64,000 nt of DNA from Alistipes sp. (GTDB lineage Bacteria > Bacteroidota > Bacteroidia > Bacteroidales > Rikenellaceae), in NCBI GenBank assembly GCA_017408825.1, contig JAFQTX010000001.1, positions 1 through 64,000 on the forward strand. Reading direction: 5' to 3'. How positions within the stretch are numbered: position 1 is the stretch's first letter; each line of letters opens with the position of its first letter. The translations under genes and the position numbers were made by a program. Shown one piece after another: positions 1 through 64,000 of this stretch. Under the pieces are notes generated by a model. That model was given only the letters and a program-made list of their open reading frames with translations. It was not told the DNA's origin and made no database searches.

Positions 1-65
1 AAAAAAAAGCCACGAATTTGGCACGATTGAAATTCCTAAATCTGCATGTTTTGCACAGTTGAAAC

Positions 66-107
66 AAAAAGAAAACCTCTGAATTCGTTGAAATTCAGAG
101 GTTTTCA
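66..107 (-). terminator. Terminator of tRNA-Phe
   Basis: A near-perfect inverted repeat (left arm 71-86, right arm 92-106) lies just downstream of tRNA-Phe on the minus strand and is followed by a T-run in that direction. It fits an intrinsic terminator for the tRNA transcript. Confidence 0.75.
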
Positions 108-128
108 TCTTTTTGCTGTGATTCTTCG

Positions 129-201
129 TGGTGCCACCGGGATTCGAACCAGGGACACAAGGATTTTCAGTCCTTTGCTCTACCAACTGAGCTATGGCAC
201 C
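129..201 (-). tRNA. tRNA-Phe (GAA anticodon)
   Basis: The 73-nt cloverleaf reads on the minus strand with 7-bp acceptor stem GGTGCCA/TGGCACC, D-loop AGTTGGTAGA, anticodon loop CTGAAAA (anticodon GAA, Phe) and T-arm GGTTCGAATCC. The CCA end is not encoded, as is usual in Bacteroidetes. A -7 box TATCTTTG at 238-245 (minus) with a TTTG about 19 bp further upstream supplies a promoter, and a hairpin at 71-106 ends the transcript. Confidence 0.95.
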
Positions 202-369
202 ATCATATCGCTTGGCTTAACTCTCATTAAGCGAGTGCAAAGATAGAGATAATTTTTAATTCTGCAAACTTTTTTGCGGAAAAGTTTACTATTTTTTTAA
301 CGCTTTTTTGCTGTAAACACGGCAATAGTCTAATAATTAGTGTGATAGACTACTGCCATAGAGTGATTA

Positions 370-798
370 TTATTCGTCGTTCACGTTTAGCTGCTCCGTG
401 GAGATAAGCTGCTTGCGGCGATATTGTGTAGGTGTCATGCCATAGTGGCGGCGGAATGTGGCTATAAAGTGCGACACATTGACAAAGCCGCACCGTGTGG
501 CAATGTCGGAGGTTGCAGCACGTGTTGAGCAGAGCATCTCGCAGGCGAGGCTCATGCGGCATAGTAGCATCCAGCGGTGGGGTGGCATCTGGTAGCGTTC
601 GCCAAATCGGCGTTTGAACGTCGATACAGAGTAGCAACACATCTGGGCGATCTCGTCGATAGATAGGTTTGCCACGATACCTTGAAGTATAGCGTTCTCG
701 AACCTCCTTGTCTCACGGCTATCACCCTTATCACTCCCAGAACTATGCTCTCGGAGTATGGAGGTTACTCGCTCGCATAGTAGCTGATCGTTGCTCAT
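370..798 (-). CDS. AraC-type HTH transcriptional regulator (DNA-binding domain only)
   Basis: The protein is essentially a lone AraC/XylS C-terminal DNA-binding domain: two helix-turn-helix motifs (around IDEIAQMCCYSVSTFKRRF and SDIATRCGFVNVSHFIATF) and the family signature ending in HYGMTPTQYR. There is no ligand-binding N-terminal domain, so the signal it answers to is unknown. The longest reading frame begins with GTG at 846, but that codon overlaps a -7 promoter box (TACCTTTG, 846-853 minus), so translation must start downstream; I chose the ATG at 798, with ATG 825 possible. It is followed on the same strand only by the tRNA-Phe region and stands alone. Confidence 0.85.
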   Translation of the reverse strand: MSNDQLLCERVTSILREHSSGSDKGDSRETRRFENAILQGIVANLSIDEIAQMCCYSVSTFKRRFGERYQMPPHRWMLLCRMSLACEMLCSTRAATSDIATRCGFVNVSHFIATFRRHYGMTPTQYRRKQLISTEQLNVNDE

Positions 799-845
799 AA
801 TGTTATTAGTATTACTATTTTGCATATCGCATTTGATTACTGTCA

Positions 846-853
846 CAAAGGTA
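846..853 (-). promoter_or_regulatory. -7 box of the AraC-type regulator
   Basis: TACCTTTG on the minus strand matches the Bacteroidetes -7 consensus TAnnTTTG. Its overlap with the upstream GTG rules that codon out as the start. Confidence 0.6.
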
Positions 854-932
854 AGTACAATATGCCGAAATAAGTGTCACATTTGGCTCAAACTATATTT
901 ATGTTGTTCGTTTTGGCCAAATTTTGATGTTT

Positions 933-1406
933 TTATCTCCCAACTAACCTCGCAATACGTTCGAGCCACTCTTGGTCGGTGCTGTCGAATGTGGCGAGCG
1001 TCGAGCTATCAATGTCGAGTACGGCGATGATATTTTCGTTACGCCATATGGGGACTACAATCTCGCTGCGTGACTCCGAGCTGCAGGCGATATGTCCTGG
1101 GAACGCATCTACATCATCGACGATTATGGTGCGTTGTTCGCTCCACGACGTGCCGCACACACCCTTGCCACGCTCTATGCGTGTGCAGGCCACGGGACCT
1201 TGGAATGGGCCTAAGACGAGCTCGTTGTCTATGACACGATAGAATCCTGTCCACCAGAAGCCAAATGTTGAGTGTATCATCGTGGCGATGTTTGCCATAT
1301 TGGCTATCGTATCCTTCTCACCGCTTACCACCGCCTCAATCTGTCGGTATAGCAGTTCATATTTTTGCTGTTTGTCGCCCTCGGCAATTATTAATGTTTC
1401 GGCCAT
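933..1406 (-). CDS. msrC: Free methionine-(R)-sulfoxide reductase (GAF domain)
   Basis: This 157-aa GAF-domain protein matches the fRMsr family, which reduces free (not protein-bound) methionine-(R)-sulfoxide in the cytosol through a cysteine relay. The signature GPFQGPVACTRI, then GKGVCG and FPGHIACSS, supplies the three conserved cysteines C74, C84 and C108; SEIVVPI and the closing LDIDS segment are also typical. Length is normal for the family. A -7 box TACCTTTG at 1428-1435 (minus) lies about 20 nt before the ATG. It is probably monocistronic, with panD-panC upstream but separated by about 100 bp. Role: oxidative-stress repair of methionine. Confidence 0.9.
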   Translation of the reverse strand: MAETLIIAEGDKQQKYELLYRQIEAVVSGEKDTIANMANIATMIHSTFGFWWTGFYRVIDNELVLGPFQGPVACTRIERGKGVCGTSWSEQRTIIVDDVDAFPGHIACSSESRSEIVVPIWRNENIIAVLDIDSSTLATFDSTDQEWLERIARLVGR

Positions 1407-1511
1407 ATTGGAGTGTTTATATTAATACAAAGGTACGATTATTTTGATTAATACAAATATAAACGGCCAACATCGTGTGACGCTGGCCGAAAATATTGTT
1501 GTGGGGTAGTC

Positions 1512-1862
1512 CTATAGTAGGCGGTTTGTACGCTCGTCGGGGAAGACAACTTTTGGCTCGAAGGTCTTAGCCTCCTCGAAGTCCATAAAGCCGTAGCCCA
1601 TGATTATTACGATGTCACCAACTGCGGTCTTGCGTGCTGCTGCGCCATTGAGGCATATGCAGCCACTGCCACGCTCACCCTTGATCACATATGTCTCGAT
1701 GCGCTCGCCATTGTTGTTGTTCACGATCTGCACCTTCTCGCCCTCGATGAGGCCTGCTGCATCCATAAGGTCCTCGTCGATGGTGATGCTACCTACGTAG
1801 TTTAGATTCGCCTCTGTGACACGCACACGGTGAATCTTCGATTTCATTCTCTCGATAAACAT
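1512..1862 (-). CDS. panD: Aspartate 1-decarboxylase
   Basis: PanD decarboxylates L-aspartate to beta-alanine for pantothenate and CoA synthesis. The 116-aa pro-protein has the conserved start [20 protein letters not shown]; self-cleavage is expected between G24 and S25, producing the pyruvoyl cofactor on the alpha chain. The substrate and helper residues K9, the [16 protein letters not shown] stretch and [11 protein letters not shown] are present. It lies 12 bp after panC on the same strand, so both beta-alanine synthesis and its condensation are co-expressed. Full length for the family; no oddities. Confidence 0.96.
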
Positions 1863-1874
1863 AGTTCGGGTCGG

Positions 1875-2711
1875 TTACTTAATCTTGATGTTGTCGATAA
1901 GGCGTATCTGGCCTGCCTGCACTGCGCAGCATCCCTGAATACGCTCTGACTCCTCCCAGCGCTCCACCTTCTGCATTGTGCGGGCATCCACAGCCTCGAA
2001 GTAGATGGTCTTAAGTAGTGGGTTCGAGTCTATTGTTGCAACTACCCACTCTGTGAGCTCAGCGGGTGTCATCGACTCCATACGCTCGGCACACTGTCGG
2101 ATTGTTGCGTAGATGTGTGGTGCTGCGGCACGATGCTCCGCTGTTAGTAGCTCGTTGCGTGATGATAGCGCAAGGCCATCCTCGCCACGTACGATGGCGC
2201 ACTCTACGATCTCGATGTCGATAGCCAGCTGCTCGACCATAGCCTTGATCACGGCAATCTGCTGGAAGTCCTTCTCGCCGAAGTATGCACGGCCAGGGTT
2301 TACCAAGGCAAATAGACGGCTAACCACCTGCGCCACGCCATTGAAGTGACCTGGGCGTGTAGCTCCCTCCATCACCTTATCTATAAGGCCGAAGTCGAAT
2401 GTGCGAGTGTCGGGCTCTGGATATATATCCTCCACCGAGGGCATAAACACGACATCTGCTCCTGCGGCCTCCAATACGGCGCAGTCAGCCTCGGGTGTTC
2501 GGGGGTAGTTCTTAAGGTCGTTCTTGTCGTTGAATTGTGTTGGGTTTACGAATACGCTCACCACCACGGTGTCGTTCTCACGGCGTGCACGCTCAACGAG
2601 CGAGCGGTGGCCAGCGTGGAGTGCACCCATCGTAGGTACAAATCCGATACCCTCTTTAGGCTTATTAGCCAATGCTGAGTTTAGTTCAGCTACGGTGTTT
2701 ACTACAATCAT
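1875..2711 (-). CDS. panC: Pantothenate synthetase (pantoate-beta-alanine ligase)
   Basis: PanC condenses pantoate with beta-alanine, using ATP via a pantoyl-adenylate, to make pantothenate. The nucleotidyltransferase HIGH-type motif is seen as MGALHAGH (HAGH at residues 32-35), followed by VSVFVNPTQF (pantoate and ATP site), GEKDFQQ and SSRNELL near the KMSKS-equivalent loop. At 278 aa the length is normal. It is the first gene of a panC-panD operon with a -7 box TAACTTTG at 2735-2742 (minus). panB is not in this window. Confidence 0.96.
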   Translation of the reverse strand: MIVVNTVAELNSALANKPKEGIGFVPTMGALHAGHRSLVERARRENDTVVVSVFVNPTQFNDKNDLKNYPRTPEADCAVLEAAGADVVFMPSVEDIYPEPDTRTFDFGLIDKVMEGATRPGHFNGVAQVVSRLFALVNPGRAYFGEKDFQQIAVIKAMVEQLAIDIEIVECAIVRGEDGLALSSRNELLTAEHRAAAPHIYATIRQCAERMESMTPAELTEWVVATIDSNPLLKTIYFEAVDARTMQKVERWEESERIQGCCAVQAGQIRLIDNIKIK

Positions 2712-2811
2712 AATTCTATGATGAAATGATGCGGCAAAGTTACAAACTTCTACGAAGATAGCAAGAGAATAGCCAAAAAATGTGGTGTTGAGGTGCTATA
2801 TTATGCCATTT

Positions 2812-3276
2812 TTATTTCGTGTCGCCACATCGGCAGTGTGGAAAATGGCTTAAGGGCTTGTAGCCACTGTCGCCCATCTCATAGCAGAAGGTCTCTATGC
2901 CGTTTGTCATTGCGATATATCGGCATCCTAACACTGAGTTGTAGCGCACCACTTGGCGTAGCACGTTGTCGTTAATTTTTATTCCAGGCTCTTTGCACTC
3001 GACCACAAGCTCGGGACGTGCCTCGCTGTTCATCACCACGATGTCGGCACGCTGCGCCATACCATTGAGAGGTATGGGATACTCCTCGACGATAAGCTGT
3101 GGGGCGTAGCCGCACTCGTTGCGTAGGTACTCCACCACGTGGCGGCGCACCCACTCCTCGGGCGTAAGCACCAGCCAACGACCACGCACCGCATCGAATA
3201 CCTCGGTGCGACCATTCGCTGTGTGACGTGCTCGCAGACGAATGGGTGGAAAGTTGAGCGTAGGGTAGTGCGACAT
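2812..3276 (-). CDS. Stand-alone HsdR N-terminal (PD-(D/E)XK-like) domain protein
   Basis: This 154-aa protein resembles the nuclease-fold N-terminal domain of type I restriction R subunits, here without helicase or specificity partners. The D-ExK arrangement typical of PD-(D/E)XK folds is visible: D78 in QRADIVV and E93-C-K95 in LVVECKEP, followed by the Q108 helix. Such free-standing proteins are common in Bacteroidetes; their role is unknown, and there is no modification gene here to suggest restriction. The open frame extends back to 3459, but that extension runs across the divergent promoter and into the opposite gene, so ATG 3276 is used. A -7 box TATCTTTG at 3311-3318 (minus) supports this. 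Confidence 0.8.
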   Translation of the reverse strand: MSHYPTLNFPPIRLRARHTANGRTEVFDAVRGRWLVLTPEEWVRRHVVEYLRNECGYAPQLIVEEYPIPLNGMAQRADIVVMNSEARPELVVECKEPGIKINDNVLRQVVRYNSVLGCRYIAMTNGIETFCYEMGDSGYKPLSHFPHCRCGDTK

Positions 3277-3299
3277 ACTATATATATTAATATTTTTAC

Positions 3300-3318
3300 T
3301 ATATTTGCGGCAAAGATA
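3300..3318. promoter_or_regulatory. Divergent back-to-back -7 boxes
   Basis: TATATTTG (3300-3307, plus) and TATCTTTG (3311-3318, minus) lie three bases apart, pointing away from each other towards the genes starting at 3328 and 3276. One polymerase would occlude the other, so the two genes are likely to be reciprocally expressed. Confidence 0.6.
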
Positions 3319-3327
3319 CGAATTAAA

Positions 3328-3813
3328 ATGGAAAAACAACCTATTGTCGATATCGACGAGCGTGTTGCTCGTGCTGTTGGATACTTTAAGTCGGGATATA
3401 ATTGTGCTCAGGCTGTGGTTATGGCCTTTGATGATGTTATGGAGCTTGATATAGATCATCTGGCAAGGCTCGTTGCCCCATTTGGTGGTGGTATGGGGCG
3501 TATGCGTGAGGTGTGTGGCACGGTGAGCGGTATGGCCTTTGTAGCGGGAGCTATCTGCCCATCACAGAATCCTCAAAATCTCGATGAGCGCAAGGCTAAC
3601 TATGCTCTTGTTCAGAGGTTTGCTGATGAGTTTAGACAGCAGAATGGCGATATTGTTTGCCGTCGTCTCTTGGGTCTTGAGCCTATGGTGGAGCGTGCTG
3701 AGACAGCTATGCCCTCGGAGCGTACTGCGGAGTACTATCGCAAGCGCCCCTGTGCCGAGTATGTCGGCTGTGCTGCCCTTATCGTTGCAGAGTATATAGC
3801 CAACAGCCACTAA
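3328..3813 (+). CDS. C_GCAxxG_C_C family redox-cysteine protein
   Basis: The 161-aa protein carries the cysteine spacing that names the C_GCAxxG_C_C family, thought to be redox-active and sometimes placed beside electron-transfer genes: C26 in SGYNCAQAV, C63 in EVCGTVSG, C111 in DIVCRRLLG and C142/C148 near the C-terminus, with a glycine-rich PFGGGMGRM loop before C63. No biochemical activity is firmly known. The frame stays open back to 3139, but that would overlap the divergent gene and its promoter; ATG 3328, about 20 nt after a -7 box at 3300-3307, is the better start. Likely cytosolic. Confidence 0.85.
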   Translation: MEKQPIVDIDERVARAVGYFKSGYNCAQAVVMAFDDVMELDIDHLARLVAPFGGGMGRMREVCGTVSGMAFVAGAICPSQNPQNLDERKANYALVQRFADEFRQQNGDIVCRRLLGLEPMVERAETAMPSERTAEYYRKRPCAEYVGCAALIVAEYIANSH

Positions 3814-3872
3814 TGCTTGTAGTTGCCCTCTGCGCTGCGGAGAATGTAGATTGCGAGGGGTATATTAATAGT

Positions 3873-3908
3873 AGGAGGAGCTATCCAGATATGTGGTTAG
3901 CTCCTCTC
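3873..3908. terminator. Hairpin between convergent genes
   Basis: A stem GAGGAGCTA/TAGCTCCTC (3875-3883 with 3898-3906) lies between the convergent 3' ends of the redox-cysteine gene and the rhodanese gene. It could end either transcript, though the T-run is short. Confidence 0.5.
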
Positions 3909-3930
3909 TCCATTATCTATAGTTTAGCCA

Positions 3931-4308
3931 CTACTTCTCCACCTCGCCTTCCCACGATATGATGCCGTTGGAGAGCTCCGTAACCTCCAAGCCGCAACTC
4001 ACCATATGCTCGGCAGCCTCCTTGCTCCTGCGACCACCACGACAATATACCGCTACGGGGCGTGACTTATCCAATTTAGCAACCATAGCCTCGAACTCCT
4101 CGCCATCAATGTCGATGTTCACTGCGCCAGGGATATGCCCCTCGCTGAACTCTGCTGGTGTTCGTGTGTCAATTATTTGTACCTGCTCGTTCTCAATCAC
4201 CTCGGCAAAGCGTGTTGCGTCTACCGAATCAAAACCCTTTGTTGCATTTGAATTATTGCATCCGACAATCATTGTTGCAGCAAATAGAGAGTATAAAATA
4301 TTCTTCAT
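3931..4308 (-). CDS. Rhodanese-domain lipoprotein
   Basis: A 125-aa protein with a lipoprotein signal (lipobox MIVGC, lipidated C17) and one rhodanese fold. The active-site loop CRGGRRS starts with C89, expected to carry a persulfide; the DTRTPAEFSEGHIPGAVNI region is the rhodanese CH2A motif. It is probably an exported, membrane-attached sulfur-carrier or thiosulfate sulfurtransferase-like protein, substrate unknown. The open frame extends to 4479, but a -7 box TATCTTTG at 4339-4346 (minus) and the signal peptide fix the start at ATG 4308. Monocistronic. Confidence 0.88.
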   Translation of the reverse strand: MKNILYSLFAATMIVGCNNSNATKGFDSVDATRFAEVIENEQVQIIDTRTPAEFSEGHIPGAVNIDIDGEEFEAMVAKLDKSRPVAVYCRGGRRSKEAAEHMVSCGLEVTELSNGIISWEGEVEK

Positions 4309-4483
4309 AGTTTTATCATTTATTGGTTTTACACTGCGCAAAGATAGTGCTGTGCTATTAGTTTTCCAAATTTTATAAACGAAATCTATATTGGAAGTTT
4401 TTATGCGGCTATTTGTATCTCTTATACTCCTTTGGGTACTCCCGCTCATAATACTATCTTCTGTGATGGTTGCGGCCAACAGC

Positions 4484-4566
4484 GCAAACAGCTAATGGCC
4501 GAGACTACGGCGATACCCGACCTCGTAATTGTCTTATGGTCCTAATGGTCTTAACGGTCCTAAAAG
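4484..4566. repeat. TTAGGACCA array repeat, copy B1
   Basis: Shortest copy of a four-locus family. The core reads GATACCCGACCTCG (4512-4525), followed by three to four degenerate 9-bp units of the ATGGTCCTA type. On the other side of the core lies GGTTGCGGCCAAC, matching the second conserved patch seen at 48052-48062. It is non-coding. Confidence 0.65.
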
Positions 4567-4619
4567 TATCGAGACTCTATCAGTTTTGCGGATAGTTCCT
4601 GAATATGAGTGTGCCTGTA

Positions 4620-4660
4620 TACAAGTCCCCCTTTGCCAAAGGGGGATTTAGGGGGAATGT
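4620..4660. repeat. Palindromic C5T3/A3G5 repeat
   Basis: A hairpin with stem CCCCCTTT (4627-4634) and AAAGGGGG (4638-4645), followed by a second G-run. Such CCCCTTTGCCAAAGGGG repeats are scattered in unrelated bacterial genomes; here it sits in a gene-free stretch before the tRNA-Lys terminator. Confidence 0.5.
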
Positions 4661-4674
4661 AAATATTGATTCAC

Positions 4675-4706
4675 GAAAAAAGGAGAGTTAAAACTCTCCT
4701 TTTTTC
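4675..4706 (-). terminator. Terminator of tRNA-Lys
   Basis: Perfect inverted repeat GAAAAAAGGAGAG / CTCTCCTTTTTTC directly downstream of tRNA-Lys, with a T-run in the minus direction. It is symmetrical, so it could stop transcription from both sides. Confidence 0.8.
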
Positions 4707-4708
4707 TG

Positions 4709-4781
4709 TGAATCCGCCGGGGCTCGAACCCGGGACCCCAACATTAAAAGTGTTGTGCTCTACCTACTGAGCTACGGATTC
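4709..4781 (-). tRNA. tRNA-Lys (UUU anticodon)
   Basis: The 73-nt cloverleaf on the minus strand has acceptor stem GAATCCG/CGGATTC, anticodon loop CTTTTAA (anticodon TTT, Lys), and T-arm GGTTCGAGCC. CCA is not encoded. A -7 box TATCTTTG at 4811-4818 (minus) precedes it. Confidence 0.95.
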
Positions 4782-4865
4782 TCCTAACCAAACATTGCGA
4801 TTTGGTGGTGCAAAGATAGTAAATATTTTTATTCTACCAAAATAGTTGCTAAAATTCTTAAATTC

Positions 4866-5882
4866 TTAAAATAGCGACTGTCCATCGTTCGACGTATAGG
4901 CGTAGCCGAGGTGGCGGTATGCGAGCTCGGTGGCCTCACGACCACGTGGCGTGCGCTTCAGGTAGCCCTCTTTGATGAGGAATGGTTCGTAGACCTCCTC
5001 GATAGTGCCTGCCTCCTCGCTTACGGCCGTTGCTATGGTGTTAAGGCCCACGGGGCCGCCGTTAAACTTGTCGATGATCGTTGCAAGGATTTTGTTGTCC
5101 ATCTGGTCAAGTCCTCGTGAGTCGATGTTGAGCGCTGCGAGGGCAATACGTGTAATCTCGATGTCGATATGTCCCTCGCCCTCGACCATGGCAAAGTCTC
5201 GCACGCGACGTAGTAGGGCATTGGCGATACGTGGCGTGCCTCGTGAGCGTAGTGCAATCTCGAGTGCTGCGTCGTCGTCTATCGAGATGTCGAGTATTGA
5301 TGCTGAGCGTTTTACGATGCCAGCCAATACATCTGCATCGTAGTACTCAAGGTGGCAGGTGATGCCAAAACGGGCACGCAGTGGGGCGGTGAGCAGACCG
5401 CTACGTGTCGTTGCTCCGACGAGCGTAAATGGGGCGAGTTCAATCTGTATGCTACGTGCTGCGGGACCTTTGTCCAGGACTATATCTATTTTGTAGTCCT
5501 CCATAGCGGAGTAGAGATACTCCTCGACAATGGGGCTTAGGCGGTGTATCTCGTCGATGAAGAGCACGTCGCCAGGGTTAAGGTTGGTGAGCAGTCCTGC
5601 GAGGTCACCAGGTTTGTCGAGCACAGGGCCAGAGGTTACCTTCAGCTGTGCGCCCATCTCGTTGGCGATGATGTTGGCGAGTGTTGTTTTGCCCAATCCT
5701 GGAGGGCCGTGAAGCAGTGTGTGGTCGAGCGAGTCGCCACGCATAAGTGCCGCCTTGATAAATATCTTGAGGTTGGCGACAATCTTCTCCTGACCCGCAA
5801 AGTTGTGCAGTTGTTGTGGGCGTATGCGGCTCTCGAACTCCTTGTCGCTCTCTATGTTTCGTAAGTTTCTATCTACTCCCAT
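4866..5882 (-). CDS. ruvB: Holliday junction branch-migration ATPase RuvB
   Basis: RuvB is the AAA+ motor that drives branch migration at Holliday junctions together with RuvA. The 338-aa sequence has Walker A GPPGLGKT (59-66), Walker [10 protein letters not shown] (D110, E111), sensor and arginine-finger region [18 protein letters not shown], and the winged-helix C-terminal domain ending [21 protein letters not shown]. Length is normal. ruvA and ruvC are not adjacent, which is usual in Bacteroidales. A -7 box TATATTTG lies at 5918-5925 (minus), and the gene appears monocistronic. Confidence 0.97.
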
Positions 5883-6070
5883 GCTTGGAAATGTGGTTAA
5901 ATTAGACTTTTAACACGCAAATATACAATTTTGATTTCAATATTACAAACATAGCGCAAACATCTGAGCCACGATAGGTTATTTGGTGTGCTGGTTGTGT
6001 ATTGTCCGAGAATTGGATAATTATTACAGCAAAATATATCAATAAATTTTTTTGTTTACGAAATTCATTA

Positions 6071-6078
6071 TAACTTTG
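6071..6078 (+). promoter_or_regulatory. -7 box for the BACON lipoprotein gene
   Basis: TAACTTTG (6071-6078) with TTTG about 19 bp upstream fits a Bacteroidetes sigma-ABfr promoter. The predicted leader is about 80 nt and contains a small hairpin ATATCTC/GAGATAT (6088-6105). Confidence 0.6.
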
Positions 6079-6165
6079 CCATCCTACTATATCTCTATAG
6101 AGATATGTGACGATGAAAGCTTAATATACTTTTAACACAAATTTTTTAACTAAAACCAACAAATT

Positions 6166-9100
6166 ATGACAAACAAACTATTCAAGTCATTCTTTGCAGT
6201 TGCATTGCTCGTGGGTTCTGCCCTTGGCTTTGTGGCTTGCGAAAATGAGGGTGATGGTGTTGTTGCCGATCCTAAGGTTGAGGTGTCGGCTACATCGCTT
6301 AACTTCACCAACGAGGAGGGTAATCAGACCCTCAATGTGACTGCCAACGCTGAGTGGAAGGCAGAGACCGATGCTGATTGGGTGACTATCACTCCAGCTG
6401 CAGGTAAGGGTGATGCTACAATCACTGTTGCTGTATCGGCCAACGACACAGGTGCTGTGCGTACAACCGTTGTTAAGGTTATCGCTTTGCACAAGGAGTA
6501 TGGCGCTTGGGATACTAAGAAGGTTACCGTATCGCAGTCGGCTACCGAGACTCCTCCCGTAGAGGAGGAGTTGTTGTATAGCGATGACTTCGATGGCGAG
6601 GAGGCTACTAAGACCTATGGCTCAGGCTCATCATGGCCTTACATCGACCAGTTCCCTCAGTTTGCTAACCAGGAGGGTCCTGCTGCCGAGAACGTAACTT
6701 ACTCAGGTAAGGGTGTTTCGGTACGTGCTAACTCTACATCTGACAGCCAGTACTCAGACTACGCTGGTTCAGGCTCTAACAACATCTTCTTTGGCTCATC
6801 GGCTTACTTCCAGGTGAACAACATCACTTTGGCAGCTGGTCAGACTAACCTTAAGCTCACTTTCGGCTCGGAGAAGTATACTCAGGATGGCGACAGCACA
6901 TTCAAGCCAGAGGAGTTCCGCATCTACCTATCTAAGGATGGTAACGCTTGGGCTGAGATTAAGGAATATACATTCGCTGGTACTGAGGGTGGCCGTTGGA
7001 ATGTTGCTACTGCTGAGTTTACGTTGAACGCTGTTCCTGAGACTCTCTACCTCAAGTTTGCTGCATCGGTAGCAAGCGTATATCGTCTTGACGACGTTAA
7101 GCTCTACACTGGTAACGGTGGTCAGGCTATCGACCTTGACAACATCGAGGCTCCACAGCCTGTTGAGGCTAAGAAGGTGACTGTTGCTGAGTTCTTGGCT
7201 GCTGCCGAGGATTCTACTATCTACGAGCTTACAGGTGAGATTACCAATGTTACAAACACTACATACGGTAACTTCTACCTCAACGATGGCACTGGCGAGG
7301 TGCTTATCTATGGTCTTTGCTCACCATCGGGCGAGCAGAAGTACTGGGCTGAGTCGGGTGCTAAGGTAGGCGACACTATCACCGTACAGACTGTTCGTAC
7401 ATCATACAATGGTACTCCTCAGGGTAAGGATGCTATCTTCGTATCGTTGGTTCCTGGCGAGGGTGGTAGCCAGACTCCAGAGCCTGCTGAGGGCCCATAC
7501 GCTTCGGATGTTGCGTTCGTATGCTCTACTGATGACTCGACAAACGCAGTCTATAGCCTTGGTGCAACAACTATTGACGGCAGCGCAGTAACAGGCTTCA
7601 AGCTCGGTAAGGGTAAGCAGACAGGTTTGTTCAAGTCAGCTGCTGTAGGTGTATCTGGCGACAAGTATCTCAACCTCTACGCTGTGGCATGGAAGGGTGG
7701 CGATGCTAAGCTCTACTTCCGAGTTGACGGTGGTGCTACTCAGACATTGGAGATTGCTCCTAACGATGGCGCAACAAACAATGCTCCTTATACTGCATTG
7801 GCATTTGCCGAGACAGACCACTACTCAGTAAAGCTTAGCGGCTTGACTGCAACTTCTACAATTGAGTTCTCGACAGATCCTAACTTCGAGCTTACTTCGG
7901 CTGATGCTACTATCTCTTATGCACGTGCTATCGTTTGTGGTGTTAAGCTTACTGACGAGCCTATCGGTAACGAGGGTGGTAACGATACTCCAGCCCCAGA
8001 GCCAGGTGTAGTTAAGGTGACTGTTGCCGATTTCTTGGCAGCTGCTGAGGATTCAACTATCTACGAGCTTACTGGTGTGATTACTCGTATGTATCGTGAG
8101 AACAACGAGAACGACACTCTCTACGGTAACTTCTATCTTGAGGATGCTACCGGCGAGGTACTTATCTATGGTCTTTGCTCACCATCGGGCGAACAGCAGT
8201 ATTGGGCTGAGTCTGGTGCTAAGGTGGGCGACACTATCACCGTTCAGACTGTTCGTACATCATATAACGGCACACCTCAGGGTAAGAATGCTATCTTCGT
8301 ATCACTCGTTCCTGGCGAGGGTGGTAGCCAGACTCCAGATCCAACCCCAGGCGATGCAATGACTATTGCTGATGTCTTGGCTAAGGGCAGCGGTGCTACT
8401 ATCGGTGGCGTTATTGAGGGCGTTGTAATCTCTAATATGGATCTCAACAACCTTACCTCAAAGAAGGGTCTCTATGTTCAGGATGAGACAGGTGCTTTGC
8501 AGTTCTACCTTGCAGCTAACCACGAGTTTGCTTTTGGCACTAAGATTAAGATCGACCTTACAACTGCTACTCTCGGCTCGTACAATGGTGCTGTTCAGGT
8601 TAGCGGCGTAGGTTTGGATAAGATTACTGTTGTTTCTACTGATAACGCAGTAGAGGCTAAGACCGTATCTATGGCAGACTTCCTCGCTAACAAGTATGAG
8701 GGCCAGTATATCGCTCTTGAGGGTGTTCAGGTTGCTGCTTCAGACCTCTCTAAAACATGGGTTATGGATGGCGCACACACCTCTATCGCTATGGAGGACG
8801 CTGCGGGCAATAGCTTCGTAGTATTCTCTTCAAAGTATGCTTCATATGGTGCTGAGACTGTTGCTCAGGGTGCTGGTACACTTAAGGGTATCTCATCTAT
8901 CAATAATGGCACAATTCAGATTATCTTCGCTCAGACAACTGACTATGCTGGTCTAAGTGGCGAGCGTTTTGGTGATGCTGGTGGCCAGACTCCAACTCCA
9001 GAGCCAGAACCAACTCCTGGTGATGGTGAGGTAGTTGTTTTGACTATGGCTGACTATTTCTCAGCTGCCGAGGAAATTGTTAATACAGATGGCACAGCTA

Positions 9101-9399
9101 AGAGCTACACATTTGGTGATTATACATTCTCATTCTCAAAGGTTAATAGTAATGCTTCTAACTACAATGCTTCTGATGCGGGTATTCGTTTCTATCAGGG
9201 TGATGTGATGACTATTGACGCTGGTAACAAGACTATGACTAAGATCGAGTTTGAGATCTATGGTGGTAAGATAGGTCCTTTTACCTCAAACGTGGGTAGT
9301 GTAGATGGCACTACTTGGACTGGATCAGCATCTTCAGTTGAGCTTACGGCATCTGCACAGGTGCGCTTTAAGAGTGTAACTATCACTCTTGCTGAGTAA
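6166..9399 (+). CDS. Large surface lipoprotein with BACON and repeated OB-like domains
   Basis: The 1077-aa protein has a lipoprotein signal (lipidated C26 after LGFVA) and a chain of beta-rich domains: BACON (about 36-120; EWKAETDADWVTITPAAG), a jelly-roll-like segment (about 134-318), an OB-like repeat (334-438), another beta segment (445-605), a second copy of the OB-like repeat (615-724), a DUF5689-like segment (730-945) and a final beta sandwich (965-1077), joined by acidic Pro-rich linkers. The two OB repeats are nearly identical over KVTV..FLAAAEDSTIYELTG and SGAKVGDTITVQTVRTSY. Codon use is strongly biased to a few codons, suggesting high expression. It precedes the nuclease/TonB operon, so a ligand-binding role for extracellular nucleic acid is plausible but inferred. 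Confidence 0.85.
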   Translation: MTNKLFKSFFAVALLVGSALGFVACENEGDGVVADPKVEVSATSLNFTNEEGNQTLNVTANAEWKAETDADWVTITPAAGKGDATITVAVSANDTGAVRTTVVKVIALHKEYGAWDTKKVTVSQSATETPPVEEELLYSDDFDGEEATKTYGSGSSWPYIDQFPQFANQEGPAAENVTYSGKGVSVRANSTSDSQYSDYAGSGSNNIFFGSSAYFQVNNITLAAGQTNLKLTFGSEKYTQDGDSTFKPEEFRIYLSKDGNAWAEIKEYTFAGTEGGRWNVATAEFTLNAVPETLYLKFAASVASVYRLDDVKLYTGNGGQAIDLDNIEAPQPVEAKKVTVAEFLAAAEDSTIYELTGEITNVTNTTYGNFYLNDGTGEVLIYGLCSPSGEQKYWAESGAKVGDTITVQTVRTSYNGTPQGKDAIFVSLVPGEGGSQTPEPAEGPYASDVAFVCSTDDSTNAVYSLGATTIDGSAVTGFKLGKGKQTGLFKSAAVGVSGDKYLNLYAVAWKGGDAKLYFRVDGGATQTLEIAPNDGATNNAPYTALAFAETDHYSVKLSGLTATSTIEFSTDPNFELTSADATISYARAIVCGVKLTDEPIGNEGGNDTPAPEPGVVKVTVADFLAAAEDSTIYELTGVITRMYRENNENDTLYGNFYLEDATGEVLIYGLCSPSGEQQYWAESGAKVGDTITVQTVRTSYNGTPQGKNAIFVSLVPGEGGSQTPDPTPGDAMTIADVLAKGSGATIGGVIEGVVISNMDLNNLTSKKGLYVQDETGALQFYLAANHEFAFGTKIKIDLTTATLGSYNGAVQVSGVGLDKITVVSTDNAVEAKTVSMADFLANKYEGQYIALEGVQVAASDLSKTWVMDGAHTSIAMEDAAGNSFVVFSSKYASYGAETVAQGAGTLKGISSINNGTIQIIFAQTTDYAGLSGERFGDAGGQTPTPEPEPTPGDGEVVVLTMADYFSAAEEIVNTDGTAKSYTFGDYTFSFSKVNSNASNYNASDAGIRFYQGDVMTIDAGNKTMTKIEFEIYGGKIGPFTSNVGSVDGTTWTGSASSVELTASAQVRFKSVTITLAE

Positions 9400-9410
9400 A
9401 ACTAAATATC

Positions 9411-9458
9411 TCGTCGCCAAAGAGCTTGGGTGGGGTAGTCCCACCCAAGTGGGCGAGG
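9411..9458 (+). promoter_or_regulatory. Strong intercistronic hairpin
   Basis: A 10-bp perfect stem CTTGGGTGGG/CCCACCCAAG (9425-9434 with 9440-9449), extended by CTCG.CGCC/GGGCGAG, lies between the BACON lipoprotein and the nuclease gene. There is no T-run directly after it, so it may protect the upstream mRNA or attenuate downstream expression rather than terminate fully. Confidence 0.5.
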
Positions 9459-9491
9459 GGTAACCTCTACAAAAATTTTAGACCAAGAACA

Positions 9492-10688
9492 ATGCTAAAG
9501 AGAGTAAACTACATATTATCCCTCATTGCTGTTGCAATGGCTGTCGTGCTCACGGGATGCGAGAAACCAGTGGAGAGTATCGAGAGTGAGGCCTATATCA
9601 ACAACGAGACTGTAAAGGGCGAGAGTAAGAATTGCGCTGTTGTGCTGCGTGCAGAACAGGGTACGTCGTACCGAATAACCATTCAGTCGGAGGGCGATTG
9701 GGCACACCTCTCGGGTGGCGTTAATCAGGTTGAGGGCGTGATGGAGGCTACGGATAAGGTCGTATATGTCTACTTCTCGAAGAACTCTTCGGGGCAGAGT
9801 CGTATGGCAAGTGTTCAGGTAGACTTCTCGTATGGTGGCACATTCACACTATTCTTCACGCAACTTAGTTACGATAGCACCATAGCCATCAGTCGTGAGT
9901 GGGCCGAACTGCCCCTATGCAAGAACGAGAACGACTATATCTACAATACGCACTACGGCACGCTTGGTTATAAGAGCGATGCACGTAACTATACCTACTG
10001 CTTCGACCCCAAGGTGCGTGCCTCGCTGTGGGTGGCCTATCCGCTACATAGCTCGCATATGTCGGGCGAGGGTAATCGTAATTATAGCTCGTTTGGCTAT
10101 GACCCCAAGGTGAGTACTTCGCAGCAGGCAAACTTGACTAAGTCCTACAACGGCTGGTATGATCGTGGTCATCAGCTCCCTGCGGCTGATCGTAAGTGCT
10201 CGCAGCAGATGATGGACCAGACGTTCTATGCCACGAATATGACGCCACAGCAGTATAACTTCAACCAGAACAAGTGGGGCGTATTAGAGGGTAGAGTGCG
10301 CAATATGTCATGCAGCGATACGCTATACGTGGTCACTGGAGCATACTTCGATGGTGTGCACCACTCCTCTATTGATGCACAGACCACCGACCGTTCGGGA
10401 AATGTCTGCCCCACGGCTACGCACTACTACAAGGTGCTACTACGCACCAAGAAGGGAAATACGGGCCTACGCATCGACGAGATTAAGGATGCGGCACAGC
10501 TACGTGCCATAGCCATATGGCTCGAGCATAAAGATACAGGCGACGACACCTCGATAACTGCGGCAGATTGTATCTCTGTGGCAGAGCTCGAGGCGAAGGT
10601 GGGCTTTACGTTCTTCCCAATGATAGACGATGAGATTGAGGCGAAGGTGAAGAGTGCCGCAGTACCCTCGGAGTGGGGTATAAACTAA
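9492..10688 (+). CDS. Exported DNA/RNA non-specific endonuclease lipoprotein
   Basis: A 398-aa protein with lipoprotein signal (LTGC, C23), a BACON-like N-terminal domain (about 45-135) and a C-terminal NUC1/NucA-type endonuclease domain. The family catalytic motif DRGH (224-227; H227 is the general base) is followed by the metal-binding asparagine stretch FYATNMTPQQYNFNQNKW, both intact. It should cut DNA and RNA without sequence preference at the cell surface. The open frame extends to 9426, but the ATG at 9492 gives the signal peptide. It is followed by three surface genes in the same direction, consistent with a nucleic-acid scavenging operon. Confidence 0.9.
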   Translation: MLKRVNYILSLIAVAMAVVLTGCEKPVESIESEAYINNETVKGESKNCAVVLRAEQGTSYRITIQSEGDWAHLSGGVNQVEGVMEATDKVVYVYFSKNSSGQSRMASVQVDFSYGGTFTLFFTQLSYDSTIAISREWAELPLCKNENDYIYNTHYGTLGYKSDARNYTYCFDPKVRASLWVAYPLHSSHMSGEGNRNYSSFGYDPKVSTSQQANLTKSYNGWYDRGHQLPAADRKCSQQMMDQTFYATNMTPQQYNFNQNKWGVLEGRVRNMSCSDTLYVVTGAYFDGVHHSSIDAQTTDRSGNVCPTATHYYKVLLRTKKGNTGLRIDEIKDAAQLRAIAIWLEHKDTGDDTSITAADCISVAELEAKVGFTFFPMIDDEIEAKVKSAAVPSEWGIN

Positions 10689-10721
10689 CCGAAAAACAAT
10701 AATTACTAAATAATACAAACT

Positions 10722-11753
10722 ATGAGAAAATTACTGTTAATTCTATCAGTTATGGCTCTCTCGGTGGCTACGGTCGTAGCTCAGGATAAGCCATATATGA
10801 TAGCATTCTGGAATTTCGAGAACCTCTTCGACATCTACGATGACCCCGAGACCCACGATGAGGAGTTTACGCCCGAGGGTGTTAAGCAGTGGAACGAGGT
10901 CAAGTATCAGAAGAAACTCTCGAATATGGAGCGTGTGGTTTTCGACATGGCGGCGATCAATCGTGACTACCCCGTGGTTCTCGGCGTGTCGGAGATTGAG
11001 AACCGTAGCGTGCTCGAGGACTTTATCGCACAGCCTAAGATTAAGGGTGCAAACTACCGCATCTGCCACTACGACTCGCCTGATGCTCGTGGTGTTGATG
11101 TGGCATTCTTGTATCGTCCCGATGTCTTTAAGCTCGAGGGCTCGGACAACATCAAGCTGGTGGTGGACGAGTTGCCCAACTTCCGCACACGTGACCTTGT
11201 GGTGATGTGGGGAACTATCGAGGGTGAGCCCTTCTACTTCCTCGTGTCGCACTGGCCATCACGTCTTGGTGGCAAGGAGGCTTCGCAGTTCAAGCGTGAT
11301 GCTTGCGCAAAGCAGATACGTGAGATTAAGGACTCGTTGCTAAAGGCTAACCCTGCTACAAAGGTTGTGGTTATGGGCGACTTCAATGACGACGCTACGG
11401 ATGCCAGCCTTGTGAAGGTTATGGGTGCTAAGGGTAAGGTTAAGGAGCTCGAGCCAGGCGACTTCTTCAATCCTTATGTACAGATGCTACGTGCTGGCCT
11501 TGGCACGTTGGCATACCAAGACTCGTGGAACCTCTTTGATAACATCTGCGTAAGCGAAAACCTCGTGACAGGCTCTTATGGTAAGCTCCGCCTCAAGAGG
11601 GGTAAGAAGTTCTATGGCAACATCTTCACCCGCCCATATATGCTTCAGCAGGAGGGTCAGTACAAGGGCTATCCACTACGTACGTTCGTTACAAACAACT
11701 TCCAGAACGGCTTTAGCGACCACTTCCCCGTATATATTTATATAGGTAAATAA
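10722..11753 (+). CDS. Secreted endonuclease/exonuclease/phosphatase family protein
   Basis: The 343-aa protein has a cleavable signal peptide (MRKLLLILSVMALSVATVVAQ) and the EEP fold: FWNFENLFDIYDD at the N-terminus supplies the Asn/Glu metal site, GDFNDD the central Asp/Asn pair and GFSDHFPVYIY the terminal catalytic Asp-His. Family members hydrolyse phosphodiesters or phosphomonoesters of nucleic acids, nucleotides or lipids; the substrate cannot be told from sequence. Located 33 bp after the non-specific nuclease and 15 bp before the TonB receptor, it could process oligonucleotides released by the nuclease. Confidence 0.9.
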   Translation: MRKLLLILSVMALSVATVVAQDKPYMIAFWNFENLFDIYDDPETHDEEFTPEGVKQWNEVKYQKKLSNMERVVFDMAAINRDYPVVLGVSEIENRSVLEDFIAQPKIKGANYRICHYDSPDARGVDVAFLYRPDVFKLEGSDNIKLVVDELPNFRTRDLVVMWGTIEGEPFYFLVSHWPSRLGGKEASQFKRDACAKQIREIKDSLLKANPATKVVVMGDFNDDATDASLVKVMGAKGKVKELEPGDFFNPYVQMLRAGLGTLAYQDSWNLFDNICVSENLVTGSYGKLRLKRGKKFYGNIFTRPYMLQQEGQYKGYPLRTFVTNNFQNGFSDHFPVYIYIGK

Positions 11754-11768
11754 TCTAATATTCGCTAT

Positions 11769-14699
11769 ATGAAGAAATTTTTACTAACACTTGTGTGTGC
11801 CACTCTATCGCTCGCTGCCTTTGCGCAGTCGGGAGGTATGAAGGGTACTGTCGTGTCGCGCGATGGTCGTGAGCCACTTAGCGGGGTGAGCATCCTGCTC
11901 AATGGTGTGCCCATCAACCACACGACAAACACCACTGGCGAGTTCCTTATCTCGGGACTTGAGCCAGGCCAGTATCAGCTTACGTTTGCAGTGGCTGACT
12001 ACGAGGATCTAACAATTATGGTGCGTGTCAAGGAGCTTGTCCACGATATGCAGCAGGTGGTGATGATACCACAGACGATGATTGCTGTCGATGACTCGGC
12101 ATTTGCTGAGCTCGATACCGACGTAGAGAGTATGGGCGACAATAACGCACTGCCAGGAACGCTCTCGGCATCGAAAGATATCTTCAACAACATTGCCTCG
12201 TATCGCTTCTCGGAGATGCGTTTCAACCCACGTGGTTACGACTCGCAGTATCAGGACGTATATCTCAACGGAATACGTTTCAACGATGCGCTCACCAGCT
12301 ACGGCCCTTGGTCGTTGTGGAGCGGTCTTAACGATGCCACACGTAATCAGGAGAACACCTCGGGACTTACGATGTCGGACTTCGGCGTAGGTGGCGTGGC
12401 GGGTACTACCAACATCAATGCTCGTGCCTCGCAGCTACGTAAGGGCTTCCGTGCAAGCGTGGTCAATGCTACACAGCTCTACCGCTTCCGTGCTATGGTG
12501 AGCTACGCCTCGGGACAACTCGACAATGGTTGGTCGTATGGCTTCTCGCTATCGACACGTCAGGGTGGTAACGGCTATATCGAGGGAGTCTACTACAACG
12601 CCTATGGCTACTTCTTCTCGGCTGAAAAGGCATTCAACAATGGCAAGCACCGCCTCTCGGCAACCATTATGGCAGCACCTACACAGCGTGGTGCGCAGCA
12701 GGCATCTACGCAGGAGGCCTACGACCTTTGGGGCGATAACTACTACAACCCTAACGTAGGTATGCAGGCTGGCAAACTCCGTAACTCACGTGTACGTGAT
12801 ATGCACGAGCCTATCGCTATGCTCAACTATAATTGGCAGATTGGCGAGCGCACATCGCTCTCGGCAGCTACGTCGTTGCGTTTCGGTAAGAATGGCTACT
12901 CGGCACTTACATGGTATAAGGGTGAGGACCCTCGTCCCGACTACTACCGTCAGCTGCCATCGTACTATGGCGATCGTCTTGGCCGCCGTATGATGCTTAA
13001 CAACTTCGCTGAGGCTAACGGCCTCTCACTGCCATTTACTGATGTCGATCTCGAGACCGACCGTGCAAAGTTTATCGAGTATACAAAGTATTGGAATGGC
13101 TATATCGACTTCGACGGCCTTATCGAGGATAACAAACGTGGTGATGTAGATAGCCGCTATGGCGAGGGACACCGTTCGTATGCTATGATTGAGGAGCGCC
13201 ACACCGATCAGCTCGACTACAACTTTGCTGCGCAGATTAATCACGTGTTCCGTGGTGGCTCGAAGCTCACAGCGGGTCTTCGTGCACGTGTGAACCGCAC
13301 GGAGTACTACTCTACGGTTAAGGACCTGCTTGGTGGTGACTACTGGTTGGACGTAGATAAGTTTGCCGAGCGTGATTTCGGTAGCAACGATCTTGCCTAC
13401 CAGAACAATATGGCCTACTACCGTGAGCACGGTCAGGCACAGGCTGTTCGTGAGGGCGATAAGTACAACTACGACTACTACGCACACGTGCGTCAGGGTG
13501 AGCTATGGGCAATGTACGAGGTAAAGGCTGGTGGCTTTACTGCCGACCTCGGTGCTGAGGTAGGCTTCTCGAGTATGTGGCGTGAGGGTCTTTGGGAGAA
13601 GGGTCTGTTCCTTAACGAGAATGCCCACGGCGACCGTGGTAAGACATCGCTCGGTGAGTCGGACAAGATTAACCACCTTACGTATAAGGCTAAGGCCAAC
13701 CTAAGCTACCGCTTCTCGGGCGCTCACTCTCTTGAGCTCAACACTGTGGCTATGCAGAATGCCCCAACGTTCAACAACGCATTTGTGTCGGCACGTACAC
13801 GTAACCAGATTACCCCTGGCCTCGAGGCCGAGAAGATCTATGGTGTGGACCTTACCTACAACCTTAACACTCCTTGGATTCGTGCTCGACTCTCGGCATA
13901 CTACACGCTGATGAACGACCAGTCGAAGGTTATCTCGTTCTACGACGATACCCAGAGCTCGTTCACCAACTTCGCAATGTCGGGCATCGACAAGCGTTAT
14001 ATGGGTGTTGAGTTGGGCTTGAGCGTGCCTATCGCTTGGGGACTATCACTACAGGGTGCTGTGAGCTATGGCGACTATATCTATACCTCGAACCCCGAGT
14101 TCACGCAGATGATTGATAACTCGGCAACCGACGTTGTGCATAGCCGTGTGAACTGGAAGGGTATGAAGATTGAGAGCACACCACAGACAGCCATTAACGT
14201 GGGCCTTAACTTCCGTGGTCCTAATAGTTGGTTTGCTTCGGTAGACTTCAACTACTACGACAACCTATACCTCTCGATGAACCCTATGTATCGTACCCAG
14301 TATCTTGCCGACGAGATTAAGCGTATCTACGACTGGTCGAGCCTCGAGACTGGCCGCCAGAAGGCATATGTCGTGGGTGTTATCGACGAGATACGTCAGC
14401 AGGAGGACTTGGGCAATGCCTATACCCTTAGCGCAAGCATCGGTAAGAATTGGCGAATTAAGTATAAGTACACTTTGGGCTTCAGCCTTCAGGTGAACAA
14501 CATCCTTAACTCGCAGACTATCCGCACGGGAGGTTACGAGCAGATGCGTCTGAACAAACTCTCAGACCCTATCCTCTTCCCTAATGCCGATGGCGAGATG
14601 ACAATCATCCGTAAGCCAACGACATACTCGCGCTTTGACTCGAAGTATTTCTATATGAAGGGTATCAACTACTACCTAAATATCTACTTCCGTTTCTAA
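11769..14699 (+). CDS. TonB-dependent outer-membrane receptor (CarboxypepD_reg-like N-terminus)
   Basis: A 976-aa outer-membrane protein: signal peptide to about residue 20 (LAAFAQ), a carboxypeptidase-regulatory-like beta domain (about 24-105; GTVVSRDGREPLSGVSILLNG), a plug-like segment (YRFSEMRFNPRGYDSQYQDVYLNGIRF onward), then a long barrel ending in the aromatic outer-membrane signature YYLNIYFRF. No SusD partner is adjacent; instead nucleases lie upstream and a DUF5689 lipoprotein downstream. Transport of nucleic-acid breakdown products energised by TonB is an inference from context. Gap to the previous gene is 15 bp, so it is operonic. Confidence 0.88.
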   Translation: MKKFLLTLVCATLSLAAFAQSGGMKGTVVSRDGREPLSGVSILLNGVPINHTTNTTGEFLISGLEPGQYQLTFAVADYEDLTIMVRVKELVHDMQQVVMIPQTMIAVDDSAFAELDTDVESMGDNNALPGTLSASKDIFNNIASYRFSEMRFNPRGYDSQYQDVYLNGIRFNDALTSYGPWSLWSGLNDATRNQENTSGLTMSDFGVGGVAGTTNINARASQLRKGFRASVVNATQLYRFRAMVSYASGQLDNGWSYGFSLSTRQGGNGYIEGVYYNAYGYFFSAEKAFNNGKHRLSATIMAAPTQRGAQQASTQEAYDLWGDNYYNPNVGMQAGKLRNSRVRDMHEPIAMLNYNWQIGERTSLSAATSLRFGKNGYSALTWYKGEDPRPDYYRQLPSYYGDRLGRRMMLNNFAEANGLSLPFTDVDLETDRAKFIEYTKYWNGYIDFDGLIEDNKRGDVDSRYGEGHRSYAMIEERHTDQLDYNFAAQINHVFRGGSKLTAGLRARVNRTEYYSTVKDLLGGDYWLDVDKFAERDFGSNDLAYQNNMAYYREHGQAQAVREGDKYNYDYYAHVRQGELWAMYEVKAGGFTADLGAEVGFSSMWREGLWEKGLFLNENAHGDRGKTSLGESDKINHLTYKAKANLSYRFSGAHSLELNTVAMQNAPTFNNAFVSARTRNQITPGLEAEKIYGVDLTYNLNTPWIRARLSAYYTLMNDQSKVISFYDDTQSSFTNFAMSGIDKRYMGVELGLSVPIAWGLSLQGAVSYGDYIYTSNPEFTQMIDNSATDVVHSRVNWKGMKIESTPQTAINVGLNFRGPNSWFASVDFNYYDNLYLSMNPMYRTQYLADEIKRIYDWSSLETGRQKAYVVGVIDEIRQQEDLGNAYTLSASIGKNWRIKYKYTLGFSLQVNNILNSQTIRTGGYEQMRLNKLSDPILFPNADGEMTIIRKPTTYSRFDSKYFYMKGINYYLNIYFRF

Positions 14700-14720
14700 C
14701 AGCTAAACTTGACGAAGACT

Positions 14721-16031
14721 ATGAAAATTACAAAGATTTTTACACTTCTCGCCGCTGCTCTCTTGGCGGTAGGCTGTTATGAGAAGTTTGGTGAGGTCGA
14801 TGCTCCATATTTGCTCGACTCGGATAAAGATTTCGAGGCGATGTTCCCAGAGGCTGAGCGTATCACCATTGCTGAGCTTAAGTATGCCTTTGGTACTATA
14901 AGCAATACGGGTGTGAATAGCGGCTGGAACAATACTATCTATAAGCTCATCGGCGAGGATATCTTCGTAGGCCACGATGTCTATATCAAGGGTAAGGTTA
15001 CCTCAGACGACACCGAGGGTAATGTCTACAAGCAGCTCTACATCCAGGACGAGACTACGGGTATTGAGCTTAAGCTCAACAACAACGTAGGCGTTAAGTA
15101 TAAGAAGGGCTCTTGGGTATATGTGCGCCTTACAGGCCTCTATCTCGGCAACTACCGTATGATGCTGTCGTTGGGTGGTGCGCCTTCGGAGTCGTGGAAC
15201 AAGGCTGGCGAGCATAAGTTCTACGCTAACTCGAATATCGAGATACAGGAGATTATCGACCAGCACGTATTCCCTGGTCGTGCGGATAAGCTCGAGGTTG
15301 GTGAGTTCGATCAGTGGAGCCGTTATGAGCCCTCGATCGATATTATCACCGTCACTCCAGCCAACTACGAGGAGGTGTTCTCGCCTGCTAAGGTCGAATG
15401 TGAGGGTAAGTTCTATGGCACGGATAAGACCGAGAATGGTATTACTCGCAAGGTGTTCCAGATGTCGCAGCGAGAGCTTATGTTTGGTCGTCTGATACGC
15501 TTTGAGGACCTTGTGTGCCGCTATGCTGGTGTTCCCAACCAGGATGGTGTGACTAACCCTGCAATGAAGAGTGGCTCGTTTGAGAATCTCTACCCAAGCT
15601 GGCTCTATACCGACCCACGTCCTACTGTGTCGAAGGGGTGGTATCAGTGGGCATTCAAGGAGGAGGTTACAGGCCGCAGCCTCTATGGCTCGGTATTGTT
15701 TACCTACGATCCTACGGCTACCGTATGCTCGGCTAACGGTGTCTATGTACTGCGCACCAGTGGCTACTCACGCTTTGCACGCCGCAACGTATGTAAGGAT
15801 GGCGAGAAGGCTACGATTACGGCCATCTATGGCATCTACGCCCAGCGCTCGGACTATGCTGGCAATGCCGATGACTATGCTTCGTACCAGCTCACCGTAA
15901 GCTGCTTCTCGGATCTCGAGTTTGAAAATGGCGACGCTGCACTGCTCACCGACGAGCAGGTTGCGGCAATGACTACCGATGATATGAAGACCGTGCCTTG
16001 GATCGACGAGGAGGGCGAAGAGTCTATGTAG
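14721..16031 (+). CDS. DUF5689 surface lipoprotein
   Basis: A 436-aa lipoprotein (lipobox AVGC, C19 from ATG 14721) with a DUF5689/OB-like region (about 45-160; KGKVTSDDTEGNVYKQLYIQDETTGIELKLN) and a second beta domain. DUF5689 proteins are recurrent partners of TonB-dependent receptors in Bacteroidetes; the function is unknown, but the fold suggests binding. A TTG codon at 14709 is in frame, but the ATG at 14721 gives the normal signal peptide. It is the last gene of the nuclease-phosphodiesterase-receptor-lipoprotein set and shares the OB-like fold with the large lipoprotein at 6166. Confidence 0.85.
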   Translation: MKITKIFTLLAAALLAVGCYEKFGEVDAPYLLDSDKDFEAMFPEAERITIAELKYAFGTISNTGVNSGWNNTIYKLIGEDIFVGHDVYIKGKVTSDDTEGNVYKQLYIQDETTGIELKLNNNVGVKYKKGSWVYVRLTGLYLGNYRMMLSLGGAPSESWNKAGEHKFYANSNIEIQEIIDQHVFPGRADKLEVGEFDQWSRYEPSIDIITVTPANYEEVFSPAKVECEGKFYGTDKTENGITRKVFQMSQRELMFGRLIRFEDLVCRYAGVPNQDGVTNPAMKSGSFENLYPSWLYTDPRPTVSKGWYQWAFKEEVTGRSLYGSVLFTYDPTATVCSANGVYVLRTSGYSRFARRNVCKDGEKATITAIYGIYAQRSDYAGNADDYASYQLTVSCFSDLEFENGDAALLTDEQVAAMTTDDMKTVPWIDEEGEESM

Positions 16032-16060
16032 TAAATAACTAACAACCATTGCATCAAGAG

Positions 16061-16174
16061 GCTGAATAAAAAGTGTATTTTGTCGTTAAGCTCGCCCACA
16101 AAATGCTCATTTACGCTTAGTAAACTCCGCTTTTTCGGGCTTCGCAGGCCTAAAACTACATCTTTTTATTCAAC
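16061..16174. repeat. Palindromic element F1 after the surface operon
   Basis: Outer inverted repeat GCTGAATAAAAAG (16061-16073) with CTTTTTATTCAAC (16162-16174). The centre carries TGCTCATTTACG..AGTAAACTCCGC, also seen at 28959-28986. It probably folds into a long hairpin at the operon's 3' end and may serve in termination or mRNA stability. Confidence 0.55.
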
Positions 16175-16298
16175 CTGATAACTAAATGAAGGTGGCTAAT
16201 TAACTTTTTAGTCACCTCCTTATTTATGCTTCAAATCTGCTTAATATGAAGTAACGGCTCAGTCTGAAACCCTGGTGGGTAGCTCAATTCTTTTATGA

Positions 16299-16426
16299 GT
16301 ATTAGGACCATTAAGACCATAAGACCATTACGATGTCGGGTATCACGCTGCGACTGCGGTCGTTAGTGCTCTCGGCCGTAGCCATCTTATTTGTCTTAAT
16401 GTCTTAAAGGTCTTAATAGTCCTAAA
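16299..16426. repeat. TTAGGACCA array repeat, copy B2
   Basis: A two-sided copy: left units of ATTAGGACC/ATTAAGACC (16301-16329), core TTACGATGTCGGGTATCACG (16328-16347), a short spacer, the second patch CGGCCGTAGCCATCTTA, and inverted units of GTCTTAAT/AGTCCTAA to 16426. The two arms are inverted relative to each other, so the whole can fold back. No coding sense. Confidence 0.7.
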
Positions 16427-16442
16427 AAAATTCTTATCTTTA

Positions 16443-16529
16443 GCGTCATAATGACGCTTCTACTACAACATCCTTCTACATCAAAGTAGGTCTCACGTGA
16501 TGATAGGTCATAACTTTTTCTTATCTTTG
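16443..16529 (+). promoter_or_regulatory. Promoter-bearing repeat E1 upstream of the hexosaminidase
   Basis: Starts with a 15-bp palindrome GCGTCATAATGACGC and ends with the -7 box TATCTTTG (16522-16529). About 80% of its bases recur, inverted, at 25330-25416 upstream of the prolyl-tRNA editing gene. The -7 box ends only four bases before the ATG at 16534, so the hexosaminidase mRNA would be leaderless or nearly so. Confidence 0.65.
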
Positions 16530-16533
16530 CCCT

Positions 16534-18699
16534 ATGAAACGTAAACTTATATTTGCCCTCGTGGCCACGGTTATGGCTGTGTGTGGCGCAATGGCTCAGA
16601 AGCCATCTATTATCCCAACACCCTGCAAATATGTCGCTGTCGATGGCAGCTTCACGCTTAACAGCAGGTCTACAATATCGGTCGAGGATGCTACGCTCGA
16701 CGATGCTGCCGACTATCTGTCCGACCACCTCGGCATACGCCTTGCCGAAGTGGATGGCGATATACGCCTAACGCTTGACAGTGCGCTACGCAAGGAGGAG
16801 TACCGCCTAAAGGTCGCAGCAAGCCATATTGAGATACGTGGTGGCGACTATGGTGGTGTGTTCTCGGGCGTGGTGACACTCCTGCAACTGCTCCCAGCAT
16901 CGGTCTACGATAACTTGGTGCTCCCTGCCACAGTAGGGTGCTGCACGGTGGAGGATGCCCCTCGCTACTCGCACCGAGGCTTTATGCTCGATGTGTGTCG
17001 TACGTGGATGAGCAAGGAGGCGGTGATGGCGTTTATCGACCTTATGGCCTACCATAAACTTAACTGTCTGCGCCTGCACCTGACCGACGACGAGGCGTGG
17101 CGCATAGAGATTAAGTCGCACCCCGAGCTCGCTGAGGTGGGAGGTTTTCGTGGTGGCGACAGCCCCGTGTGGCCTCGCTATGGTAAGTGGGGCGAGAAGT
17201 GGGGTGGCTACTACACCCAAGAGGATATGCGTGAGATTATCGAGTATGCACGTGTGCGTAACATCGAGGTTATGCCGGAGATAGACCTCCCAGGTCACAG
17301 CCTCACCGTAGCCTCGATGCACCCCGAGATACTATGCAACTACACGCCAAACCTCTCCTCATCGTTTGGTTACGATACCCGCTCGGCATTCTGCGCCTCG
17401 AAAGAGAGTAACTACGACTTGTTGCGTGATGTGCTCACTGAGGTGTGTGCATTGTTCCCCACAGAGTATATCCATATCGGTGGCGATGAGGTGGAGACCT
17501 CGCAGTGGAAGCGTTGCCCCGACTGCAAGGCACTTATGGCCGATAGAGGATACTCCTCGCCCGAGCAGCTGCAGGCCTACTTTATGACCCGCCTCTCGGA
17601 TATTCTTGCCCAGTGTGGTAAGAAACCTGCGGTGTGGAACGAGGCTACCGATGGTGGGCAACTACCAAGCCATACGATCGTCTATGGCTGGGAGGGTGTC
17701 AAGGAGTGTCGTGAGGTGGCCGCTAAGGGCTACAAGACGGTAGTTATGCCTGGCCAGTACTTCTACTTCGATATGAAGCAGTCGAAGCGTGAGCCGGGCC
17801 ACGACTGGGCAGCGATATTCGACTGGACAAAGGTCTACAATGTAACACCCACATCGCTCGGATTTACCCCTGAGGAGCAGCGTAACATCCTCGGCTTCGA
17901 GGGCTCGTTCTTCAGTGAGGCCTACGTGTCGCGCAACCCTGAGCGTGCTGACTACCTCCACTATCAGACCTTCCCACGCCTTGTGGCCCTCTCGGAGGTA
18001 GTGTGGAATAGTAGTGACCACAGAGATAAGAGCGCTTTCTACCGTCGTATGATCGAGCACTACGCACGTCTTGATGCTATGGGCGTTGCCTATCGTCTAA
18101 TGCCTCCACAGGTGAGATATGCCGAGGGTATGCTCAGCGCAAAGGTCGATGACGGCTCTACGTTATATGCCCACGAGGTGGGTACCGATACCTGGATTAA
18201 GTACGCCGAGCCTATTGCCACCACAACCCCTGCTCGCTATCTCTTTGTTGCTCGCCGAGGCAAGGCTATATCGCCCGAGGTAGCCGTAGAGGGATATTTT
18301 AAGACCCTACGCCCCGAGTTTACCATCACCTCGTCGATGCCCGAGCACTCGTCGATGACCTTCGCCAAGGCGCAGAACTATGGCCGCTTGGCACGCACCT
18401 CACGAGCTCCCGATGTGGGCGACTGGGTGCAGTATACCTTCGCTACGGCAGTTAAGTGCCGCAGTATGAAGCTCGCCACGGGAAACTTCCAGCTTCCACG
18501 CTTCATCTTCGAGCATGGCTATGCCGAGATAAGCTACGATGGTGTTGCGTTCGTACGTGCTGGTGAGCTGCGTAACGGTATGTTCATCATCGAAAACCCC
18601 TCGAGGCCCATTAAGGCCGTTAGGCTGGTCTGCACCTCACGAGGCAACGGCGCAAAGTTTATCTCTATACAGCCACCGACAATCTATCCGGTGCTGTAA
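16534..18699 (+). CDS. Beta-N-acetylhexosaminidase, GH20
   Basis: The 721-aa protein has a signal peptide (to about A21, CGAMAQ), a GH20b beta-alpha domain (about 25-145), the GH20 catalytic barrel (starting YSHRGFMLDVCR) and C-terminal chitobiase-like plus discoidin-like segments. The catalytic pair D318-E319 lies in YIHIGGDEVETSQWK; the Asp positions the substrate N-acetyl group and the Glu is the acid/base. It should remove terminal GlcNAc/GalNAc from glycans in the periplasm or at the surface, as in host mucin or glycan breakdown. Its promoter sits in repeat E1, giving little or no leader. The signal peptide starts exactly at this ATG, so the start is secure. Confidence 0.95.
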   Translation: MKRKLIFALVATVMAVCGAMAQKPSIIPTPCKYVAVDGSFTLNSRSTISVEDATLDDAADYLSDHLGIRLAEVDGDIRLTLDSALRKEEYRLKVAASHIEIRGGDYGGVFSGVVTLLQLLPASVYDNLVLPATVGCCTVEDAPRYSHRGFMLDVCRTWMSKEAVMAFIDLMAYHKLNCLRLHLTDDEAWRIEIKSHPELAEVGGFRGGDSPVWPRYGKWGEKWGGYYTQEDMREIIEYARVRNIEVMPEIDLPGHSLTVASMHPEILCNYTPNLSSSFGYDTRSAFCASKESNYDLLRDVLTEVCALFPTEYIHIGGDEVETSQWKRCPDCKALMADRGYSSPEQLQAYFMTRLSDILAQCGKKPAVWNEATDGGQLPSHTIVYGWEGVKECREVAAKGYKTVVMPGQYFYFDMKQSKREPGHDWAAIFDWTKVYNVTPTSLGFTPEEQRNILGFEGSFFSEAYVSRNPERADYLHYQTFPRLVALSEVVWNSSDHRDKSAFYRRMIEHYARLDAMGVAYRLMPPQVRYAEGMLSAKVDDGSTLYAHEVGTDTWIKYAEPIATTTPARYLFVARRGKAISPEVAVEGYFKTLRPEFTITSSMPEHSSMTFAKAQNYGRLARTSRAPDVGDWVQYTFATAVKCRSMKLATGNFQLPRFIFEHGYAEISYDGVAFVRAGELRNGMFIIENPSRPIKAVRLVCTSRGNGAKFISIQPPTIYPVL

Positions 18700-18712
18700 T
18701 GGGGTTTAAGAG

Positions 18713-18997
18713 TTGTGCGCAGCGGAGCTGCTAAAGGGTAGGCGAGCCTGCGGCTCTAAAGGGTAGAGCGCTCGCCTGGGGCGAGCTAAAGGGTGGCTCG
18801 CAAGCAGAGCTTGCTAAAGGGCAGTGCGCTGCTGACGCAGCTAAAGGGTAGAGCGCTGCTACGCAGCTAAAGGGAAACCCCCTTTCTACTACCCTTTAGT
18901 GCCGCAAGGCACGAACAACCCTTTAGCACCTTTAGGTGCGAGCAACCCTTTAGCCCGCTTCAGGCGGGCGAACAACCCTTTAGTGTCGCAAGGCACG
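18713..18997. repeat. CTAAAGGG modular hairpin array, copy A1
   Basis: Largest copy. The left half has six GC-rich hairpins (for example GAGCCTGCGGCTC, GCAAGCAGAGCTTGC, GCTGCTGACGCAGC), each followed by CTAAAGGGTAG or TAAAGGG. The right half has hairpins such as GTGCCGCAAGGCAC, CACCTTTAGGTG and CCCGCTTCAGGCGGG, each joined by CGAACAACCCTTTAG. The centre is CTAAAGGGAAACC then CTACTACCCTTTAG. The array spans the space between two convergent genes. Confidence 0.8.
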
Positions 18998-19010
18998 CCC
19001 CCCCCTAACA

Positions 19011-19056
19011 ACGAGAGAGAGGATGGCTTGCGGGCCATCCTCTCTCTCTTATTGTT
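19011..19056. terminator. Bidirectional terminator
   Basis: A 15-bp perfect stem (left 19013-19027, right 19034-19048; GAGAGAGAGGATGGC and its complement) between the hairpin array and the end of the minus-strand lipoprotein gene. A/T tracts flank both sides. Confidence 0.75.
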
Positions 19057-19068
19057 CGTTGCCGTGTG

Positions 19069-20940
19069 CTACTTAGGCTCAACGTATTTGTATGTCGAGA
19101 TGTCTGCTGCATCAGACTTGTAGAGATAGATCTCCTTCTTGAACAACTTACCGAAGTTGCCGTTAGCATCCTTAGCCACTGCGATAAGGTTGTACTCCTG
19201 CTCGTATGGGATCTGCAGGTAGGTATTAGAGTGTACCGCCTGGCGATAGAAGTCGTTAGAGGTGATGTCACGAATCCACTCGTCATCGTAGTTGTAGTAG
19301 TCAAGTGGCATTGTTGTCAGTATCCAGAAAATCTCGTCAGTAGGCTGCACACCAGAGATTGTTACAGGAACAAGTGCGTAGTCATCCTTGCCGGCATGTT
19401 CACCCCAGTGCTCCGAGTCTACTTCAGCCGCCTCGTCGAGGTTGAAGTGTGCACCGAGTGTTATCTGGATGTTCGAGCTACCAGCCACATTATCCTTTGT
19501 TGTGAACTCCTTGGTGAAGATTCTGGTATTAGGAGACTCACCCTCCAAACCATATGCAAACGCTACGTAGGTAGTGTTAGGCGTTAGGTTAGCGAGGTTC
19601 ATATCTGTATATCCTGTGGCGGTGTAGAAGCTGTAATTAGCATTAATATATGCAAAACGTTGCTCGTCGGTCGCACCCCAAGAGTCGTACTCTGCCTTGG
19701 GGAATACCGAGCGTGCAAACCTACCATTAGGGTCGCTTGCTGTCCAATATACGTTGGCTGTGGTGGCGTAGATGTCCTTAACCTCAATGTTGATGGTCAT
19801 TCCCGACTCCTCAGCAGAGAGTGTTGAGATTTTCTGAAGAACTATCTTTGAGCCTACAAATGCTGTGTCGGCGTTAATAGCAAAGGCGTAGAAGTAGTAC
19901 TCGGTGTTGGCCTTTAGGTCGTCGCTGACGATCGTCTGCGAACCCTGCTTGCACCACTGCTCGATAATATGGCTTGGGTAGTAGCCCACATTGAGCCATG
20001 TAGATGTCTGCTCATTCCAGCGAGATACGAAAATCTGCTCAGGGTCGGCATTTGCACCAAAATAGCTCTGGAAATCATCTACGCTCCAATGCTCAGTGTA
20101 GAAGTACGTATCCTCCTCCTTGGTCGTAATAGTCTGCTTGACTGTAGCGCCCTTAACCTCAAGAGTCATCTCCAGTGCGTCATCAGCCATTGAAGGTGAT
20201 GCAGTGCGTACAACCTCACGATATACCTCGCCTGTCGATGATTGGCCGCTAACAAGGTCGATGTGGTAGGTGTACACAACATAGTTGGTGTCGGGGATGA
20301 GTTTGTCGAAGATAATGTCAAAGGCCTTGCCCTTGTGGGAGATGTTTTGCAGATAGTTCAGCGTTGTCTGATCTACGTAGTCTGCCTCATCGCTGATAGC
20401 CTTAAGGTCGTATGCTATGAGTGCGTAGTCCTCCTCAAGTTCGAATGTCTTGATATGCTCCTCGGTGTAGATACGGCAGACATAGGCACTGCTGAGGTCT
20501 GCGGGGGTAACGTTCAACGATATGCGTGTAGGCTCGTTGATTGTTACCTCAAACTCGAATGATGGGAGTGTTGATGCCTCCTGCTTTACCAAGATCTCGT
20601 ACTTAGCATCTACGGCGGTGTAGCTTACTGTGATCTTAGCCTCACGAGCCTCCTGCTTGTAGTTTGGTGCTACGTTAAAGGTGATAGAGCCGAAGGTTGC
20701 TGTGCTGAGGTTTGTAATCCAGTTCTCGGTGCAGTTTGTGAGCACTACTGCGCCATTTGCGTGGTTCTCGATGGTGTACGTTACCTCCTGTGCGCCACCA
20801 TTAGCACCTACCATAAGCTCTGAGCTATCGAGCTTGAACGATGCTGTGCCGCCCTTACCCTCGTCAGGGTTTTTCTCGCAACCTACCATTGCCACGAGAG
20901 CAATGGCCATAAGCGAGCTAAAAAGATTTTTTAGTGTCAT
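19069..20940 (-). CDS. BACON/Fn3-like repeat lipoprotein
   Basis: A 623-aa lipoprotein (lipobox MVGC, C21) with an N-terminal BACON-like domain (about 35-125) and at least three further beta-sandwich repeats, each ending with an Fn3-like turn (LIPDTNYVVYTYHI, LKANTEYYFYAFAI, LTPNTTYVAFAYGL), plus a related C-terminal part. Such proteins are surface-exposed binding modules of Bacteroidales; the ligand is unknown. It lies 32 bp downstream of a second BACON lipoprotein and they are likely co-transcribed. No enzymatic motif seen. Confidence 0.82.
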   Translation of the reverse strand: MTLKNLFSSLMAIALVAMVGCEKNPDEGKGGTASFKLDSSELMVGANGGAQEVTYTIENHANGAVVLTNCTENWITNLSTATFGSITFNVAPNYKQEAREAKITVSYTAVDAKYEILVKQEASTLPSFEFEVTINEPTRISLNVTPADLSSAYVCRIYTEEHIKTFELEEDYALIAYDLKAISDEADYVDQTTLNYLQNISHKGKAFDIIFDKLIPDTNYVVYTYHIDLVSGQSSTGEVYREVVRTASPSMADDALEMTLEVKGATVKQTITTKEEDTYFYTEHWSVDDFQSYFGANADPEQIFVSRWNEQTSTWLNVGYYPSHIIEQWCKQGSQTIVSDDLKANTEYYFYAFAINADTAFVGSKIVLQKISTLSAEESGMTINIEVKDIYATTANVYWTASDPNGRFARSVFPKAEYDSWGATDEQRFAYINANYSFYTATGYTDMNLANLTPNTTYVAFAYGLEGESPNTRIFTKEFTTKDNVAGSSNIQITLGAHFNLDEAAEVDSEHWGEHAGKDDYALVPVTISGVQPTDEIFWILTTMPLDYYNYDDEWIRDITSNDFYRQAVHSNTYLQIPYEQEYNLIAVAKDANGNFGKLFKKEIYLYKSDAADISTYKYVEPK

Positions 20941-20972
20941 AGATATAGTTGTTAGTTGTTGTTAGATATTTT

Positions 20973-22484
20973 CTACTTATACTCCTGTGGTACGCCAGTC
21001 CACGTTCCTGTAATCTTGTTGCGGAGGTCATCGTAGCCTTCAATCTCTACGGTTACTGTGCCGTCGCCATTATCCTTTATCGACATATTGCCAGAGCGGA
21101 ATGGCGCTACCTCGCTTTGGTCAGAGGTAAAGTACCAGCTACACAACAACTGGCTCATATTAGTCCAACCAGGGATGAACGACCACTTAGCCAAGTAGTC
21201 CGAAGCGGTATACTCGCCATAGAAACCACTCTCCTTATCGCTGTAGCCTGTGATAATATCGAATTGGAAGCAGTCGCCAACGCCTGAGTTAGGCGAGATG
21301 ATGAACACCCAGTTGTAGTAGCCATAATCGTAGTAGTCACCCTCGCAAGCATATACCATTGAGTGATCCGAGAGGTCTGCCTCGTAGTCGCCTTCGAGCG
21401 TAGAGTACACTGTGATATCGCCACGGCTGTCAGTAAGTGTTGGGTTGCCATTGAATACAGCGGTATGAGTCTCGCCATTAACCTTCACCGTGAGGGTCAT
21501 CTTGCCATCCTCGACAACGAGAGTACCCTCCTCAAATGGTGCGATGTCGTCACGACGGCCATCCTTATCTGTCACCCAGAAGCCGCTATACTCTGCGGTG
21601 AATGTCCACTCGGCATATGTATCCTCGGGGTCGAAGGTATATGTGCCCTTAGGGATCTTGATATACTCCACGTCGGTAGATACAGGGCCATAGGCGTCGA
21701 TGCGGTAGTATGTAGCGTTAGGTAGTGAGCTGCCCTCAGAGCTGAAGCCACGATCGGTGAAGAAGAACCAGTAGTTGCCCACGCCAGGTGTCAGCGCATC
21801 GCCAAGGTACTCGCCATAGAGTATCGGTGCCTCAAACATCATCTCGCCATCGCCCGCCTGACGCAGTGTGGTTGTTGCTGTTGATGAGCCGTAGCCTATG
21901 GTCACCACGGTCTCACGTGCCTTGCCCGTAGTGTTTGTAGCCACGCCCAGCTCAATCTCGCCATCATCCATGGTGTCCATAGAGTAGATCCAGTCGGCAT
22001 CGCTCTTCACATAGATATAGTCGTTGGGGTTTTTGCCCTGAACGGTATACCCGATAATTGCCTTGCATCCTGCACGCTTGACATCTATCGTCTCGCCCGA
22101 GGTGATGGTGATGGTCGCCTCCTCAGCCACTCCAAGCTGATTGATAACTACGGTAGCATGCTCCGCACCTACACCAAGTGTCACTGCGGCCATACGAGTG
22201 CCACCAGTGTCGTTGTCCTCGGTCTGAATGAATATCTTACCCTGAATCCTGCCGTCTACCGTGGCCGAGTCGTGCTTGTAGACACGTAGCCACTCCGACG
22301 AAAGTGTAACCTCCGCCTCGCTCTCTGCCGTGTAGTCAATCATAAACTCAGCAGCATACTTACCGATGGTTACCTCCGTAGGGGAGGTGATAGTAAGGCC
22401 ACCACCAACGCCCTCCTCACTCTCGCAGCCCACAAACGCAAATAGGCCAACAAGAGCGAACATAATAGTAAATAATCGCTTCAT
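20973..22484 (-). CDS. Tandem-BACON lipoprotein
   Basis: A 503-aa lipoprotein (lipobox FVGC, C20). Two successive BACON-type domains (about 28-115 with VINQLG at the end, and about 118-210 with TTLRQAG) precede a C-terminal half of unknown fold rich in Trp/Tyr/Asp. BACON domains are thought to bind carbohydrate or mucin. It is the first gene of a two-gene unit with the 623-aa lipoprotein; a -7 box TATATTTG lies at 22533-22540 (minus), about 50 nt before the ATG. Confidence 0.83.
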   Translation of the reverse strand: MKRLFTIMFALVGLFAFVGCESEEGVGGGLTITSPTEVTIGKYAAEFMIDYTAESEAEVTLSSEWLRVYKHDSATVDGRIQGKIFIQTEDNDTGGTRMAAVTLGVGAEHATVVINQLGVAEEATITITSGETIDVKRAGCKAIIGYTVQGKNPNDYIYVKSDADWIYSMDTMDDGEIELGVATNTTGKARETVVTIGYGSSTATTTLRQAGDGEMMFEAPILYGEYLGDALTPGVGNYWFFFTDRGFSSEGSSLPNATYYRIDAYGPVSTDVEYIKIPKGTYTFDPEDTYAEWTFTAEYSGFWVTDKDGRRDDIAPFEEGTLVVEDGKMTLTVKVNGETHTAVFNGNPTLTDSRGDITVYSTLEGDYEADLSDHSMVYACEGDYYDYGYYNWVFIISPNSGVGDCFQFDIITGYSDKESGFYGEYTASDYLAKWSFIPGWTNMSQLLCSWYFTSDQSEVAPFRSGNMSIKDNGDGTVTVEIEGYDDLRNKITGTWTGVPQEYK

Positions 22485-22628
22485 AGTGTAGTTATTTTTT
22501 TTGTATTGTTACGATATTGATTTATTCAGGCGCAAATATACCTATTTTATTTTATATATGCAAAAATTATCCTCACCCTATTATTGTCTCTCTTTAGGCA
22601 CGAATGTTGCATTTTTTTTGCAATAATT

Positions 22629-23321
22629 ATGTGGTTGCGAACGATAAATATCCTCACGCTTGTTGCCAGCGTGCTGCTCCTCGCATCGCTATCGGTCGAG
22701 GTGCTCTACTCTCGGCAGTTCGCCTCATTCTCGGGGTTATACTCTTGGGCGATGTTTGTGGTGTGTGTCATCTTCCTTACCGACTTTGCTATGCTTATGT
22801 GGGCAAGCGACAACCGCCTACACTTCTTGGCCCGCAACTTTCCGATGCTCATTCTCTCGGTGCCCTACCATACTATCATTAACCTCTCGGGCGTAGTTCC
22901 TAACCACCTTGCGACAATGGTGCTTAGTGGGGTAGTGTTGCTACGTGCCGTTATGGCGCTCTTCATAACCCTCAGATGGCTCATCGAGAGCCGTGCGTCA
23001 CGCCTACTGTGGGCCTATGTAGCCACGGTGCTACTATGCACCTACTTTGCGTCGTTGCTCTTCTATGAGTACGAAGCACCTGTGAATAGCTCGGTGCGTA
23101 ACTTTGGCGATGCGCTATGGTGGGCAGCGATGAACCTAACGACCGTTGGTGCTGAGATATTCCCCGTGACGGCCATCGGCAAGACCATATGTGTGCTGCT
23201 ACCTGTGTTGGGTACGGCGATGTTCCCTGTGCTTACGGTATATATCACTTCGCTCTATAATCGTCATACGACGAATGGTGGCACGCAAGTTGCTGAGGAT
23301 GATGCAAACCAAAAAATATAA
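22629..23321 (+). CDS. Two-pore-helix ion channel family membrane protein
   Basis: The 230-aa protein has several hydrophobic helices and a C-terminal Ion_trans_2-type pore module: a pore helix (FGDALWWAAMNLTTVG) and final TM helix (CVLLPVLGTAMFPVLTVYI). The filter reads TTVGAE rather than the potassium-channel TVGYG, so selectivity is uncertain. The frame is open from a TTG at 22584, but ATG 22629 gives a normal membrane protein start. The next gene, a lipoprotein, starts 6 bp after the stop, so they are co-expressed. Confidence 0.75.
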   Translation: MWLRTINILTLVASVLLLASLSVEVLYSRQFASFSGLYSWAMFVVCVIFLTDFAMLMWASDNRLHFLARNFPMLILSVPYHTIINLSGVVPNHLATMVLSGVVLLRAVMALFITLRWLIESRASRLLWAYVATVLLCTYFASLLFYEYEAPVNSSVRNFGDALWWAAMNLTTVGAEIFPVTAIGKTICVLLPVLGTAMFPVLTVYITSLYNRHTTNGGTQVAEDDANQKI

Positions 23322-23327
23322 TTTAGG

Positions 23328-23897
23328 ATGAAACGGACACTTTTAGCCATTATGGTTATCGCCTCGGTCGTAGGCGTAGCAAGTTGTAGCAAAGCTCAAC
23401 GCTGGAACGAGAAGGAGCGTCGTGCGGTGCGTGACGATGTGCGAGCTTATCGCAATATGGTCTATCTCGACAACCTCGAGCAGGCCGAGTTTGACCTTTT
23501 CTCGAACGATGTGGTCGATGCTATCGAGGTAGATTATCCCATCTACACAACATTTGTAGAGCTGCCCGGGCGTGGCGATACCGTGGAGGTATATGTGGTA
23601 TCTACAATCGTGAGCGAGCTTGCGGCAGATGCCCATAATATGCGTAAGATATACCCCTATAAGGAGCTTGTTGCCGAGGGTATCCTCCCCTCGGACCTCG
23701 ACCGTCAGGCCCAGCGAGCCTTTTATGAGTGTTTCGCACGCAGGGTAGATAATAGCTTCTCGTCGGTGGGCGAGTTCTTCAATGCTGTGCTTGCCGACAC
23801 CACGTCGAACTCAAAGATTGAGCAACTTCAGCGTCAGTGTGCCTCGGACCTCTTCGACTGGGTTGTCGAGATTGACGAGGTGATACTCTACGAGTAG
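23328..23897 (+). CDS. Lipoprotein of unknown function
   Basis: A 189-aa exported lipoprotein (lipobox VASC, C20) with a charged, mostly helical mature part. I do not recognise a family. It follows the ion-channel gene by 6 bp, and so may act with it at the envelope. A hairpin with T-run (23947-23998) follows. Confidence 0.7.
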   Translation: MKRTLLAIMVIASVVGVASCSKAQRWNEKERRAVRDDVRAYRNMVYLDNLEQAEFDLFSNDVVDAIEVDYPIYTTFVELPGRGDTVEVYVVSTIVSELAADAHNMRKIYPYKELVAEGILPSDLDRQAQRAFYECFARRVDNSFSSVGEFFNAVLADTTSNSKIEQLQRQCASDLFDWVVEIDEVILYE

Positions 23898-23946
23898 CCT
23901 TCCATATGCATAGTTAAGTATAAAGTTTGATTACCGAGACTTCGGT

Positions 23947-23998
23947 CGAAGAGGGGGATGGGTGGTTTGGTTGCCACTGGCCCCCTCGGTTGTTTTTT
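23947..23998 (+). terminator. Terminator after channel-lipoprotein pair
   Basis: Stem GAGGGGG/CCCCCTC (23951-23957 with 23981-23987) with further pairing inside, followed by a run of six T's at 23993-23998. Confidence 0.7.
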
Positions 23999-24033
23999 AG
24001 TGTTGGAGTGTTGCAAGTTTCGGAGAAAATTCC

Positions 24034-24041
24034 TATATTTG
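24034..24041 (+). promoter_or_regulatory. -7 box of mscL
   Basis: TATATTTG matches TAnnTTTG, about 43 nt before the mscL ATG. Confidence 0.6.
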
Positions 24042-24084
24042 TAATATTATTTGACTCTAACGACTAACTAAACACAAAACTATT

Positions 24085-24540
24085 ATGGGACTATTGCAAG
24101 AGTTTAAGACATTCGCACTTAAGGGTAATGTCGTAGATATGGCAGTCGGTGTTATCATCGGTGGTGCTTTTGGTAAGATCGTAACATCGTTGGTGAACGA
24201 TATCATTATGCCACCTATCGGTGTGATCACTGGCGGCGTAGACTTTAAGGATTTAAGCGTTGTTATCCAGAAGGGTGTTGAGGCTACCGAGACCACCCCT
24301 GCCGTGGCCGAGGTTGTTTGGAAGTATGGTGCCTTCGTTCAGCAGGTCATCGACTTCCTTATTGTTGCCATCAGCGTCTTTGTGATGATTAAGCTCATCA
24401 ATAAGCTCTCGAACCTCCGCAAGAAGGAGGAGGCTGCCGTAGCCCCTGCCCCCGAGCCAGAACCAGCTCCCGAGCCAGAGCCAACAAAGGAGGAGTTGTT
24501 GCTTACGGAGATTCGTGATTTGCTCAAAGAGAAAAAGTAA
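24085..24540 (+). CDS. mscL: Large-conductance mechanosensitive channel
   Basis: MscL opens under membrane tension to release solutes during hypo-osmotic shock. The 151-aa protein has the N-terminal amphipathic helix ([13 protein letters not shown]), TM1 with the pore constriction [30 protein letters not shown], a periplasmic loop, TM2 ([16 protein letters not shown]) and a cytoplasmic helix [11 protein letters not shown]. An acidic Pro-Glu linker ([12 protein letters not shown]) before the last helix is longer than in E. coli MscL. The stop codon is the first base triplet of repeat element D1. Confidence 0.95.
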
Positions 24541-24783
24541 TTTCTTGTGATAAGGAGTCGATTGCGGCCCCTAACAAAAAATGCCACCAATGGGACGTAC
24601 GCCAAGTACTACCCATCGGTGGCATTTTTGCCGAGTGTAGCACTCGGCATCCTTCTGACAAGAAATTTATTGTGATAGTGGCACTACTTTGCCACCTCAA
24701 TCATTGCCCCGAATGGGAATCTCGTCAAGTATGTCCCATCCAGGGCAATCTCTTAATCGGCGACAAATTAGCACCTCTCTGAC
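24538..24783. repeat. Structured 3' element D1 (two modules)
   Basis: Begins at the mscL stop codon with TAATTTCTTGTGATAAGGAG, complemented by CTCCTTCTGACAAGAAAT-like sequence at 24650-24667. Module one holds a strong stem (24581-24625, apical GTACGCCAAGTAC) and a second hairpin GCCGAGTGTAGCACTCGGC (24630-24648). Module two (24651-24783) carries the stem ATTGCCC/GGGCAAT around CGTCAAGTATG and is about 97% identical to 30490-30622. Confidence 0.8.
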
Positions 24784-24812
24784 CTCTTTCCGAGTCCTCT
24801 CAGCCCCCTACG

Positions 24813-25304
24813 CTAATACAACTTAATATACTCGTACGTATTCCCTACCAGAGAGAGGTAGCGCTCGAACTCCTCACGAGAGATCACCACCGTGAAGCGG
24901 TTGTCGTTGGGGTGAAAGCTCAGCGACTCCTGCTGTTGTAGGCTCTCGTCGAGGAATAGGTGTACGTGGTTTTCGGTGTCGTTGATAAGTCCAAAGGGCG
25001 ATACCGACCCTGGCGAGAGGCCTAACCACTTGAGCATACGCTCAGGCGAGGCAAACGAGAGCTTGCCCTGATGAAGGATATGCTCGAGGTCGTGGATGGC
25101 CATCGACTGCTCCGAGTCGAAGACGACAAGGTAGTGGCGGTTGCCCTTGTGGTTGCGGAAGAAGAGGTTCTTGCAGTGCTTCGACCCATCCTTGCGCCAA
25201 TACTCTCGAGCAATCTCAATAGTGGGGGCCTCGGGGTGCTCGTACCACGAGTAGCTTATGCCGTGCTCGTCGAGCCACTGAAATACTTTATCACGTCGTT
25301 CCAT
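24813..25304 (-). CDS. Prolyl-tRNA editing (YbaK/ProX-type) domain protein
   Basis: The 163-aa protein is a free-standing INS/YbaK-fold deacylase of the ProX (PrdX) type, which removes alanine wrongly charged onto tRNA-Pro. Typical features are HPEAPTIEIA near the N-terminus, KNLFFRNHKGNRHYLVV with the conserved K, SPGSVSPFGLIND and HPNDNRFTVVIS. It acts in the cytosol on translation fidelity. Its promoter lies in repeat E2 with the -7 box TATCTTTG at 25330-25337 (minus). Its 3' end faces the D1 element downstream of mscL. Confidence 0.9.
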   Translation of the reverse strand: MERRDKVFQWLDEHGISYSWYEHPEAPTIEIAREYWRKDGSKHCKNLFFRNHKGNRHYLVVFDSEQSMAIHDLEHILHQGKLSFASPERMLKWLGLSPGSVSPFGLINDTENHVHLFLDESLQQQESLSFHPNDNRFTVVISREEFERYLSLVGNTYEYIKLY

Positions 25305-25329
25305 ATGTCAAATGCTAAAATAAAACGCT

Positions 25330-25416
25330 CAAAGATAGGAAAAAGTTGTGACTTTTCATCACGTGTGGCCTACTTTGATGTAGAGGGATGTTGTAGTAGG
25401 AGCGTCATTATGACGC
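25330..25416 (-). promoter_or_regulatory. Promoter-bearing repeat E2 upstream of the editing protein
   Basis: Inverted copy of E1: palindrome GCGTCATAATGACGC at the distal end (25402-25416) and -7 box TATCTTTG at 25330-25337 on the minus strand, 25 nt before the start codon. Conserved between: CTACTACAACATCC and CTACATCAAAGTAGG. Confidence 0.65.
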
Positions 25417-25468
25417 CAAAGGTAGTAAAATTATGGCTAATGGTGTTGCATAAATAGAATAAATTACC

Positions 25469-25476
25469 TAACTTTG
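25469..25476 (+). promoter_or_regulatory. -7 box of galK
   Basis: TAACTTTG, about 40 nt before the galactokinase ATG at 25517. Confidence 0.55.
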
Positions 25477-25516
25477 TTGGGATAATAGGCAAGTCACAAC
25501 GTAAAACATAGATATT

Positions 25517-26653
25517 ATGAACATAACACTTATCAACGAGAAGTTTCGTGAGAAGTTTGGCACTTCGGGCGAGTTGTTTACATCGCCAGGTCGTATCAAC
25601 CTTATAGGTGAGCATACAGACTACAACGGCGGTTTTGTCTTTCCTGGAGCTATCGACAAGGGTATGGTCGCTGAGATTAGGCTCAACGGCAGCGATAAGG
25701 TGCGTGCCTACTCCGTAGACCTCGATGATTATGCCGAGTTTGGACTCAGCGAGGAGGATGCTCCACGAACCAGCTGGGCACGCTATATCTTCGGCGTATG
25801 TCGTGAGATAGAGAAGCGTGGTGGTAAGATTGCAGGCTTCGACACAGCCTTCTCGGGCGATGTGCCTCTTGGCGCAGGTATGTCATCATCGGCAGCCCTC
25901 GAGTCTACATTTGCCAACGCCCTCAATGAGCTATTCGCATTGGGTATCGACCGCTTCGAGCTCGCTCGCATAGGTCAGTCTACGGAGCATAACTACTGCG
26001 GCGTGAAGTGCGGTATTATGGATCAGTTTGCATCGATATTCGGTAAGGCAGGCCACCTTATGCGCCTCGACTGCCGTTCGATGGAGTTTGAGTACTTCCC
26101 GTTCAACCCCGAGGCGCACGGCTACAAACTTGTTCTTTTGGACTCGGTGGTTAAGCACGAACTTGTAGGCTCGCCATATAACGACCGCCGTGCTTCGTGC
26201 GAGAGGGTAGCCGCAGTTCTCGGTCAGGAGTTCCTGCGTGGCGCTACTATGGAGCAGCTCGATGGCGTAAAGGATAAGATCTCGGAGGAGGACTACAAAC
26301 GTGCCCGCTATGTCATCGGCGAGGAGCAGCGTGTGCTCGATGTGTGCGAGGCTCTCAAGCGTGGCGACTATGAGACCGTAGGTAGGCGTATGTATGAGAC
26401 ACACTGGGGTATGTCGCACGACTATGAGGTGTCGTGCGAGGAGCTCGACTTCCTTGCTACTGTTGCCGAGGAGTGTGGTGTTGCTGGCTCACGCATCATG
26501 GGTGGTGGCTTCGGCGGCTGCACCATCAATCTTGTTAAGAGCGAGCTTTACGATGAGTTTATCGCCACTGCCAAGCGTCGCTTTGCCGAAAAATATGGCC
26601 ACGAGCCTAAGGTCTACGCCGTAGTAATATCGGATGGCGCACGCAGATTGTAA
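25517..26653 (+). CDS. galK: Galactokinase
   Basis: GalK phosphorylates galactose at C1 with ATP (Leloir pathway). The 378-aa GHMP kinase shows the galactokinase signature GRINLIGEHTDYNGG (25-39), the GHMP ATP loop PLGAGMSSSAALE, catalytic-region Asp in CGIMDQFASIFG and the C-terminal GGGFGGCTINLV. Length is normal. It is not beside galT or galE or a sugar transporter, so it appears monocistronic, with its own -7 box at 25469-25476. Confidence 0.96.
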   Translation: MNITLINEKFREKFGTSGELFTSPGRINLIGEHTDYNGGFVFPGAIDKGMVAEIRLNGSDKVRAYSVDLDDYAEFGLSEEDAPRTSWARYIFGVCREIEKRGGKIAGFDTAFSGDVPLGAGMSSSAALESTFANALNELFALGIDRFELARIGQSTEHNYCGVKCGIMDQFASIFGKAGHLMRLDCRSMEFEYFPFNPEAHGYKLVLLDSVVKHELVGSPYNDRRASCERVAAVLGQEFLRGATMEQLDGVKDKISEEDYKRARYVIGEEQRVLDVCEALKRGDYETVGRRMYETHWGMSHDYEVSCEELDFLATVAEECGVAGSRIMGGGFGGCTINLVKSELYDEFIATAKRRFAEKYGHEPKVYAVVISDGARRL

Positions 26654-26694
26654 GAAAAAGTTGCTCTTAATTTTGGAAAGAGCAAAAAAGTTGC

Positions 26695-26702
26695 TATCTT
26701 TG
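26695..26702 (+). promoter_or_regulatory. -7 box of the serC cluster
   Basis: TATCTTTG with TTTTGG about 20 bp upstream; the predicted leader is about 100 nt and contains ATATGCGTGAGCATAT (a perfect hairpin). Confidence 0.6.
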
Positions 26703-26809
26703 TGTGACTATATATGCGTGAGCATATTGGCGCTACAGCGTAAGTAGCACGAGGATAAAGAGATAGGATTTATTTACCAATACAAACTTAATAAAAACAC
26801 TTAAAACTT

Positions 26810-27889
26810 ATGAAACACAATTTTAACGCAGGACCTTGCGTTCTTCCACGTCAGGCTGTTGAGGCTGCTATCGAGGCTATCCGTGACTTCGACAACACTG
26901 GTATCGGTATCCTTGAGATTTCACACCGTACTCCAGGTTGGGAGCGTGTAATGGCTGAGGTAGAGCAGCTATGGCGTGAGCTTCTCAACATTCCAGATGA
27001 CTACGCTGTATTCTTCGTAGGCGGTGGTGCATCTACTCAGTTCTTCCAGGTTCCTGCTAACCTTCTTAAGACTAAGGCTGCTTACTTGCAGACTGGTGTT
27101 TGGGCTAAGAAGGCAGTTAAGGAGGCTAAGTTCTACGGCGAGGTTGAGGTTGTTGCTTCTTCTGAGGACAAGACCTACAGCTACATCCCAAAGAACTACA
27201 CTATCCCTGCTGATGCTGACTACTTCCACATCACCACTAACAACACTATCTACGGTACCGAGATCCACGAGGATATCGACTCTCCTGTAACCCTTGTTGC
27301 TGATATGTCATCAGACATCATGTCTCGTCCTATCGACATCAAGAAGTATGGTATGATCTATGGTGGTGCTCAGAAGAATGTGGGCCCTGCTGGTGTTACC
27401 TTCGTTATCATCCGCAAGGATCTTCTCGGTCAGTCAGGCCGTAAGCTCCAGACTATGGTTGATTACGCTACTCACTACCCAGAGGAGGCTCGCAACCACT
27501 CTATGTTCAACACTCCTCCAGTATTCCCTATCTTCGTAATGTACCAGACTTTGAAGTGGGTTAAGGAGCTCGGTGGTGTTGAGGTTATGTACAAGATGAA
27601 CAAGGAGAAGGCTGAGTTGCTCTACAACGAGATCGACCGCAACTCTATGTTCGTAGGTACTGCTGCTAAGGAGGACCGCTCGTTGATGAACGTTTGCTTC
27701 GTAATGGCTCCAGGTAAGGAGGAGTTCGAGAAGGAGTTCATGGAGTTCGCTAAGGAGCGTGGTATGGTAGGTATCAAGGGTCACCGTTCAGTAGGTGGTT
27801 TCCGTGCCTCTATCTACAACGCTTGTCCAAAGGAGTCTGTTGAGGCTTTGGTAGCTTGCATGAAGGAGTTCGAGGAGCTTCACAAGTAA
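26810..27889 (+). CDS. serC: Phosphoserine aminotransferase
   Basis: SerC converts 3-phosphohydroxypyruvate and glutamate to phosphoserine (also used in pyridoxal phosphate synthesis). The 359-aa class-V aminotransferase starts with [11 protein letters not shown], has the PLP lysine K189 in [11 protein letters not shown] and the phosphate-binding [14 protein letters not shown]. Codon choice is strongly biased, as in highly expressed genes. It is followed by serA and a DUF1015 gene, a neighbourhood widely conserved in Bacteroidetes; a terminator-like hairpin (27911-27952) separates serC from serA and may set their ratio. Confidence 0.96.
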
Positions 27890-27910
27890 TCCATACCAAT
27901 TAAATATTAC

Positions 27911-27952
27911 GGTAGCCACTCCTCGGGGTGGCTGCCTTGATACTTTTTTTTG
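27911..27952 (+). terminator. Terminator or attenuator between serC and serA
   Basis: Hairpin GGTAGCCAC/GTGGCTGCC (27911-27936) followed eight bases later by eight T's. Since the downstream gene belongs to the same pathway, partial read-through is likely. Confidence 0.6.
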
Positions 27953-27996
27953 ACAACATTATTTAACAACCATTAAAAAAGAATAATAGACCTATT

Positions 27997-28920
27997 ATGA
28001 AGGTACTTATTGCAACCGAGAAGCCCTTTGCAAAGAGTGCAGTTGAGGGTATCGAGTCAATCTTGAAGGAGGCAGGTTATGAGGTAGTTCGCCTTGAGAA
28101 GTATGCCGACAAGTCGGAGCTTTTGGCCGCTGTTGCCGATGTTGATGCTCTCATCATCCGTAGCGACAAGGTTACTGCTGAGGTTCTTGACGCTGCTAAG
28201 CAGCTTAAGATCGTTGTTCGTGCAGGTGCTGGTTTCGACAACGTAGACTGCGCTGCTGCTAAGGATAAGGGCGTAGTTGTTATGAACACTCCTGGCCAGA
28301 ACTCAAATGCTGTTGCTGAGCTCGCTCTCGGTATGATGGTATTTATGGCTCGTAACCAGTTCACCCCAGGTACAGGTTCTGAGCTTCAGGGTAAGACCCT
28401 CGCTATCCACGCTTACGGTAACGTAGGTCGCTTGGTAGGCTTGAAGGGTAAGGCTCTCGGTATGAACGTTGTGGCATACGACCCATTCATCACTGACGAC
28501 GCAGTATTCGAGCGTGATGGCGTTAAGAAGATGAACTCTATCGCTGAGCTCTACGCTGCTGCTGACTACCTCTCACTCCACATCCCAGCAACTGCTGAGA
28601 CTAAGGGCTCTATCGGCTACGACCTCGCTATGTCGATGCCTAAGGGTGCTACCTTGGTGAACACCGCTCGTAAGGAGGTTATCAACGAGGAGGGTCTTAT
28701 GAAGGCTATGGAGGAGCGTGAGGACCTCAAGTATATCACCGATATTGCTCCTGATACAAAGGATCTATTCGCTGAGAAGTTTGGTAAGCGCTACTTCGGT
28801 ACTCCTAAGAAGCAGGGTGCTGAGACTGCTGAGGCTAACGTAAACGCTGGTCTTGCTGCTGCACGTCAGATCGTGGATTACTTTGTAAACGGCAACGTTC
28901 GCTTCCAGGTTAATAAATAA
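27997..28920 (+). CDS. serA: 3-phosphoglycerate dehydrogenase (short form)
   Basis: The 307-aa D-isomer-specific 2-hydroxyacid dehydrogenase should oxidise 3-phosphoglycerate to 3-phosphohydroxypyruvate, the step before SerC. It has the N-terminal substrate domain (LIIRSDKVTAEVLDAAKQLKIVVRAGAGFDNVD), NAD-binding helix HAYGNVGRLVGLKGKALG and the LVNTARKEVINEEGL segment. It lacks the C-terminal ACT regulatory domain of long SerA, so serine feedback by that route is absent. Linkage to serC supports the assignment over other hydroxyacid dehydrogenases. Confidence 0.9.
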   Translation: MKVLIATEKPFAKSAVEGIESILKEAGYEVVRLEKYADKSELLAAVADVDALIIRSDKVTAEVLDAAKQLKIVVRAGAGFDNVDCAAAKDKGVVVMNTPGQNSNAVAELALGMMVFMARNQFTPGTGSELQGKTLAIHAYGNVGRLVGLKGKALGMNVVAYDPFITDDAVFERDGVKKMNSIAELYAAADYLSLHIPATAETKGSIGYDLAMSMPKGATLVNTARKEVINEEGLMKAMEEREDLKYITDIAPDTKDLFAEKFGKRYFGTPKKQGAETAEANVNAGLAAARQIVDYFVNGNVRFQVNK

Positions 28921-28934
28921 TCTTGTTTGATATT

Positions 28935-29012
28935 TCGAAGCTTGCCTCGGCTGAAAATTGCTCATTTACCTCGAGTAAACTCCGCATTTTCATCCATCGA
29001 GCAATCTCCAAA
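28935..29012. repeat. Palindromic element F2
   Basis: Between serA and the DUF1015 gene. GAAAATTGC (28953-28961) pairs with GCATTTTC (28984-28991) around TCATTTACCTCGAGTAAACT; the same centre occurs in F1 (16113-16133). Confidence 0.5.
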
Positions 29013-29132
29013 CTATCTAAACAATATTACTTATTAAATATATCAGTCGTGTGCTGATAACAACATAGGGTGTCAATGAAATACTTGGCACCCTTACATA
29101 GAAAAATTAACAAGCTAAAACTACAAACTAAT

Positions 29133-30377
29133 ATGGTAAGAATTAAGCCCTTTAAGGGTATCCGTCCTCCAAAGGAGTTGGCATCAGAGGTTGCATCACG
29201 TCCTTACGACGTTCTTAACTCAGTAGAGGCTAAGGCTGAGGCTGGCGAGCGTTCGTTGCTCCACATCATCAAGCCAGAGATCGACTTTGATCCTATTGCT
29301 GACGAGCACTCTCAGGAGGCCTATGAGAAGGCTATGGAGAACTTCCGTATCTGGAAGGAGAAGGGTTGGTTGGCTCAGGACGACGAGGAGTACTACTACA
29401 TCTATGCTCAGACTATGAACGGCCGTACTCAGTATGGTATCGCTATGTGCTGCCACTATGAGGACTACCTCTCAGGCGCTATCAAGAAGCACGAGCTTAC
29501 ACGTGTTGATAAGGAGGAGGATCGTATGATCCACGTTCGCAACCAGAAGGCTAACATCGAGCCAGTATTCTTCGCTTATCCTGATGATGCTGAGATCGAT
29601 GCTATCATCACTAAGTGGGTTGCTGAGCACGAGGCTGACTACGACTTCGTTGCTGAGGATGGCTTTGGTCACCATATGTGGGTTATCCGCTCGAAGGAGA
29701 CTAACGACCGCATCACCGAGTTGTTCAAGGGTATTCCTGCTTTGTATGTTGCTGATGGTCACCACCGTACAGCTGCTGCTGCACGTGTAGGCCAGGAGTG
29801 CGCATCGAAGAACCCTAACCACACTGGTGACGAGGAGTACTGCTTCTTCCTTGCAGTTACCTTCCCAGCATCGCACCTCCGCATTATCGACTACAACCGT
29901 GTAGTTAAGGACCTCAACGGCCTCTCTAAGGAGGAGTTCTTGAAGGCTATCGAGGAGAACTTCGTAGTCGAGAAGAAGGGTGCTGAGATCTACACTCCTA
30001 ACGCATTGCACAACTTCGCAATGTATATCGACGGTGAGTGGTACTCGATGACTGCTAAGCAGGGTACTTACGACGATAACGATCCTATCGGCGTTCTCGA
30101 CGTATCTGTTCTCTCTAACCTTGTATTGGATAAGGTTCTTGGCATCGCTGACCTCCGCACATCGAAGCGTATCGACTTCGTAGGTGGTATCCGTGGTTTG
30201 GGCGAGTTGCAGAAGAGAGTTGATAGCGGTGAGATGAAGGTTGCTTTCGCATTGTATCCTGTATCTATGCAGCAGCTCTTCGACATTGCTGACACTGGCA
30301 ACATCATGCCTCCAAAGACCACTTGGTTTGAGCCTAAGTTGCGTTCGGGTGTTGTTATTCACTCATTCGACGAGTAA
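29133..30377 (+). CDS. DUF1015 family protein
   Basis: A 414-aa cytosolic protein of the DUF1015 family (start KPFKGIRPPKELASEVASRPYDVLNS; hallmark LYVADGHHRTAAAARV and NRVVKDLNGLS). The molecular function is not established, but the gene accompanies serC-serA across Bacteroidetes and likely has a role linked to serine metabolism. Codon bias equals that of serC and serA, indicating joint high expression. The frame is open from 29070, but the family's usual start matches ATG 29133. Its stop codon is the first triplet of repeat element D2. Confidence 0.9.
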   Translation: MVRIKPFKGIRPPKELASEVASRPYDVLNSVEAKAEAGERSLLHIIKPEIDFDPIADEHSQEAYEKAMENFRIWKEKGWLAQDDEEYYYIYAQTMNGRTQYGIAMCCHYEDYLSGAIKKHELTRVDKEEDRMIHVRNQKANIEPVFFAYPDDAEIDAIITKWVAEHEADYDFVAEDGFGHHMWVIRSKETNDRITELFKGIPALYVADGHHRTAAAARVGQECASKNPNHTGDEEYCFFLAVTFPASHLRIIDYNRVVKDLNGLSKEEFLKAIEENFVVEKKGAEIYTPNALHNFAMYIDGEWYSMTAKQGTYDDNDPIGVLDVSVLSNLVLDKVLGIADLRTSKRIDFVGGIRGLGELQKRVDSGEMKVAFALYPVSMQQLFDIADTGNIMPPKTTWFEPKLRSGVVIHSFDE

Positions 30378-30761
30378 TTTCTTGTGATAAGGAGCCATTC
30401 TCGGCCCATCACTAAAAGTAGACTACCGCAGGCTGTACGCTACAGTACTATCCTGCGGTAGTCTCTTTTGCTATATGCCAAGCCTGACTCCTTCTGACAA
30501 GAAATTTATTGTGATAGTGGCACTACTTTGCCACCTCAATCATTGCCCCGAATGGGAAATACGTCAAGTATGTCCCATCCGGGGCAATCTCTTAATCGGC
30601 GACAAATTAGCACCACTCTGACAAGAAATTTGTTCTTCCTTGTCAAAAGTCGCAATCTGCGGCGCATCACTAAAAGTAAGAGACTTCGGGCTGTACTAAG
30701 GTACTATCCCGAAGCCTCTTCTTTTGTAATACACCACATCTCACGACTTTTGACAATAAAT
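30375..30761. repeat. Structured 3' element D2 (three modules)
   Basis: Starts at the DUF1015 stop with the same TAATTTCTTGTGATAAGGAG as D1. Module one has a perfect 13-bp stem (30420-30432 with 30452-30464; AGACTACCGCAGG) and apical CTGTAC..GTACTAT. Module two (30490-30622) is the near copy of D1's second module. Module three has outer arms TTGTCAAAAGTCG/CGACTTTTGACAA, an inner stem AAGAGACTTCGGG/CCCGAAGCCTCTT and the same apical CTGTAC..GTACTAT. Confidence 0.8.
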
Positions 30762-30784
30762 CGGTTAGTGCTGATTGGTAGGTG

Positions 30785-30862
30785 GTTTATTTGGGAGTTT
30801 AAGGAGCTTAGGGATAAATGTCGGTAGCGCTTTCACTAAATTTCCTAAATTTCCTATTAACT
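30785..30862. repeat. TTTAGGGAG-type array repeat, copy C1
   Basis: Degenerate units GGGAGTTTAAGGAGCTTAGGG, split around the core GATAAATGTCGGTAGCGCT, then inverted units CTAAATTTCC. It shares its layout with C2 at 32226-32349. Confidence 0.6.
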
Positions 30863-30928
30863 ACGCACCTGACAATACATCAATCCGTGGTGCTAATTTC
30901 TCTTTAACTATTTTATACATATTGTGTT

Positions 30929-31573
30929 ATGAACAAAAATGATATCCAGAATCTGATTGCTGATTTTTACCGAGTATGTCTATTCGGAACGAAAGACCCC
31001 GATATTGAAGATGCTGCAAAAAGGGCTTATAGAGACTTGTGTCGTACTTTGAAGTTAAATAAGTGTGAAAACGGTATAAGCCATAGAGATAATGTTATTA
31101 GTGAAATAATCGAGCTAAGGATTAAAGAAAAGTTGGTGAATAGTGTCTGTATGTCGCAAGGTGATTACGATGAATTTCATCATGCTTTATGCGAGGAAAT
31201 AATTGGTTATTATTCGAATGAAAAAAGTTATGTATCAGACTTTTACTATGGTCAGGCGCAGAAGTGGATTAATATGACAATGAAGTATCTCTGTGTCATA
31301 GGAGAGGAAAGGTATCCTTGGTTGAATAGATTATACCCATTTTTACATATTCCCATTGATAGTGTAATTCTTGGTAAAATCATTGGTGATTTTGAAATAG
31401 AGAGCGTTGCTGTAAAAGGAGAACGTGTCTTGTTGAAGAATCTATCTTGGAGTCGTATTGACAAGGATACATATGATGCTATCCAAAATGTTTTACGTGA
31501 GAAGATAGGTGAAAATGAAATTCCAATCGTTTGGGAGTTCAAAGCGTGGAACAACCCTAAAGAAAATGAGTAA
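30929..31573 (+). CDS. Unknown protein of an AT-rich islet
   Basis: A 214-aa predicted soluble protein with no signal peptide and no family I recognise; largely helical and charged. Base composition and codon use (frequent AAT, AAA, TTA) differ from the neighbouring core genes, suggesting acquisition. With the next gene it forms a two-gene islet between composite repeats D2/C1 and C2. The N-terminus MNKNDIQNLIADFYRVCLF and an internal SDFYYGQAQKWINMTMKYL segment are its most distinctive parts. Confidence 0.7.
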   Translation: MNKNDIQNLIADFYRVCLFGTKDPDIEDAAKRAYRDLCRTLKLNKCENGISHRDNVISEIIELRIKEKLVNSVCMSQGDYDEFHHALCEEIIGYYSNEKSYVSDFYYGQAQKWINMTMKYLCVIGEERYPWLNRLYPFLHIPIDSVILGKIIGDFEIESVAVKGERVLLKNLSWSRIDKDTYDAIQNVLREKIGENEIPIVWEFKAWNNPKENE

Positions 31574-31600
31574 TTGACGCAAATTGTCAAATGTGATATA

Positions 31601-31608
31601 TAACTTTG
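31601..31608 (+). promoter_or_regulatory. -7 box before the second islet gene
   Basis: TAACTTTG, 25 nt before ATG 31634. The second islet gene therefore has its own promoter. Confidence 0.55.
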
Positions 31609-31633
31609 TAGTGAACAATTAAAGTTATGTATT

Positions 31634-32134
31634 ATGTATTACGATTTTATTGCGGAGTTTTTCGCTAACTCAAATGATGCTGAGCCTATTTACAGAACTT
31701 ATGTAAATGGTGTTCAAGATACCGAAGGTTTTATTCGGGAGAAAGGATTTGTTAAGGTTGCCGATGAGTGGGAAGGAGATTTTGTCCTTGAAACGGATAT
31801 GGAGTGCCTTAATGGTTGGGTTGATGCAAACCTAAACCCAGAACTTCTCACGATTTGTCTTGAAGGTGAGGTGTGCGATAGGGTGCGTATTTATGCCTTT
31901 GAGTATCACGCGGGCGAGGGGTCGTATATTGGATTCTGCTATGGAGATGATGATGAATATAGAGTGGTTTTTGCTGGAAATAGACCCGATGATAAGATTA
32001 CAATCGAGACTTGCGGAGGTCCACTAATCTGCCCACTTAAAATTATGAAAGAGCATTTTAAGGTGCTGACTCTCTTTGAGGTTATGGAGCGCTTGGAGAA
32101 ACGAATTGATGAAGCGATAAAGAACGGTGTTTAA
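31634..32134 (+). CDS. Unknown acidic protein of an AT-rich islet
   Basis: A 166-aa acidic, probably cytosolic protein (CYGDDDEYRVVFAGNRPDDK in the centre; amphipathic helix LFEVMERLEKRIDEAIK at the end). I do not recognise the family. It has its own -7 box at 31601-31608 and a good terminator at 32144-32184. Its partner upstream and shared AT-richness suggest they were gained together; a two-component immunity or toxin role is possible but unsupported. Confidence 0.7.
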   Translation: MYYDFIAEFFANSNDAEPIYRTYVNGVQDTEGFIREKGFVKVADEWEGDFVLETDMECLNGWVDANLNPELLTICLEGEVCDRVRIYAFEYHAGEGSYIGFCYGDDDEYRVVFAGNRPDDKITIETCGGPLICPLKIMKEHFKVLTLFEVMERLEKRIDEAIKNGV

Positions 32135-32143
32135 ATATTATGG

Positions 32144-32184
32144 AAACTCAGAATGTATGAATTGTGCAATCCTGAGTTTTTTTT
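32144..32184 (+). terminator. Terminator of the islet
   Basis: AAACTCAG (32144-32151) pairs with CTGAGTTT (32172-32179), followed by an uninterrupted T-run. Confidence 0.8.
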
Positions 32185-32225
32185 CGATAAACTGCATCTT
32201 ACTTCTCCAGACAAGAAATTAGGTT

Positions 32226-32349
32226 GTGCAACCTGAAAGGTGTTTTATTAGTGAATTTAAGGAATTTAGTGAGTGTAGAGAGCTTTAAGATAAATATTGG
32301 TAGCGCTCTCCATAACTTCCCTAAATTGCCTAATCTCCCTAAACTCTTC
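32226..32349. repeat. TTTAGGGAG-type array repeat, copy C2
   Basis: Units such as GAATTTAAGGAATTTAGTGAG, core GATAAATATTGGTAGCGCT, then inverted units CCCTAAATTGCC and TCCCTAAAC. It is preceded at 32204-32218 by CCAGACAAGAAATTA, resembling the terminal arm of the D modules, as also occurs before C1. Confidence 0.55.
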
Positions 32350-32440
32350 ATGTCCCGCTCACACAGTTCTCTGAAATCTCTCTGTGGTTTACAATGGGTT
32401 ACGATGTGTTAAAATGTTTTTTCAGCGGAAGTTTTCTAAA

Positions 32441-32515
32441 GATCATTGCTCATTGCTAATTTCTTTTTGCTCATTGCTCATTGAAAAAAAGATTGCTCTT
32501 TACTCTTTGCTCTTT
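32441..32515. repeat. Simple repeat of TTGCTCA units
   Basis: Degenerate tandem TTGCTCATTGCTCATTG and TTGCTCTTTACTCTTTGC units in the region before yicC. A similar ATGAGTAATTAGTAATGAG stretch lies at 40130-40167. No coding potential. Confidence 0.55.
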
Positions 32516-32528
32516 CATCTTTTTTATC

Positions 32529-32536
32529 TATCTTTG
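32529..32536 (+). promoter_or_regulatory. -7 box of the yicC cluster
   Basis: TATCTTTG, about 40 nt before ATG 32576; it could drive yicC, gmk, nadD and following genes. Confidence 0.6.
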
Positions 32537-32575
32537 TAGATTGAAGTTAATCTATATAAACATTTAGGCAAGGAT

Positions 32576-33448
32576 ATGATTAGGTCGATGACGGGCTTCG
32601 GTAAAGGCGAGGCAACGTGTGCAAATAGAAAGTTTCGTGTAGAGCTACGTTCGCTCAACTCTAAGCAACTTGATCTCTCGATAAAGATCCCATCAAAGTA
32701 TCGTGCCGCAGAGGCCGAGGTGCGCAATATCATTACTCGTGAGCTGCAGCGTGGCAAGGTGGACTGCTTCGTGTCGTTGGAGAGTGCTGTCGCTGAGACC
32801 TCGGCACATATCAACACCGAGGCGTTCAAGGCATATGCCGAGGAGCTGCGTCGTGTGTGCGAGGATAACACGCTGAGTGTCGATGATAACGCCATAATGC
32901 AGTCGGCGTTGCGTATGCCCGATGTTGTCACGAGCGAGGAGCGTGAGGTGTCGGCCGAGGAGATTGAGGCGATCATCGAGGCTACACGTCTTGCCGCTGC
33001 GGAGCTTAATAAGTTCCGTGAGCAGGAGGGCGCAATACTTATCGCCGACCTACTCAAGCGTATCGACCTCATAGAGCAGTATCGCCACGAAGTAGAGCCC
33101 TTTGAGAACTCACGTGTTGAGACAATCAAGAGTCGCATACGTGAGAACATCGAGAAGTTGCAGCTGGAGGTGGACAACAACCGCCTCGAGCAGGAGATGA
33201 TATTCTACATCGAGAAGCTCGACATCACCGAGGAGAAGGTGCGCCTCGATAACCACTGTCGCTACTTTAGAGAGGTGGCACAGAGCGAGGAGGCTCCAGG
33301 ACGTAAGCTCGGCTTCATAGCTCAGGAGTTAGGTCGTGAGATCAACACCATGGGTTCGAAGTCGAACGAGGCTAATATGCAGCGTTTGGTGGTTAAGATG
33401 AAGGATGAGTTGGAGAAGATTAAAGAGCAGGTACTCAATATATTATAA
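32576..33448 (+). CDS. YicC family endoribonuclease-like protein
   Basis: A 290-aa YicC/YloC family protein. Hallmarks are the start MIRSMTGFGKGE, the central EQEGAILIADLLKRI and the C-terminal KLGFIAQELGREINTMGSKSNEA..QRLVVKMKDELEKIKEQVLNIL. Family members have been linked to RNA turnover (endoribonuclease activity has been reported for YicC and YloC). Gene order yicC-gmk is conserved in many bacteria and holds here, with 12 bp between the genes. Confidence 0.92.
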   Translation: MIRSMTGFGKGEATCANRKFRVELRSLNSKQLDLSIKIPSKYRAAEAEVRNIITRELQRGKVDCFVSLESAVAETSAHINTEAFKAYAEELRRVCEDNTLSVDDNAIMQSALRMPDVVTSEEREVSAEEIEAIIEATRLAAAELNKFREQEGAILIADLLKRIDLIEQYRHEVEPFENSRVETIKSRIRENIEKLQLEVDNNRLEQEMIFYIEKLDITEEKVRLDNHCRYFREVAQSEEAPGRKLGFIAQELGREINTMGSKSNEANMQRLVVKMKDELEKIKEQVLNIL

Positions 33449-33460
33449 TGCGATAATAGT

Positions 33461-34021
33461 ATGGGTAAGTTGATTATATTCTCAGCTCCGAGTGGCTCGG
33501 GCAAGACAACAATCGTTCGTGAGTTGTTGAAGCATTTTAAGAATTTCGAGTTCTCAATCTCGGCAACATCACGCTCACCACGTGGCGCTGAGCAGAATGG
33601 CGTAGACTACTACTTCCTATCCTCGGAGGAGTTTCGCAAGCGTGTGGAGCGTGGCGAGTTTGTCGAGTGGGAGGAGGTATATGCTGGCACCTGTTACGGT
33701 ACGTTGCGTAGCGAGATGGAGCGCATCTGGGCTGCGGGTAATATCATTGTCTTTGACGTAGATGTTATGGGCGGTATCAACCTCAAGCGTCTGTTTAAGG
33801 ATGATGCCTGCTCGATATTTATTATGCCTCCATCGGTCGAGGAACTTGAGCGTAGACTGCGTGGCCGTGGCACGGATGCTGAGGAGGTTATCGCCAAGCG
33901 CATTGCCAAAGCTGAGTTTGAGCTGTCGAAGTCCTCGGAGTTCGACCATACGGTGATTAACGATGTGCTCGATGATGCCGTGAAGGAGGCTACTGAGATT
34001 ATTGAGTCGTTTATAAAGTAG
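33461..34021 (+). CDS. gmk: Guanylate kinase
   Basis: Gmk phosphorylates GMP to GDP with ATP. The 186-aa protein has the P-loop APSGSGKTT (9-17), the GMP-binding segment SATSRSPRGAEQNGVDYYFLSSEEF and the adenine-side ERRLRGRGTDAEEVIAKRIAKAE. Length normal. It is 12 bp after yicC and 8 bp before nadD, so transcribed as one unit. Confidence 0.96.
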   Translation: MGKLIIFSAPSGSGKTTIVRELLKHFKNFEFSISATSRSPRGAEQNGVDYYFLSSEEFRKRVERGEFVEWEEVYAGTCYGTLRSEMERIWAAGNIIVFDVDVMGGINLKRLFKDDACSIFIMPPSVEELERRLRGRGTDAEEVIAKRIAKAEFELSKSSEFDHTVINDVLDDAVKEATEIIESFIK

Positions 34022-34029
34022 AGAGTAAG

Positions 34030-34845
34030 ATGAAAAAGCGAATGTTATTGTATTTCGGCTCGTTCGACCCTATTCACAATGGTCATATCGCACTTGCCGA
34101 GTACGCCTTAGATAAGAACCTATGTGATGAGGTGGCACTCATCATTTCGCCACAAAACCCATTTAAGGCTGATGTATTGCAGACACCTGAGTACACCCGT
34201 TATGAGATGGCAGAGATGGCCTGTCGTGCATCACGCTATCCAGAGCAGATTAAGCCCTCGGTGGTGGAGTTTGTGCTCGAGAAACCCTCGTACACCATAA
34301 ATACACTCGACTACCTGCGTAACGAGTGTGGCAACGAGATGGAGTTTGCTATAATCACTGGTAGCGACATCTGGGCACGCTTCGACGAGTGGCGTGACTA
34401 TGAGCGTATCTTGAACGAGTATAAGATATATGTCTACCCCCGCAAGGGTTATGCCGTGGAGAAGTTTGCCGACAGAGTGACCATTCTCGAGGATGCACCA
34501 TATGTCGATTACTCATCGACCGAGGTGCGAGAGAGGGCAGAGCGTAGCGAGGATATATCGTCGATGGTTGCAGCACCCGTGGCCGACTATATCGTTAAAA
34601 ATCAGCTGTGGACACCCGCAGGCCGTATAGTGCGTCTTACGGCGATGATCGAGGGTGGCGATGAGCGTGAGGAGCTATATATCGAGCGTGGCAAGTGCTA
34701 CTTCCAGCATAACGAGTGGGGTAAGGCCATCAACGACTTCAATCGTGCCAAGAGCATTAACCCCGATAGCGAGGAGGCGCAGCAGCTCCACGATATGGTC
34801 TATGAGATATTGTCGTTCAGATATAAGGATATATACAATCCATAA
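34030..34845 (+). CDS. nadD: Nicotinate-nucleotide adenylyltransferase fused to a TPR-like segment
   Basis: NadD joins AMP from ATP to nicotinate mononucleotide in NAD synthesis. Residues 1-194 form a complete enzyme: GSFDPIHNGH (10-19), the substrate loop VEFVLEKPSYTINTLDYL, and DYSSTEVRERA as the ISSTxxR-type motif. Residues from about 210 on (ELYIERGKCYFQHNEWGKAINDFNRAKSINPDSEEAQ) form one classical TPR and a terminal helix, which ordinary NadD (about 190-210 aa) lacks. The fusion is in frame with no internal start bias. Gene lies between gmk and a DUF3109 gene. Confidence 0.93.
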   Translation: MKKRMLLYFGSFDPIHNGHIALAEYALDKNLCDEVALIISPQNPFKADVLQTPEYTRYEMAEMACRASRYPEQIKPSVVEFVLEKPSYTINTLDYLRNECGNEMEFAIITGSDIWARFDEWRDYERILNEYKIYVYPRKGYAVEKFADRVTILEDAPYVDYSSTEVRERAERSEDISSMVAAPVADYIVKNQLWTPAGRIVRLTAMIEGGDEREELYIERGKCYFQHNEWGKAINDFNRAKSINPDSEEAQQLHDMVYEILSFRYKDIYNP

Positions 34846-34857
34846 ACCGAGCATTCT

Positions 34858-35436
34858 ATGATTGAGATTAATGATAAGATTGTTAGTGTAGACCTCCTTC
34901 GTGAGGGCTTTGCCTGTGATTTGGCGCAGTGCAAGGGTATCTGCTGTGTCGAGGGCGACTCGGGTGCTCCACTCGATATCGACGAGGTGGATATGTTGGA
35001 GGAGGAGTGGGAGAACTACTCACCATATATGACCGAGGAGGGACGTCAGGCTGTCGAGGAGCAGGGCTTTATGGTCGTGGATGTCGATGGCGACTACACC
35101 ACACCTCTGGTTGATAATGCTGCGTGTGCCTATGCCTTTGAGGAGGATGGCATTACGTTCTGCGCCATCGAGCGTGCCTATCGTGAGGGTAAGTGCTCGT
35201 TCCTCAAGCCACTCTCTTGTCATCTATATCCCATTCGTGTTAAGCGCTTCCGTAATGGCTCTTATGGCCTTAACTATCATCGCTGGGCTGTATGTCGCTC
35301 GGCTGAGGAGTGTGGTCGCAAGCTCGGTGTGCCTGTGTATAAGGGACTGCGTGAGCCTATTATACGAGCCTTTGGCGAGGATTTCTATCGTCAGCTGGAG
35401 CTTGCTGCTGATATGCTTAACGAGCAGACTAAATAG
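34858..35436 (+). CDS. DUF3109 cysteine-rich protein
   Basis: A 192-aa protein of the DUF3109 family, related to YkgJ-type cysteine-cluster proteins. A cluster CDLAQCKGICC near residue 20 with later C in ITFCAIE, KCSFLKPLSCHLYPIR and VCRSAEECG could bind zinc or an iron-sulfur centre. Function unknown. It sits 12 bp after nadD and 3 bp before a hydrolase gene in the same operon. Confidence 0.88.
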   Translation: MIEINDKIVSVDLLREGFACDLAQCKGICCVEGDSGAPLDIDEVDMLEEEWENYSPYMTEEGRQAVEEQGFMVVDVDGDYTTPLVDNAACAYAFEEDGITFCAIERAYREGKCSFLKPLSCHLYPIRVKRFRNGSYGLNYHRWAVCRSAEECGRKLGVPVYKGLREPIIRAFGEDFYRQLELAADMLNEQTK

Positions 35437-35439
35437 ACT

Positions 35440-36255
35440 ATGTTTAATGATAAGCCGATGACAATGAGTAGGGTTGTTAGAGTAACGTGGGACGAGTGGT
35501 TCTCCATTCAGAGAGAGAAAGCACGACAGAAGGGATACTATTTTGTCGAGGAGCTTGGCTACTGGCGTGATAGTGATCGTGAAGTGTTTGTACGACGTCA
35601 TCATCAGTTGCGCATACTATATATCCACGGCCTTTCGTCCTCTGGCTCATCGTCTACGGCTGAGACACTATGCGAGTCTCTTTACGACGATGTGGTATTC
35701 TCACCCGACCTTCCTATCGATCCCTGCGAGGCGCTCGCTATGTTGCAAGAGCTGGTATACAAAGAGCGTATCGACCTTGTGATAGGTACATCTATGGGTG
35801 GTATGTTTGCTCAGAAGCTGCGTGGCTATCATAAGATATTGATTAATCCCTCGTTTCACGTATCACGCTCGATGCGTAGAAAGTTGGGTAGCAACGAGTT
35901 TTCCGCCCCACGTAAGGATCGCGCTACGCACTACGAGATTACCGAAGAGTTGTGCGATAGGTATGAGGCGTTGGAGCGTGATCAGTTTGTCGATATTAGC
36001 GATGCAGAGCGTGAGATAACGTTGGGACTGTTTGCTACGGGCGACGATGTTGTAGACTGCTCTGAGGAGTATTGCGAGCATTATACGAGGTATCAAAACT
36101 TCGAAGGTGGACATCGTCTAAGTCAGGATAATATTCACTTGGATCTGATACCCGTAATAGAACACTTTAGAGCGAAGTCGGTGCGTCTTGAGATTGCGCA
36201 GAGGCCAACGATAATTGAACAGATACGTGCACGTCTGGCCAAGGAGCGCTCATAG
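35440..36255 (+). CDS. YqiA/YcfP-like alpha/beta hydrolase
   Basis: A 271-aa cytosolic protein whose central part (about 60-245) is an alpha/beta hydrolase: LYIHGLSSSGSSS for the oxyanion-hole side, GTSMGG as nucleophile elbow, ATGDDVVD for the acid and EGGHRLSQ for the histidine. YqiA-type proteins are small esterases of unclear substrate. The first 60 residues are an added N-terminal segment. It begins 3 bp after the DUF3109 stop, so is translationally coupled. Confidence 0.8.
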   Translation: MFNDKPMTMSRVVRVTWDEWFSIQREKARQKGYYFVEELGYWRDSDREVFVRRHHQLRILYIHGLSSSGSSSTAETLCESLYDDVVFSPDLPIDPCEALAMLQELVYKERIDLVIGTSMGGMFAQKLRGYHKILINPSFHVSRSMRRKLGSNEFSAPRKDRATHYEITEELCDRYEALERDQFVDISDAEREITLGLFATGDDVVDCSEEYCEHYTRYQNFEGGHRLSQDNIHLDLIPVIEHFRAKSVRLEIAQRPTIIEQIRARLAKERS

Positions 36256-36308
36256 CGTGCGTGGTCGGATGTCGATATAATTTGTGCGAAGATTAAATTG
36301 TGAGAGAT

Positions 36309-37508
36309 ATGAAGTGGTATAGATTTTTAGTTGTTGCCGTGGCGCTGATTGCTACCAACTCGCTAAGTGCACAGCAGTCCGACACTACGGCGGTTGCTGC
36401 TAAGGCCGACACTGCAGCAGTTGCCGCTAAGGCCGACACTACTGTGGTGGCTGCGAAGATAGATAGCCTTCCTGCGAAGGTCGATACTCTACCTAAGAAG
36501 CGCCATACGCCCATAGCATCGGTGCGTACGCTGGGTGCTGTTGCGCCAATAGACACGCTACCTACGACCAGCGACGAGCTGCAAATCATCCTCTACAACG
36601 ACAATACGTGGCGCTACGTTCGCACCAAGCCCTCGCAGCGTGACCAGAAGATATTCTCGGAGTATTGGAATACCTCGGTGACTCACGTCTACTATGGTAT
36701 CTCGGCAGATAAACTCCCTGAGTCGATACCTATTCAGCTCATCGACTCGCTCTCGGGTAGCCACTATCCCTATAAGGGCTGGATGAGCTCGAAGTATGGC
36801 CCTCGTGGTGGTCGTGGTCATCAGGGCGTAGACCTCCCGCTTAAGACGGGTGATCCGGTATATGCTGCCTTCGACGGCAAGGTGCGATACTCCAACTTCT
36901 CGTCGAGTGGCTATGGTAATCTTGTCATCATCCGCCACCATAACGGCCTTGAGACCTACTATGCCCACCTCTCGGAGCGTAGCGTTCAGGCAGGTGAGTG
37001 GGTTGTTGCCGGTCAGCAGATTGGCAAGGGTGGTAGCACAGGACGTAGCTCTGGCCCGCACCTACACTTCGAAACACGATACAAGGGTCAGTCGTTCGAC
37101 CCTGAGCGTCTGTTCGACTTCAAGACTGGCGAGTTGCGCCAAGCCGAGCTGCTGTTGAAGCGTCGCCACTTTAGCATTAATTCGAAGTATGAGCAGGACT
37201 TCAACGATGAGGAGATTGCCAATCAGCTGGCGGCAAAAGAGAAGAGCGCTGCAGCAGCGAAGAGTACCGCAGCAGCAAAGAGCACATCTACGAAGTCTTC
37301 ATCGTCGAAGCCAACGACATCGGTGTCGGTGACAAAGTCTACCTCGTTGAAGAGTAGCTCGTCGGCAACATACCATACAATCGAGGAGGGCGATATGTTT
37401 AGCAGCCTTGCGATAAAGTATAAGACCACGTCGAAGCGTATTCAGGAGCTCAACCCCGATGTTGATCCTACGAAACTTCAGATAGGTCAGAAAATTCGTG
37501 TAAAGTAG
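36309..37508 (+). CDS. M23-family peptidoglycan endopeptidase with LysM
   Basis: A 399-aa exported protein: signal peptide to about A21, a low-complexity Ala-Lys-Asp repeat (AAVAAKADT, residues 28-50), an LytM/M23 domain (about 150-260) and a C-terminal LysM (about 355-399; YHTIEEGDMFSSLAIKYKTT). Zinc ligands are seen at H171 and D175 (GHQGVD) and H253 (HLH, with H251), plus H220. It should cleave peptidoglycan cross-links or activate such enzymes. A second Ala/Ser/Lys/Thr-rich linker (about 305-350) joins the domains. GTG 36300 is in frame, but ATG 36309 starts the signal peptide. Confidence 0.93.
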   Translation: MKWYRFLVVAVALIATNSLSAQQSDTTAVAAKADTAAVAAKADTTVVAAKIDSLPAKVDTLPKKRHTPIASVRTLGAVAPIDTLPTTSDELQIILYNDNTWRYVRTKPSQRDQKIFSEYWNTSVTHVYYGISADKLPESIPIQLIDSLSGSHYPYKGWMSSKYGPRGGRGHQGVDLPLKTGDPVYAAFDGKVRYSNFSSSGYGNLVIIRHHNGLETYYAHLSERSVQAGEWVVAGQQIGKGGSTGRSSGPHLHFETRYKGQSFDPERLFDFKTGELRQAELLLKRRHFSINSKYEQDFNDEEIANQLAAKEKSAAAAKSTAAAKSTSTKSSSSKPTTSVSVTKSTSLKSSSSATYHTIEEGDMFSSLAIKYKTTSKRIQELNPDVDPTKLQIGQKIRVK

Positions 37509-37519
37509 AGATCAGTACT

Positions 37520-38497
37520 ATGATGACAACAGAGGCTAAGAACCTACGAATAGTGTTTATGGGCACACCCGAGTTTGCGGCTACGTCGCTACGTCGATTA
37601 GTCGATGAGGGTTATAATATTGTGGCGGTGGTGACTACACCCGATAAGCCCGCTGGCCGTGGTCAGAAGATGCACCTTAGCGATGTGAAGATCCTTGCTC
37701 AGGAGCTGGGACTTCATATCTTGCAGCCCGAGAAGTTGCGTGACGAGGCCTTTCTTGAGGCGCTACGTGCCTTACAACCCGACTTGGGTATTGTCATCGC
37801 CTTCCGTATGCTTCCCGAGGTGGTGTGGGCTATGCCTCGCCTCGGCACGTTCAACCTCCACGCCTCGCTCTTGCCCGAGTATCGTGGTGCTGCGCCTATC
37901 AACTGGGCGATTATCAATGGCGAGACACGTACGGGTGTCACTACATTTATGCTTAATCACGAGATCGACAAGGGTGCTATCATCGAGCAGCAGGCTGTCG
38001 ATATTGCTGAGGAGGATAACATCGGCACGCTATACGATAAACTTATGAATGTAGGCTCGGAGCTTGTGCTGCGCACGGTGGATAAGATAGCTGTGGGGGA
38101 GTACGACACCATTGAGCAGATGCATATCGACGAGAGTAGTCTGAAGCCAGCGCCCAAGATCTTTAAGGAGGATGGCCGCATAGATTGGCATCGCTCGGGA
38201 CGTGATATCATCAATCTTATACGTGGCCTGTCGCCCTATCCTGCGGCGTGGACCCCGATATTCAAGGATGGCGTTGAGTATGGCTCGGCAAAGGTGTTTG
38301 CCGCACACTTTGTTGCCGAGGCAATGAGTGGTGAGGTGGGCGATGTGCATACCGACCTGCGCACAACGCTCGGCATTCGTTGCTCGGATGGCGTGGTATA
38401 TATTGATGAGATACAGCTGGCTGGAAAGAGACGTATGGCAATACGTGATCTTCTGCTCGGCTGGCGAGATGCCGCTACGTGTCGATTTGTCGAGTAG
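37520..38497 (+). CDS. fmt: Methionyl-tRNA formyltransferase
   Basis: Fmt formylates initiator Met-tRNA using 10-formyl-tetrahydrofolate. The 325-aa protein has RIVFMGTPEFAATSLRRL at the start, the catalytic FNLHASLLPEYRGAAPINWAII (Asn-His) and the C-terminal tRNA-binding domain (from about 205). ATG codons at 37520 and 37523 are adjacent. Gap to the M23 peptidase gene is 11 bp. The stop is followed almost at once by repeat B3. Confidence 0.96.
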   Translation: MMTTEAKNLRIVFMGTPEFAATSLRRLVDEGYNIVAVVTTPDKPAGRGQKMHLSDVKILAQELGLHILQPEKLRDEAFLEALRALQPDLGIVIAFRMLPEVVWAMPRLGTFNLHASLLPEYRGAAPINWAIINGETRTGVTTFMLNHEIDKGAIIEQQAVDIAEEDNIGTLYDKLMNVGSELVLRTVDKIAVGEYDTIEQMHIDESSLKPAPKIFKEDGRIDWHRSGRDIINLIRGLSPYPAAWTPIFKDGVEYGSAKVFAAHFVAEAMSGEVGDVHTDLRTTLGIRCSDGVVYIDEIQLAGKRRMAIRDLLLGWRDAATCRFVE

Positions 38498-38512
38498 TGG
38501 ATAGCTGATCTT

Positions 38513-38645
38513 TTAGGACTATTTGGGCATTAGGACCATTAGGACCATTAAGACCATTAGGACCATTAGGACTATTAGGACCATTAGGACTATTAGGACC
38601 ATTAGGACTATTAGGACTATTAGGACCATTACGAGGTCGGGTATC
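38513..38645. repeat. TTAGGACCA array repeat, copy B3
   Basis: Eleven tandem 9-bp units of [CT]ATTAGGAC (38528-38626; one reads CATTAAGAC) end in the core CATTACGAGGTCGGGTATC (38627-38645). Here only one arm is present. The array generates a spurious frame coding Ile-Arg-Thr repeats. Confidence 0.85.
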
Positions 38646-38663
38646 TGGCCTCCTGTTATATCC

Positions 38664-40124
38664 CTATCTCTTTTTCTTGCCTCGCTTGAAGCGGCGACGT
38701 ATGCTCTTTGCTATGCGGCGTATGCGTACATCGTACCAGTCGGTGTCGAGTAGCGATGAGTCGTTGGTGGCCTTGCGGGTGAGGTATATGGCGATAGGTG
38801 TTAGCGTGGCGATAGGCAACCACATACCGTAGAGAGCATCCCACGTACCCTCGCTCGACATCTTCTCGCCCGACACGCTGATGATATAGTAGAAGACGAA
38901 GAATATCACCGAGATAACAATCGGCATACCAAGACCTCCCTTACGGATGATTGCTCCCAGTGGTGCGCCAATCATAAAGAATACAAGGATAGATATTGGC
39001 ATAGTAAGCATTCTGTGCCACTCGTTCTCCGAGCGGTAGTACTGCGTGATTGCCACCTTTGAGCTCTGCTCGTCGAAACTATATGCGCCACGTGACATTC
39101 GTGCAGTGTTGTTGGCCTGCGAGAAGACCCTGGCACGCTGGCGTATAGGCAGCTTGGTTATCGAGTCGTAGAAGTTGATGGCCACAAAGTTGGTCTTGTC
39201 GAAACGGATGCTGTCGCCACCGAGTATTGAGCTGTCACGAGGGAATATGCGCTCCTTGAATAGTGGGGCGTATGAGGCTGCTTGGCTCTCGTTGATCATA
39301 TTCTGCAATGAGTCGCTAAGCTCCTGAAGACCAATCATATTGCGGGTCTTTGACTCGGTAAACTTCTTCGACATATCGCTTGTGCTCACCTTTGAGATAG
39401 GAAATGCTCCATCCTGAGTCACGAAACTATGACGACGCAGGTTGTTGGTCTCGTACCAGCGCACGTTGCGTGAGTGCTCATATGTGTCACCATTGTAGAG
39501 CGTGACATAGAGGAAGCTCTTGTCGTCCGAGAGGCTGATATATCCCGAGTCGGCAATGGTGGTGGTCATATCGCCATTTGTAGCTCGGGTGTCGAATATG
39601 ATAATGTCGGTAAGTAGCTTGGTCTTAGGGTCTTGGTGCCCTACACGGATGCTCATATCGGGGAGACCGTTGAAGAACATACCATCCTGAAACTCCATCT
39701 CTTGGCGCTGCTCACGAATATCGTAGAGAATGTCGTACATACGCTTGTTGGCATATGGCACGAGGTTGTTGGTGATGAAGAAACCACCGATGGCGATAAA
39801 CGTTACGAGGATGATTAGTGGCTTGAGGATGCGGGGGAGCGACATACCTGCCGACTTCATAGCCAGAAGCTCGAAGTTCTCGCCGAGATTACCCATAGCC
39901 ATAATCGCTGAGAGGAGCATTGCCAGAGGGAGACCCAGAGGGATCATATTGGCCGTTGCGCAGGCAAGCAGCTCTGCGATGGTGCTAACCTCGAGACCCT
40001 TACCTGTGAGCTCGTCGATATATCGCCATACGAAGTTCATCATCAGCACAAACTGCACGATGAAGAAGGTGACGATAAGCGGACCTAAGTAGGCCTTGAG
40101 TACGAGTAGGTGGATCTTTTTCAT
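38664..40124 (-). CDS. LptF/LptG family lipopolysaccharide export permease
   Basis: A 486-aa inner-membrane permease of the YjgP/YjgQ family, which with LptB extracts LPS for transport to the outer membrane. N-terminal TM helices (LKAYLGPLIVTFFIVQFVLMMNFVW; IAELLACATANMIPLGLPLAMLL) and three C-terminal TMs (from LTMPISILVFFMIGAPLGAIIRKGG) flank a periplasmic beta domain that is longer than in E. coli LptF/G. Whether it is F or G cannot be told; Bacteroidetes often encode both apart. It follows a metal permease by 61 bp on the same strand, with a simple repeat between. Confidence 0.9.
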   Translation of the reverse strand: MKKIHLLVLKAYLGPLIVTFFIVQFVLMMNFVWRYIDELTGKGLEVSTIAELLACATANMIPLGLPLAMLLSAIMAMGNLGENFELLAMKSAGMSLPRILKPLIILVTFIAIGGFFITNNLVPYANKRMYDILYDIREQRQEMEFQDGMFFNGLPDMSIRVGHQDPKTKLLTDIIIFDTRATNGDMTTTIADSGYISLSDDKSFLYVTLYNGDTYEHSRNVRWYETNNLRRHSFVTQDGAFPISKVSTSDMSKKFTESKTRNMIGLQELSDSLQNMINESQAASYAPLFKERIFPRDSSILGGDSIRFDKTNFVAINFYDSITKLPIRQRARVFSQANNTARMSRGAYSFDEQSSKVAITQYYRSENEWHRMLTMPISILVFFMIGAPLGAIIRKGGLGMPIVISVIFFVFYYIISVSGEKMSSEGTWDALYGMWLPIATLTPIAIYLTRKATNDSSLLDTDWYDVRIRRIAKSIRRRFKRGKKKR

Positions 40125-40185
40125 TAACTTAGCAATGAGTAATTAGTAATGAGCAGTTAAAAATTGGTAATTTGTTACTACTGTT

Positions 40186-41010
40186 TTAAGCCTTGGCCCT
40201 TTTGCTGTGCAAAGATAGTAGTTTTACACAAATAAGCGCAAGGGTGAGTGTAAATATTATGCAACTACCCGTCGGAAGGTCGAAATTGTAGCTCAGCACG
40301 AAGCCTACAATGTTGCCCACAACGCCGATGATGGCTGAGAGTAGGGCTATTTTCGAGAAATCCTTGGTCAGTGTGTTGGCTATCACCGTGGGGAGTGTGA
40401 GTAGCGACATAAGCAGGATGATACCCATAACCTTTATCGAGAGCACTATGGCCAGTGCCACGACAACAGCCATAACATAGGATATGAGCGTGACGTTCAT
40501 ACCCTGACTTCGTGCGTAGTCCTCGTCGAAGGTGATGTACATTATGCGACGCAGCAGGGTTATCGCTCCGATGACTATGATGGCTGTGAGCAGGGCGAGG
40601 AGTGCTATATCGCTACGATCGACGAGCAGAATATTTCCGAATAGATAACTCGTGAGATCCGATGCATAGCCTGGGCGTAGCGACATAAAGAGTGCGCCGA
40701 GGGCCATACCTAACGACCAGATAATGCCTATGGCCGAGTCCTCGCGTAGCTTCACACGGCGTGATGCGAACTCGATGCCCAGGGCCGAGAGTATGGCTGC
40801 GAGCATTGCTCCGAGCGTGGGGCTGAAACCACCATACAGCGCAATGCCGAGACCTCCGAACGAGGCGTGTGTGATACCCCCGCTGAGAAACACCATACGT
40901 CGAGAGACGATGTAGCTGCCCACAATGCCACAACTTATGCCCGAGAGGAGTGAGGCGAGGAGTGCTCGCTGCATAAAGTCGTAGGTGAGTATGTCCTCAA
41001 TAAATGCCAT
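40186..41010 (-). CDS. Metal (Zn/Mn) ABC transporter permease
   Basis: A 274-aa integral membrane protein of the ZnuB/MntB/TroC family with about eight TM helices and the motifs GGITHASFGGLG and the EDSAIGIIWSLGMALG stretch. It should form the membrane channel of a zinc or manganese importer. No ATPase or binding protein gene is adjacent, so the partners are elsewhere. A -7 box TATCTTTG lies at 41048-41055 (minus), divergent from mtaB. Confidence 0.9.
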   Translation of the reverse strand: MAFIEDILTYDFMQRALLASLLSGISCGIVGSYIVSRRMVFLSGGITHASFGGLGIALYGGFSPTLGAMLAAILSALGIEFASRRVKLREDSAIGIIWSLGMALGALFMSLRPGYASDLTSYLFGNILLVDRSDIALLALLTAIIVIGAITLLRRIMYITFDEDYARSQGMNVTLISYVMAVVVALAIVLSIKVMGIILLMSLLTLPTVIANTLTKDFSKIALLSAIIGVVGNIVGFVLSYNFDLPTGSCIIFTLTLALICVKLLSLHSKRAKA

Positions 41011-41132
41011 TCGTAGTGCCGATACCTATTTTATAGAGTATATCGCACAAAGATAGTGCTTTTTTTGAAAACTACAACGTTGCCATTTGGCGAAAATGTT
41101 GTATCTTCGCCCAAAAGTTTAAGTGCAAGAGT

Positions 41133-42434
41133 ATGTCACAGAAGCGAGTGAGTTTTCATACATTGGGCTGCAAGCTCAATTTTTCGGAGTCATCGACCAT
41201 AGCACGTGAGTTTGAGCGTGGTGGCTACCAGCGTGTTAGCCCAACGGCTGATACAGACGTGGCTGTGATAAATAGCTGCTCGGTAACCGAGCACGCCGAT
41301 AAGAAGTGTCGTAATATTATCCGTAAAATACATCGTCGTAACCCCTCGGCAATAATTGCCGTAACGGGCTGTTATGCACAGCTTAAACCTCAGGATATTG
41401 CCGCTATCGAGGGCGTAGACCTGGTGCTCGGAAACAACGACAAGGCCGATGTCTACCGCCGTGTGGAGGAGCTTAAGGCGAGCCGTGGCGAGGCCGAGGT
41501 GTATGGCTGCTCATACGACCAGATAAACCGCTTCTTTGCCGCCTACTCGTCGGGCGATCGTACCCGCTCGTTTCTTAAGGTGCAGGATGGCTGCGACTAT
41601 AAGTGTGCCTACTGCACGATACACTATGCACGTGGCTCGAGCCGTAATATCTCTATCGAGGAGCTTGTGCGTGAGGCTGAGCAGATAGCCTCGGAGGGGC
41701 AGCGTGAGATTGTGATCACGGGGGTGAACACTGGAGACTTTGGACGCACCACGGGCGAACGTTTTATCGACCTGCTCAGGGCGCTCGATGGGGTAGAGGG
41801 TATTGACCGCTACCGCATATCAAGCATCGAGCCAAACCTTATCACCGACGAGATTATCGAGTTCTGCGCCTCGTCGCCAAAGTTCGTGCCCCACTTCCAT
41901 ATCCCGCTCCAGAGTGGCTCTACACATATTCTGGGCCTTATGCGTCGTCGCTATACGGCAGAGAAATATCGTGAGCGCATAGCTAAAATCAGAGAGTTGA
42001 TGCCCGATGCTTTTCTTGGTGTCGATGTCATCGTGGGCTTCCCTGGCGAGGGCGAGGAGGAGTTTATGGAGACATATAGGCTGTTGGAGGAGGTGGAAGC
42101 CTCGTTTTTGCATATATTCCCATTCTCGGAGCGCCCAGGAACTCCTGCTGTTGCGATGCCTAATAAGGTGCAGTCGAGCATCGCTACCCAGCGTGTTAGC
42201 CGCCTTGAGGAGCTTAGTACAAGACTGCATAAGTCGTTCGTTGAGAAATATTTAGGTCAGGTGCGTGAGGTGTTGTTCGAGAGTACCGACCGCCGAGGGA
42301 TGATGTGTGGATATACGGATAACTATCTTCGTGTGAAGTGTAAGTACGACACTTCGCTAATTAACCAAATTTGTAAGGTTCGTCTTGTTGATATCGACGA
42401 CGATGGCGATATTCGTGCTCAAATAGTTGGATAA
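41133..42434 (+). CDS. mtaB: tRNA t6A37 methylthiotransferase MtaB
   Basis: MtaB adds a methylthio group to t6A37 of ANN-decoding tRNAs using radical SAM chemistry. The 433-aa protein has the UPF0004 cluster (C13, C49, C80), the radical SAM CxxxCxxC at C154, C158, C161 (CDYKCAYC) and a C-terminal TRAM domain. The start HTLGCKLNFSESS is typical for MtaB rather than MiaB (which reads TFGCQMN). A degenerate -7 box TATCTTCG lies at 41102-41109. Confidence 0.93.
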   Translation: MSQKRVSFHTLGCKLNFSESSTIAREFERGGYQRVSPTADTDVAVINSCSVTEHADKKCRNIIRKIHRRNPSAIIAVTGCYAQLKPQDIAAIEGVDLVLGNNDKADVYRRVEELKASRGEAEVYGCSYDQINRFFAAYSSGDRTRSFLKVQDGCDYKCAYCTIHYARGSSRNISIEELVREAEQIASEGQREIVITGVNTGDFGRTTGERFIDLLRALDGVEGIDRYRISSIEPNLITDEIIEFCASSPKFVPHFHIPLQSGSTHILGLMRRRYTAEKYRERIAKIRELMPDAFLGVDVIVGFPGEGEEEFMETYRLLEEVEASFLHIFPFSERPGTPAVAMPNKVQSSIATQRVSRLEELSTRLHKSFVEKYLGQVREVLFESTDRRGMMCGYTDNYLRVKCKYDTSLINQICKVRLVDIDDDGDIRAQIVG

Positions 42435-42439
42435 TTGCA

Positions 42440-42458
42440 ACAAAAGTATTACTTTTGT
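42440..42458 (+). promoter_or_regulatory. Palindrome over the -7 box of the HAMP-sensor operon
   Basis: ACAAAAGTATTACTTTTGT is a perfect palindrome around one central base; its right half is the -7 box TACTTTTG (42450-42457). A dimeric regulator bound here would block transcription of the sensor-TrkH operon. Confidence 0.5.
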
Positions 42459-42488
42459 CCGATTATATACACTTTTGAGATTACGACT

Positions 42489-43322
42489 ATGTGGAAACGA
42501 ATAAAGGCCTTGTTTGCGGTTAAGGGCATCGAGCGCCGTATGCGTGTAGCCTTTACGAGCATTGTGCTGTTGCTTGTGTTTGCTGGTGCCACCTCGCTGC
42601 TTGAGCTCGAGCGTGTGAGCCACGATACCGAGCAGATACTCGTTGCCAGTGAGCAGAGTGTCGATGTTGCGGGACATATGCTTGCGGCACTTAGCGACCA
42701 CAACGATGCTATCATCTATATGGCTGTGGTGGGCGATACGTCGGTGCGCTATCGTGAGGCTCTGCGTGGCTCGATGTTGCAACTCGATGCTACGTGTGAG
42801 CGTGCTAATGAGCTTATGCCTGCGGTCGAGCACGATGGCCTCAATGATACTCTGGCGATGTATGTTGAGCGTCTTAATACCCTTGCCGAGGAGTATCTCG
42901 AGGGTAGGGTTTATGAGAATGTGATTCGCCGCAGGGTGAGTGACTCGCTGGCCACCAACCTATCGACTCGTAGCTGGTATGTCGATGAGTATAAGGTTGC
43001 ATATATCGACCTCTCGAGACAGATATCTCGCTATATGACCGACTCGCAGAGTGTGCTGAGCCCCAAGGTTAATCACCTTAGCCATACGGCACGTCGCTCG
43101 GTGACGCCAGTCTTTATCTCGTTGCTGGTGATGTTCATCGTGGTGATGATGCTCTACTACTTCCTCAAGAAGCTATATGTGAAGCCTATACTGCGCATCA
43201 ATCGCAGTCTGGGCGATTATCTCTCGTATAAAGTGCCTTTCGACGAGAGCATTGCCTGTGGCGATGAGATTGGACAGTTGCGTGACCGTATCGACACGCT
43301 AATCACTAAGTCGAACAAATAG
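42489..43322 (+). CDS. Membrane sensor-like protein with HAMP domain and no output domain
   Basis: A 277-aa protein with an N-terminal TM (FTSIVLLLVFAGATSLL), a helical periplasmic domain of the four-helix-bundle type (about 40-200), a second TM (VFISLLVMFIVVMMLYYFL) and a cytoplasmic HAMP-like segment that ends the protein at about residue 277. There is no kinase, methyl-accepting or cyclase domain. A TTG at 42435 is in frame, but the promoter at 42450-42457 requires the ATG at 42489. It is the first gene of an operon with TrkH (11 bp gap), so might sense a signal that controls potassium uptake; this is inference. Confidence 0.8.
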   Translation: MWKRIKALFAVKGIERRMRVAFTSIVLLLVFAGATSLLELERVSHDTEQILVASEQSVDVAGHMLAALSDHNDAIIYMAVVGDTSVRYREALRGSMLQLDATCERANELMPAVEHDGLNDTLAMYVERLNTLAEEYLEGRVYENVIRRRVSDSLATNLSTRSWYVDEYKVAYIDLSRQISRYMTDSQSVLSPKVNHLSHTARRSVTPVFISLLVMFIVVMMLYYFLKKLYVKPILRINRSLGDYLSYKVPFDESIACGDEIGQLRDRIDTLITKSNK

Positions 43323-43333
43323 ATGCTCGGGCG

Positions 43334-44779
43334 ATGAGAGTACACGTTGTCATACGCTATATCGGTATGGTGCTGGTCTTTCTGGCAGCATTTATGCTTG
43401 CGTCGGCAGGTGTGTCGCTACTCAACAACCACGACTCGGCGCTATACCCACTCCTGCTGTCGTCGTTCGTAACGGCAATCTTGGGTCTCTTCCCGCTAAT
43501 CTTCGTGGAGCGTGTCGAGGAGATTAAGACCAAGGAGGGATATGCTATCGTTGTGGGCTCGTGGCTTGTGGCCTGCGTTGTAGGTATGTTCCCCTACCTG
43601 ATATGGGGTGGCGAGTTCTCGCTGGTGAACGCCTGGTTTGAGAGCGTGTCGGGATTTACAACTACGGGAGCATCTATACTCAACGACATAGAGTTTCTGC
43701 CCCGAGGTCTGCTCTTCTGGCGCTCGGCGACAACGTGGATTGGAGGTATCGGCGTGGTTATGTTTGCGCTGGTGATCCTCCCCTCGATGGGTCGTAGCCG
43801 TCAGATGCTCTATAACGTGGAGCTCTCGACCATTGCTAAGGATAATTTCCACTACCGCTCGCGCGAGATTATGCGCATCCTTATCTTCGTATATCTCGGC
43901 CTCACGTTGGCCACCACCGTGCTGCTCAAGCTCTCGGGGATGTGTTGGTTCGATGCTGCAACACACGCTATGTCGGCCTGCGGCACATCGGGATTTAGCA
44001 CCAAGAACGCCTCGGTGGCATTCTTCGATAATCCTACTATCGAGCTGGTGATGATGGGCGCTATGACACTCTCGGGCATCCATTTCGGTGTGCTCTATGC
44101 CACGATGACGGGACGACGCAACAATATTTTCCGCTCGGAGATCGTTCGTGTCTACGTCGGTATGATGGTTATCGCATCGCTGATTATTGCTGCCAACCTC
44201 TTCAGTGATGGCCTCTATCCTACGTTTGTGGAGTCGTTGCGCCACGCCTCGTTCCAGGTGGTGAGCGTCACCACAACCTCGGGATTTGCTACGGCAGATA
44301 CTAACCTATGGCCCTCGTTGGCGATAATACTGCTCATCTTCTGCTCGGTGGTGTGTGGCTGCGCTGGCTCGACATCGGGAGGTGTGAAGGTGGACCGTCT
44401 GGTTATCGCCGCAAAGGTTATCCGCAACCGTGTGAAGCTGCAACAGCACCCTACGGCAGTGATTACGACGAGGACCGATGGCACGGTGCAGGGCGATAAT
44501 GTGCTCAACCTGGTATTGACCTTTGTCGTGGCCTACATACTGCTGGTGTTGATGGGTACTATCGTATATGCGATGTTTGGATGCGATATAATGACCTCGT
44601 TCACAGCCTCGATTGCCTGTATTGGCAACGTGGGCCCAGGATTTGGCGAGGTGGGCTCGCTGGATAATTACTCTGAGCTGCCTACGATACTTAAGCTCAA
44701 CTCTACGCTGCTGATGCTTGTGGGACGTTTGGAGATATTCGGATTTATACAGTTGTTTTTCTTGCGCTCGTGGCGCTAA
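43334..44779 (+). CDS. trkH: TrkH-family potassium uptake protein
   Basis: A 481-aa inner-membrane potassium transporter subunit with four pore repeats. Filter-type loops are visible as SGFTTTGASI, ACGTSGFSTK, TTTSGFATAD and GNVGPGFG. TrkH normally needs the cytosolic NAD-binding TrkA, which is not next to it. The gene lies 11 bp after the HAMP sensor and 27 bp before a SPOR-like protein gene. Length normal. Confidence 0.95.
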   Translation: MRVHVVIRYIGMVLVFLAAFMLASAGVSLLNNHDSALYPLLLSSFVTAILGLFPLIFVERVEEIKTKEGYAIVVGSWLVACVVGMFPYLIWGGEFSLVNAWFESVSGFTTTGASILNDIEFLPRGLLFWRSATTWIGGIGVVMFALVILPSMGRSRQMLYNVELSTIAKDNFHYRSREIMRILIFVYLGLTLATTVLLKLSGMCWFDAATHAMSACGTSGFSTKNASVAFFDNPTIELVMMGAMTLSGIHFGVLYATMTGRRNNIFRSEIVRVYVGMMVIASLIIAANLFSDGLYPTFVESLRHASFQVVSVTTTSGFATADTNLWPSLAIILLIFCSVVCGCAGSTSGGVKVDRLVIAAKVIRNRVKLQQHPTAVITTRTDGTVQGDNVLNLVLTFVVAYILLVLMGTIVYAMFGCDIMTSFTASIACIGNVGPGFGEVGSLDNYSELPTILKLNSTLLMLVGRLEIFGFIQLFFLRSWR

Positions 44780-44806
44780 TGGTTTGATTGATAGATAAGT
44801 GAAGAT

Positions 44807-46405
44807 ATGAATAGACGAAAGATTATAGTTGCGACATTTGCTGCCAGCCTCTTTGTGGCGCTCTCGGCATTTGCATTGAATGTGGCTCAGCGCCCAGGTA
44901 TTAAGGAGCTGATGTCGAATAGAGAGTATGTCGAGCTCCTTGAGCGTAGCGAGCAGCTCTCTCTGCGTGCCGACTCGGTGAATACTCTTCTTGCCGAGCG
45001 TCGTGCGCTTATTGCCGATGCGGTGGAGGGTGAGGATGTCGCACCATTGCGTCGTGAGATTATCGCTCTCGAGCAGCTTAGCCACGACCTCTCGATAGAG
45101 CAGGGTGCGGTGACCCGTCGTATTGGCGAGATTGAGCAGGAGCACATTATGAACCAGCTGCTCAACAATCAAGAGCACGTTGTCGTGGGCGAGATTATCG
45201 ACGATGCCGATATGGACCATACAACTACGGCTCTGGCAAACCTCGTGGACAACGAGTGCTTCAAACAAGAACTTAAGGCCGAGGACTATGCCGACTTGCT
45301 AAGTGCGCAGCGTGAGGAGAGCGAGATGGTGCAACTCGCTGCACGCTATGCCGAGGCCTATGCCGAGCTTAAGGGTGTCGCCGAGGAGTATGCTAAGGCC
45401 GACCGTGCCAGCGTGGCAGAGCCGCTCTATGCTCGCTATGTGCAGCTATCTGCGGAGCTCGAGGAGCTGGATAAGAGTATGAACGATAAGTGGAACCATA
45501 TCCTCGATGCCAAGTATTTCGCTATGGCCTATATCCTTGAGAAGTCGCACCGCTACGACATCTTGGATCGTGCCTCGAACAACTATCAGGCGATGCAGCA
45601 GCGCTGTGCTATGAACGATGGTGTCTACGCCTCGGATGCCTTGATGCGCTATGCCTTGGGTCGTCGCACGCTGCTGGGCTATGAGTGGGAGTTCGCTCGT
45701 GATATGCGCCTAAAGCCTGCGCAGGACTCGTTGCGAGGTGTGCTCGATGGATATACCCCTCCCGTGTTCAGCCTCCAGAGGATAGAGCTCGAGCAGGGTA
45801 ACTTTATGGACTATGCTAAGGTGAAGATTGGCCGCACGAACTACTATGACGAGGAGAGCAACCCTCTGCCCGAGCTACGTGTGTTCGAGAGCGGCGTGAT
45901 ATATCGTATATCGCTGGGTAGGTATCGCAACAAGCAGACAATGACGCTGTTCAAGGGTGTTCAGCCTATGTCGGTAGAGCGCTCGGCAGATGGTATGTAC
46001 TGCTACTATGCTGGTGGCTATGCTACCGAGCAGGAGGCTCGTGACGATATGCAATTCCTCGAGGGCAAGGGGCTTAAGTCGCTCGAGATATGTTGCTGGA
46101 AGGATGGCACTAAGAGCACGTTGTCGAAGCCAAAGAGCGTGTCATCGAGTGAGAAGAGTAGTTCTGCAACAAAGCCCTCGACACCTAAGGTGCAGTATAT
46201 GGTGGTCGTGCGTGCCGATGCTATGAACGATAAGATGCGCTCGGTGATAAGGTCGGCAGCGGCGGGTAAGTCGATTTCGCGTAACGGAAATACCTATATC
46301 ATAGGCCTATTTAGGGAGCGTGGCGAGGCTGATGTGTTGCTCACAACGCTCTCGGAGAACTTCCCGACGTTGGAGATGGCCATTCAGGAGACCAAGGTGG
46401 AGTAG
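44807..46405 (+). CDS. Exported coiled-coil protein with two SPOR-like repeats
   Basis: A 532-aa protein with a signal anchor (IIVATFAASLFVALSAFAL), a long helical and probably coiled-coil region (about 30-270) and two SPOR-like modules near the C-terminus (about 365-430: VIYRISLGRYRNKQTM..YYAGGYATEQEARDDMQFL; about 462-532: VQYMVVVRADA..IGLFRERGEADVLLTTL), separated by a Ser/Lys linker. SPOR domains bind denuded peptidoglycan at division sites. A role in envelope or septal maintenance is plausible; the exact family is not known to me. Confidence 0.75.
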   Translation: MNRRKIIVATFAASLFVALSAFALNVAQRPGIKELMSNREYVELLERSEQLSLRADSVNTLLAERRALIADAVEGEDVAPLRREIIALEQLSHDLSIEQGAVTRRIGEIEQEHIMNQLLNNQEHVVVGEIIDDADMDHTTTALANLVDNECFKQELKAEDYADLLSAQREESEMVQLAARYAEAYAELKGVAEEYAKADRASVAEPLYARYVQLSAELEELDKSMNDKWNHILDAKYFAMAYILEKSHRYDILDRASNNYQAMQQRCAMNDGVYASDALMRYALGRRTLLGYEWEFARDMRLKPAQDSLRGVLDGYTPPVFSLQRIELEQGNFMDYAKVKIGRTNYYDEESNPLPELRVFESGVIYRISLGRYRNKQTMTLFKGVQPMSVERSADGMYCYYAGGYATEQEARDDMQFLEGKGLKSLEICCWKDGTKSTLSKPKSVSSSEKSSSATKPSTPKVQYMVVVRADAMNDKMRSVIRSAAAGKSISRNGNTYIIGLFRERGEADVLLTTLSENFPTLEMAIQETKVE

Positions 46406-46430
46406 TGTTGTAAATAATGAGATTATAGAT

Positions 46431-47891
46431 ATGAACTTTAGATTTTTTAACTTTCTCGTGGTGGCCGTTGTTGCCGTAACGATGATGTTTTTGGGATGTA
46501 AGAAGAGCGAGGAGCTCTCTTTCGATGTTCCGTCGGATAGTATCCTTATCGAGGTAAATCGTGCTGGCGACGAGGGTACGACGAGCTTTGCGTCGCACAA
46601 TATTTCGGCCGTGAACGTGGTGTCTACGCCCAGTGGCTGGGAGGTTACAGACATCGATATGTATGCTAAGACCATCACCGTGAAGTCGCCCGCAACGTTC
46701 GACGATGGCGAGGTGCGTGAGGGTACTCTCTCGCTCAGTGGCTACTCTCCTCGTGGCACGCTCAAGAGCGTGTCGATACACGTGGCGATACTTCAGAAGC
46801 CCGATATCGACTACCGCAACGCCCCTGCCAACTGCTACGTAGCTCCGCAGGCGCAGACACGCTACCTCTTCAACGCTATGATTGGTGGCTCGACAACACC
46901 GCTCGAGACCGTTAGCCTTAGGCTCATATGGCAGAGCGTGAGCGGCTTAGTGCCATATATCGACTTTGAGAATGGCGTGGGCTCGTTCTATGTCGAGGCG
47001 CTTGCCGAGAATGAGGACGAGAACGAGGAGTACTTCGAGCCAGGCAATGCGCTCATCGGTGCTTACGATGCTCAGGGGGAGCTTATCTGGACTTGGCATA
47101 TATGGGTCACACAGAGTAACCCCGCCGATGATACCATCACGCTCAACGGCGTAGAGATGATGAACCGTAACCTCGGCGCAAACTGCAACTCCGAGGGTAA
47201 GAACGACCCTAAGCTCATCGGCCAGTCGTATGGTATGTACTACCAGTGGGGACGTCGCACCCCTATCGTAGGCCCTCAGACGTGGAACTTCTCGGCAAAC
47301 TTCGATATGACACTCTGGGATGCTAATGGCGTGGATATGGCTGTTAAGTACACCGAGTCTACGGCTGAGACAGGTAGCGTGGCGTGGGCCGAGCGTAACC
47401 CCCGAGTGATAATCACCGGTAACAAGGATAACGCCTACGACTGGCTCTACGAGGGTCACGACGATAGTTTGTGGAGCACCACATCGAAGAGCGAGCACGA
47501 CCCCTGCCCCGCAGGCTGGCGCTTGCCCACAAGCGAGCTCTTCGAGGGCCTTACCATAAGTCCCGTGGACGATGCTATGGATTGGCACGAGGCGCAGACG
47601 ATGTATGGATGGAGGCTGGTGTATGCCGATGCACCAAGCGGTGAGGCGTTTTTCTTCTCGGCAGCAGGCCGCCGCAACTATATTGACGGACGTCTCGACA
47701 TTGTTAATGACGACGATGTATGCCCAGTGCCCTGGGCGGGCTACTACTGGACTGCCACCACGACGGATGATGGCAAGGCCGAGGCTATGTTCTTCGACCT
47801 CAATAGCGCCACCCGCACGTGGAATGGCTTTGACGCCGCACGCTCTATGCACCGTGCCAACGCTATGCCTGTGCGCTGCGTGAGGGAGTAG
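46431..47891 (+). CDS. Lipoprotein with BACON-like and FSMP-type domain
   Basis: A 486-aa lipoprotein (lipobox FLGC, C23) with a BACON-like beta domain (about 30-125) and a C-terminal domain of the Fibrobacter succinogenes major paralogous type, seen as NGVEMMNRNLGANCN, YYQWGRR, CPAGWRLPTSEL and YYWTATTTDDGKAEAMFF. These are surface proteins of unknown role. The frame extends back into the previous gene (46320), but the signal peptide begins at ATG 46431. It ends the HAMP-TrkH-SPOR operon. Confidence 0.85.
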   Translation: MNFRFFNFLVVAVVAVTMMFLGCKKSEELSFDVPSDSILIEVNRAGDEGTTSFASHNISAVNVVSTPSGWEVTDIDMYAKTITVKSPATFDDGEVREGTLSLSGYSPRGTLKSVSIHVAILQKPDIDYRNAPANCYVAPQAQTRYLFNAMIGGSTTPLETVSLRLIWQSVSGLVPYIDFENGVGSFYVEALAENEDENEEYFEPGNALIGAYDAQGELIWTWHIWVTQSNPADDTITLNGVEMMNRNLGANCNSEGKNDPKLIGQSYGMYYQWGRRTPIVGPQTWNFSANFDMTLWDANGVDMAVKYTESTAETGSVAWAERNPRVIITGNKDNAYDWLYEGHDDSLWSTTSKSEHDPCPAGWRLPTSELFEGLTISPVDDAMDWHEAQTMYGWRLVYADAPSGEAFFFSAAGRRNYIDGRLDIVNDDDVCPVPWAGYYWTATTTDDGKAEAMFFDLNSATRTWNGFDAARSMHRANAMPVRCVRE

Positions 47892-47969
47892 GCGAGAGCG
47901 GCCTAAATGGTAGGCGAGCCTACGGCTCTAAAGGGTAGTGCGCTCGCCCGAGGCGAGCTAAAGGGTTTT
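47892..47969. repeat. CTAAAGGG modular hairpin array, copy A2 (half array)
   Basis: Two modules only: GAGCCTACGGCTC followed by TAAAGGGTAG, and GCTCGCCCGAGGCGAGC followed by TAAAGGG. It begins right after the stop codon and lacks the right half. Confidence 0.7.
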
Positions 47970-47972
47970 TGA

Positions 47973-48010
47973 AAGAGGCCGACCAAAAAGTGATTTTTGG
48001 TCGGCCTCTT
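47973..48010. terminator. 17-bp perfect terminator hairpin
   Basis: AAGAGGCCGACCAAAAA (47973-47989), loop GTGA, and its exact complement (47994-48010). It ends the operon upstream. Confidence 0.8.
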
Positions 48011-48120
48011 AAGACTATTAAGATAATTAAGACCATAGGACCATTAAGATGGTTGCGGACAACGTGTGATACCCGACCTCGTAATGGTCCTAATTGTCCT
48101 AATAGTCCCAATGGTCCTAT
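48007..48120. repeat. TTAGGACCA array repeat, copy B4
   Basis: Left units TTAAGACTA and ATTAAGACC, patch AAGATGGTTGCGGACAAC (48046-48063), core GATACCCGACCTCG (48069-48082), then inverted units TAATGGTCC and TAATAGTCC to about 48120. Same order of parts as B1 and, inverted, B2. Confidence 0.7.
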
Positions 48121-48199
48121 TCTCCCCCAACCTCCCCAGCTCCCGCCCCTCCCAAGAACTATTTCCTGCAAACTATTTGCTTTTTAGCTCAAAAAGAGC

Positions 48200-48207
48200 T
48201 ACTTTTG
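48200..48207 (+). promoter_or_regulatory. -7 box of the O-acetylation genes
   Basis: TACTTTTG with TTTG about 20 bp upstream (48177-48180); about 63 nt before the MBOAT ATG. Confidence 0.6.
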
Positions 48208-48270
48208 TAACTTCAAACGTCAAACCGTGAGACCCAATACTTTATTCGGCCCGATTATTCGATAACAATA

Positions 48271-49719
48271 ATGGTATTTTCAGATCTATTTTTCCTCTTT
48301 GTATTCCTCCCCGCATTTGCCATATGCTACATCCTTGCATCGCTCCTCGAGCGTAAGATTAAGAGCGAGGATGGTGGCCGTAGCTGTGTGCTGCGCAATG
48401 GTGTGGCGGTATTGTTCTCGTTTATCTTCTACGGCTGGGGAGAGCCCGTCTACGTATTTCTGATGCTCTTCTGCGTGGTGATAAACTACCTCAGTGGCCT
48501 GGCCATCGACCGCTACGAGGATACACGACGTAGGCGTGCCTTGCTCCTCGGTCTGGTGTGTAACATCCTCATCCTCGGTGTGCTCAAGTATGCAGGATTT
48601 ATCGCCACAACGCTCAATGCGATAGGCATCCCGATGCCAGTACCGCAGATAGCACTACCCATAGGCATCTCGTTCTATACCTTTCAGTCGATAAGCTATC
48701 TTGTAGATGTCTATCGTCGTGAGTCGCCCGCACAGCGTAAGTTCGGCAGCCTGCTACTCTACATCTCAATGTTCCCGCAGCTCGTCGCAGGACCTATCGT
48801 GCGTTACGACACCATTGCCCGAGAGATTAACTCTCGCAGCACCACGGCGCAGGATATCTCGGAGGGAGTGTTCCGTTTTATCATAGGCCTCGGCAAGAAG
48901 GTGATTATAGCCAACCAGTTCTCCGAGCTCGCCGACCAGTTTCTGCTCAATGGCGTTGATAGCCTCTCGACAGCGGGTGCGTGGATAGGCACCGTGGCCT
49001 ACGCCCTGCAGATATACTTCGACTTCTCGGGCTACTCAGATATGGCCATAGGTATGGGCCGCTGTATGGGTTTCCACTTCAACGAGAACTTCAACCACCC
49101 CTATATCGCCACGTCGATAACGGAGTTCTGGCGCCGATGGCATATATCGTTGGGTAGCTTCTTCCGTGACTATGTATATATCCCGCTGGGTGGCAACCGC
49201 CGCCACCAGTCGCTCAACATCCTCGTAGTGTGGTTTCTCACGGGTATGTGGCACGGCGCAAGCTGGAACTTTGTGCTCTGGGGCTTATACTTCGGCGTAA
49301 TAGTGCTCATCGAGAAGTACACCATACTACGCTTCTCGGAGCGCATACCCCGCCTTGTGCAGCATATCTATGCCCTCACGCTGGTGTTGTGCAGTTGGGG
49401 ACTATTCTACTACGATAGCTTCGATAGTATGGGCCTCTTCTACCGAGCGCTCTTTGGTGGCAGTAGCGTTGCTGCCGACATTGCGGAGCATACGGCCCTT
49501 ATGGGTAACTTCTGGCTATGGGTCGTTGCCATACTCTTAGCTATGCCGCTACGTAGCCTCCTCACCGATAAGCTTGCGACCCTCTGCGGCACACACACCA
49601 CGGCGCTGGCGTGGACACAGCTAACACTACGTGTGGTGCTCTCGCTCGCAATACTTATCCTCAGCGTGGCACTGCTCGTCGGCGCTACGAACAACGCCTT
49701 TATCTATACACGATTCTAA
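48271..49719 (+). CDS. MBOAT O-acyltransferase (AlgI-like)
   Basis: A 482-aa polytopic membrane protein of the MBOAT family, which moves acyl groups (acetyl) across the inner membrane for addition to exported polysaccharides. Conserved histidines are H291 (FWRRWHISLGSFFRDY) and the likely catalytic H328 (TGMWHGASWNF); the PQLVAGPIVRY and YFDFSGYSDMAIG motifs are present. It is followed by two DHHW proteins, the usual periplasmic acetyltransferase partners. The polysaccharide target is unknown. Confidence 0.95.
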   Translation: MVFSDLFFLFVFLPAFAICYILASLLERKIKSEDGGRSCVLRNGVAVLFSFIFYGWGEPVYVFLMLFCVVINYLSGLAIDRYEDTRRRRALLLGLVCNILILGVLKYAGFIATTLNAIGIPMPVPQIALPIGISFYTFQSISYLVDVYRRESPAQRKFGSLLLYISMFPQLVAGPIVRYDTIAREINSRSTTAQDISEGVFRFIIGLGKKVIIANQFSELADQFLLNGVDSLSTAGAWIGTVAYALQIYFDFSGYSDMAIGMGRCMGFHFNENFNHPYIATSITEFWRRWHISLGSFFRDYVYIPLGGNRRHQSLNILVVWFLTGMWHGASWNFVLWGLYFGVIVLIEKYTILRFSERIPRLVQHIYALTLVLCSWGLFYYDSFDSMGLFYRALFGGSSVAADIAEHTALMGNFWLWVVAILLAMPLRSLLTDKLATLCGTHTTALAWTQLTLRVVLSLAILILSVALLVGATNNAFIYTRF

Positions 49720-49731
49720 ACCGACCAAACA

Positions 49732-50778
49732 ATGAATACAATCAAACGACTATCCCTTATGCTGTTGGGCGTTATGGCCTGCACCACGATCCTCGCCCAG
49801 CAGTCGCACCGTGTGGCGAGCTATGTGAACACGGTAAACCCCAACGAGAGCGCCTATATGGCAGCCAATGGCATCATCATCCTCGGCAAGGCCCCCAAGG
49901 CACGTGCCATCAACAGCTTCAACATCTCGACAGACCTTACGCGCAACTGCATAGAGTGCGCAAAGTACTACCGCACGACACTCCCCGCCGATGTCAAGGT
50001 ATATCTGCTCGTCATACCCTCGGCAACATCATTCTATACACCCAAGAGTGCCACACGCTGGACACGTGACGAGGCCGTAGCCATCAACGCTATATATGCT
50101 GGTCTCGACCCCAATGTCGTCATCGTGGATGCTTACAGCGAGCTCTCTAAACACGTCTCGGAGGATATCTACTCACGCACCGACCACCACTGGGCGCCGC
50201 TGGGTGGTTACTACGCCGCTAAGTCTATTGCTGAGGCTGCGGGTGTGCCGTTCAAAGACCTATCGAACTACGAGCGTAAGGTTGTGCCAGGCTACGTAGG
50301 CTCGATGTACTCCTACTCTAAGGATGCGGCAATAAAGAACTCGCCCGAGGATTTCGTCTACCACAAGCCTAAGAACATCGCCTACGAGACAACCTATATC
50401 ACCTACTCGCTGGCCTCAAACCGCAAGACAATAACTGGCGAGAGCCGCCCTACAAAGGGTAACTACTTCTACAACTTCTCAGGAGGTGGCGCCTACTGCA
50501 CCTTTATGGGTAGCGACAGCCGTATCACGCAGGTGAAGACCGCCACGCAGAATGGCCGTCGTATGCTTATCGTCAAGGATAGCTTCGGTAATGCCATCCC
50601 CGGCTATTTGTTCTACTCGTTCGAGGAGATACACGTCATAGATTTCAGGTTTTTCAACAAGAACCTTAAGAGCTATATCAAGGAGCACGACATCACCGAT
50701 GTGGTAATCTCCACAAACCTTACGTTTGCCTGCTCGCCATCGACGATGAGCACCTATAAGCGACTCCTCGTACAATAA
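49732..50778 (+). CDS. DHHW-family (AlgJ/AlgX-like) acetyltransferase, first copy
   Basis: A 348-aa exported protein (signal peptide to about Q22) of the DHHW family, an SGNH-like fold that transfers acetyl groups to polysaccharide in the periplasm. The catalytic Asp-His is D151-H152-H153-W154 (RTDHHWAPLG) and the nucleophile Ser lies in IVKDSFGNAIPGYLF. It is a paralogue of the next gene, starting 12 bp after the MBOAT gene. Confidence 0.9.
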   Translation: MNTIKRLSLMLLGVMACTTILAQQSHRVASYVNTVNPNESAYMAANGIIILGKAPKARAINSFNISTDLTRNCIECAKYYRTTLPADVKVYLLVIPSATSFYTPKSATRWTRDEAVAINAIYAGLDPNVVIVDAYSELSKHVSEDIYSRTDHHWAPLGGYYAAKSIAEAAGVPFKDLSNYERKVVPGYVGSMYSYSKDAAIKNSPEDFVYHKPKNIAYETTYITYSLASNRKTITGESRPTKGNYFYNFSGGGAYCTFMGSDSRITQVKTATQNGRRMLIVKDSFGNAIPGYLFYSFEEIHVIDFRFFNKNLKSYIKEHDITDVVISTNLTFACSPSTMSTYKRLLVQ

Positions 50779-50788
50779 CTCCACAGCG

Positions 50789-52156
50789 ATGAAGCGATTA
50801 CACTATATCATATATGTGGCAACGATGTGCGTCGTGGTCCTCGGCTTCGTTGTTGTCTTCAACCTCTTTGAGCGCACCACCTACTCGGAGCTCGAAAATC
50901 GTGAGGTGGCTAAGTGCCCCGAGTTCTCGTTCGAGAGCCTCTTCGCAGGGACATATACCCGTGATGTGTCGTCGTGGTATAGCGACAGTGAGCCATATAG
51001 AGATAGGTTTATGACCCTGAGTATGGAGTTCGACGATGCTAAGAGACTGCGCCTTGGCTCTGCCGAGGAGGAGGTGACTTTCATCGAGGGCGATAGCGAT
51101 GTTGCAGAGGAGCAACCACCACTTATCGACACAGTAGCATCAGAGACCGAGGCCGAGAAGAGTGCTGAGGAGCAGGGCGATAGTGTGGCTGTGGCGCAAC
51201 CTCAGGCCGAGCAAAAGGCTAAGATTACCAACCACGGCATTGTCATCGTGGGTACTCAACCCAACGTACGTGCGCTTACCAACTATCGTGGAGGGCCTAC
51301 GGCCTGCAATGCCTATGCACAAATGGCAAATCGCTATCAGCGTGAGCTCGGCGAGGGTGTCACGGTCTACTGTATGCTCATCCCTACGGCTATCGAGTTC
51401 TACTGCCCCGAAAAGGCTAAGAGTAGGGTAAAGTCGCAACGTGAGACTATAGATAATGCCTACGCCCAGCTCGACTCCACCATCGTTGCTGTCGATGCCT
51501 ACAACGCCCTTAAGCGCCATACCGACGAGGATATATACCTGCGCACCGACCACCACTGGGCACCACTGGGTGCCTACTATGCTGCCGAGGCGCTGGCCAA
51601 GGCTGCCGGTGTGCCATTCAACGACCTCACACACTATGAGCGCAAGGTGGTGAAGCGTTATGTAGGCTCGATGTATCGCTACTCGCAGGATATATCGGTG
51701 AAGCGCTCGCCCGAGGATTTCGTCTACTACGAGCCTCTCAACATAGAGTACGAGACGACATATATCAACTATATCGTCGATGAGAACTACGCCGTGACGG
51801 GTAGCCATCCACCTATCAAGGATCGCTACTTCTGTAAGTTTAATGATGGCTCTGGCGGCGCCTATTGCACCTTTATGGGTGGCGATAATAAGATTACGCA
51901 GATACGTACAGCCACGGATAATGGCCGCCGTATGTTGCTGTTAAAGGATAGCTTCGGCAATGCCATCCCTGGCTATTTGTTCTACTCGTTCGAGGAGATA
52001 CACGTTGTCGATGCCCGCTACTTCACCCGTAATATTGTGGAGTATGTGCGCGAGAATGGGATTACCGACCTTGTCTTCGGCAATAACATTGCCTTTGCTA
52101 TGTCGTCATCGACCATCAACTTCTACAAGAGGTTTCTTACTCAGAAGTCGAAGTAG
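50789..52156 (+). CDS. DHHW-family (AlgJ/AlgX-like) acetyltransferase, second copy
   Basis: A 455-aa membrane-anchored paralogue of the upstream DHHW protein, with one N-terminal TM and an inserted acidic Glu/Ala-rich region (about 98-145; TVASETEAEKSAEEQGD). Catalytic residues are kept: D254-H255-H256-W257 and LLKDSFGNAIPGYLF. Sequence near the nucleophile is almost identical in DNA to the first copy, pointing to recent duplication or gene conversion. It ends 10 bp after the first copy begins its partner operon spacing; array A3 follows the stop. Confidence 0.9.
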   Translation: MKRLHYIIYVATMCVVVLGFVVVFNLFERTTYSELENREVAKCPEFSFESLFAGTYTRDVSSWYSDSEPYRDRFMTLSMEFDDAKRLRLGSAEEEVTFIEGDSDVAEEQPPLIDTVASETEAEKSAEEQGDSVAVAQPQAEQKAKITNHGIVIVGTQPNVRALTNYRGGPTACNAYAQMANRYQRELGEGVTVYCMLIPTAIEFYCPEKAKSRVKSQRETIDNAYAQLDSTIVAVDAYNALKRHTDEDIYLRTDHHWAPLGAYYAAEALAKAAGVPFNDLTHYERKVVKRYVGSMYRYSQDISVKRSPEDFVYYEPLNIEYETTYINYIVDENYAVTGSHPPIKDRYFCKFNDGSGGAYCTFMGGDNKITQIRTATDNGRRMLLLKDSFGNAIPGYLFYSFEEIHVVDARYFTRNIVEYVRENGITDLVFGNNIAFAMSSSTINFYKRFLTQKSK

Positions 52157-52158
52157 GG

Positions 52159-52334
52159 TAGAATGCTCTTCTAAGGCGAGCTAAAGAGTAGGGCGCACCT
52201 AAAGGTGCTAAAGGGTAGTGCGCTGCTGACGCAGCTAAAGGGAAGATCCCTTCCTACTACTCATTAGTGCCGACAGGCACGAACAACCCTTTAGCCCGCC
52301 TTAGCGGGCGAACAACCCTTTCTAAAACCCTTTA
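52159..52334. repeat. CTAAAGGG modular hairpin array, copy A3
   Basis: Left modules: CTCTTCTAAGGCGAG (decayed), GCACCTAAAGGTGC and GCTGCTGACGCAGC, each followed by TAAAG(G/A)GTAG-type linkers; centre CTAAAGGGAAGATCCC then CTACTACTCATTAG; right modules TGCCGACAGGCA and CCCGCCTTAGCGGG with CGAACAACCCTTT linkers. It lies between convergent genes. Confidence 0.78.
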
Positions 52335-52350
52335 TCTCCGCAGGCTCGTC

Positions 52351-52923
52351 CTACCTCCCCAGTACCTTAACAAGTTCGGCCACGGCACGGCCACGGTGCG
52401 ATATGGCGTTCTTCGCCTCGGCACTCATCTCGGCAAATGTGCAGTCGTGGCCCTCGGGGATAAATAGAGGGTCGTAGCCGAAACCTCCGCAACCAGCCTC
52501 CGAGGTGGCTATCATACCACGCACGATGCCCTCCACCCGATGCTCCACGCCGCCACGGATGAGCGATATCACGGTGCGGAAGCGTGCCGAGCGGTTGCTC
52601 TTACCCTCGAGCTCGGCGAGTAGCTTGCGGTTGTTGGCTGCAAAGTCGTGACCCTCCGTGGCATAGCGTGCCGAGCGTACGCCAGGAGCACCATTCAGGG
52701 CCTCTACCTCAAGACCTGTGTCGTCGGCAAAGCAGTCAAGACCCGTACGCTCATATACATAGCGTGCCTTTAGTGAGGCGTTCTCGTCGAGTGTCGCCCC
52801 CGTCTCGGGGATATCCTCCGTGATGCCCACCTCACGCAGTGTCACAAGCTCGTAGTCGGGGCCTAATACGGCGCTCACCTCCGAGAGTTTATGGGCGTTG
52901 TTCGTAGCAAAGACAATCTTCAT
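52351..52923 (-). CDS. rdgB: Non-canonical purine NTP pyrophosphatase (XTP/dITP)
   Basis: RdgB hydrolyses XTP, dITP and similar damaged nucleotides to monophosphates, keeping them out of DNA. The 190-aa Ham1-family protein has [17 protein letters not shown] at the start, [23 protein letters not shown] with the catalytic acidic residues, [20 protein letters not shown] and the SHRGRA end. It lies 6 bp after a nitroreductase gene in a two-gene unit. Confidence 0.96.
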
Positions 52924-52929
52924 AACTGG

Positions 52930-53463
52930 CTAATCGACAAAGATAATACGTTCGGGACCCTCGTACTCGGGCAGTGGCTTTGGTGTGTAGTCGGCATAGC
53001 CTATCGAGATCACCGACCATACTCTGTAACCCTCGGGTATCTCGGGGAGTATCTGCTTCACATAGTCCTCGCTACGCTGACTCGTTGGGTCATCCTTGAG
53101 TGTTAGGTAGTCGCCCACGTGTACCCAGCACGATGCCAGTCCCTCCTCTACCAGTGCCAGTTGCAGGGTGTTTGCCATTATCGAGGCGTTAGTCTGCCAC
53201 ATAGGACTCGCCTCCTCGTCGCCGAGGATGACGATAGCAGCGCCTGCCTCGTCGAGAAGCGATGATCCCCAGTCACGCAGACGGCTCAGGGCGTGCACCT
53301 TGTCGAGATTTGTCACGGCCATAAGGCGTGTCGAGCGTGTATTCTTCGATGATGGGGCGAGTAGTGCCAACTCCATTGCTGAGCGTAGCTTCTCCACCTC
53401 TACGGGCTTACCAGTATAGCGACGTGTAGAACGGCGCTTGCGTACAACTTCTTTGAATTCCAT
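52930..53463 (-). CDS. Nitroreductase family protein
   Basis: A 177-aa FMN-dependent nitroreductase-fold protein. RKRRSTRRYTGKPV at the N-terminus binds FMN phosphate; LLAPSSKNTRS and the IPEGYRVWSVISIGY segment are typical. Such short family members reduce nitro groups or quinones with NAD(P)H; the physiological substrate is unknown. A -7 box TATTTTTG at 53505-53512 (minus) lies divergent to the HAD gene's promoter. Confidence 0.9.
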   Translation of the reverse strand: MEFKEVVRKRRSTRRYTGKPVEVEKLRSAMELALLAPSSKNTRSTRLMAVTNLDKVHALSRLRDWGSSLLDEAGAAIVILGDEEASPMWQTNASIMANTLQLALVEEGLASCWVHVGDYLTLKDDPTSQRSEDYVKQILPEIPEGYRVWSVISIGYADYTPKPLPEYEGPERIIFVD

Positions 53464-53504
53464 AGTAATATGCTTTATTGTTAATTATTTGCGCATTATA
53501 ATTG

Positions 53505-53532
53505 CAAAAATAGTGAAAATTTTCTATATTTG
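53505..53532. promoter_or_regulatory. Divergent promoters, nitroreductase and HAD genes
   Basis: TATTTTTG (53505-53512, minus) and TATATTTG (53525-53532, plus) point away from each other 12 bp apart. Confidence 0.55.
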
Positions 53533-53558
53533 CTCTATATATCATAATAAACAGAGAG

Positions 53559-54401
53559 ATGAACAAGATTACCGTTGCGCTGATCTACGATTTCGATGGC
53601 ACACTCGCACCTGGAAATATGCAGGAGTACGACTTTATCCCCGCCGTGGGCAAGAGCAATATAGAGTTCTGGCACGAGGCTAACACCCTCGCCGAGGAGC
53701 AGGATGCCGATCAGGTGCTTACCTATATGGCACGAATGCTTCAGGCGGCACAATCCAAGGGACTGTCGCTACGTCGTGAGGCCTTTCGTGAGTCGGGACG
53801 CAATGTGCAGTTCTATCGAGGTGTTATAGAGTGGTTTAAGCGTATTAACGAGTATGGCGCAGAGCGTGGCATCAACATCCTCCACTACGTAAACTCCTCG
53901 GGCCTTAAGGAGATTATCGAGGGTACGGCCATCGCCCACGAGTTTAAGAATATCTATGCCTGCTCGTTCCTCTACAATGTCGATGGCATCGCCTACTGGC
54001 CCGCCGTGGCGGTGAACTATACCAACAAGACACAGTTTATCTTCAAGATTAATAAGGGTGTTGAGTCGGTCTTCGACACCAAGGATGTCAATAGGTTTAT
54101 GGAGGAGAACAAGCGCCCTGTGCCCTTTTCGCGTATGATCTACTTCGGCGACGGTACTACCGACATCCCCTGTATGCGCCTTGTAAAGAACTTCGGAGGC
54201 CACTCCATCGCTGTCTATAACCCCGAGGAGCAGGGCCAGCGAACACTTCTCAACGAGCTTATACGTGACAATCGTGTGAACCACGTCTGCCCCGCCGACT
54301 ACTCCGAGGGCTCAGAGATCGATATCATAGTCAAGACTATCATCGATAAAATCGAACTCGACCACCGCCTCGACGAGCTCGAAGCTGCCAAGACTATGTA
54401 G
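53559..54401 (+). CDS. HAD superfamily hydrolase
   Basis: A 280-aa cytosolic HAD phosphatase. Motif I is YDFDGTL with D11 as nucleophile and D13 as acid; motif II is HYVNSSG; motif III and IV are likely K184 and MIYFGDGTTDIPCM. The cap region resembles phosphoserine phosphatase-like proteins, but the substrate is unknown. It has its own promoter at 53525-53532. Confidence 0.88.
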   Translation: MNKITVALIYDFDGTLAPGNMQEYDFIPAVGKSNIEFWHEANTLAEEQDADQVLTYMARMLQAAQSKGLSLRREAFRESGRNVQFYRGVIEWFKRINEYGAERGINILHYVNSSGLKEIIEGTAIAHEFKNIYACSFLYNVDGIAYWPAVAVNYTNKTQFIFKINKGVESVFDTKDVNRFMEENKRPVPFSRMIYFGDGTTDIPCMRLVKNFGGHSIAVYNPEEQGQRTLLNELIRDNRVNHVCPADYSEGSEIDIIVKTIIDKIELDHRLDELEAAKTM

Positions 54402-54417
54402 CTTTTAGCAATTAGGA

Positions 54418-54620
54418 GGGGAGTGCCCGCCTCGGCGGGCTAAGGGGTAGGGCGCTGCTGATGCAGCTAAAGAGAAAACCCTCTTTCTACTCCTCTTTAG
54501 TGCCGTAGGCACGAACAACCCTTTAGCCCGCTTTGCGGGCGAACAACCCTCTCGCAACATTTTAGCTCGCCACAGGCGAGCGCTCTACACTTTAGAGCCG
54601 CAGGCTCGCTCAACCCTTAA
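54418..54620. repeat. CTAAAGGG modular hairpin array, copy A4
   Basis: Left modules GCCCGCCTCGGCGGGC and GCTGCTGATGCAGC; centre CTAAAGAGAAAACC then CTACTCCTCTTTAG; right modules GTGCCGTAGGCAC, CCCGCTTTGCGGG, CTCGCCACAGGCGAG and AGCCGCAGGCT with CCCTTTAG-like linkers. In the central linker both halves carry the matching change (GAG with CTC), keeping the pairing. From 54621 to 54814 I see no further feature. Confidence 0.78.
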
Positions 54621-54814
54621 TCAAGGTCCGCTTGCGTCTGTTGAAATCATCCAACGTTCTACTGCTCAGCGAGTTGCACTTAACTCATTGAAAATCAGCA
54701 CTATGAAAAATAGGGTCTTTGACTCCTGTTTAAGACGCTGTGTGTCAGTGTGTTGCGAAATGCAATCTGGAAAAAACTTTAGCCCGAAAATTTGGTGGTA
54801 GGCTATAAGAGTGC

Positions 54815-54822
54815 TAACTTTG
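54815..54822 (+). promoter_or_regulatory. -7 box of the beta-barrel cluster
   Basis: TAACTTTG with TTTGG at 54790-54794, 20 bp upstream; 22 nt before ATG 54845. Confidence 0.65.
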
Positions 54823-54844
54823 CACTAACAAAAAACGTTAATCT

Positions 54845-55567
54845 ATGCGCATACTTACCGCTATACATCGAGCTGCGTTTATGCTACTATTGCTTGTTAT
54901 ACCTCACGTGACAAGTGCGCAGACACGCTTCAAGTTTCAGGACTCGCTCGGTAGCTATCGTGTGGTCTTTACACCCCATGTCGAGTCGCAGGACGATGCA
55001 GTACGCTACCGCAAACCCCTTGTGGCTGATACTCATGAACTGCGCTTGGGCATTGCCTACTCGGTACTTACAGCCTCGATGGAGTATACCACTGACCATT
55101 GGTGGAATCCTCATTGGGACGATGGATATAGTGTCGGTGACTATGTTGTAGGCTCGCCCAATTGGCTGACATTTGGTGTTGAGGGTGGTCGCTGGTATAA
55201 GGATTGGCTATACTTTGGTGGCGCTCTTGTGTGGTCGGGAGGCTTCTCGGGAATATATGACTATAGTGCATATAAGCGTGTGGATACTTATAGTTATAAT
55301 AGCTACTCGTTGCTCCCTATTGTACGCTTTGCATGGCTGCGTCGAGGCATCGTGCAGCTCTACTCCGGTCTGGGTTTCGGACTCTCCGTTGCCCATTTCG
55401 ACAGGCCTACAAGCGTGGGTGTTGATGTCAATGCTGCCTTTGACGTCACATTTATAGGCATCAGCGTGGGACGCAATCTCTTTGGGTATTTCGATATCAG
55501 TGGTGGCTCACGTGGTGCTATATCTCTTGGCGTTGGTTATCGTTTCTTGAATAAAAATAAAAAGTAG
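54845..55567 (+). CDS. Outer-membrane beta-barrel-like protein, first copy
   Basis: A 240-aa exported protein (signal peptide to about Q26; IPHVTSAQ) of alternating hydrophobic residues rich in Tyr/Trp/Gly, as in 8-stranded barrels; the closing strand GAISLGVGYRFL is typical. It resembles the next protein in length and in the region WLRRGIVQLYSGLGFGL and VTFIGISVGRNLFGYFDISGG. Function unknown. Confidence 0.75.
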   Translation: MRILTAIHRAAFMLLLLVIPHVTSAQTRFKFQDSLGSYRVVFTPHVESQDDAVRYRKPLVADTHELRLGIAYSVLTASMEYTTDHWWNPHWDDGYSVGDYVVGSPNWLTFGVEGGRWYKDWLYFGGALVWSGGFSGIYDYSAYKRVDTYSYNSYSLLPIVRFAWLRRGIVQLYSGLGFGLSVAHFDRPTSVGVDVNAAFDVTFIGISVGRNLFGYFDISGGSRGAISLGVGYRFLNKNKK

Positions 55568-55573
55568 GAGGTT

Positions 55574-56296
55574 ATGAGAATACGTATATTTATGCTACTT
55601 GTTGCGTTTGTCGCCTCGCTTACCACAGTATTGGCGCAGAGCAACGTAACTACGGAGCAACTATCCGACAATGTGTCGGCCTATTGGGCTGAGCAGCAGC
55701 ACTCTGCAACGATGACTCAAGTGTCAAACCTCTCGCCTGATGATGCTCTGCCCTCGGTGCGTTTCGCTAACTCGCTTGAGCTTGGTACAGCCGTGCCAGG
55801 GGCTTCGCTGATACTGCTTATGGAGCTATATACCGATGTGGATCGGGGCTTACAATCCCAGAGTCGCAACTTTAGTCAGATACTCCACGATGCCAGCCAC
55901 TACAGCTCCGCAGAGCGCTGTTGGCCCTGCCTGTCGCTCAACTATCAACACAGCGTAAAGCGCTGGCTGTCGCTCGGTGTGAAGAGTACTGTGGGGTGGA
56001 AGACACGCTCCGAACGCCACGTGGTAAGTAACGATGTCTACCGACGTTACTCTATGTGTCTTGCCTCGCTGATGTTTAATATGCGCTTTAGCTGGCTACA
56101 TCGTGACTACGTGTCGATGTATTCGTCGCTTGGCTTGGGAGCAATGGCTCATATTCAGTTTGGCGATAGCTGGTTGGCACCTATGGTCGACGCTGCGTGG
56201 GTAGGTATCTCGGTAGGAAAGCGGGTATATGGCTATGCCGAGTTTGGCGCAGGCGTTGGCGGTGTGCTGCGTGCGGGTGTTGGTGTTAGATTTTAG
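55574..56296 (+). CDS. Outer-membrane beta-barrel-like protein, second copy
   Basis: A 240-aa exported protein (signal peptide to about Q22; TTVLAQ) paralogous to the preceding one: FSWLHRDYVSMYSSLGLGA and AAWVGISVGKRVYGYAEFGAGVGGVLRAGVGVRF align with it. It ends in Arg-Phe, as expected for a barrel. Starts 6 bp after the first copy; function unknown. Confidence 0.75.
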   Translation: MRIRIFMLLVAFVASLTTVLAQSNVTTEQLSDNVSAYWAEQQHSATMTQVSNLSPDDALPSVRFANSLELGTAVPGASLILLMELYTDVDRGLQSQSRNFSQILHDASHYSSAERCWPCLSLNYQHSVKRWLSLGVKSTVGWKTRSERHVVSNDVYRRYSMCLASLMFNMRFSWLHRDYVSMYSSLGLGAMAHIQFGDSWLAPMVDAAWVGISVGKRVYGYAEFGAGVGGVLRAGVGVRF

Positions 56297-56310
56297 AAAT
56301 TGAAGCTACT

Positions 56311-57105
56311 ATGAGAAGAGTGTACCTATATTTGGCTATGGTGCTCAGCACCTTTACTTTCGTATCGTGTGTCATTGATGATGCCGAGAGTCGAGATCCA
56401 GAGCGTGTGGCTCAGACAATATGGAGCGAGGCGCACGCCGACCTTAGATATATCAACAAGATGCTTACCGACGTTGTGCACTTCGACCATATGTTGCAAA
56501 TCGAGGATGATAGCCAGCGTGATAAATATTTCGACATCTATTTTGGCCAGCGTACAGAGCTCGAGGAGCGTGGCAATGGCTATGTTGTGAAGCGTATGTC
56601 GAACTACGATATGCCGATATATACCTACTATATCACTAATAGGTGTGCTCTGGGTGAGGGTGAGTGGACCGTTCGCTATGAGGGCGGCAATGACTATACT
56701 ATGACCCTTACACCACAAGAGGATGGTAGTATTGAGGCAGATATATCATCACTCTATGTCGCCGAGTCGGAGGGTAGTGCAATACTCACGTTCGGCTATC
56801 TACTCCACGACCTCGACCAAGTGACGTGCAATGCCGAGGTGGAGCTCTGCTACGAGGGGTCTATCGAGCTTGTAGATAGGAGTATGGGTGAGTCGAAGCC
56901 TCTGACCATATCTACACGCACGCTTGAGCCAGTGCTCTTCAGCGACCAGTGGGGATTTAAGGGTGGTAAGCTACGTATAGAGTGCCGTGACGAGTTCTAC
57001 GGCTCACGTGATGAGGTAGATGCCGAGTTCTTCTTCGATCCTCAGCGTGTCGATTTAACCTATCTTGGTGTTGTATACACAAAACACGCACAGTATGGTA
57101 TATAA
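56311..57105 (+). CDS. Lipoprotein of unknown function
   Basis: A 264-aa lipoprotein (lipobox FVSC, C20) with a beta-rich mature part. It is the third gene of a unit with the two barrel proteins, 14 bp after the second. No known family recognised. Confidence 0.72.
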   Translation: MRRVYLYLAMVLSTFTFVSCVIDDAESRDPERVAQTIWSEAHADLRYINKMLTDVVHFDHMLQIEDDSQRDKYFDIYFGQRTELEERGNGYVVKRMSNYDMPIYTYYITNRCALGEGEWTVRYEGGNDYTMTLTPQEDGSIEADISSLYVAESEGSAILTFGYLLHDLDQVTCNAEVELCYEGSIELVDRSMGESKPLTISTRTLEPVLFSDQWGFKGGKLRIECRDEFYGSRDEVDAEFFFDPQRVDLTYLGVVYTKHAQYGI

Positions 57106-57108
57106 ATC

Positions 57109-57145
57109 TACGGAGGTGGCAAAGCGTTAGTTAGCCACCTCCGTA
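57109..57145. terminator. Bidirectional terminator
   Basis: TACGGAGGTGGC (57109-57120) pairs perfectly with GCCACCTCCGTA (57134-57145) between convergent genes. Confidence 0.75.
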
Positions 57146-57157
57146 TCCTTGGGCCTG

Positions 57158-58585
57158 TTACATAACCTCATAGCCGATGCAGTGGTAGTAGCTCGAGCCG
57201 CTGGTGTTGATCGATATGTAGAGCATACCAGCATTCTGTGGCGTGATGGTGATTGTGTGCCTGCCATCGCTCGAACGAGTGAAATCACGATGCCATACCG
57301 AGCCATTCTCGATGATGGCGCACTGCCGACCATTGCGTGGCGTGAAGCTAAAGGTGTAGCTCTCACCACGGCGCAGACGATAGTTCATAGGCACAGTGTC
57401 GATATAGAGGTGTTTGCCCATATTGGAGTAGAATATCGGCAACTCGCTGATGTTGTGCTGCTTGATTAGCTCAGCTAACTTTTCCTCGTAGATGCCAGCC
57501 TCTATCCACTCTTTGGAGTAATGTAGGTTCTTGGTGTTCTTGACAAGAGGGTCGCTAAGAGGGTAGGCCGCCGCCACATTTGCCCAGTCGTCGGCCGTGG
57601 GTTGCTCCACAGCATAGTCCAGAAGCAACGTCCACTGATTACCATCACCAGCCTTATAACCAAGACGCACACCACCCACATCACGCACCATATAGTCGAT
57701 AGCATATAGACCGCCACCGAGGCTATGCCACTGGTCTAGATCGACGAAATTGCCGTTGTTGATGAGTGCTATGTTATATATGTTGCTTGGATGCCTAACG
57801 CGGAAGGTGTATGTCTTGCCTACTCGCAACGACCTCTCGAGTGGCATCTCACAGATCTCAAAGGTGGTGGTTATCTCGTCGCAGCTATAAAACGTCGGAA
57901 GCCTAAGCTCGCCCCGCAGCGCAAGGTCGTACATATGGTCAATGTCAAGCCTTAGCTTAACCCAGTCGCCAGTGGCACGTGGCAACGAGCGAAACTCGTC
58001 GAACGATATGGTGGGGTAGAGGAACTGATCCGAGTCATTGTCCGGGAAGTGGGTGAATATCAAAAACTTGGGATCTATATCAAACCAATTCCAGATATAC
58101 TTGTTGCGTTTGAATGTTCCGTTGTTCACGCTGCCAGCACCCCACGTGGCATCGAGAAATATGCCTCGCCCATCCACAATGGTGTATATCCAGGCGTGGC
58201 CACTGCTGTCGATGTTGCCATCTATGTCCTTCGACTTTCCGCATATGATGCGAGATTCGATGCCTACACACTTTGCTAGGTGGTAGTATAGCTCGCAGTA
58301 GGCCTGACACACGCCACGACGTTGCTCGTAACACTCGTCGGCGTGATATATGGTGTAGGTGGTGTCGTAGGCGATGTTGTCGCATAGCCACTTGTATATC
58401 GCCTTGGCCTTATTGTACTCAGTTGTGCACCCCTCGACAATGCTCTCGGCCAGAGGCGTGTAGTCGTACTTTGTCTGTGGCTCTTGGCTTGTGACCGAGC
58501 TTGATGCTACGGCCGAGGCACTCGCTGGCATAATGCTGACAGATAGCGTAATGAGTAGTAGGGTGATGATCGTTGGAATTCTCAT
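57158..58585 (-). CDS. Secreted transglutaminase-like protein
   Basis: A 475-aa exported protein (signal peptide to about A26) with a transglutaminase-like core (about 45-155): C93 in RRGVCQAYCELYY, H130 in SSGHAWIYTIVDG and D145 in IFLDATW form the triad. The rest (about 180-475) holds two beta-sandwich segments. Such bacterial proteins may be peptidases or cross-linkers; the substrate is unknown. The frame opens at 58612, but that ATG lies within the -7 box TACCTTTG (58610-58617 minus), so ATG 58585 is used. Confidence 0.87.
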   Translation of the reverse strand: MRIPTIITLLLITLSVSIMPASASAVASSSVTSQEPQTKYDYTPLAESIVEGCTTEYNKAKAIYKWLCDNIAYDTTYTIYHADECYEQRRGVCQAYCELYYHLAKCVGIESRIICGKSKDIDGNIDSSGHAWIYTIVDGRGIFLDATWGAGSVNNGTFKRNKYIWNWFDIDPKFLIFTHFPDNDSDQFLYPTISFDEFRSLPRATGDWVKLRLDIDHMYDLALRGELRLPTFYSCDEITTTFEICEMPLERSLRVGKTYTFRVRHPSNIYNIALINNGNFVDLDQWHSLGGGLYAIDYMVRDVGGVRLGYKAGDGNQWTLLLDYAVEQPTADDWANVAAAYPLSDPLVKNTKNLHYSKEWIEAGIYEEKLAELIKQHNISELPIFYSNMGKHLYIDTVPMNYRLRRGESYTFSFTPRNGRQCAIIENGSVWHRDFTRSSDGRHTITITPQNAGMLYISINTSGSSYYHCIGYEVM

Positions 58586-58609
58586 AACTATGATGTTTGG
58601 TTTTGAAAC

Positions 58610-58617
58610 CAAAGGTA
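58610..58617 (-). promoter_or_regulatory. -7 box of the transglutaminase-like gene
   Basis: TACCTTTG on the minus strand, 24 nt before ATG 58585; it rules out the upstream ATG. Confidence 0.6.
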
Positions 58618-58754
58618 GTAATAAATTTATAATTATGACTCTTTCGGCTGTAAATTATTGTATTGTAGTCACCGTTTATCGTTTGCTGCAATCCCTGCCG
58701 ATATATTTTTTTGCTCTGAGCGACTAAATATTTTGCAAATCGATATATTTTGTT

Positions 58755-58762
58755 TACTTTTG
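58755..58762 (+). promoter_or_regulatory. -7 box of tRNA-Arg
   Basis: TACTTTTG with TTTTG 19-20 bp upstream. Confidence 0.6.
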
Positions 58763-58829
58763 CACCGCAAAAGCCCATGCAATGATATTCCCGGATATGA
58801 TTTGGGGTATTGTAGTTGAGGCGAGTGAT

Positions 58830-58903
58830 GGTTCCGTAGCTCAGTTGGATAGAGCAACAGCCTTCTAAGCTGTGGGTCGTGGGTTCGAACCCCGCCGGAA
58901 TCA
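58830..58903 (+). tRNA. tRNA-Arg (UCU anticodon), island attachment gene
   Basis: The 74-nt cloverleaf has acceptor stem GGTTCCG/CGGAATC (one G-U pair), anticodon loop CTTCTAA (anticodon TCT, Arg) and T-arm GGGTTCGAACCC. The last 13 nt plus downstream sequence form the left arm of a 203-bp inverted repeat. A composition shift follows, so it is the likely attachment site of an integrative element. Confidence 0.95.
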
Positions 58904-59093
58904 CTTTTAGACCTTATAACACACCCTGTTGTAAGGTTTTTTTTGTGTCCATACCTCCTTTATTACCCACAAAAATAATAGGTGTAACACCCTTAAAATA
59001 TCAATTATTAGGATGTTACATCTATTACAAACCTTACAACCTAACACTCTTCAATCACATCAATTACATTGGTGTGCTGGGTGTGTTGTGGAG
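58891..59093. repeat. Left 203-bp inverted repeat arm
   Basis: Starts in the tRNA-Arg 3' end (CCCGCCGGAATCAC) and ends GTGTGTTGTGGAG. Only three differences from the right arm: an 8-T versus 7-T run, a 5-A versus 6-A run, and one C/T change. The distal end is the reverse complement of the last codons of the integrase gene. Confidence 0.95.
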
Positions 59094-59179
59094 GTCATTA
59101 CACTAAAAAGTGATACCTATATGTGACCACTTTTAGTAGGTCTCAGCAAATGTTGTAACCATTTAATTTATAAAGTGTT

Positions 59180-60334
59180 ATGTGGAATATTACATTTTGT
59201 TGTAGAGGTGCAAAAGTGGGTAAAGATGGACTTGCTCCTGTGGAGATGGTCATCACTGTTGATGGGGTTAGAAGTTATAGAAGGCTATCTATCAAAGTTA
59301 ATCCATTAGAATACAAGAAGTTGATATCCAGTAAGAGGGATAACTATGTCAAGAGATATTGTGAGAATGAGAGGTTAAAGGCATATGACACCATATCCAA
59401 GTTGGAGATGATGGGATATCCTATCACCATAGAAGTAGTCAAAGATGCCCTTATAAATGGTGTAAACACAAATTATTCATTGAAGGATCTACAACAGGAC
59501 TTCTTAACCATTAGTAAGCAAAGAGTAGGCACTGACTTATCCATACCTTGCTACCAAAGATATGTGAGAATTACAAATAAGGTGATTGCGATATTAGACA
59601 ATAAAGAGTGTAGGACAATTACTAATAAAGATATTAGGTTATTGGCAGCAGAACTTAGAGGGAGTCTACAAGCATCAAGTTTTGCTAACCAGTGGTCAAT
59701 AGTAAAACTATTCATCAATTATGGGATAAACAACAATAGGATATTGGGACATAACCTCTTTGATTCAATTAAGGTTGAGAGAAAACCTAAAAAAGTTGAG
59801 TATCTTACCAGTGATGAGTTGAATAAGATTCGTAGTACCCCATATTCATCCCCATCATTACAAAGAGTTGCTGACATCGCCATTTTGCAGGCAAATTTAG
59901 GATTGGCATACTGTGATTTGGTGGATATTAAAAGAGATGACATACAAGAGAGAGGTGGAGTGAAGTTTATTCAAAAGCAAAGACAAAAGACAGGAGTTGA
60001 GTATATAACAGTAGTCAATGATGAGTCGTTGGAGATATTGGAGAGGTATAATTTTAGTATCATCATATCTAATCAAGCATATAATAGATTCCTAAAAATT
60101 GTCGCCCTGCAAGCAGGGGTGAATAAGAACCTTCATAGTCATCTTTTGAGACATACTTTTGCACATCACCAACTAAATGAGAAGCACTTAAACATTGCTA
60201 CTGTGAGCAAGATGTTGGGGCATACTAACCTAAAACAGACAATGCACTACTGCGAGAAACACACCACAACAGTCTTAGAGGAGTATTTGAAAGCAAATGA
60301 AAGTCTCCACAACACACCCAGCACACCAATGTAA
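59180..60334 (+). CDS. Tyrosine recombinase (site-specific integrase)
   Basis: A 384-aa integrase with an N-terminal arm-type DNA-binding region (1-90), a SAM-like core-binding domain (about 98-200) and a catalytic domain (about 205-372). Catalytic residues: H321 and R324 (HLLRHT), H348 (LGHTN) and nucleophile Y357 (MHYCE); K270 may be the beta-strand lysine. The first Arg is replaced by Ala (A243 in LGLAYCDL), as in some Bacteroides element integrases such as those related to IntDOT. AT-rich compared with the core. The last nine codons and stop lie in the right arm of the 203-bp inverted repeat. Confidence 0.95.
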   Translation: MWNITFCCRGAKVGKDGLAPVEMVITVDGVRSYRRLSIKVNPLEYKKLISSKRDNYVKRYCENERLKAYDTISKLEMMGYPITIEVVKDALINGVNTNYSLKDLQQDFLTISKQRVGTDLSIPCYQRYVRITNKVIAILDNKECRTITNKDIRLLAAELRGSLQASSFANQWSIVKLFINYGINNNRILGHNLFDSIKVERKPKKVEYLTSDELNKIRSTPYSSPSLQRVADIAILQANLGLAYCDLVDIKRDDIQERGGVKFIQKQRQKTGVEYITVVNDESLEILERYNFSIIISNQAYNRFLKIVALQAGVNKNLHSHLLRHTFAHHQLNEKHLNIATVSKMLGHTNLKQTMHYCEKHTTTVLEEYLKANESLHNTPSTPM

Positions 60335-60507
60335 TTGATGTGATTGAAGAGTGTTAGATTGTAAGGTTTGTAATAGATGTAACATCCTAATAATTGATAT
60401 TTTAAGGGTGTTACACCTATTATTTTTTGTGGGTAATAAAGGAGGTATGGACACAAAAAAACCTTACAACAGGGTGTGTTATAAGGTCTAAAAGTGATTC
60501 CGGCGGG
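60305..60507. repeat. Right 203-bp inverted repeat arm
   Basis: Begins CTCCACAACACACCC inside the integrase 3' end and finishes GTGATTCCGGCGGG, the complement of the tRNA-Arg 3' end. Similarity to the left arm stops abruptly on both sides. Confidence 0.95.
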
Positions 60508-61202
60508 AATGGAGACCTCCTCACTAACCTTCACATCCACAAATCATTTATCAAGCATCATAACCCATTGGTCACATATTAGTCTCAGCATTAATATGTT
60601 GCTGCGAAGGTAATCGTAAATCCTGATTTGCCAAACTATTGGCATAAGATTCTTATTACCTATTATACATCTTTTTAATGATGCAATTCCAAAACTACAT
60701 AACTATTTCATTATAAGTAATATATCGAAGATTGTTCCTAACTATTTGTTCTTATTATTATTTCTCTTCTCTCTATCTCCTTCTCTCTTTCTTATATATA
60801 CTAAAAACAATACTATAATATCTATTTAAGAATTCTTAATGTAAACATAGTTTTTATGATTCTTAATTATCATTGATGAATCCTCAATATACTAAATTTA
60901 ATTTACCTATTTAGTACTAAAATTATAGATGTACTATTTTAATACTTAAAGTGTGCTTTTTGAAGTATTGAGTAGTGATCTGTATTTAGTCTTTGTTTTA
61001 AATTATATAGATTCATATATCACCTAACAGACTAACCAATAGGATGTGATTGATGTCTTTTTATGTCGAAGCGAAAGTATTGATATAGTTTTCAAACAGA
61101 GATGATGTATCATTACATCTCAAAACATAGTTGATGTCTTTGAAAAGTGATTAATGGTAAGTTGTGGATGTATCCAATAATAAAGAGAAACCTCCCCAAC
61201 AA
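60508..61202. other. AT-rich gene-free stretch
   Basis: About 700 bp of high AT content with pyrimidine-rich tracts (around 60755-60800). I see no credible gene, tRNA or strong hairpin. Confidence 0.6.
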
Positions 61203-61249
61203 TGAAGTGACCCCAAAAGTTTGGACAAAAAACTTTTGGGGTCACTTCA
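61203..61249. terminator. Perfect 19-bp hairpin holding a stop codon
   Basis: Arms 61203-61221 and 61231-61249 are exact complements (TGAAGTGACCCCAAAAGTT) with a 9-nt loop. The stop codon of the minus-strand gene (TGA, 61247-61249) is part of the stem; in that direction a T-rich loop follows, so it can act as terminator. Similar CCCCAAAAGTTT palindromes flank Bacteroides mobile genes. Confidence 0.6.
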
Positions 61250-62020
61250 CTCCCTTCGCCATTGTTTGGGCACTGATGCGCCACTGCATTTCTGCGGCTC
61301 TGTATTGATGCTGTGGGCGGTATCTCTATACCAAGATTCACTATCTATATGTTTGCTCAGAACGTAAATAAGATACTTGATCACTGAAGCCTTTGCGTAT
61401 TCTGAATTGTAAATCTTTGAGAAGTTCCTCTCAACAACACATCTTTCAAACTCTTTAAATGAAATGCCCTTAAAAGCATCATCGCAGACATAGTCATATA
61501 CTTTGCGTAAGTAACACTGGTCGATTAAGCGACTTGATACACTTTGGCTTGGCTTGTTAATGGCGTAAATATCCACACCAAAAGTAAGCTCAATGCGTTT
61601 ACGCAAGATTGGCATATGTTTAATAAAACATTCAACATCAAACGTTCCAGGCATATTAAAGTCGTGGTCATCAACGAATCTCCTATAATACTGATACTCA
61701 CTCTCAGTGTCAAATTCGAGGTCAAGCTTCTCGGTTAATAGTTTAAGTAAATAGGTGTTGTCATATGACGAGTCCATATAATAAGCACTTATCATATCGG
61801 CAACTATTAAAGGTGAAGCGACACGGCTTAGTTCTACAATCGTGTAAAACTCGTCGTAGTTACACTCTTCTGGAAACGGAGTATAATCTAATAGTTCTCT
61901 ATCCTTCGCACGATTACGCTGCTCACATTCATCCTTGTAACATTTATCTATGATGCGTATTGCTTTGGATACAATTGCAATAATGTTTAGTTGTGCTATA
62001 AACTCTAAATTCTGTTTCAT
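61247..62020 (-). CDS. Unknown island protein
   Basis: A 257-aa, probably cytosolic, helical protein with many Cys and Tyr residues; no signal peptide or TM. I do not recognise the family. The last 20 or so residues (TEPQKCSGASVPKQWRRE) read into sequence that looks like a mobile-element edge and may not be native. It is AT-rich, like the rest of the island. Confidence 0.6.
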   Translation of the reverse strand: MKQNLEFIAQLNIIAIVSKAIRIIDKCYKDECEQRNRAKDRELLDYTPFPEECNYDEFYTIVELSRVASPLIVADMISAYYMDSSYDNTYLLKLLTEKLDLEFDTESEYQYYRRFVDDHDFNMPGTFDVECFIKHMPILRKRIELTFGVDIYAINKPSQSVSSRLIDQCYLRKVYDYVCDDAFKGISFKEFERCVVERNFSKIYNSEYAKASVIKYLIYVLSKHIDSESWYRDTAHSINTEPQKCSGASVPKQWRRE

Positions 62021-62723
62021 AGTTTTAGTTATTGTTAGGGGTTATTATCCCTATGCCAAATGCGCTGAACGCTGGCTACAGATTTGTTAGTTCCAATTTA
62101 TGGGTTGATAACACTTGGGGATATATCCTGCGGCCGTGCTGTTTTGGTTATCTTTTATTGTGGTTGCAATCAGTCCAAATCCTTCCACATTGCAACGGCG
62201 AAGTTATGAAGGATTTTGCAAACAAACAAGATGTACCCCCGTTAGGGGTACAATGTTCGTGGCGAGAATGATGCTGGAGGGCGATATTTTTTTTAGGTTT
62301 CCTTATTGGTTTCGATAAATCGATATCGCAATTAGCTGTGAAATGCGAAGTTATACTTTCGAGGCGGCATCATATGCCCTAAATCACCCGAATACACCCT
62401 TAGCGCTTTGATGGCAATTTGCCCAGAAAATCTATTATAATTTGCCAAATCGCCTTAAAAAATCGAGATTTGGCAAATTATAAGCAAAAATCAAGACGAA
62501 AATCAGGAATTCCCTTCAAAACGCATACTTTGATAGAGGCCTTCTCTTGTCGCAAATTTATCGTATTTTGTGGCAAATATATCAATTGTCGCAGACTGTC
62601 TTAGTGAATTTCGTAGTAGACACAAATTGAATAAGATTACTCCTTCTTTTTAAACTATCTGGATTTGCTCGTAACATTACAAATAAAGCACTTTTTACTC
62701 AATTCGCATAGTAAACAAGTGAA
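62021..62723. other. Gene-free island stretch
   Basis: About 700 bp. The first 250 bp are richer in GC and hold short frames (62032-62271, 62115-62318) I cannot support as genes. A small hairpin TGTACCCC/GGGGTACA lies at 62232-62252 and a perfect 17-bp inverted repeat at 62435-62483. Confidence 0.5.
62435..62483. repeat. 17-bp perfect inverted repeat
   Basis: TTATAATTTGCCAAATC (62435-62451) and its exact complement (62467-62483) around a 15-nt loop, in non-coding AT-rich DNA. Confidence 0.7.
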
Positions 62724-63142
62724 ATTTTCACATTACCCCTGGACGACCGTGGCGATGTTGTAGGTTTTGGAGCATCGTGCATAGTGGGCAATTCAAAGGA
62801 TGGCAGTGTGAGACTTGACTTGTTTTACACCGATCCTTTTATCCGTCCACAGGAGTAGGTTGATACTATCCGCATGGCAGCAGTGGAATACATTGCTGCA
62901 ACGAAGATGGACGTAGTATCGAGAGGTGGTCGTAAGAAGAATTTCTGGGATTTACATATGTGCGTGATAAATATTTTGTCAAGCAACTGCTTCCGCTCTA
63001 TCAGGAGCGCTACCCATACGGAGCAACAGAAGAGGAGTGTATGGCGGGATTAATGAACTTTACGGTAGCCGATACAGAGCCCGATCCAGTATCTTTGCTC
63101 GGTAAAGTTTAGCAACTAATTAAGTTTGATTGTATAGATTAA
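62724..63142 (+). pseudogene. Decayed AbiEii-type nucleotidyltransferase toxin
   Basis: Translation shows EIFTLPLDDRGDVVGFG.. then VRLDLFYTDPFIRPQE, an in-frame TAG (62856-62858), then AAVEYIAATKMDVVSRGGRK matching the AbiEii/AbiGii region that usually reads iAAmKLdAisrRgsrKDF.DL; after a frameshift near 62945-62965 the C-terminal part QLLPLYQERYPYGATEEECMAGL..ADTEPDPVSLLGKV continues to a second TAG (63109-63111) and TAA 63140-63142. The N-terminal catalytic part is missing. The cognate antitoxin (AbiEi) is also absent. A non-functional remnant of an abortive-infection system. Confidence 0.75.
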
Positions 63143-63167
63143 ATTTCCTAAGAAACAATAAATTTTG

Positions 63168-63175
63168 TACCTTTG
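63168..63175 (+). promoter_or_regulatory. -7 box upstream of the RT locus
   Basis: TACCTTTG matches TAnnTTTG exactly; the -33 element is not clear. The transcript would begin near 63182, about 345 nt before the first ORF. Confidence 0.55.
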
Positions 63176-63181
63176 TGGCGT

Positions 63182-63527
63182 ATTCGTTCTTTGATAGAGT
63201 GGAAGAAGGTTTAATAGACCAAGAAGTACTACGAAACTAAAGTGATTTTTTCACAACCTTATTGGTATTAACGGGGAGCCGCAAGTCGAATCGACAAGAC
63301 GACATATCCACGTAATAGATTTGTTACGCTATATAGTATCTCAATTATTTGGATAGGATGTGTTCTGTTTGTTATTTTTTGATATTGCATAAAACTCGTA
63401 TAATGCTTCAGCAATGTGGCATGGGAAAATAGAGAGCAAACGAAGGTCAATGCATATAGTACTTTTAGGTTGGTAATACTGATGGTGGCATGGCAATATT
63501 GCCGTAAAACCTTTAAAAGTATTAAAA
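63182..63527 (+). ncRNA. Candidate structured leader or retron-type ncRNA
   Basis: Gene-free stretch between a -7 box and the small ORF that precedes the reverse transcriptase. Hairpins: GTGATTTTTTCAC (63242-63254), GTCGAATCGAC (63285-63295), CGTAA/TTACG (63311-63328), GGCAATATTGCC (63492-63503) inside a longer stem AGTACTTTTAGGTT with AACCTTTAAAAGTATT. Position and length fit the template RNA of retron or DRT systems, but I could not establish the diagnostic a1/a2 pairing. Confidence 0.35.
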
Positions 63528-63749
63528 ATGGTTAAAGTAAAAAGACCAATTAAGCCTTCAAAAAGGGTACGTAAGGCACACCCTCATTGCTCTTCTTCGA
63601 TGGAAAGAGCTACCAAAAAGATTCGCGAAACGACAAGATTTGTTAGAAGCATAAGAAAGTTGCTGTGCGAATTATGGAAGTTGGTTAAGTATGTAATAGT
63701 AATAATTCTTACTATTTTATTTTTACTTGGCTATCCATCGGCTCTCTAA
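63528..63749 (+). CDS. Small basic single-TM protein beside the reverse transcriptase
   Basis: A 73-aa protein with a strongly basic N-terminal half (VKVKRPIKPSKRVRKAHPH; RATKKIRETTRFVRSIRK) and one C-terminal TM helix (LVKYVIVIILTILFLLGY). No known family recognised. It ends 16 bp before the RT start codon, so is co-transcribed with it. A membrane-acting effector or an RT accessory protein are both possible. Confidence 0.6.
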   Translation: MVKVKRPIKPSKRVRKAHPHCSSSMERATKKIRETTRFVRSIRKLLCELWKLVKYVIVIILTILFLLGYPSAL

Positions 63750-63765
63750 TTTCTTCTCCTAAGTT

Positions 63766-64000
63766 ATGATTCGTACATTAAAACATCTAACATATACTTT
63801 AAGAACCGGGTTGGCAACAATTAATGATATTCTTGCCAACATTGATTCGTACTATATATCGTGGTCAAAAGTTAAGACCGATAAAGATACTGGTCTCCCA
63901 TTAACAGATGCTGATGGCAATCATCGAACTCGTCAACTTAATTCCACAAAAATTGAGCTTAAAAGGATTCAGAAAAGAATTCTTGCGCTATTGATGTCCC
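63766..64000 (+). CDS. Reverse transcriptase, N-terminal fragment (cut by window end)
   Basis: The 78 codons present begin ATG 63766 (IRTLKHLTYTLRTGLATIND) and show the N-terminal signature of retron-like or defence-type bacterial RTs: NIDSYYISW, a linker region with GLPLTDADGNHRTRQLN, and ELKRIQKRILALL, equivalent to the conserved (P..LK.IQ..I...L) block before RT motif 1. The catalytic YxDD would lie beyond the window. AT-rich as the island. The group (retron, DRT or other) cannot be set from this part. Confidence 0.7.
   Translation, partial: MIRTLKHLTYTLRTGLATINDILANIDSYYISWSKVKTDKDTGLPLTDADGNHRTRQLNSTKIELKRIQKRILALLMS

Follow-up and report, generated by a model that had tools for sequence, protein, structure and literature searches.

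The window, i.e. the whole stretch of 64,000 nucleotides analysed here (G000:C8:1-64000, from a contig of 84,405 bases), ends within a retron operon in which a promoter, a structured leader of about 340 nt, a small-protein gene and a reverse transcriptase (RT) gene follow one another; the RT gene, cut by the window end, can be read on in the contig. The features of the operon, all on the plus strand, are:

63168 to 63175, plus strand: -7 promoter box TACCTTTG (TAnnTTTG), located in the sequence and shared with the leaders of relatives
63187 to 63194, plus strand: TTCTTTGA box at the start of the leader, exact in 29 of 35 leaders
63217 to 63231, plus strand: a1 arm of the retron ncRNA, pairing with a2 in the predicted fold and in the duplex calculation
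63242 to 63254, plus strand: msr-like hairpin GUGAUUUUUUCAC, kept in six clade leaders with one U-A/C-G change
63416 to 63424, plus strand: direct repeat, copy 1, GTGGCATGG, from the within-locus repeat comparison
63457 to 63473, plus strand: a2 arm of the ncRNA, pairing with a1 (fold and duplex)
63485 to 63493, plus strand: direct repeat, copy 2, GTGGCATGG, 43 nt upstream of the small gene
63492 to 63503, plus strand: hairpin GGCAATATTGCC upstream of the small gene, predicted in the clade alignment
63528 to 63749, plus strand: 73-aa cationic small protein, likely the effector (ORF list, tblastn, charge, clade alignment)
63766 to 64000, plus strand: retron RT, first 78 codons; the whole gene (277 aa) ends at contig position 64599

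Much of this layout had been anticipated in the original prediction, and it was found in place: the -7 box is TACCTTTG; the approximately 345 gene-free bases with hairpins (63182-63527) contain no plus-strand ORF of at least 40 aa, two antisense ORFs of 60 and 51 aa being listed there, and their fold is better than that of shuffled sequences (z -2.74); the basic protein with a single hydrophobic stretch occupies 63528-63749; and the RT begins at 63766, 16 bp past the small ORF, with 599 bases of its gene lying beyond the window. Where a YxDD motif had been expected past position 64,000, the RT carries FVDD.

The RT is best recognised by the PADLOC profile RT_VI (9.6e-77), followed at a distance by RT_III-A (2.9e-48), and all of the 25 best PADLOC profiles are retron RTs; Pfam assigns RVT_1 (3.3e-16), and the nearest solved structures by sequence are the retron Ec86 RTs (5e-22). 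The alternative that the locus is not a retron, its RT being of the DRT type or a group II intron protein, draws on weak matches to Drt3a (8.6e-7, 28.6 bits with a cut-off of 200), Drt2 (0.003, 16.8 bits with a cut-off of 390) and the group II maturase model (5.5e-5, 22.4 bits with a cut-off of 300); retron profiles score far higher, and no Rfam family, introns included, matched at E up to 1 in the segment L002 2500-5000, which contains the leader, so that this alternative is scarcely credible. Thus, of the two labels originally offered, retron-like stood and DRT-like did not. The locus therefore has a retron-clade RT with its catalytic xxDD, and we regard it as a genuine retron whose RT belongs to the type VI clade and whose operon is reduced. 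It is called type VI-like, rather than a canonical member, because of the three gene models that PADLOC has for type VI only RT_VI matches: the HTH profile has no hit within the 19 kb surrounding the locus, and the place of SP_VI is taken by a small ORF with a His-Cys-Ser motif.

The surroundings are rich in defence genes. Of the tRNA-anchored island that had been proposed, the tRNA-Arg gene (58830-58904) and an adjacent integrase gene (59180-60334) are real and lie about 4.3 kb upstream of the operon; the inactivated AbiEii gene reported for the island is less secure, its three pieces, scanned apart, having given one match, under the Pfam cut-off (32 residues, E 0.057). Two near-perfect inverted repeats of about 200 bp (58891-59093 and 60305-60507; 123 nt at 99%, 53 and 38 nt at 100%) lie on either side of the integrase gene, taking in the 3' end of the tRNA-Arg, and the integrase segment may be invertible. 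At 61203-61249 a perfect 20-bp inverted repeat with a 7-nt loop (TGAAGTGACCCCAAAAGTTT) lies at the end of a 257-aa ORF (61247-62020, minus strand), for which the PADLOC and Pfam scans returned no family match. The defence-island setting holds, and is stronger past the window end, where contig positions 64632-79000 (L002:4633-19001) form a dense island with AbiH, AbiEi/AbiEii, an AbiLi-like ATPase, a PDC-S02 nuclease and a TOTE-type primase-helicase. Beside the AbiLi-like ATPase, an RloB-like gene is split between two frames (L002:8747-9031 and 9025-9411; Pfam RloB 8.7e-4 and 5e-14, the pieces scanned apart); at L002 14780-18481 a 1233-aa ORF looks Cas9-like and the next ORF Cas1-like, both judged by eye only.

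Relatives were collected by searching RT_VI in 393 genomes of the order, 395 of the phylum, 123 and 149 of the family and 395 of the class (overlapping draws), and by searching the window RT in 59 family genomes, in a collection of 84,980 species and in plasmids, phages and viral contigs. In the species collection the search with the window RT found five loci, two of them close relatives; in the viral contigs neither the single RT nor the clade alignment found a relative. Selection relied on gene order and on how strongly the loci matched three query RTs in BLAST, so that they represent a sample rather than a census: 35 type VI-like loci were kept, of which three are near-copies (L056, L058, L062) left outside the tests on the remaining 32 distinct loci. 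Loci with weak BLAST matches or other upstream genes (L012-L017, L019-L032, L035-L037, L049-L054, L057) were set aside before counting, five of them serving as outgroup of the RT tree; L055, L064 and L065 duplicate kept loci, and L001 and L005 duplicate L002. Among the plasmids, pShVSI35_2 of Staphylococcus haemolyticus (L083) carries an RT 30% identical, preceded by an HTH gene; the roughly 650 bp without a listed gene upstream of this HTH may hide a leader RNA and a small ORF.

Two forms of the operon were found. In 22 of the 35 loci the order is leader, small ORF, HTH and RT, and PADLOC SP_VI and HTH_VI recognise the small protein and the HTH of this form (checked in L004, L007 and L059); in the other 13, the window's included, the leader is followed by the small ORF and the RT, without HTH. 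An HTH profile matches 22/22 loci of the former group (20 of which had been used to build the profile) and 0/13 of the latter, within 3.5-19 kb of DNA each. The window belongs to a fully supported HTH-less clade (100/99), whose RTs include those of Alistipes sp. UBA940 (58% identical), Parabacteroides bouchesdurhonensis (55%) and the Bacteroides uniformis plasmid pBUN2 (52%). In the RT tree the HTH state changes four times, a number forced by the well-supported branches alone (bootstrap range 4-4), and the HTH-less loci fall on four branches: the window clade, L009 with L063, L038, and L039 with L043. Losses of the HTH appear likelier than gains, as judged from the tree, because every locus on the deepest type VI branch carries the HTH, although an inner fork has weak support (86/57).

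The beginning of the operon is recognisable across both forms. Leaders, anchored on the TTCTTTGA box or a variant of it, are 265-352 nt long among relatives; the box is exact at the start of 29 of the 35, and TAnnTTTG lies 14-21 nt upstream of it in 27, the window's included. We take the box to be possibly a boxA-like antitermination signal. The same word occurs 117-142 nt upstream of 16S genes in two f106 genomes: it precedes 16S genes at five of the 12 loci scanned, all from f106, and at none of six from f124, the twelfth locus having only 138 nt of upstream sequence. HTH loci have a palindrome, TTAACTnnnAGTTAA, overlapping the promoter, with 12/12 letters in L004, L007, L018, L047 and L066. 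This pattern, picked after the sequences had been viewed, is present with at least 9 of 12 letters in 16/21 HTH loci against 2/11 HTH-less ones (L033 and L009; Fisher p 0.003, kinship ignored). In HTH loci it is placed at -34 to -44 relative to the TTCTTTGA box, with L040 (-68) as the exception. At the same threshold it is missing from five HTH loci (L042, L046, L048, L059, L060), and no HTH-less locus has a clean palindrome of this kind. The distribution suggests that the HTH is an autorepressor which would have disappeared along with its site.

The leader behaves as a retron ncRNA. That of the window folds at -84.4 kcal/mol (z -2.74; 1/100 shuffles as good) and contains, in order, the a1 arm, the hairpin GUGAUUUUUUCAC, whose first G may be the branch point, then a variable msd-like part, the a2 arm and, last, the hairpin GGCAAUAUUGCC; the a1/a2 helix is present in its own fold. 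Over the 32 loci, cognate a1/a2 pairing reaches -24.4 kcal/mol against -20.3 +/- 0.69 for permuted partners, none of 20,000 permutations being as good, and this result, in which the a1 and a2 regions were chosen after viewing the sequences and the p value ignores kinship, holds after regression on GC. The ncRNA proposed at the outset is thereby supported, the pairing of its ends being locus-specific. Individual loci vary: after double centring 25/32 lie on the right side and 7/32 on the wrong side, and in L033, L003, L010, L044, L059, L067, L068 and L069 the true partner ranks only 19th to 30th of 32. The claim rests on the permutation test because RNAalifold, applied to six clade leaders, misses a1/a2, returning 16 pairs in three short hairpins with a covariation term of -0.64.

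A second feature of the leader is a direct repeat, i.e. a word of 8-10 nt in two copies flanking a2, 59-73 nt apart in 26/32 loci, the second copy being 35-60 nt upstream of the small gene in 30/32. The word itself is specific to the locus, GTGGCATGG here and AGGACATG, GGCACGTG, GGACACGG, TGTAACAGG, GTAGCAGG or AGGCGGGC elsewhere, and the two copies agree within loci (mean score 8.95) better than with permuted partners (6.68 +/- 0.22; 0/20,000 as good) or in within-locus shuffles (6.42). Taken singly, 15/32 loci exceed 95% of their own shuffles, and for L010, L045, L046, L048 and L039 the top-scoring word is probably some other stretch than the real element. In many loci copy 1 forms the 3' side of a small hairpin, a pairing with modest support (12/20,000 permutations as good, 27/32 loci used). 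The repeat occurs in both HTH and HTH-less forms and is therefore not the HTH site. It may serve in pairing between msDNA and effector mRNA, as an RNA switch with a shared partner, or as a double protein site evolving with the RT. A specific version of the first idea, which we consider a long shot, is that msDNA extending through copy 1 would carry the complement of copy 2, some 40 nt before the start codon, and silence the effector mRNA by pairing, perhaps with help from the RT or RNase H; this would act in addition to the holding of the protein or would replace it, and the block would be relieved once the phage attacks the msDNA. If so, the DNA copy made by the retron would be an antisense antitoxin to a cationic membrane peptide.

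The 73-aa protein has a net charge of +15 and one hydrophobic stretch (maximum Kyte-Doolittle value 2.71 over 17 residues). It had been suggested that the ORF be sought beside related RTs, and tblastn indeed finds it at the same place beside those 58% and 55% identical (E 6e-13 and 2e-6); a small ORF lies just upstream of the RT or HTH in 35/35 loci kept, and its recurrence beside related RTs appears to be more than chance. One copy, in L006 (G025:C59), is frameshifted next to an RT and leader that look intact, which may reflect decay or an assembly error. PADLOC profiles, SP_VI included, gave no match to the window protein at E up to 1, and SP_VI none to the small proteins of three clade relatives at E up to 10; matches in Pfam (one, 0.047) and NCBIfam (one, 0.054) lie below every family cut-off, and no enzyme domain was found by the three profile sets. 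Small proteins of the window clade have in common a basic N-terminus, helices that are amphipathic or hydrophobic, and an invariant His-Cys-Ser; those of the HTH form have, by eye, NRCSLS-like motifs at about the same place. Profile comparison links the small proteins of L009, L063 and L038 to HTH-form ones (E 2e-5 in one comparison, probability 78%) and detects no homology between the window-clade protein and the SP_VI type (hhalign E 0.047, probability 1%). The charge differs between the two forms: 15, 11, 12, 15, 15, 11, 13, 13, 7 and 1 in ten HTH-less proteins, while the 21 HTH-linked proteins range from -6 to +5 (p 9e-5, kinship ignored, L006 left out), a strongly basic protein being found on three of the four HTH-less branches. 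The comparison does not support conservation of a transmembrane helix, maximum hydropathy giving p 0.16 between the groups. Constraint on the small protein is moderate (dN/dS 0.58, 0.52, 0.42 and 0.17 in four pairs).

The reading that we favour, with somewhat better than even confidence, is that of a type VI-clade retron without HTH, in which the small protein would be the effector held by RT and msDNA, the HTH being an autorepressor where present. The HTH would be dispensable and the small protein the effector because HTH-less loci keep the small ORF, mostly without the palindromic promoter site. From the order of the genes, a single transcript starting at the TAnnTTTG promoter would carry the ncRNA, the small gene and the RT gene; the RT would copy part of the leader into msDNA, primed, as in known retrons, beside the computed a1/a2 duplex. 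The small protein is seen as an effector acting on the membrane: its basic tail may bind msDNA or RNA, and its amphipathic or hydrophobic helix could enter the membrane. By analogy with other retrons, RT and msDNA would keep it inactive in the healthy cell, and phage damage to the RT-msDNA complex would free it, causing membrane injury and stopping the infected cell. Where relatives carry the HTH, it most likely acts through the promoter palindrome to repress the operon; here both gene and site are gone, so that the HTH would not be needed for the basic machine.

Two other explanations bear on the small protein. It may instead be a nucleic-acid-binding cofactor or antitoxin, packaging the msDNA or tying the RT complex to the membrane, with a host enzyme or the product of an unlinked gene doing the killing. 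The very basic N-terminus with its invariant His-Cys-Ser, the lack of an enzyme domain and the charge raised in HTH-less lineages, as if to replace a lost nucleic-acid contact, all suit such a role; the small protein is, however, the sole accessory gene left in HTH-less loci, and its hydrophobic or amphipathic half is not what one would expect of a simple nucleic-acid binder. We consider the cofactor rather unlikely. It is improbable, even more so, that the locus is a type VI retron in decay, having lost the HTH and its operator and carrying a small ORF that drifts to no use: the frameshift in L006, the moderate dN/dS and the absent SP_VI match would fit, but the catalytic DD is intact in the RTs of all eight clade rows (the reading frame of L061 gave 254 aa), the small ORF, the leader elements and their order are kept across RTs 47-59% identical to the window's, and HTH-less forms occur in four separate lineages.

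Returning to the favoured reading, that of an effector held by RT and msDNA, four HTH-less lineages all keep the small ORF, which makes the small protein the part to test; the window clade, as a minimal version with two genes and an RNA, is easy to clone, and the co-varying direct repeat, found in HTH and HTH-less forms alike, is a concrete RNA/msDNA feature to mutate. In the literature searched, of which parts were available and to which the main 2020 classification and the 2024 census do not belong, no effector is assigned to type VI retrons, and the portions seen of PMC12948488, PMC13405049, PMC8934634, PMC8987985, PMC10264812, PMC12262390 and PMC12548924 contain nothing on type VI function, HTH-less forms or such repeats.

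Compared with known systems, the operon combines familiar and apparently new traits. The idea of a membrane-acting effector is shared with Ec48-type retrons, which have a two-helix membrane effector; their RT group differs and their effector is longer. Ec86, a type II-A retron, has the closest solved RT by sequence (5e-22). Its effector, according to the part of PMC12948488 available, is a ribosyltransferase-type enzyme in a filament, whereas the sole partner here is a 73-aa protein without an enzyme domain. The nearest relative is retron type VI as defined in PADLOC (RT_VI PDLC02952, HTH_VI PDLC02926, SP_VI PDLC02970), with which the window locus shares the RT clade, the small protein in first position, an upstream leader ncRNA and the same promoter and TTCTTTGA box; it differs in lacking the HTH and its operator and in a small protein much more basic and unmatched by SP_VI. 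The new arrangement originally proposed thus holds in part: the small partner is real and conserved, and the HTH is missing, but a small protein as type VI partner is already listed in PADLOC (SP_VI beside HTH_VI), so that the pairing itself is not new; what looks new here is the absent HTH together with a cationic small protein that SP_VI does not match.
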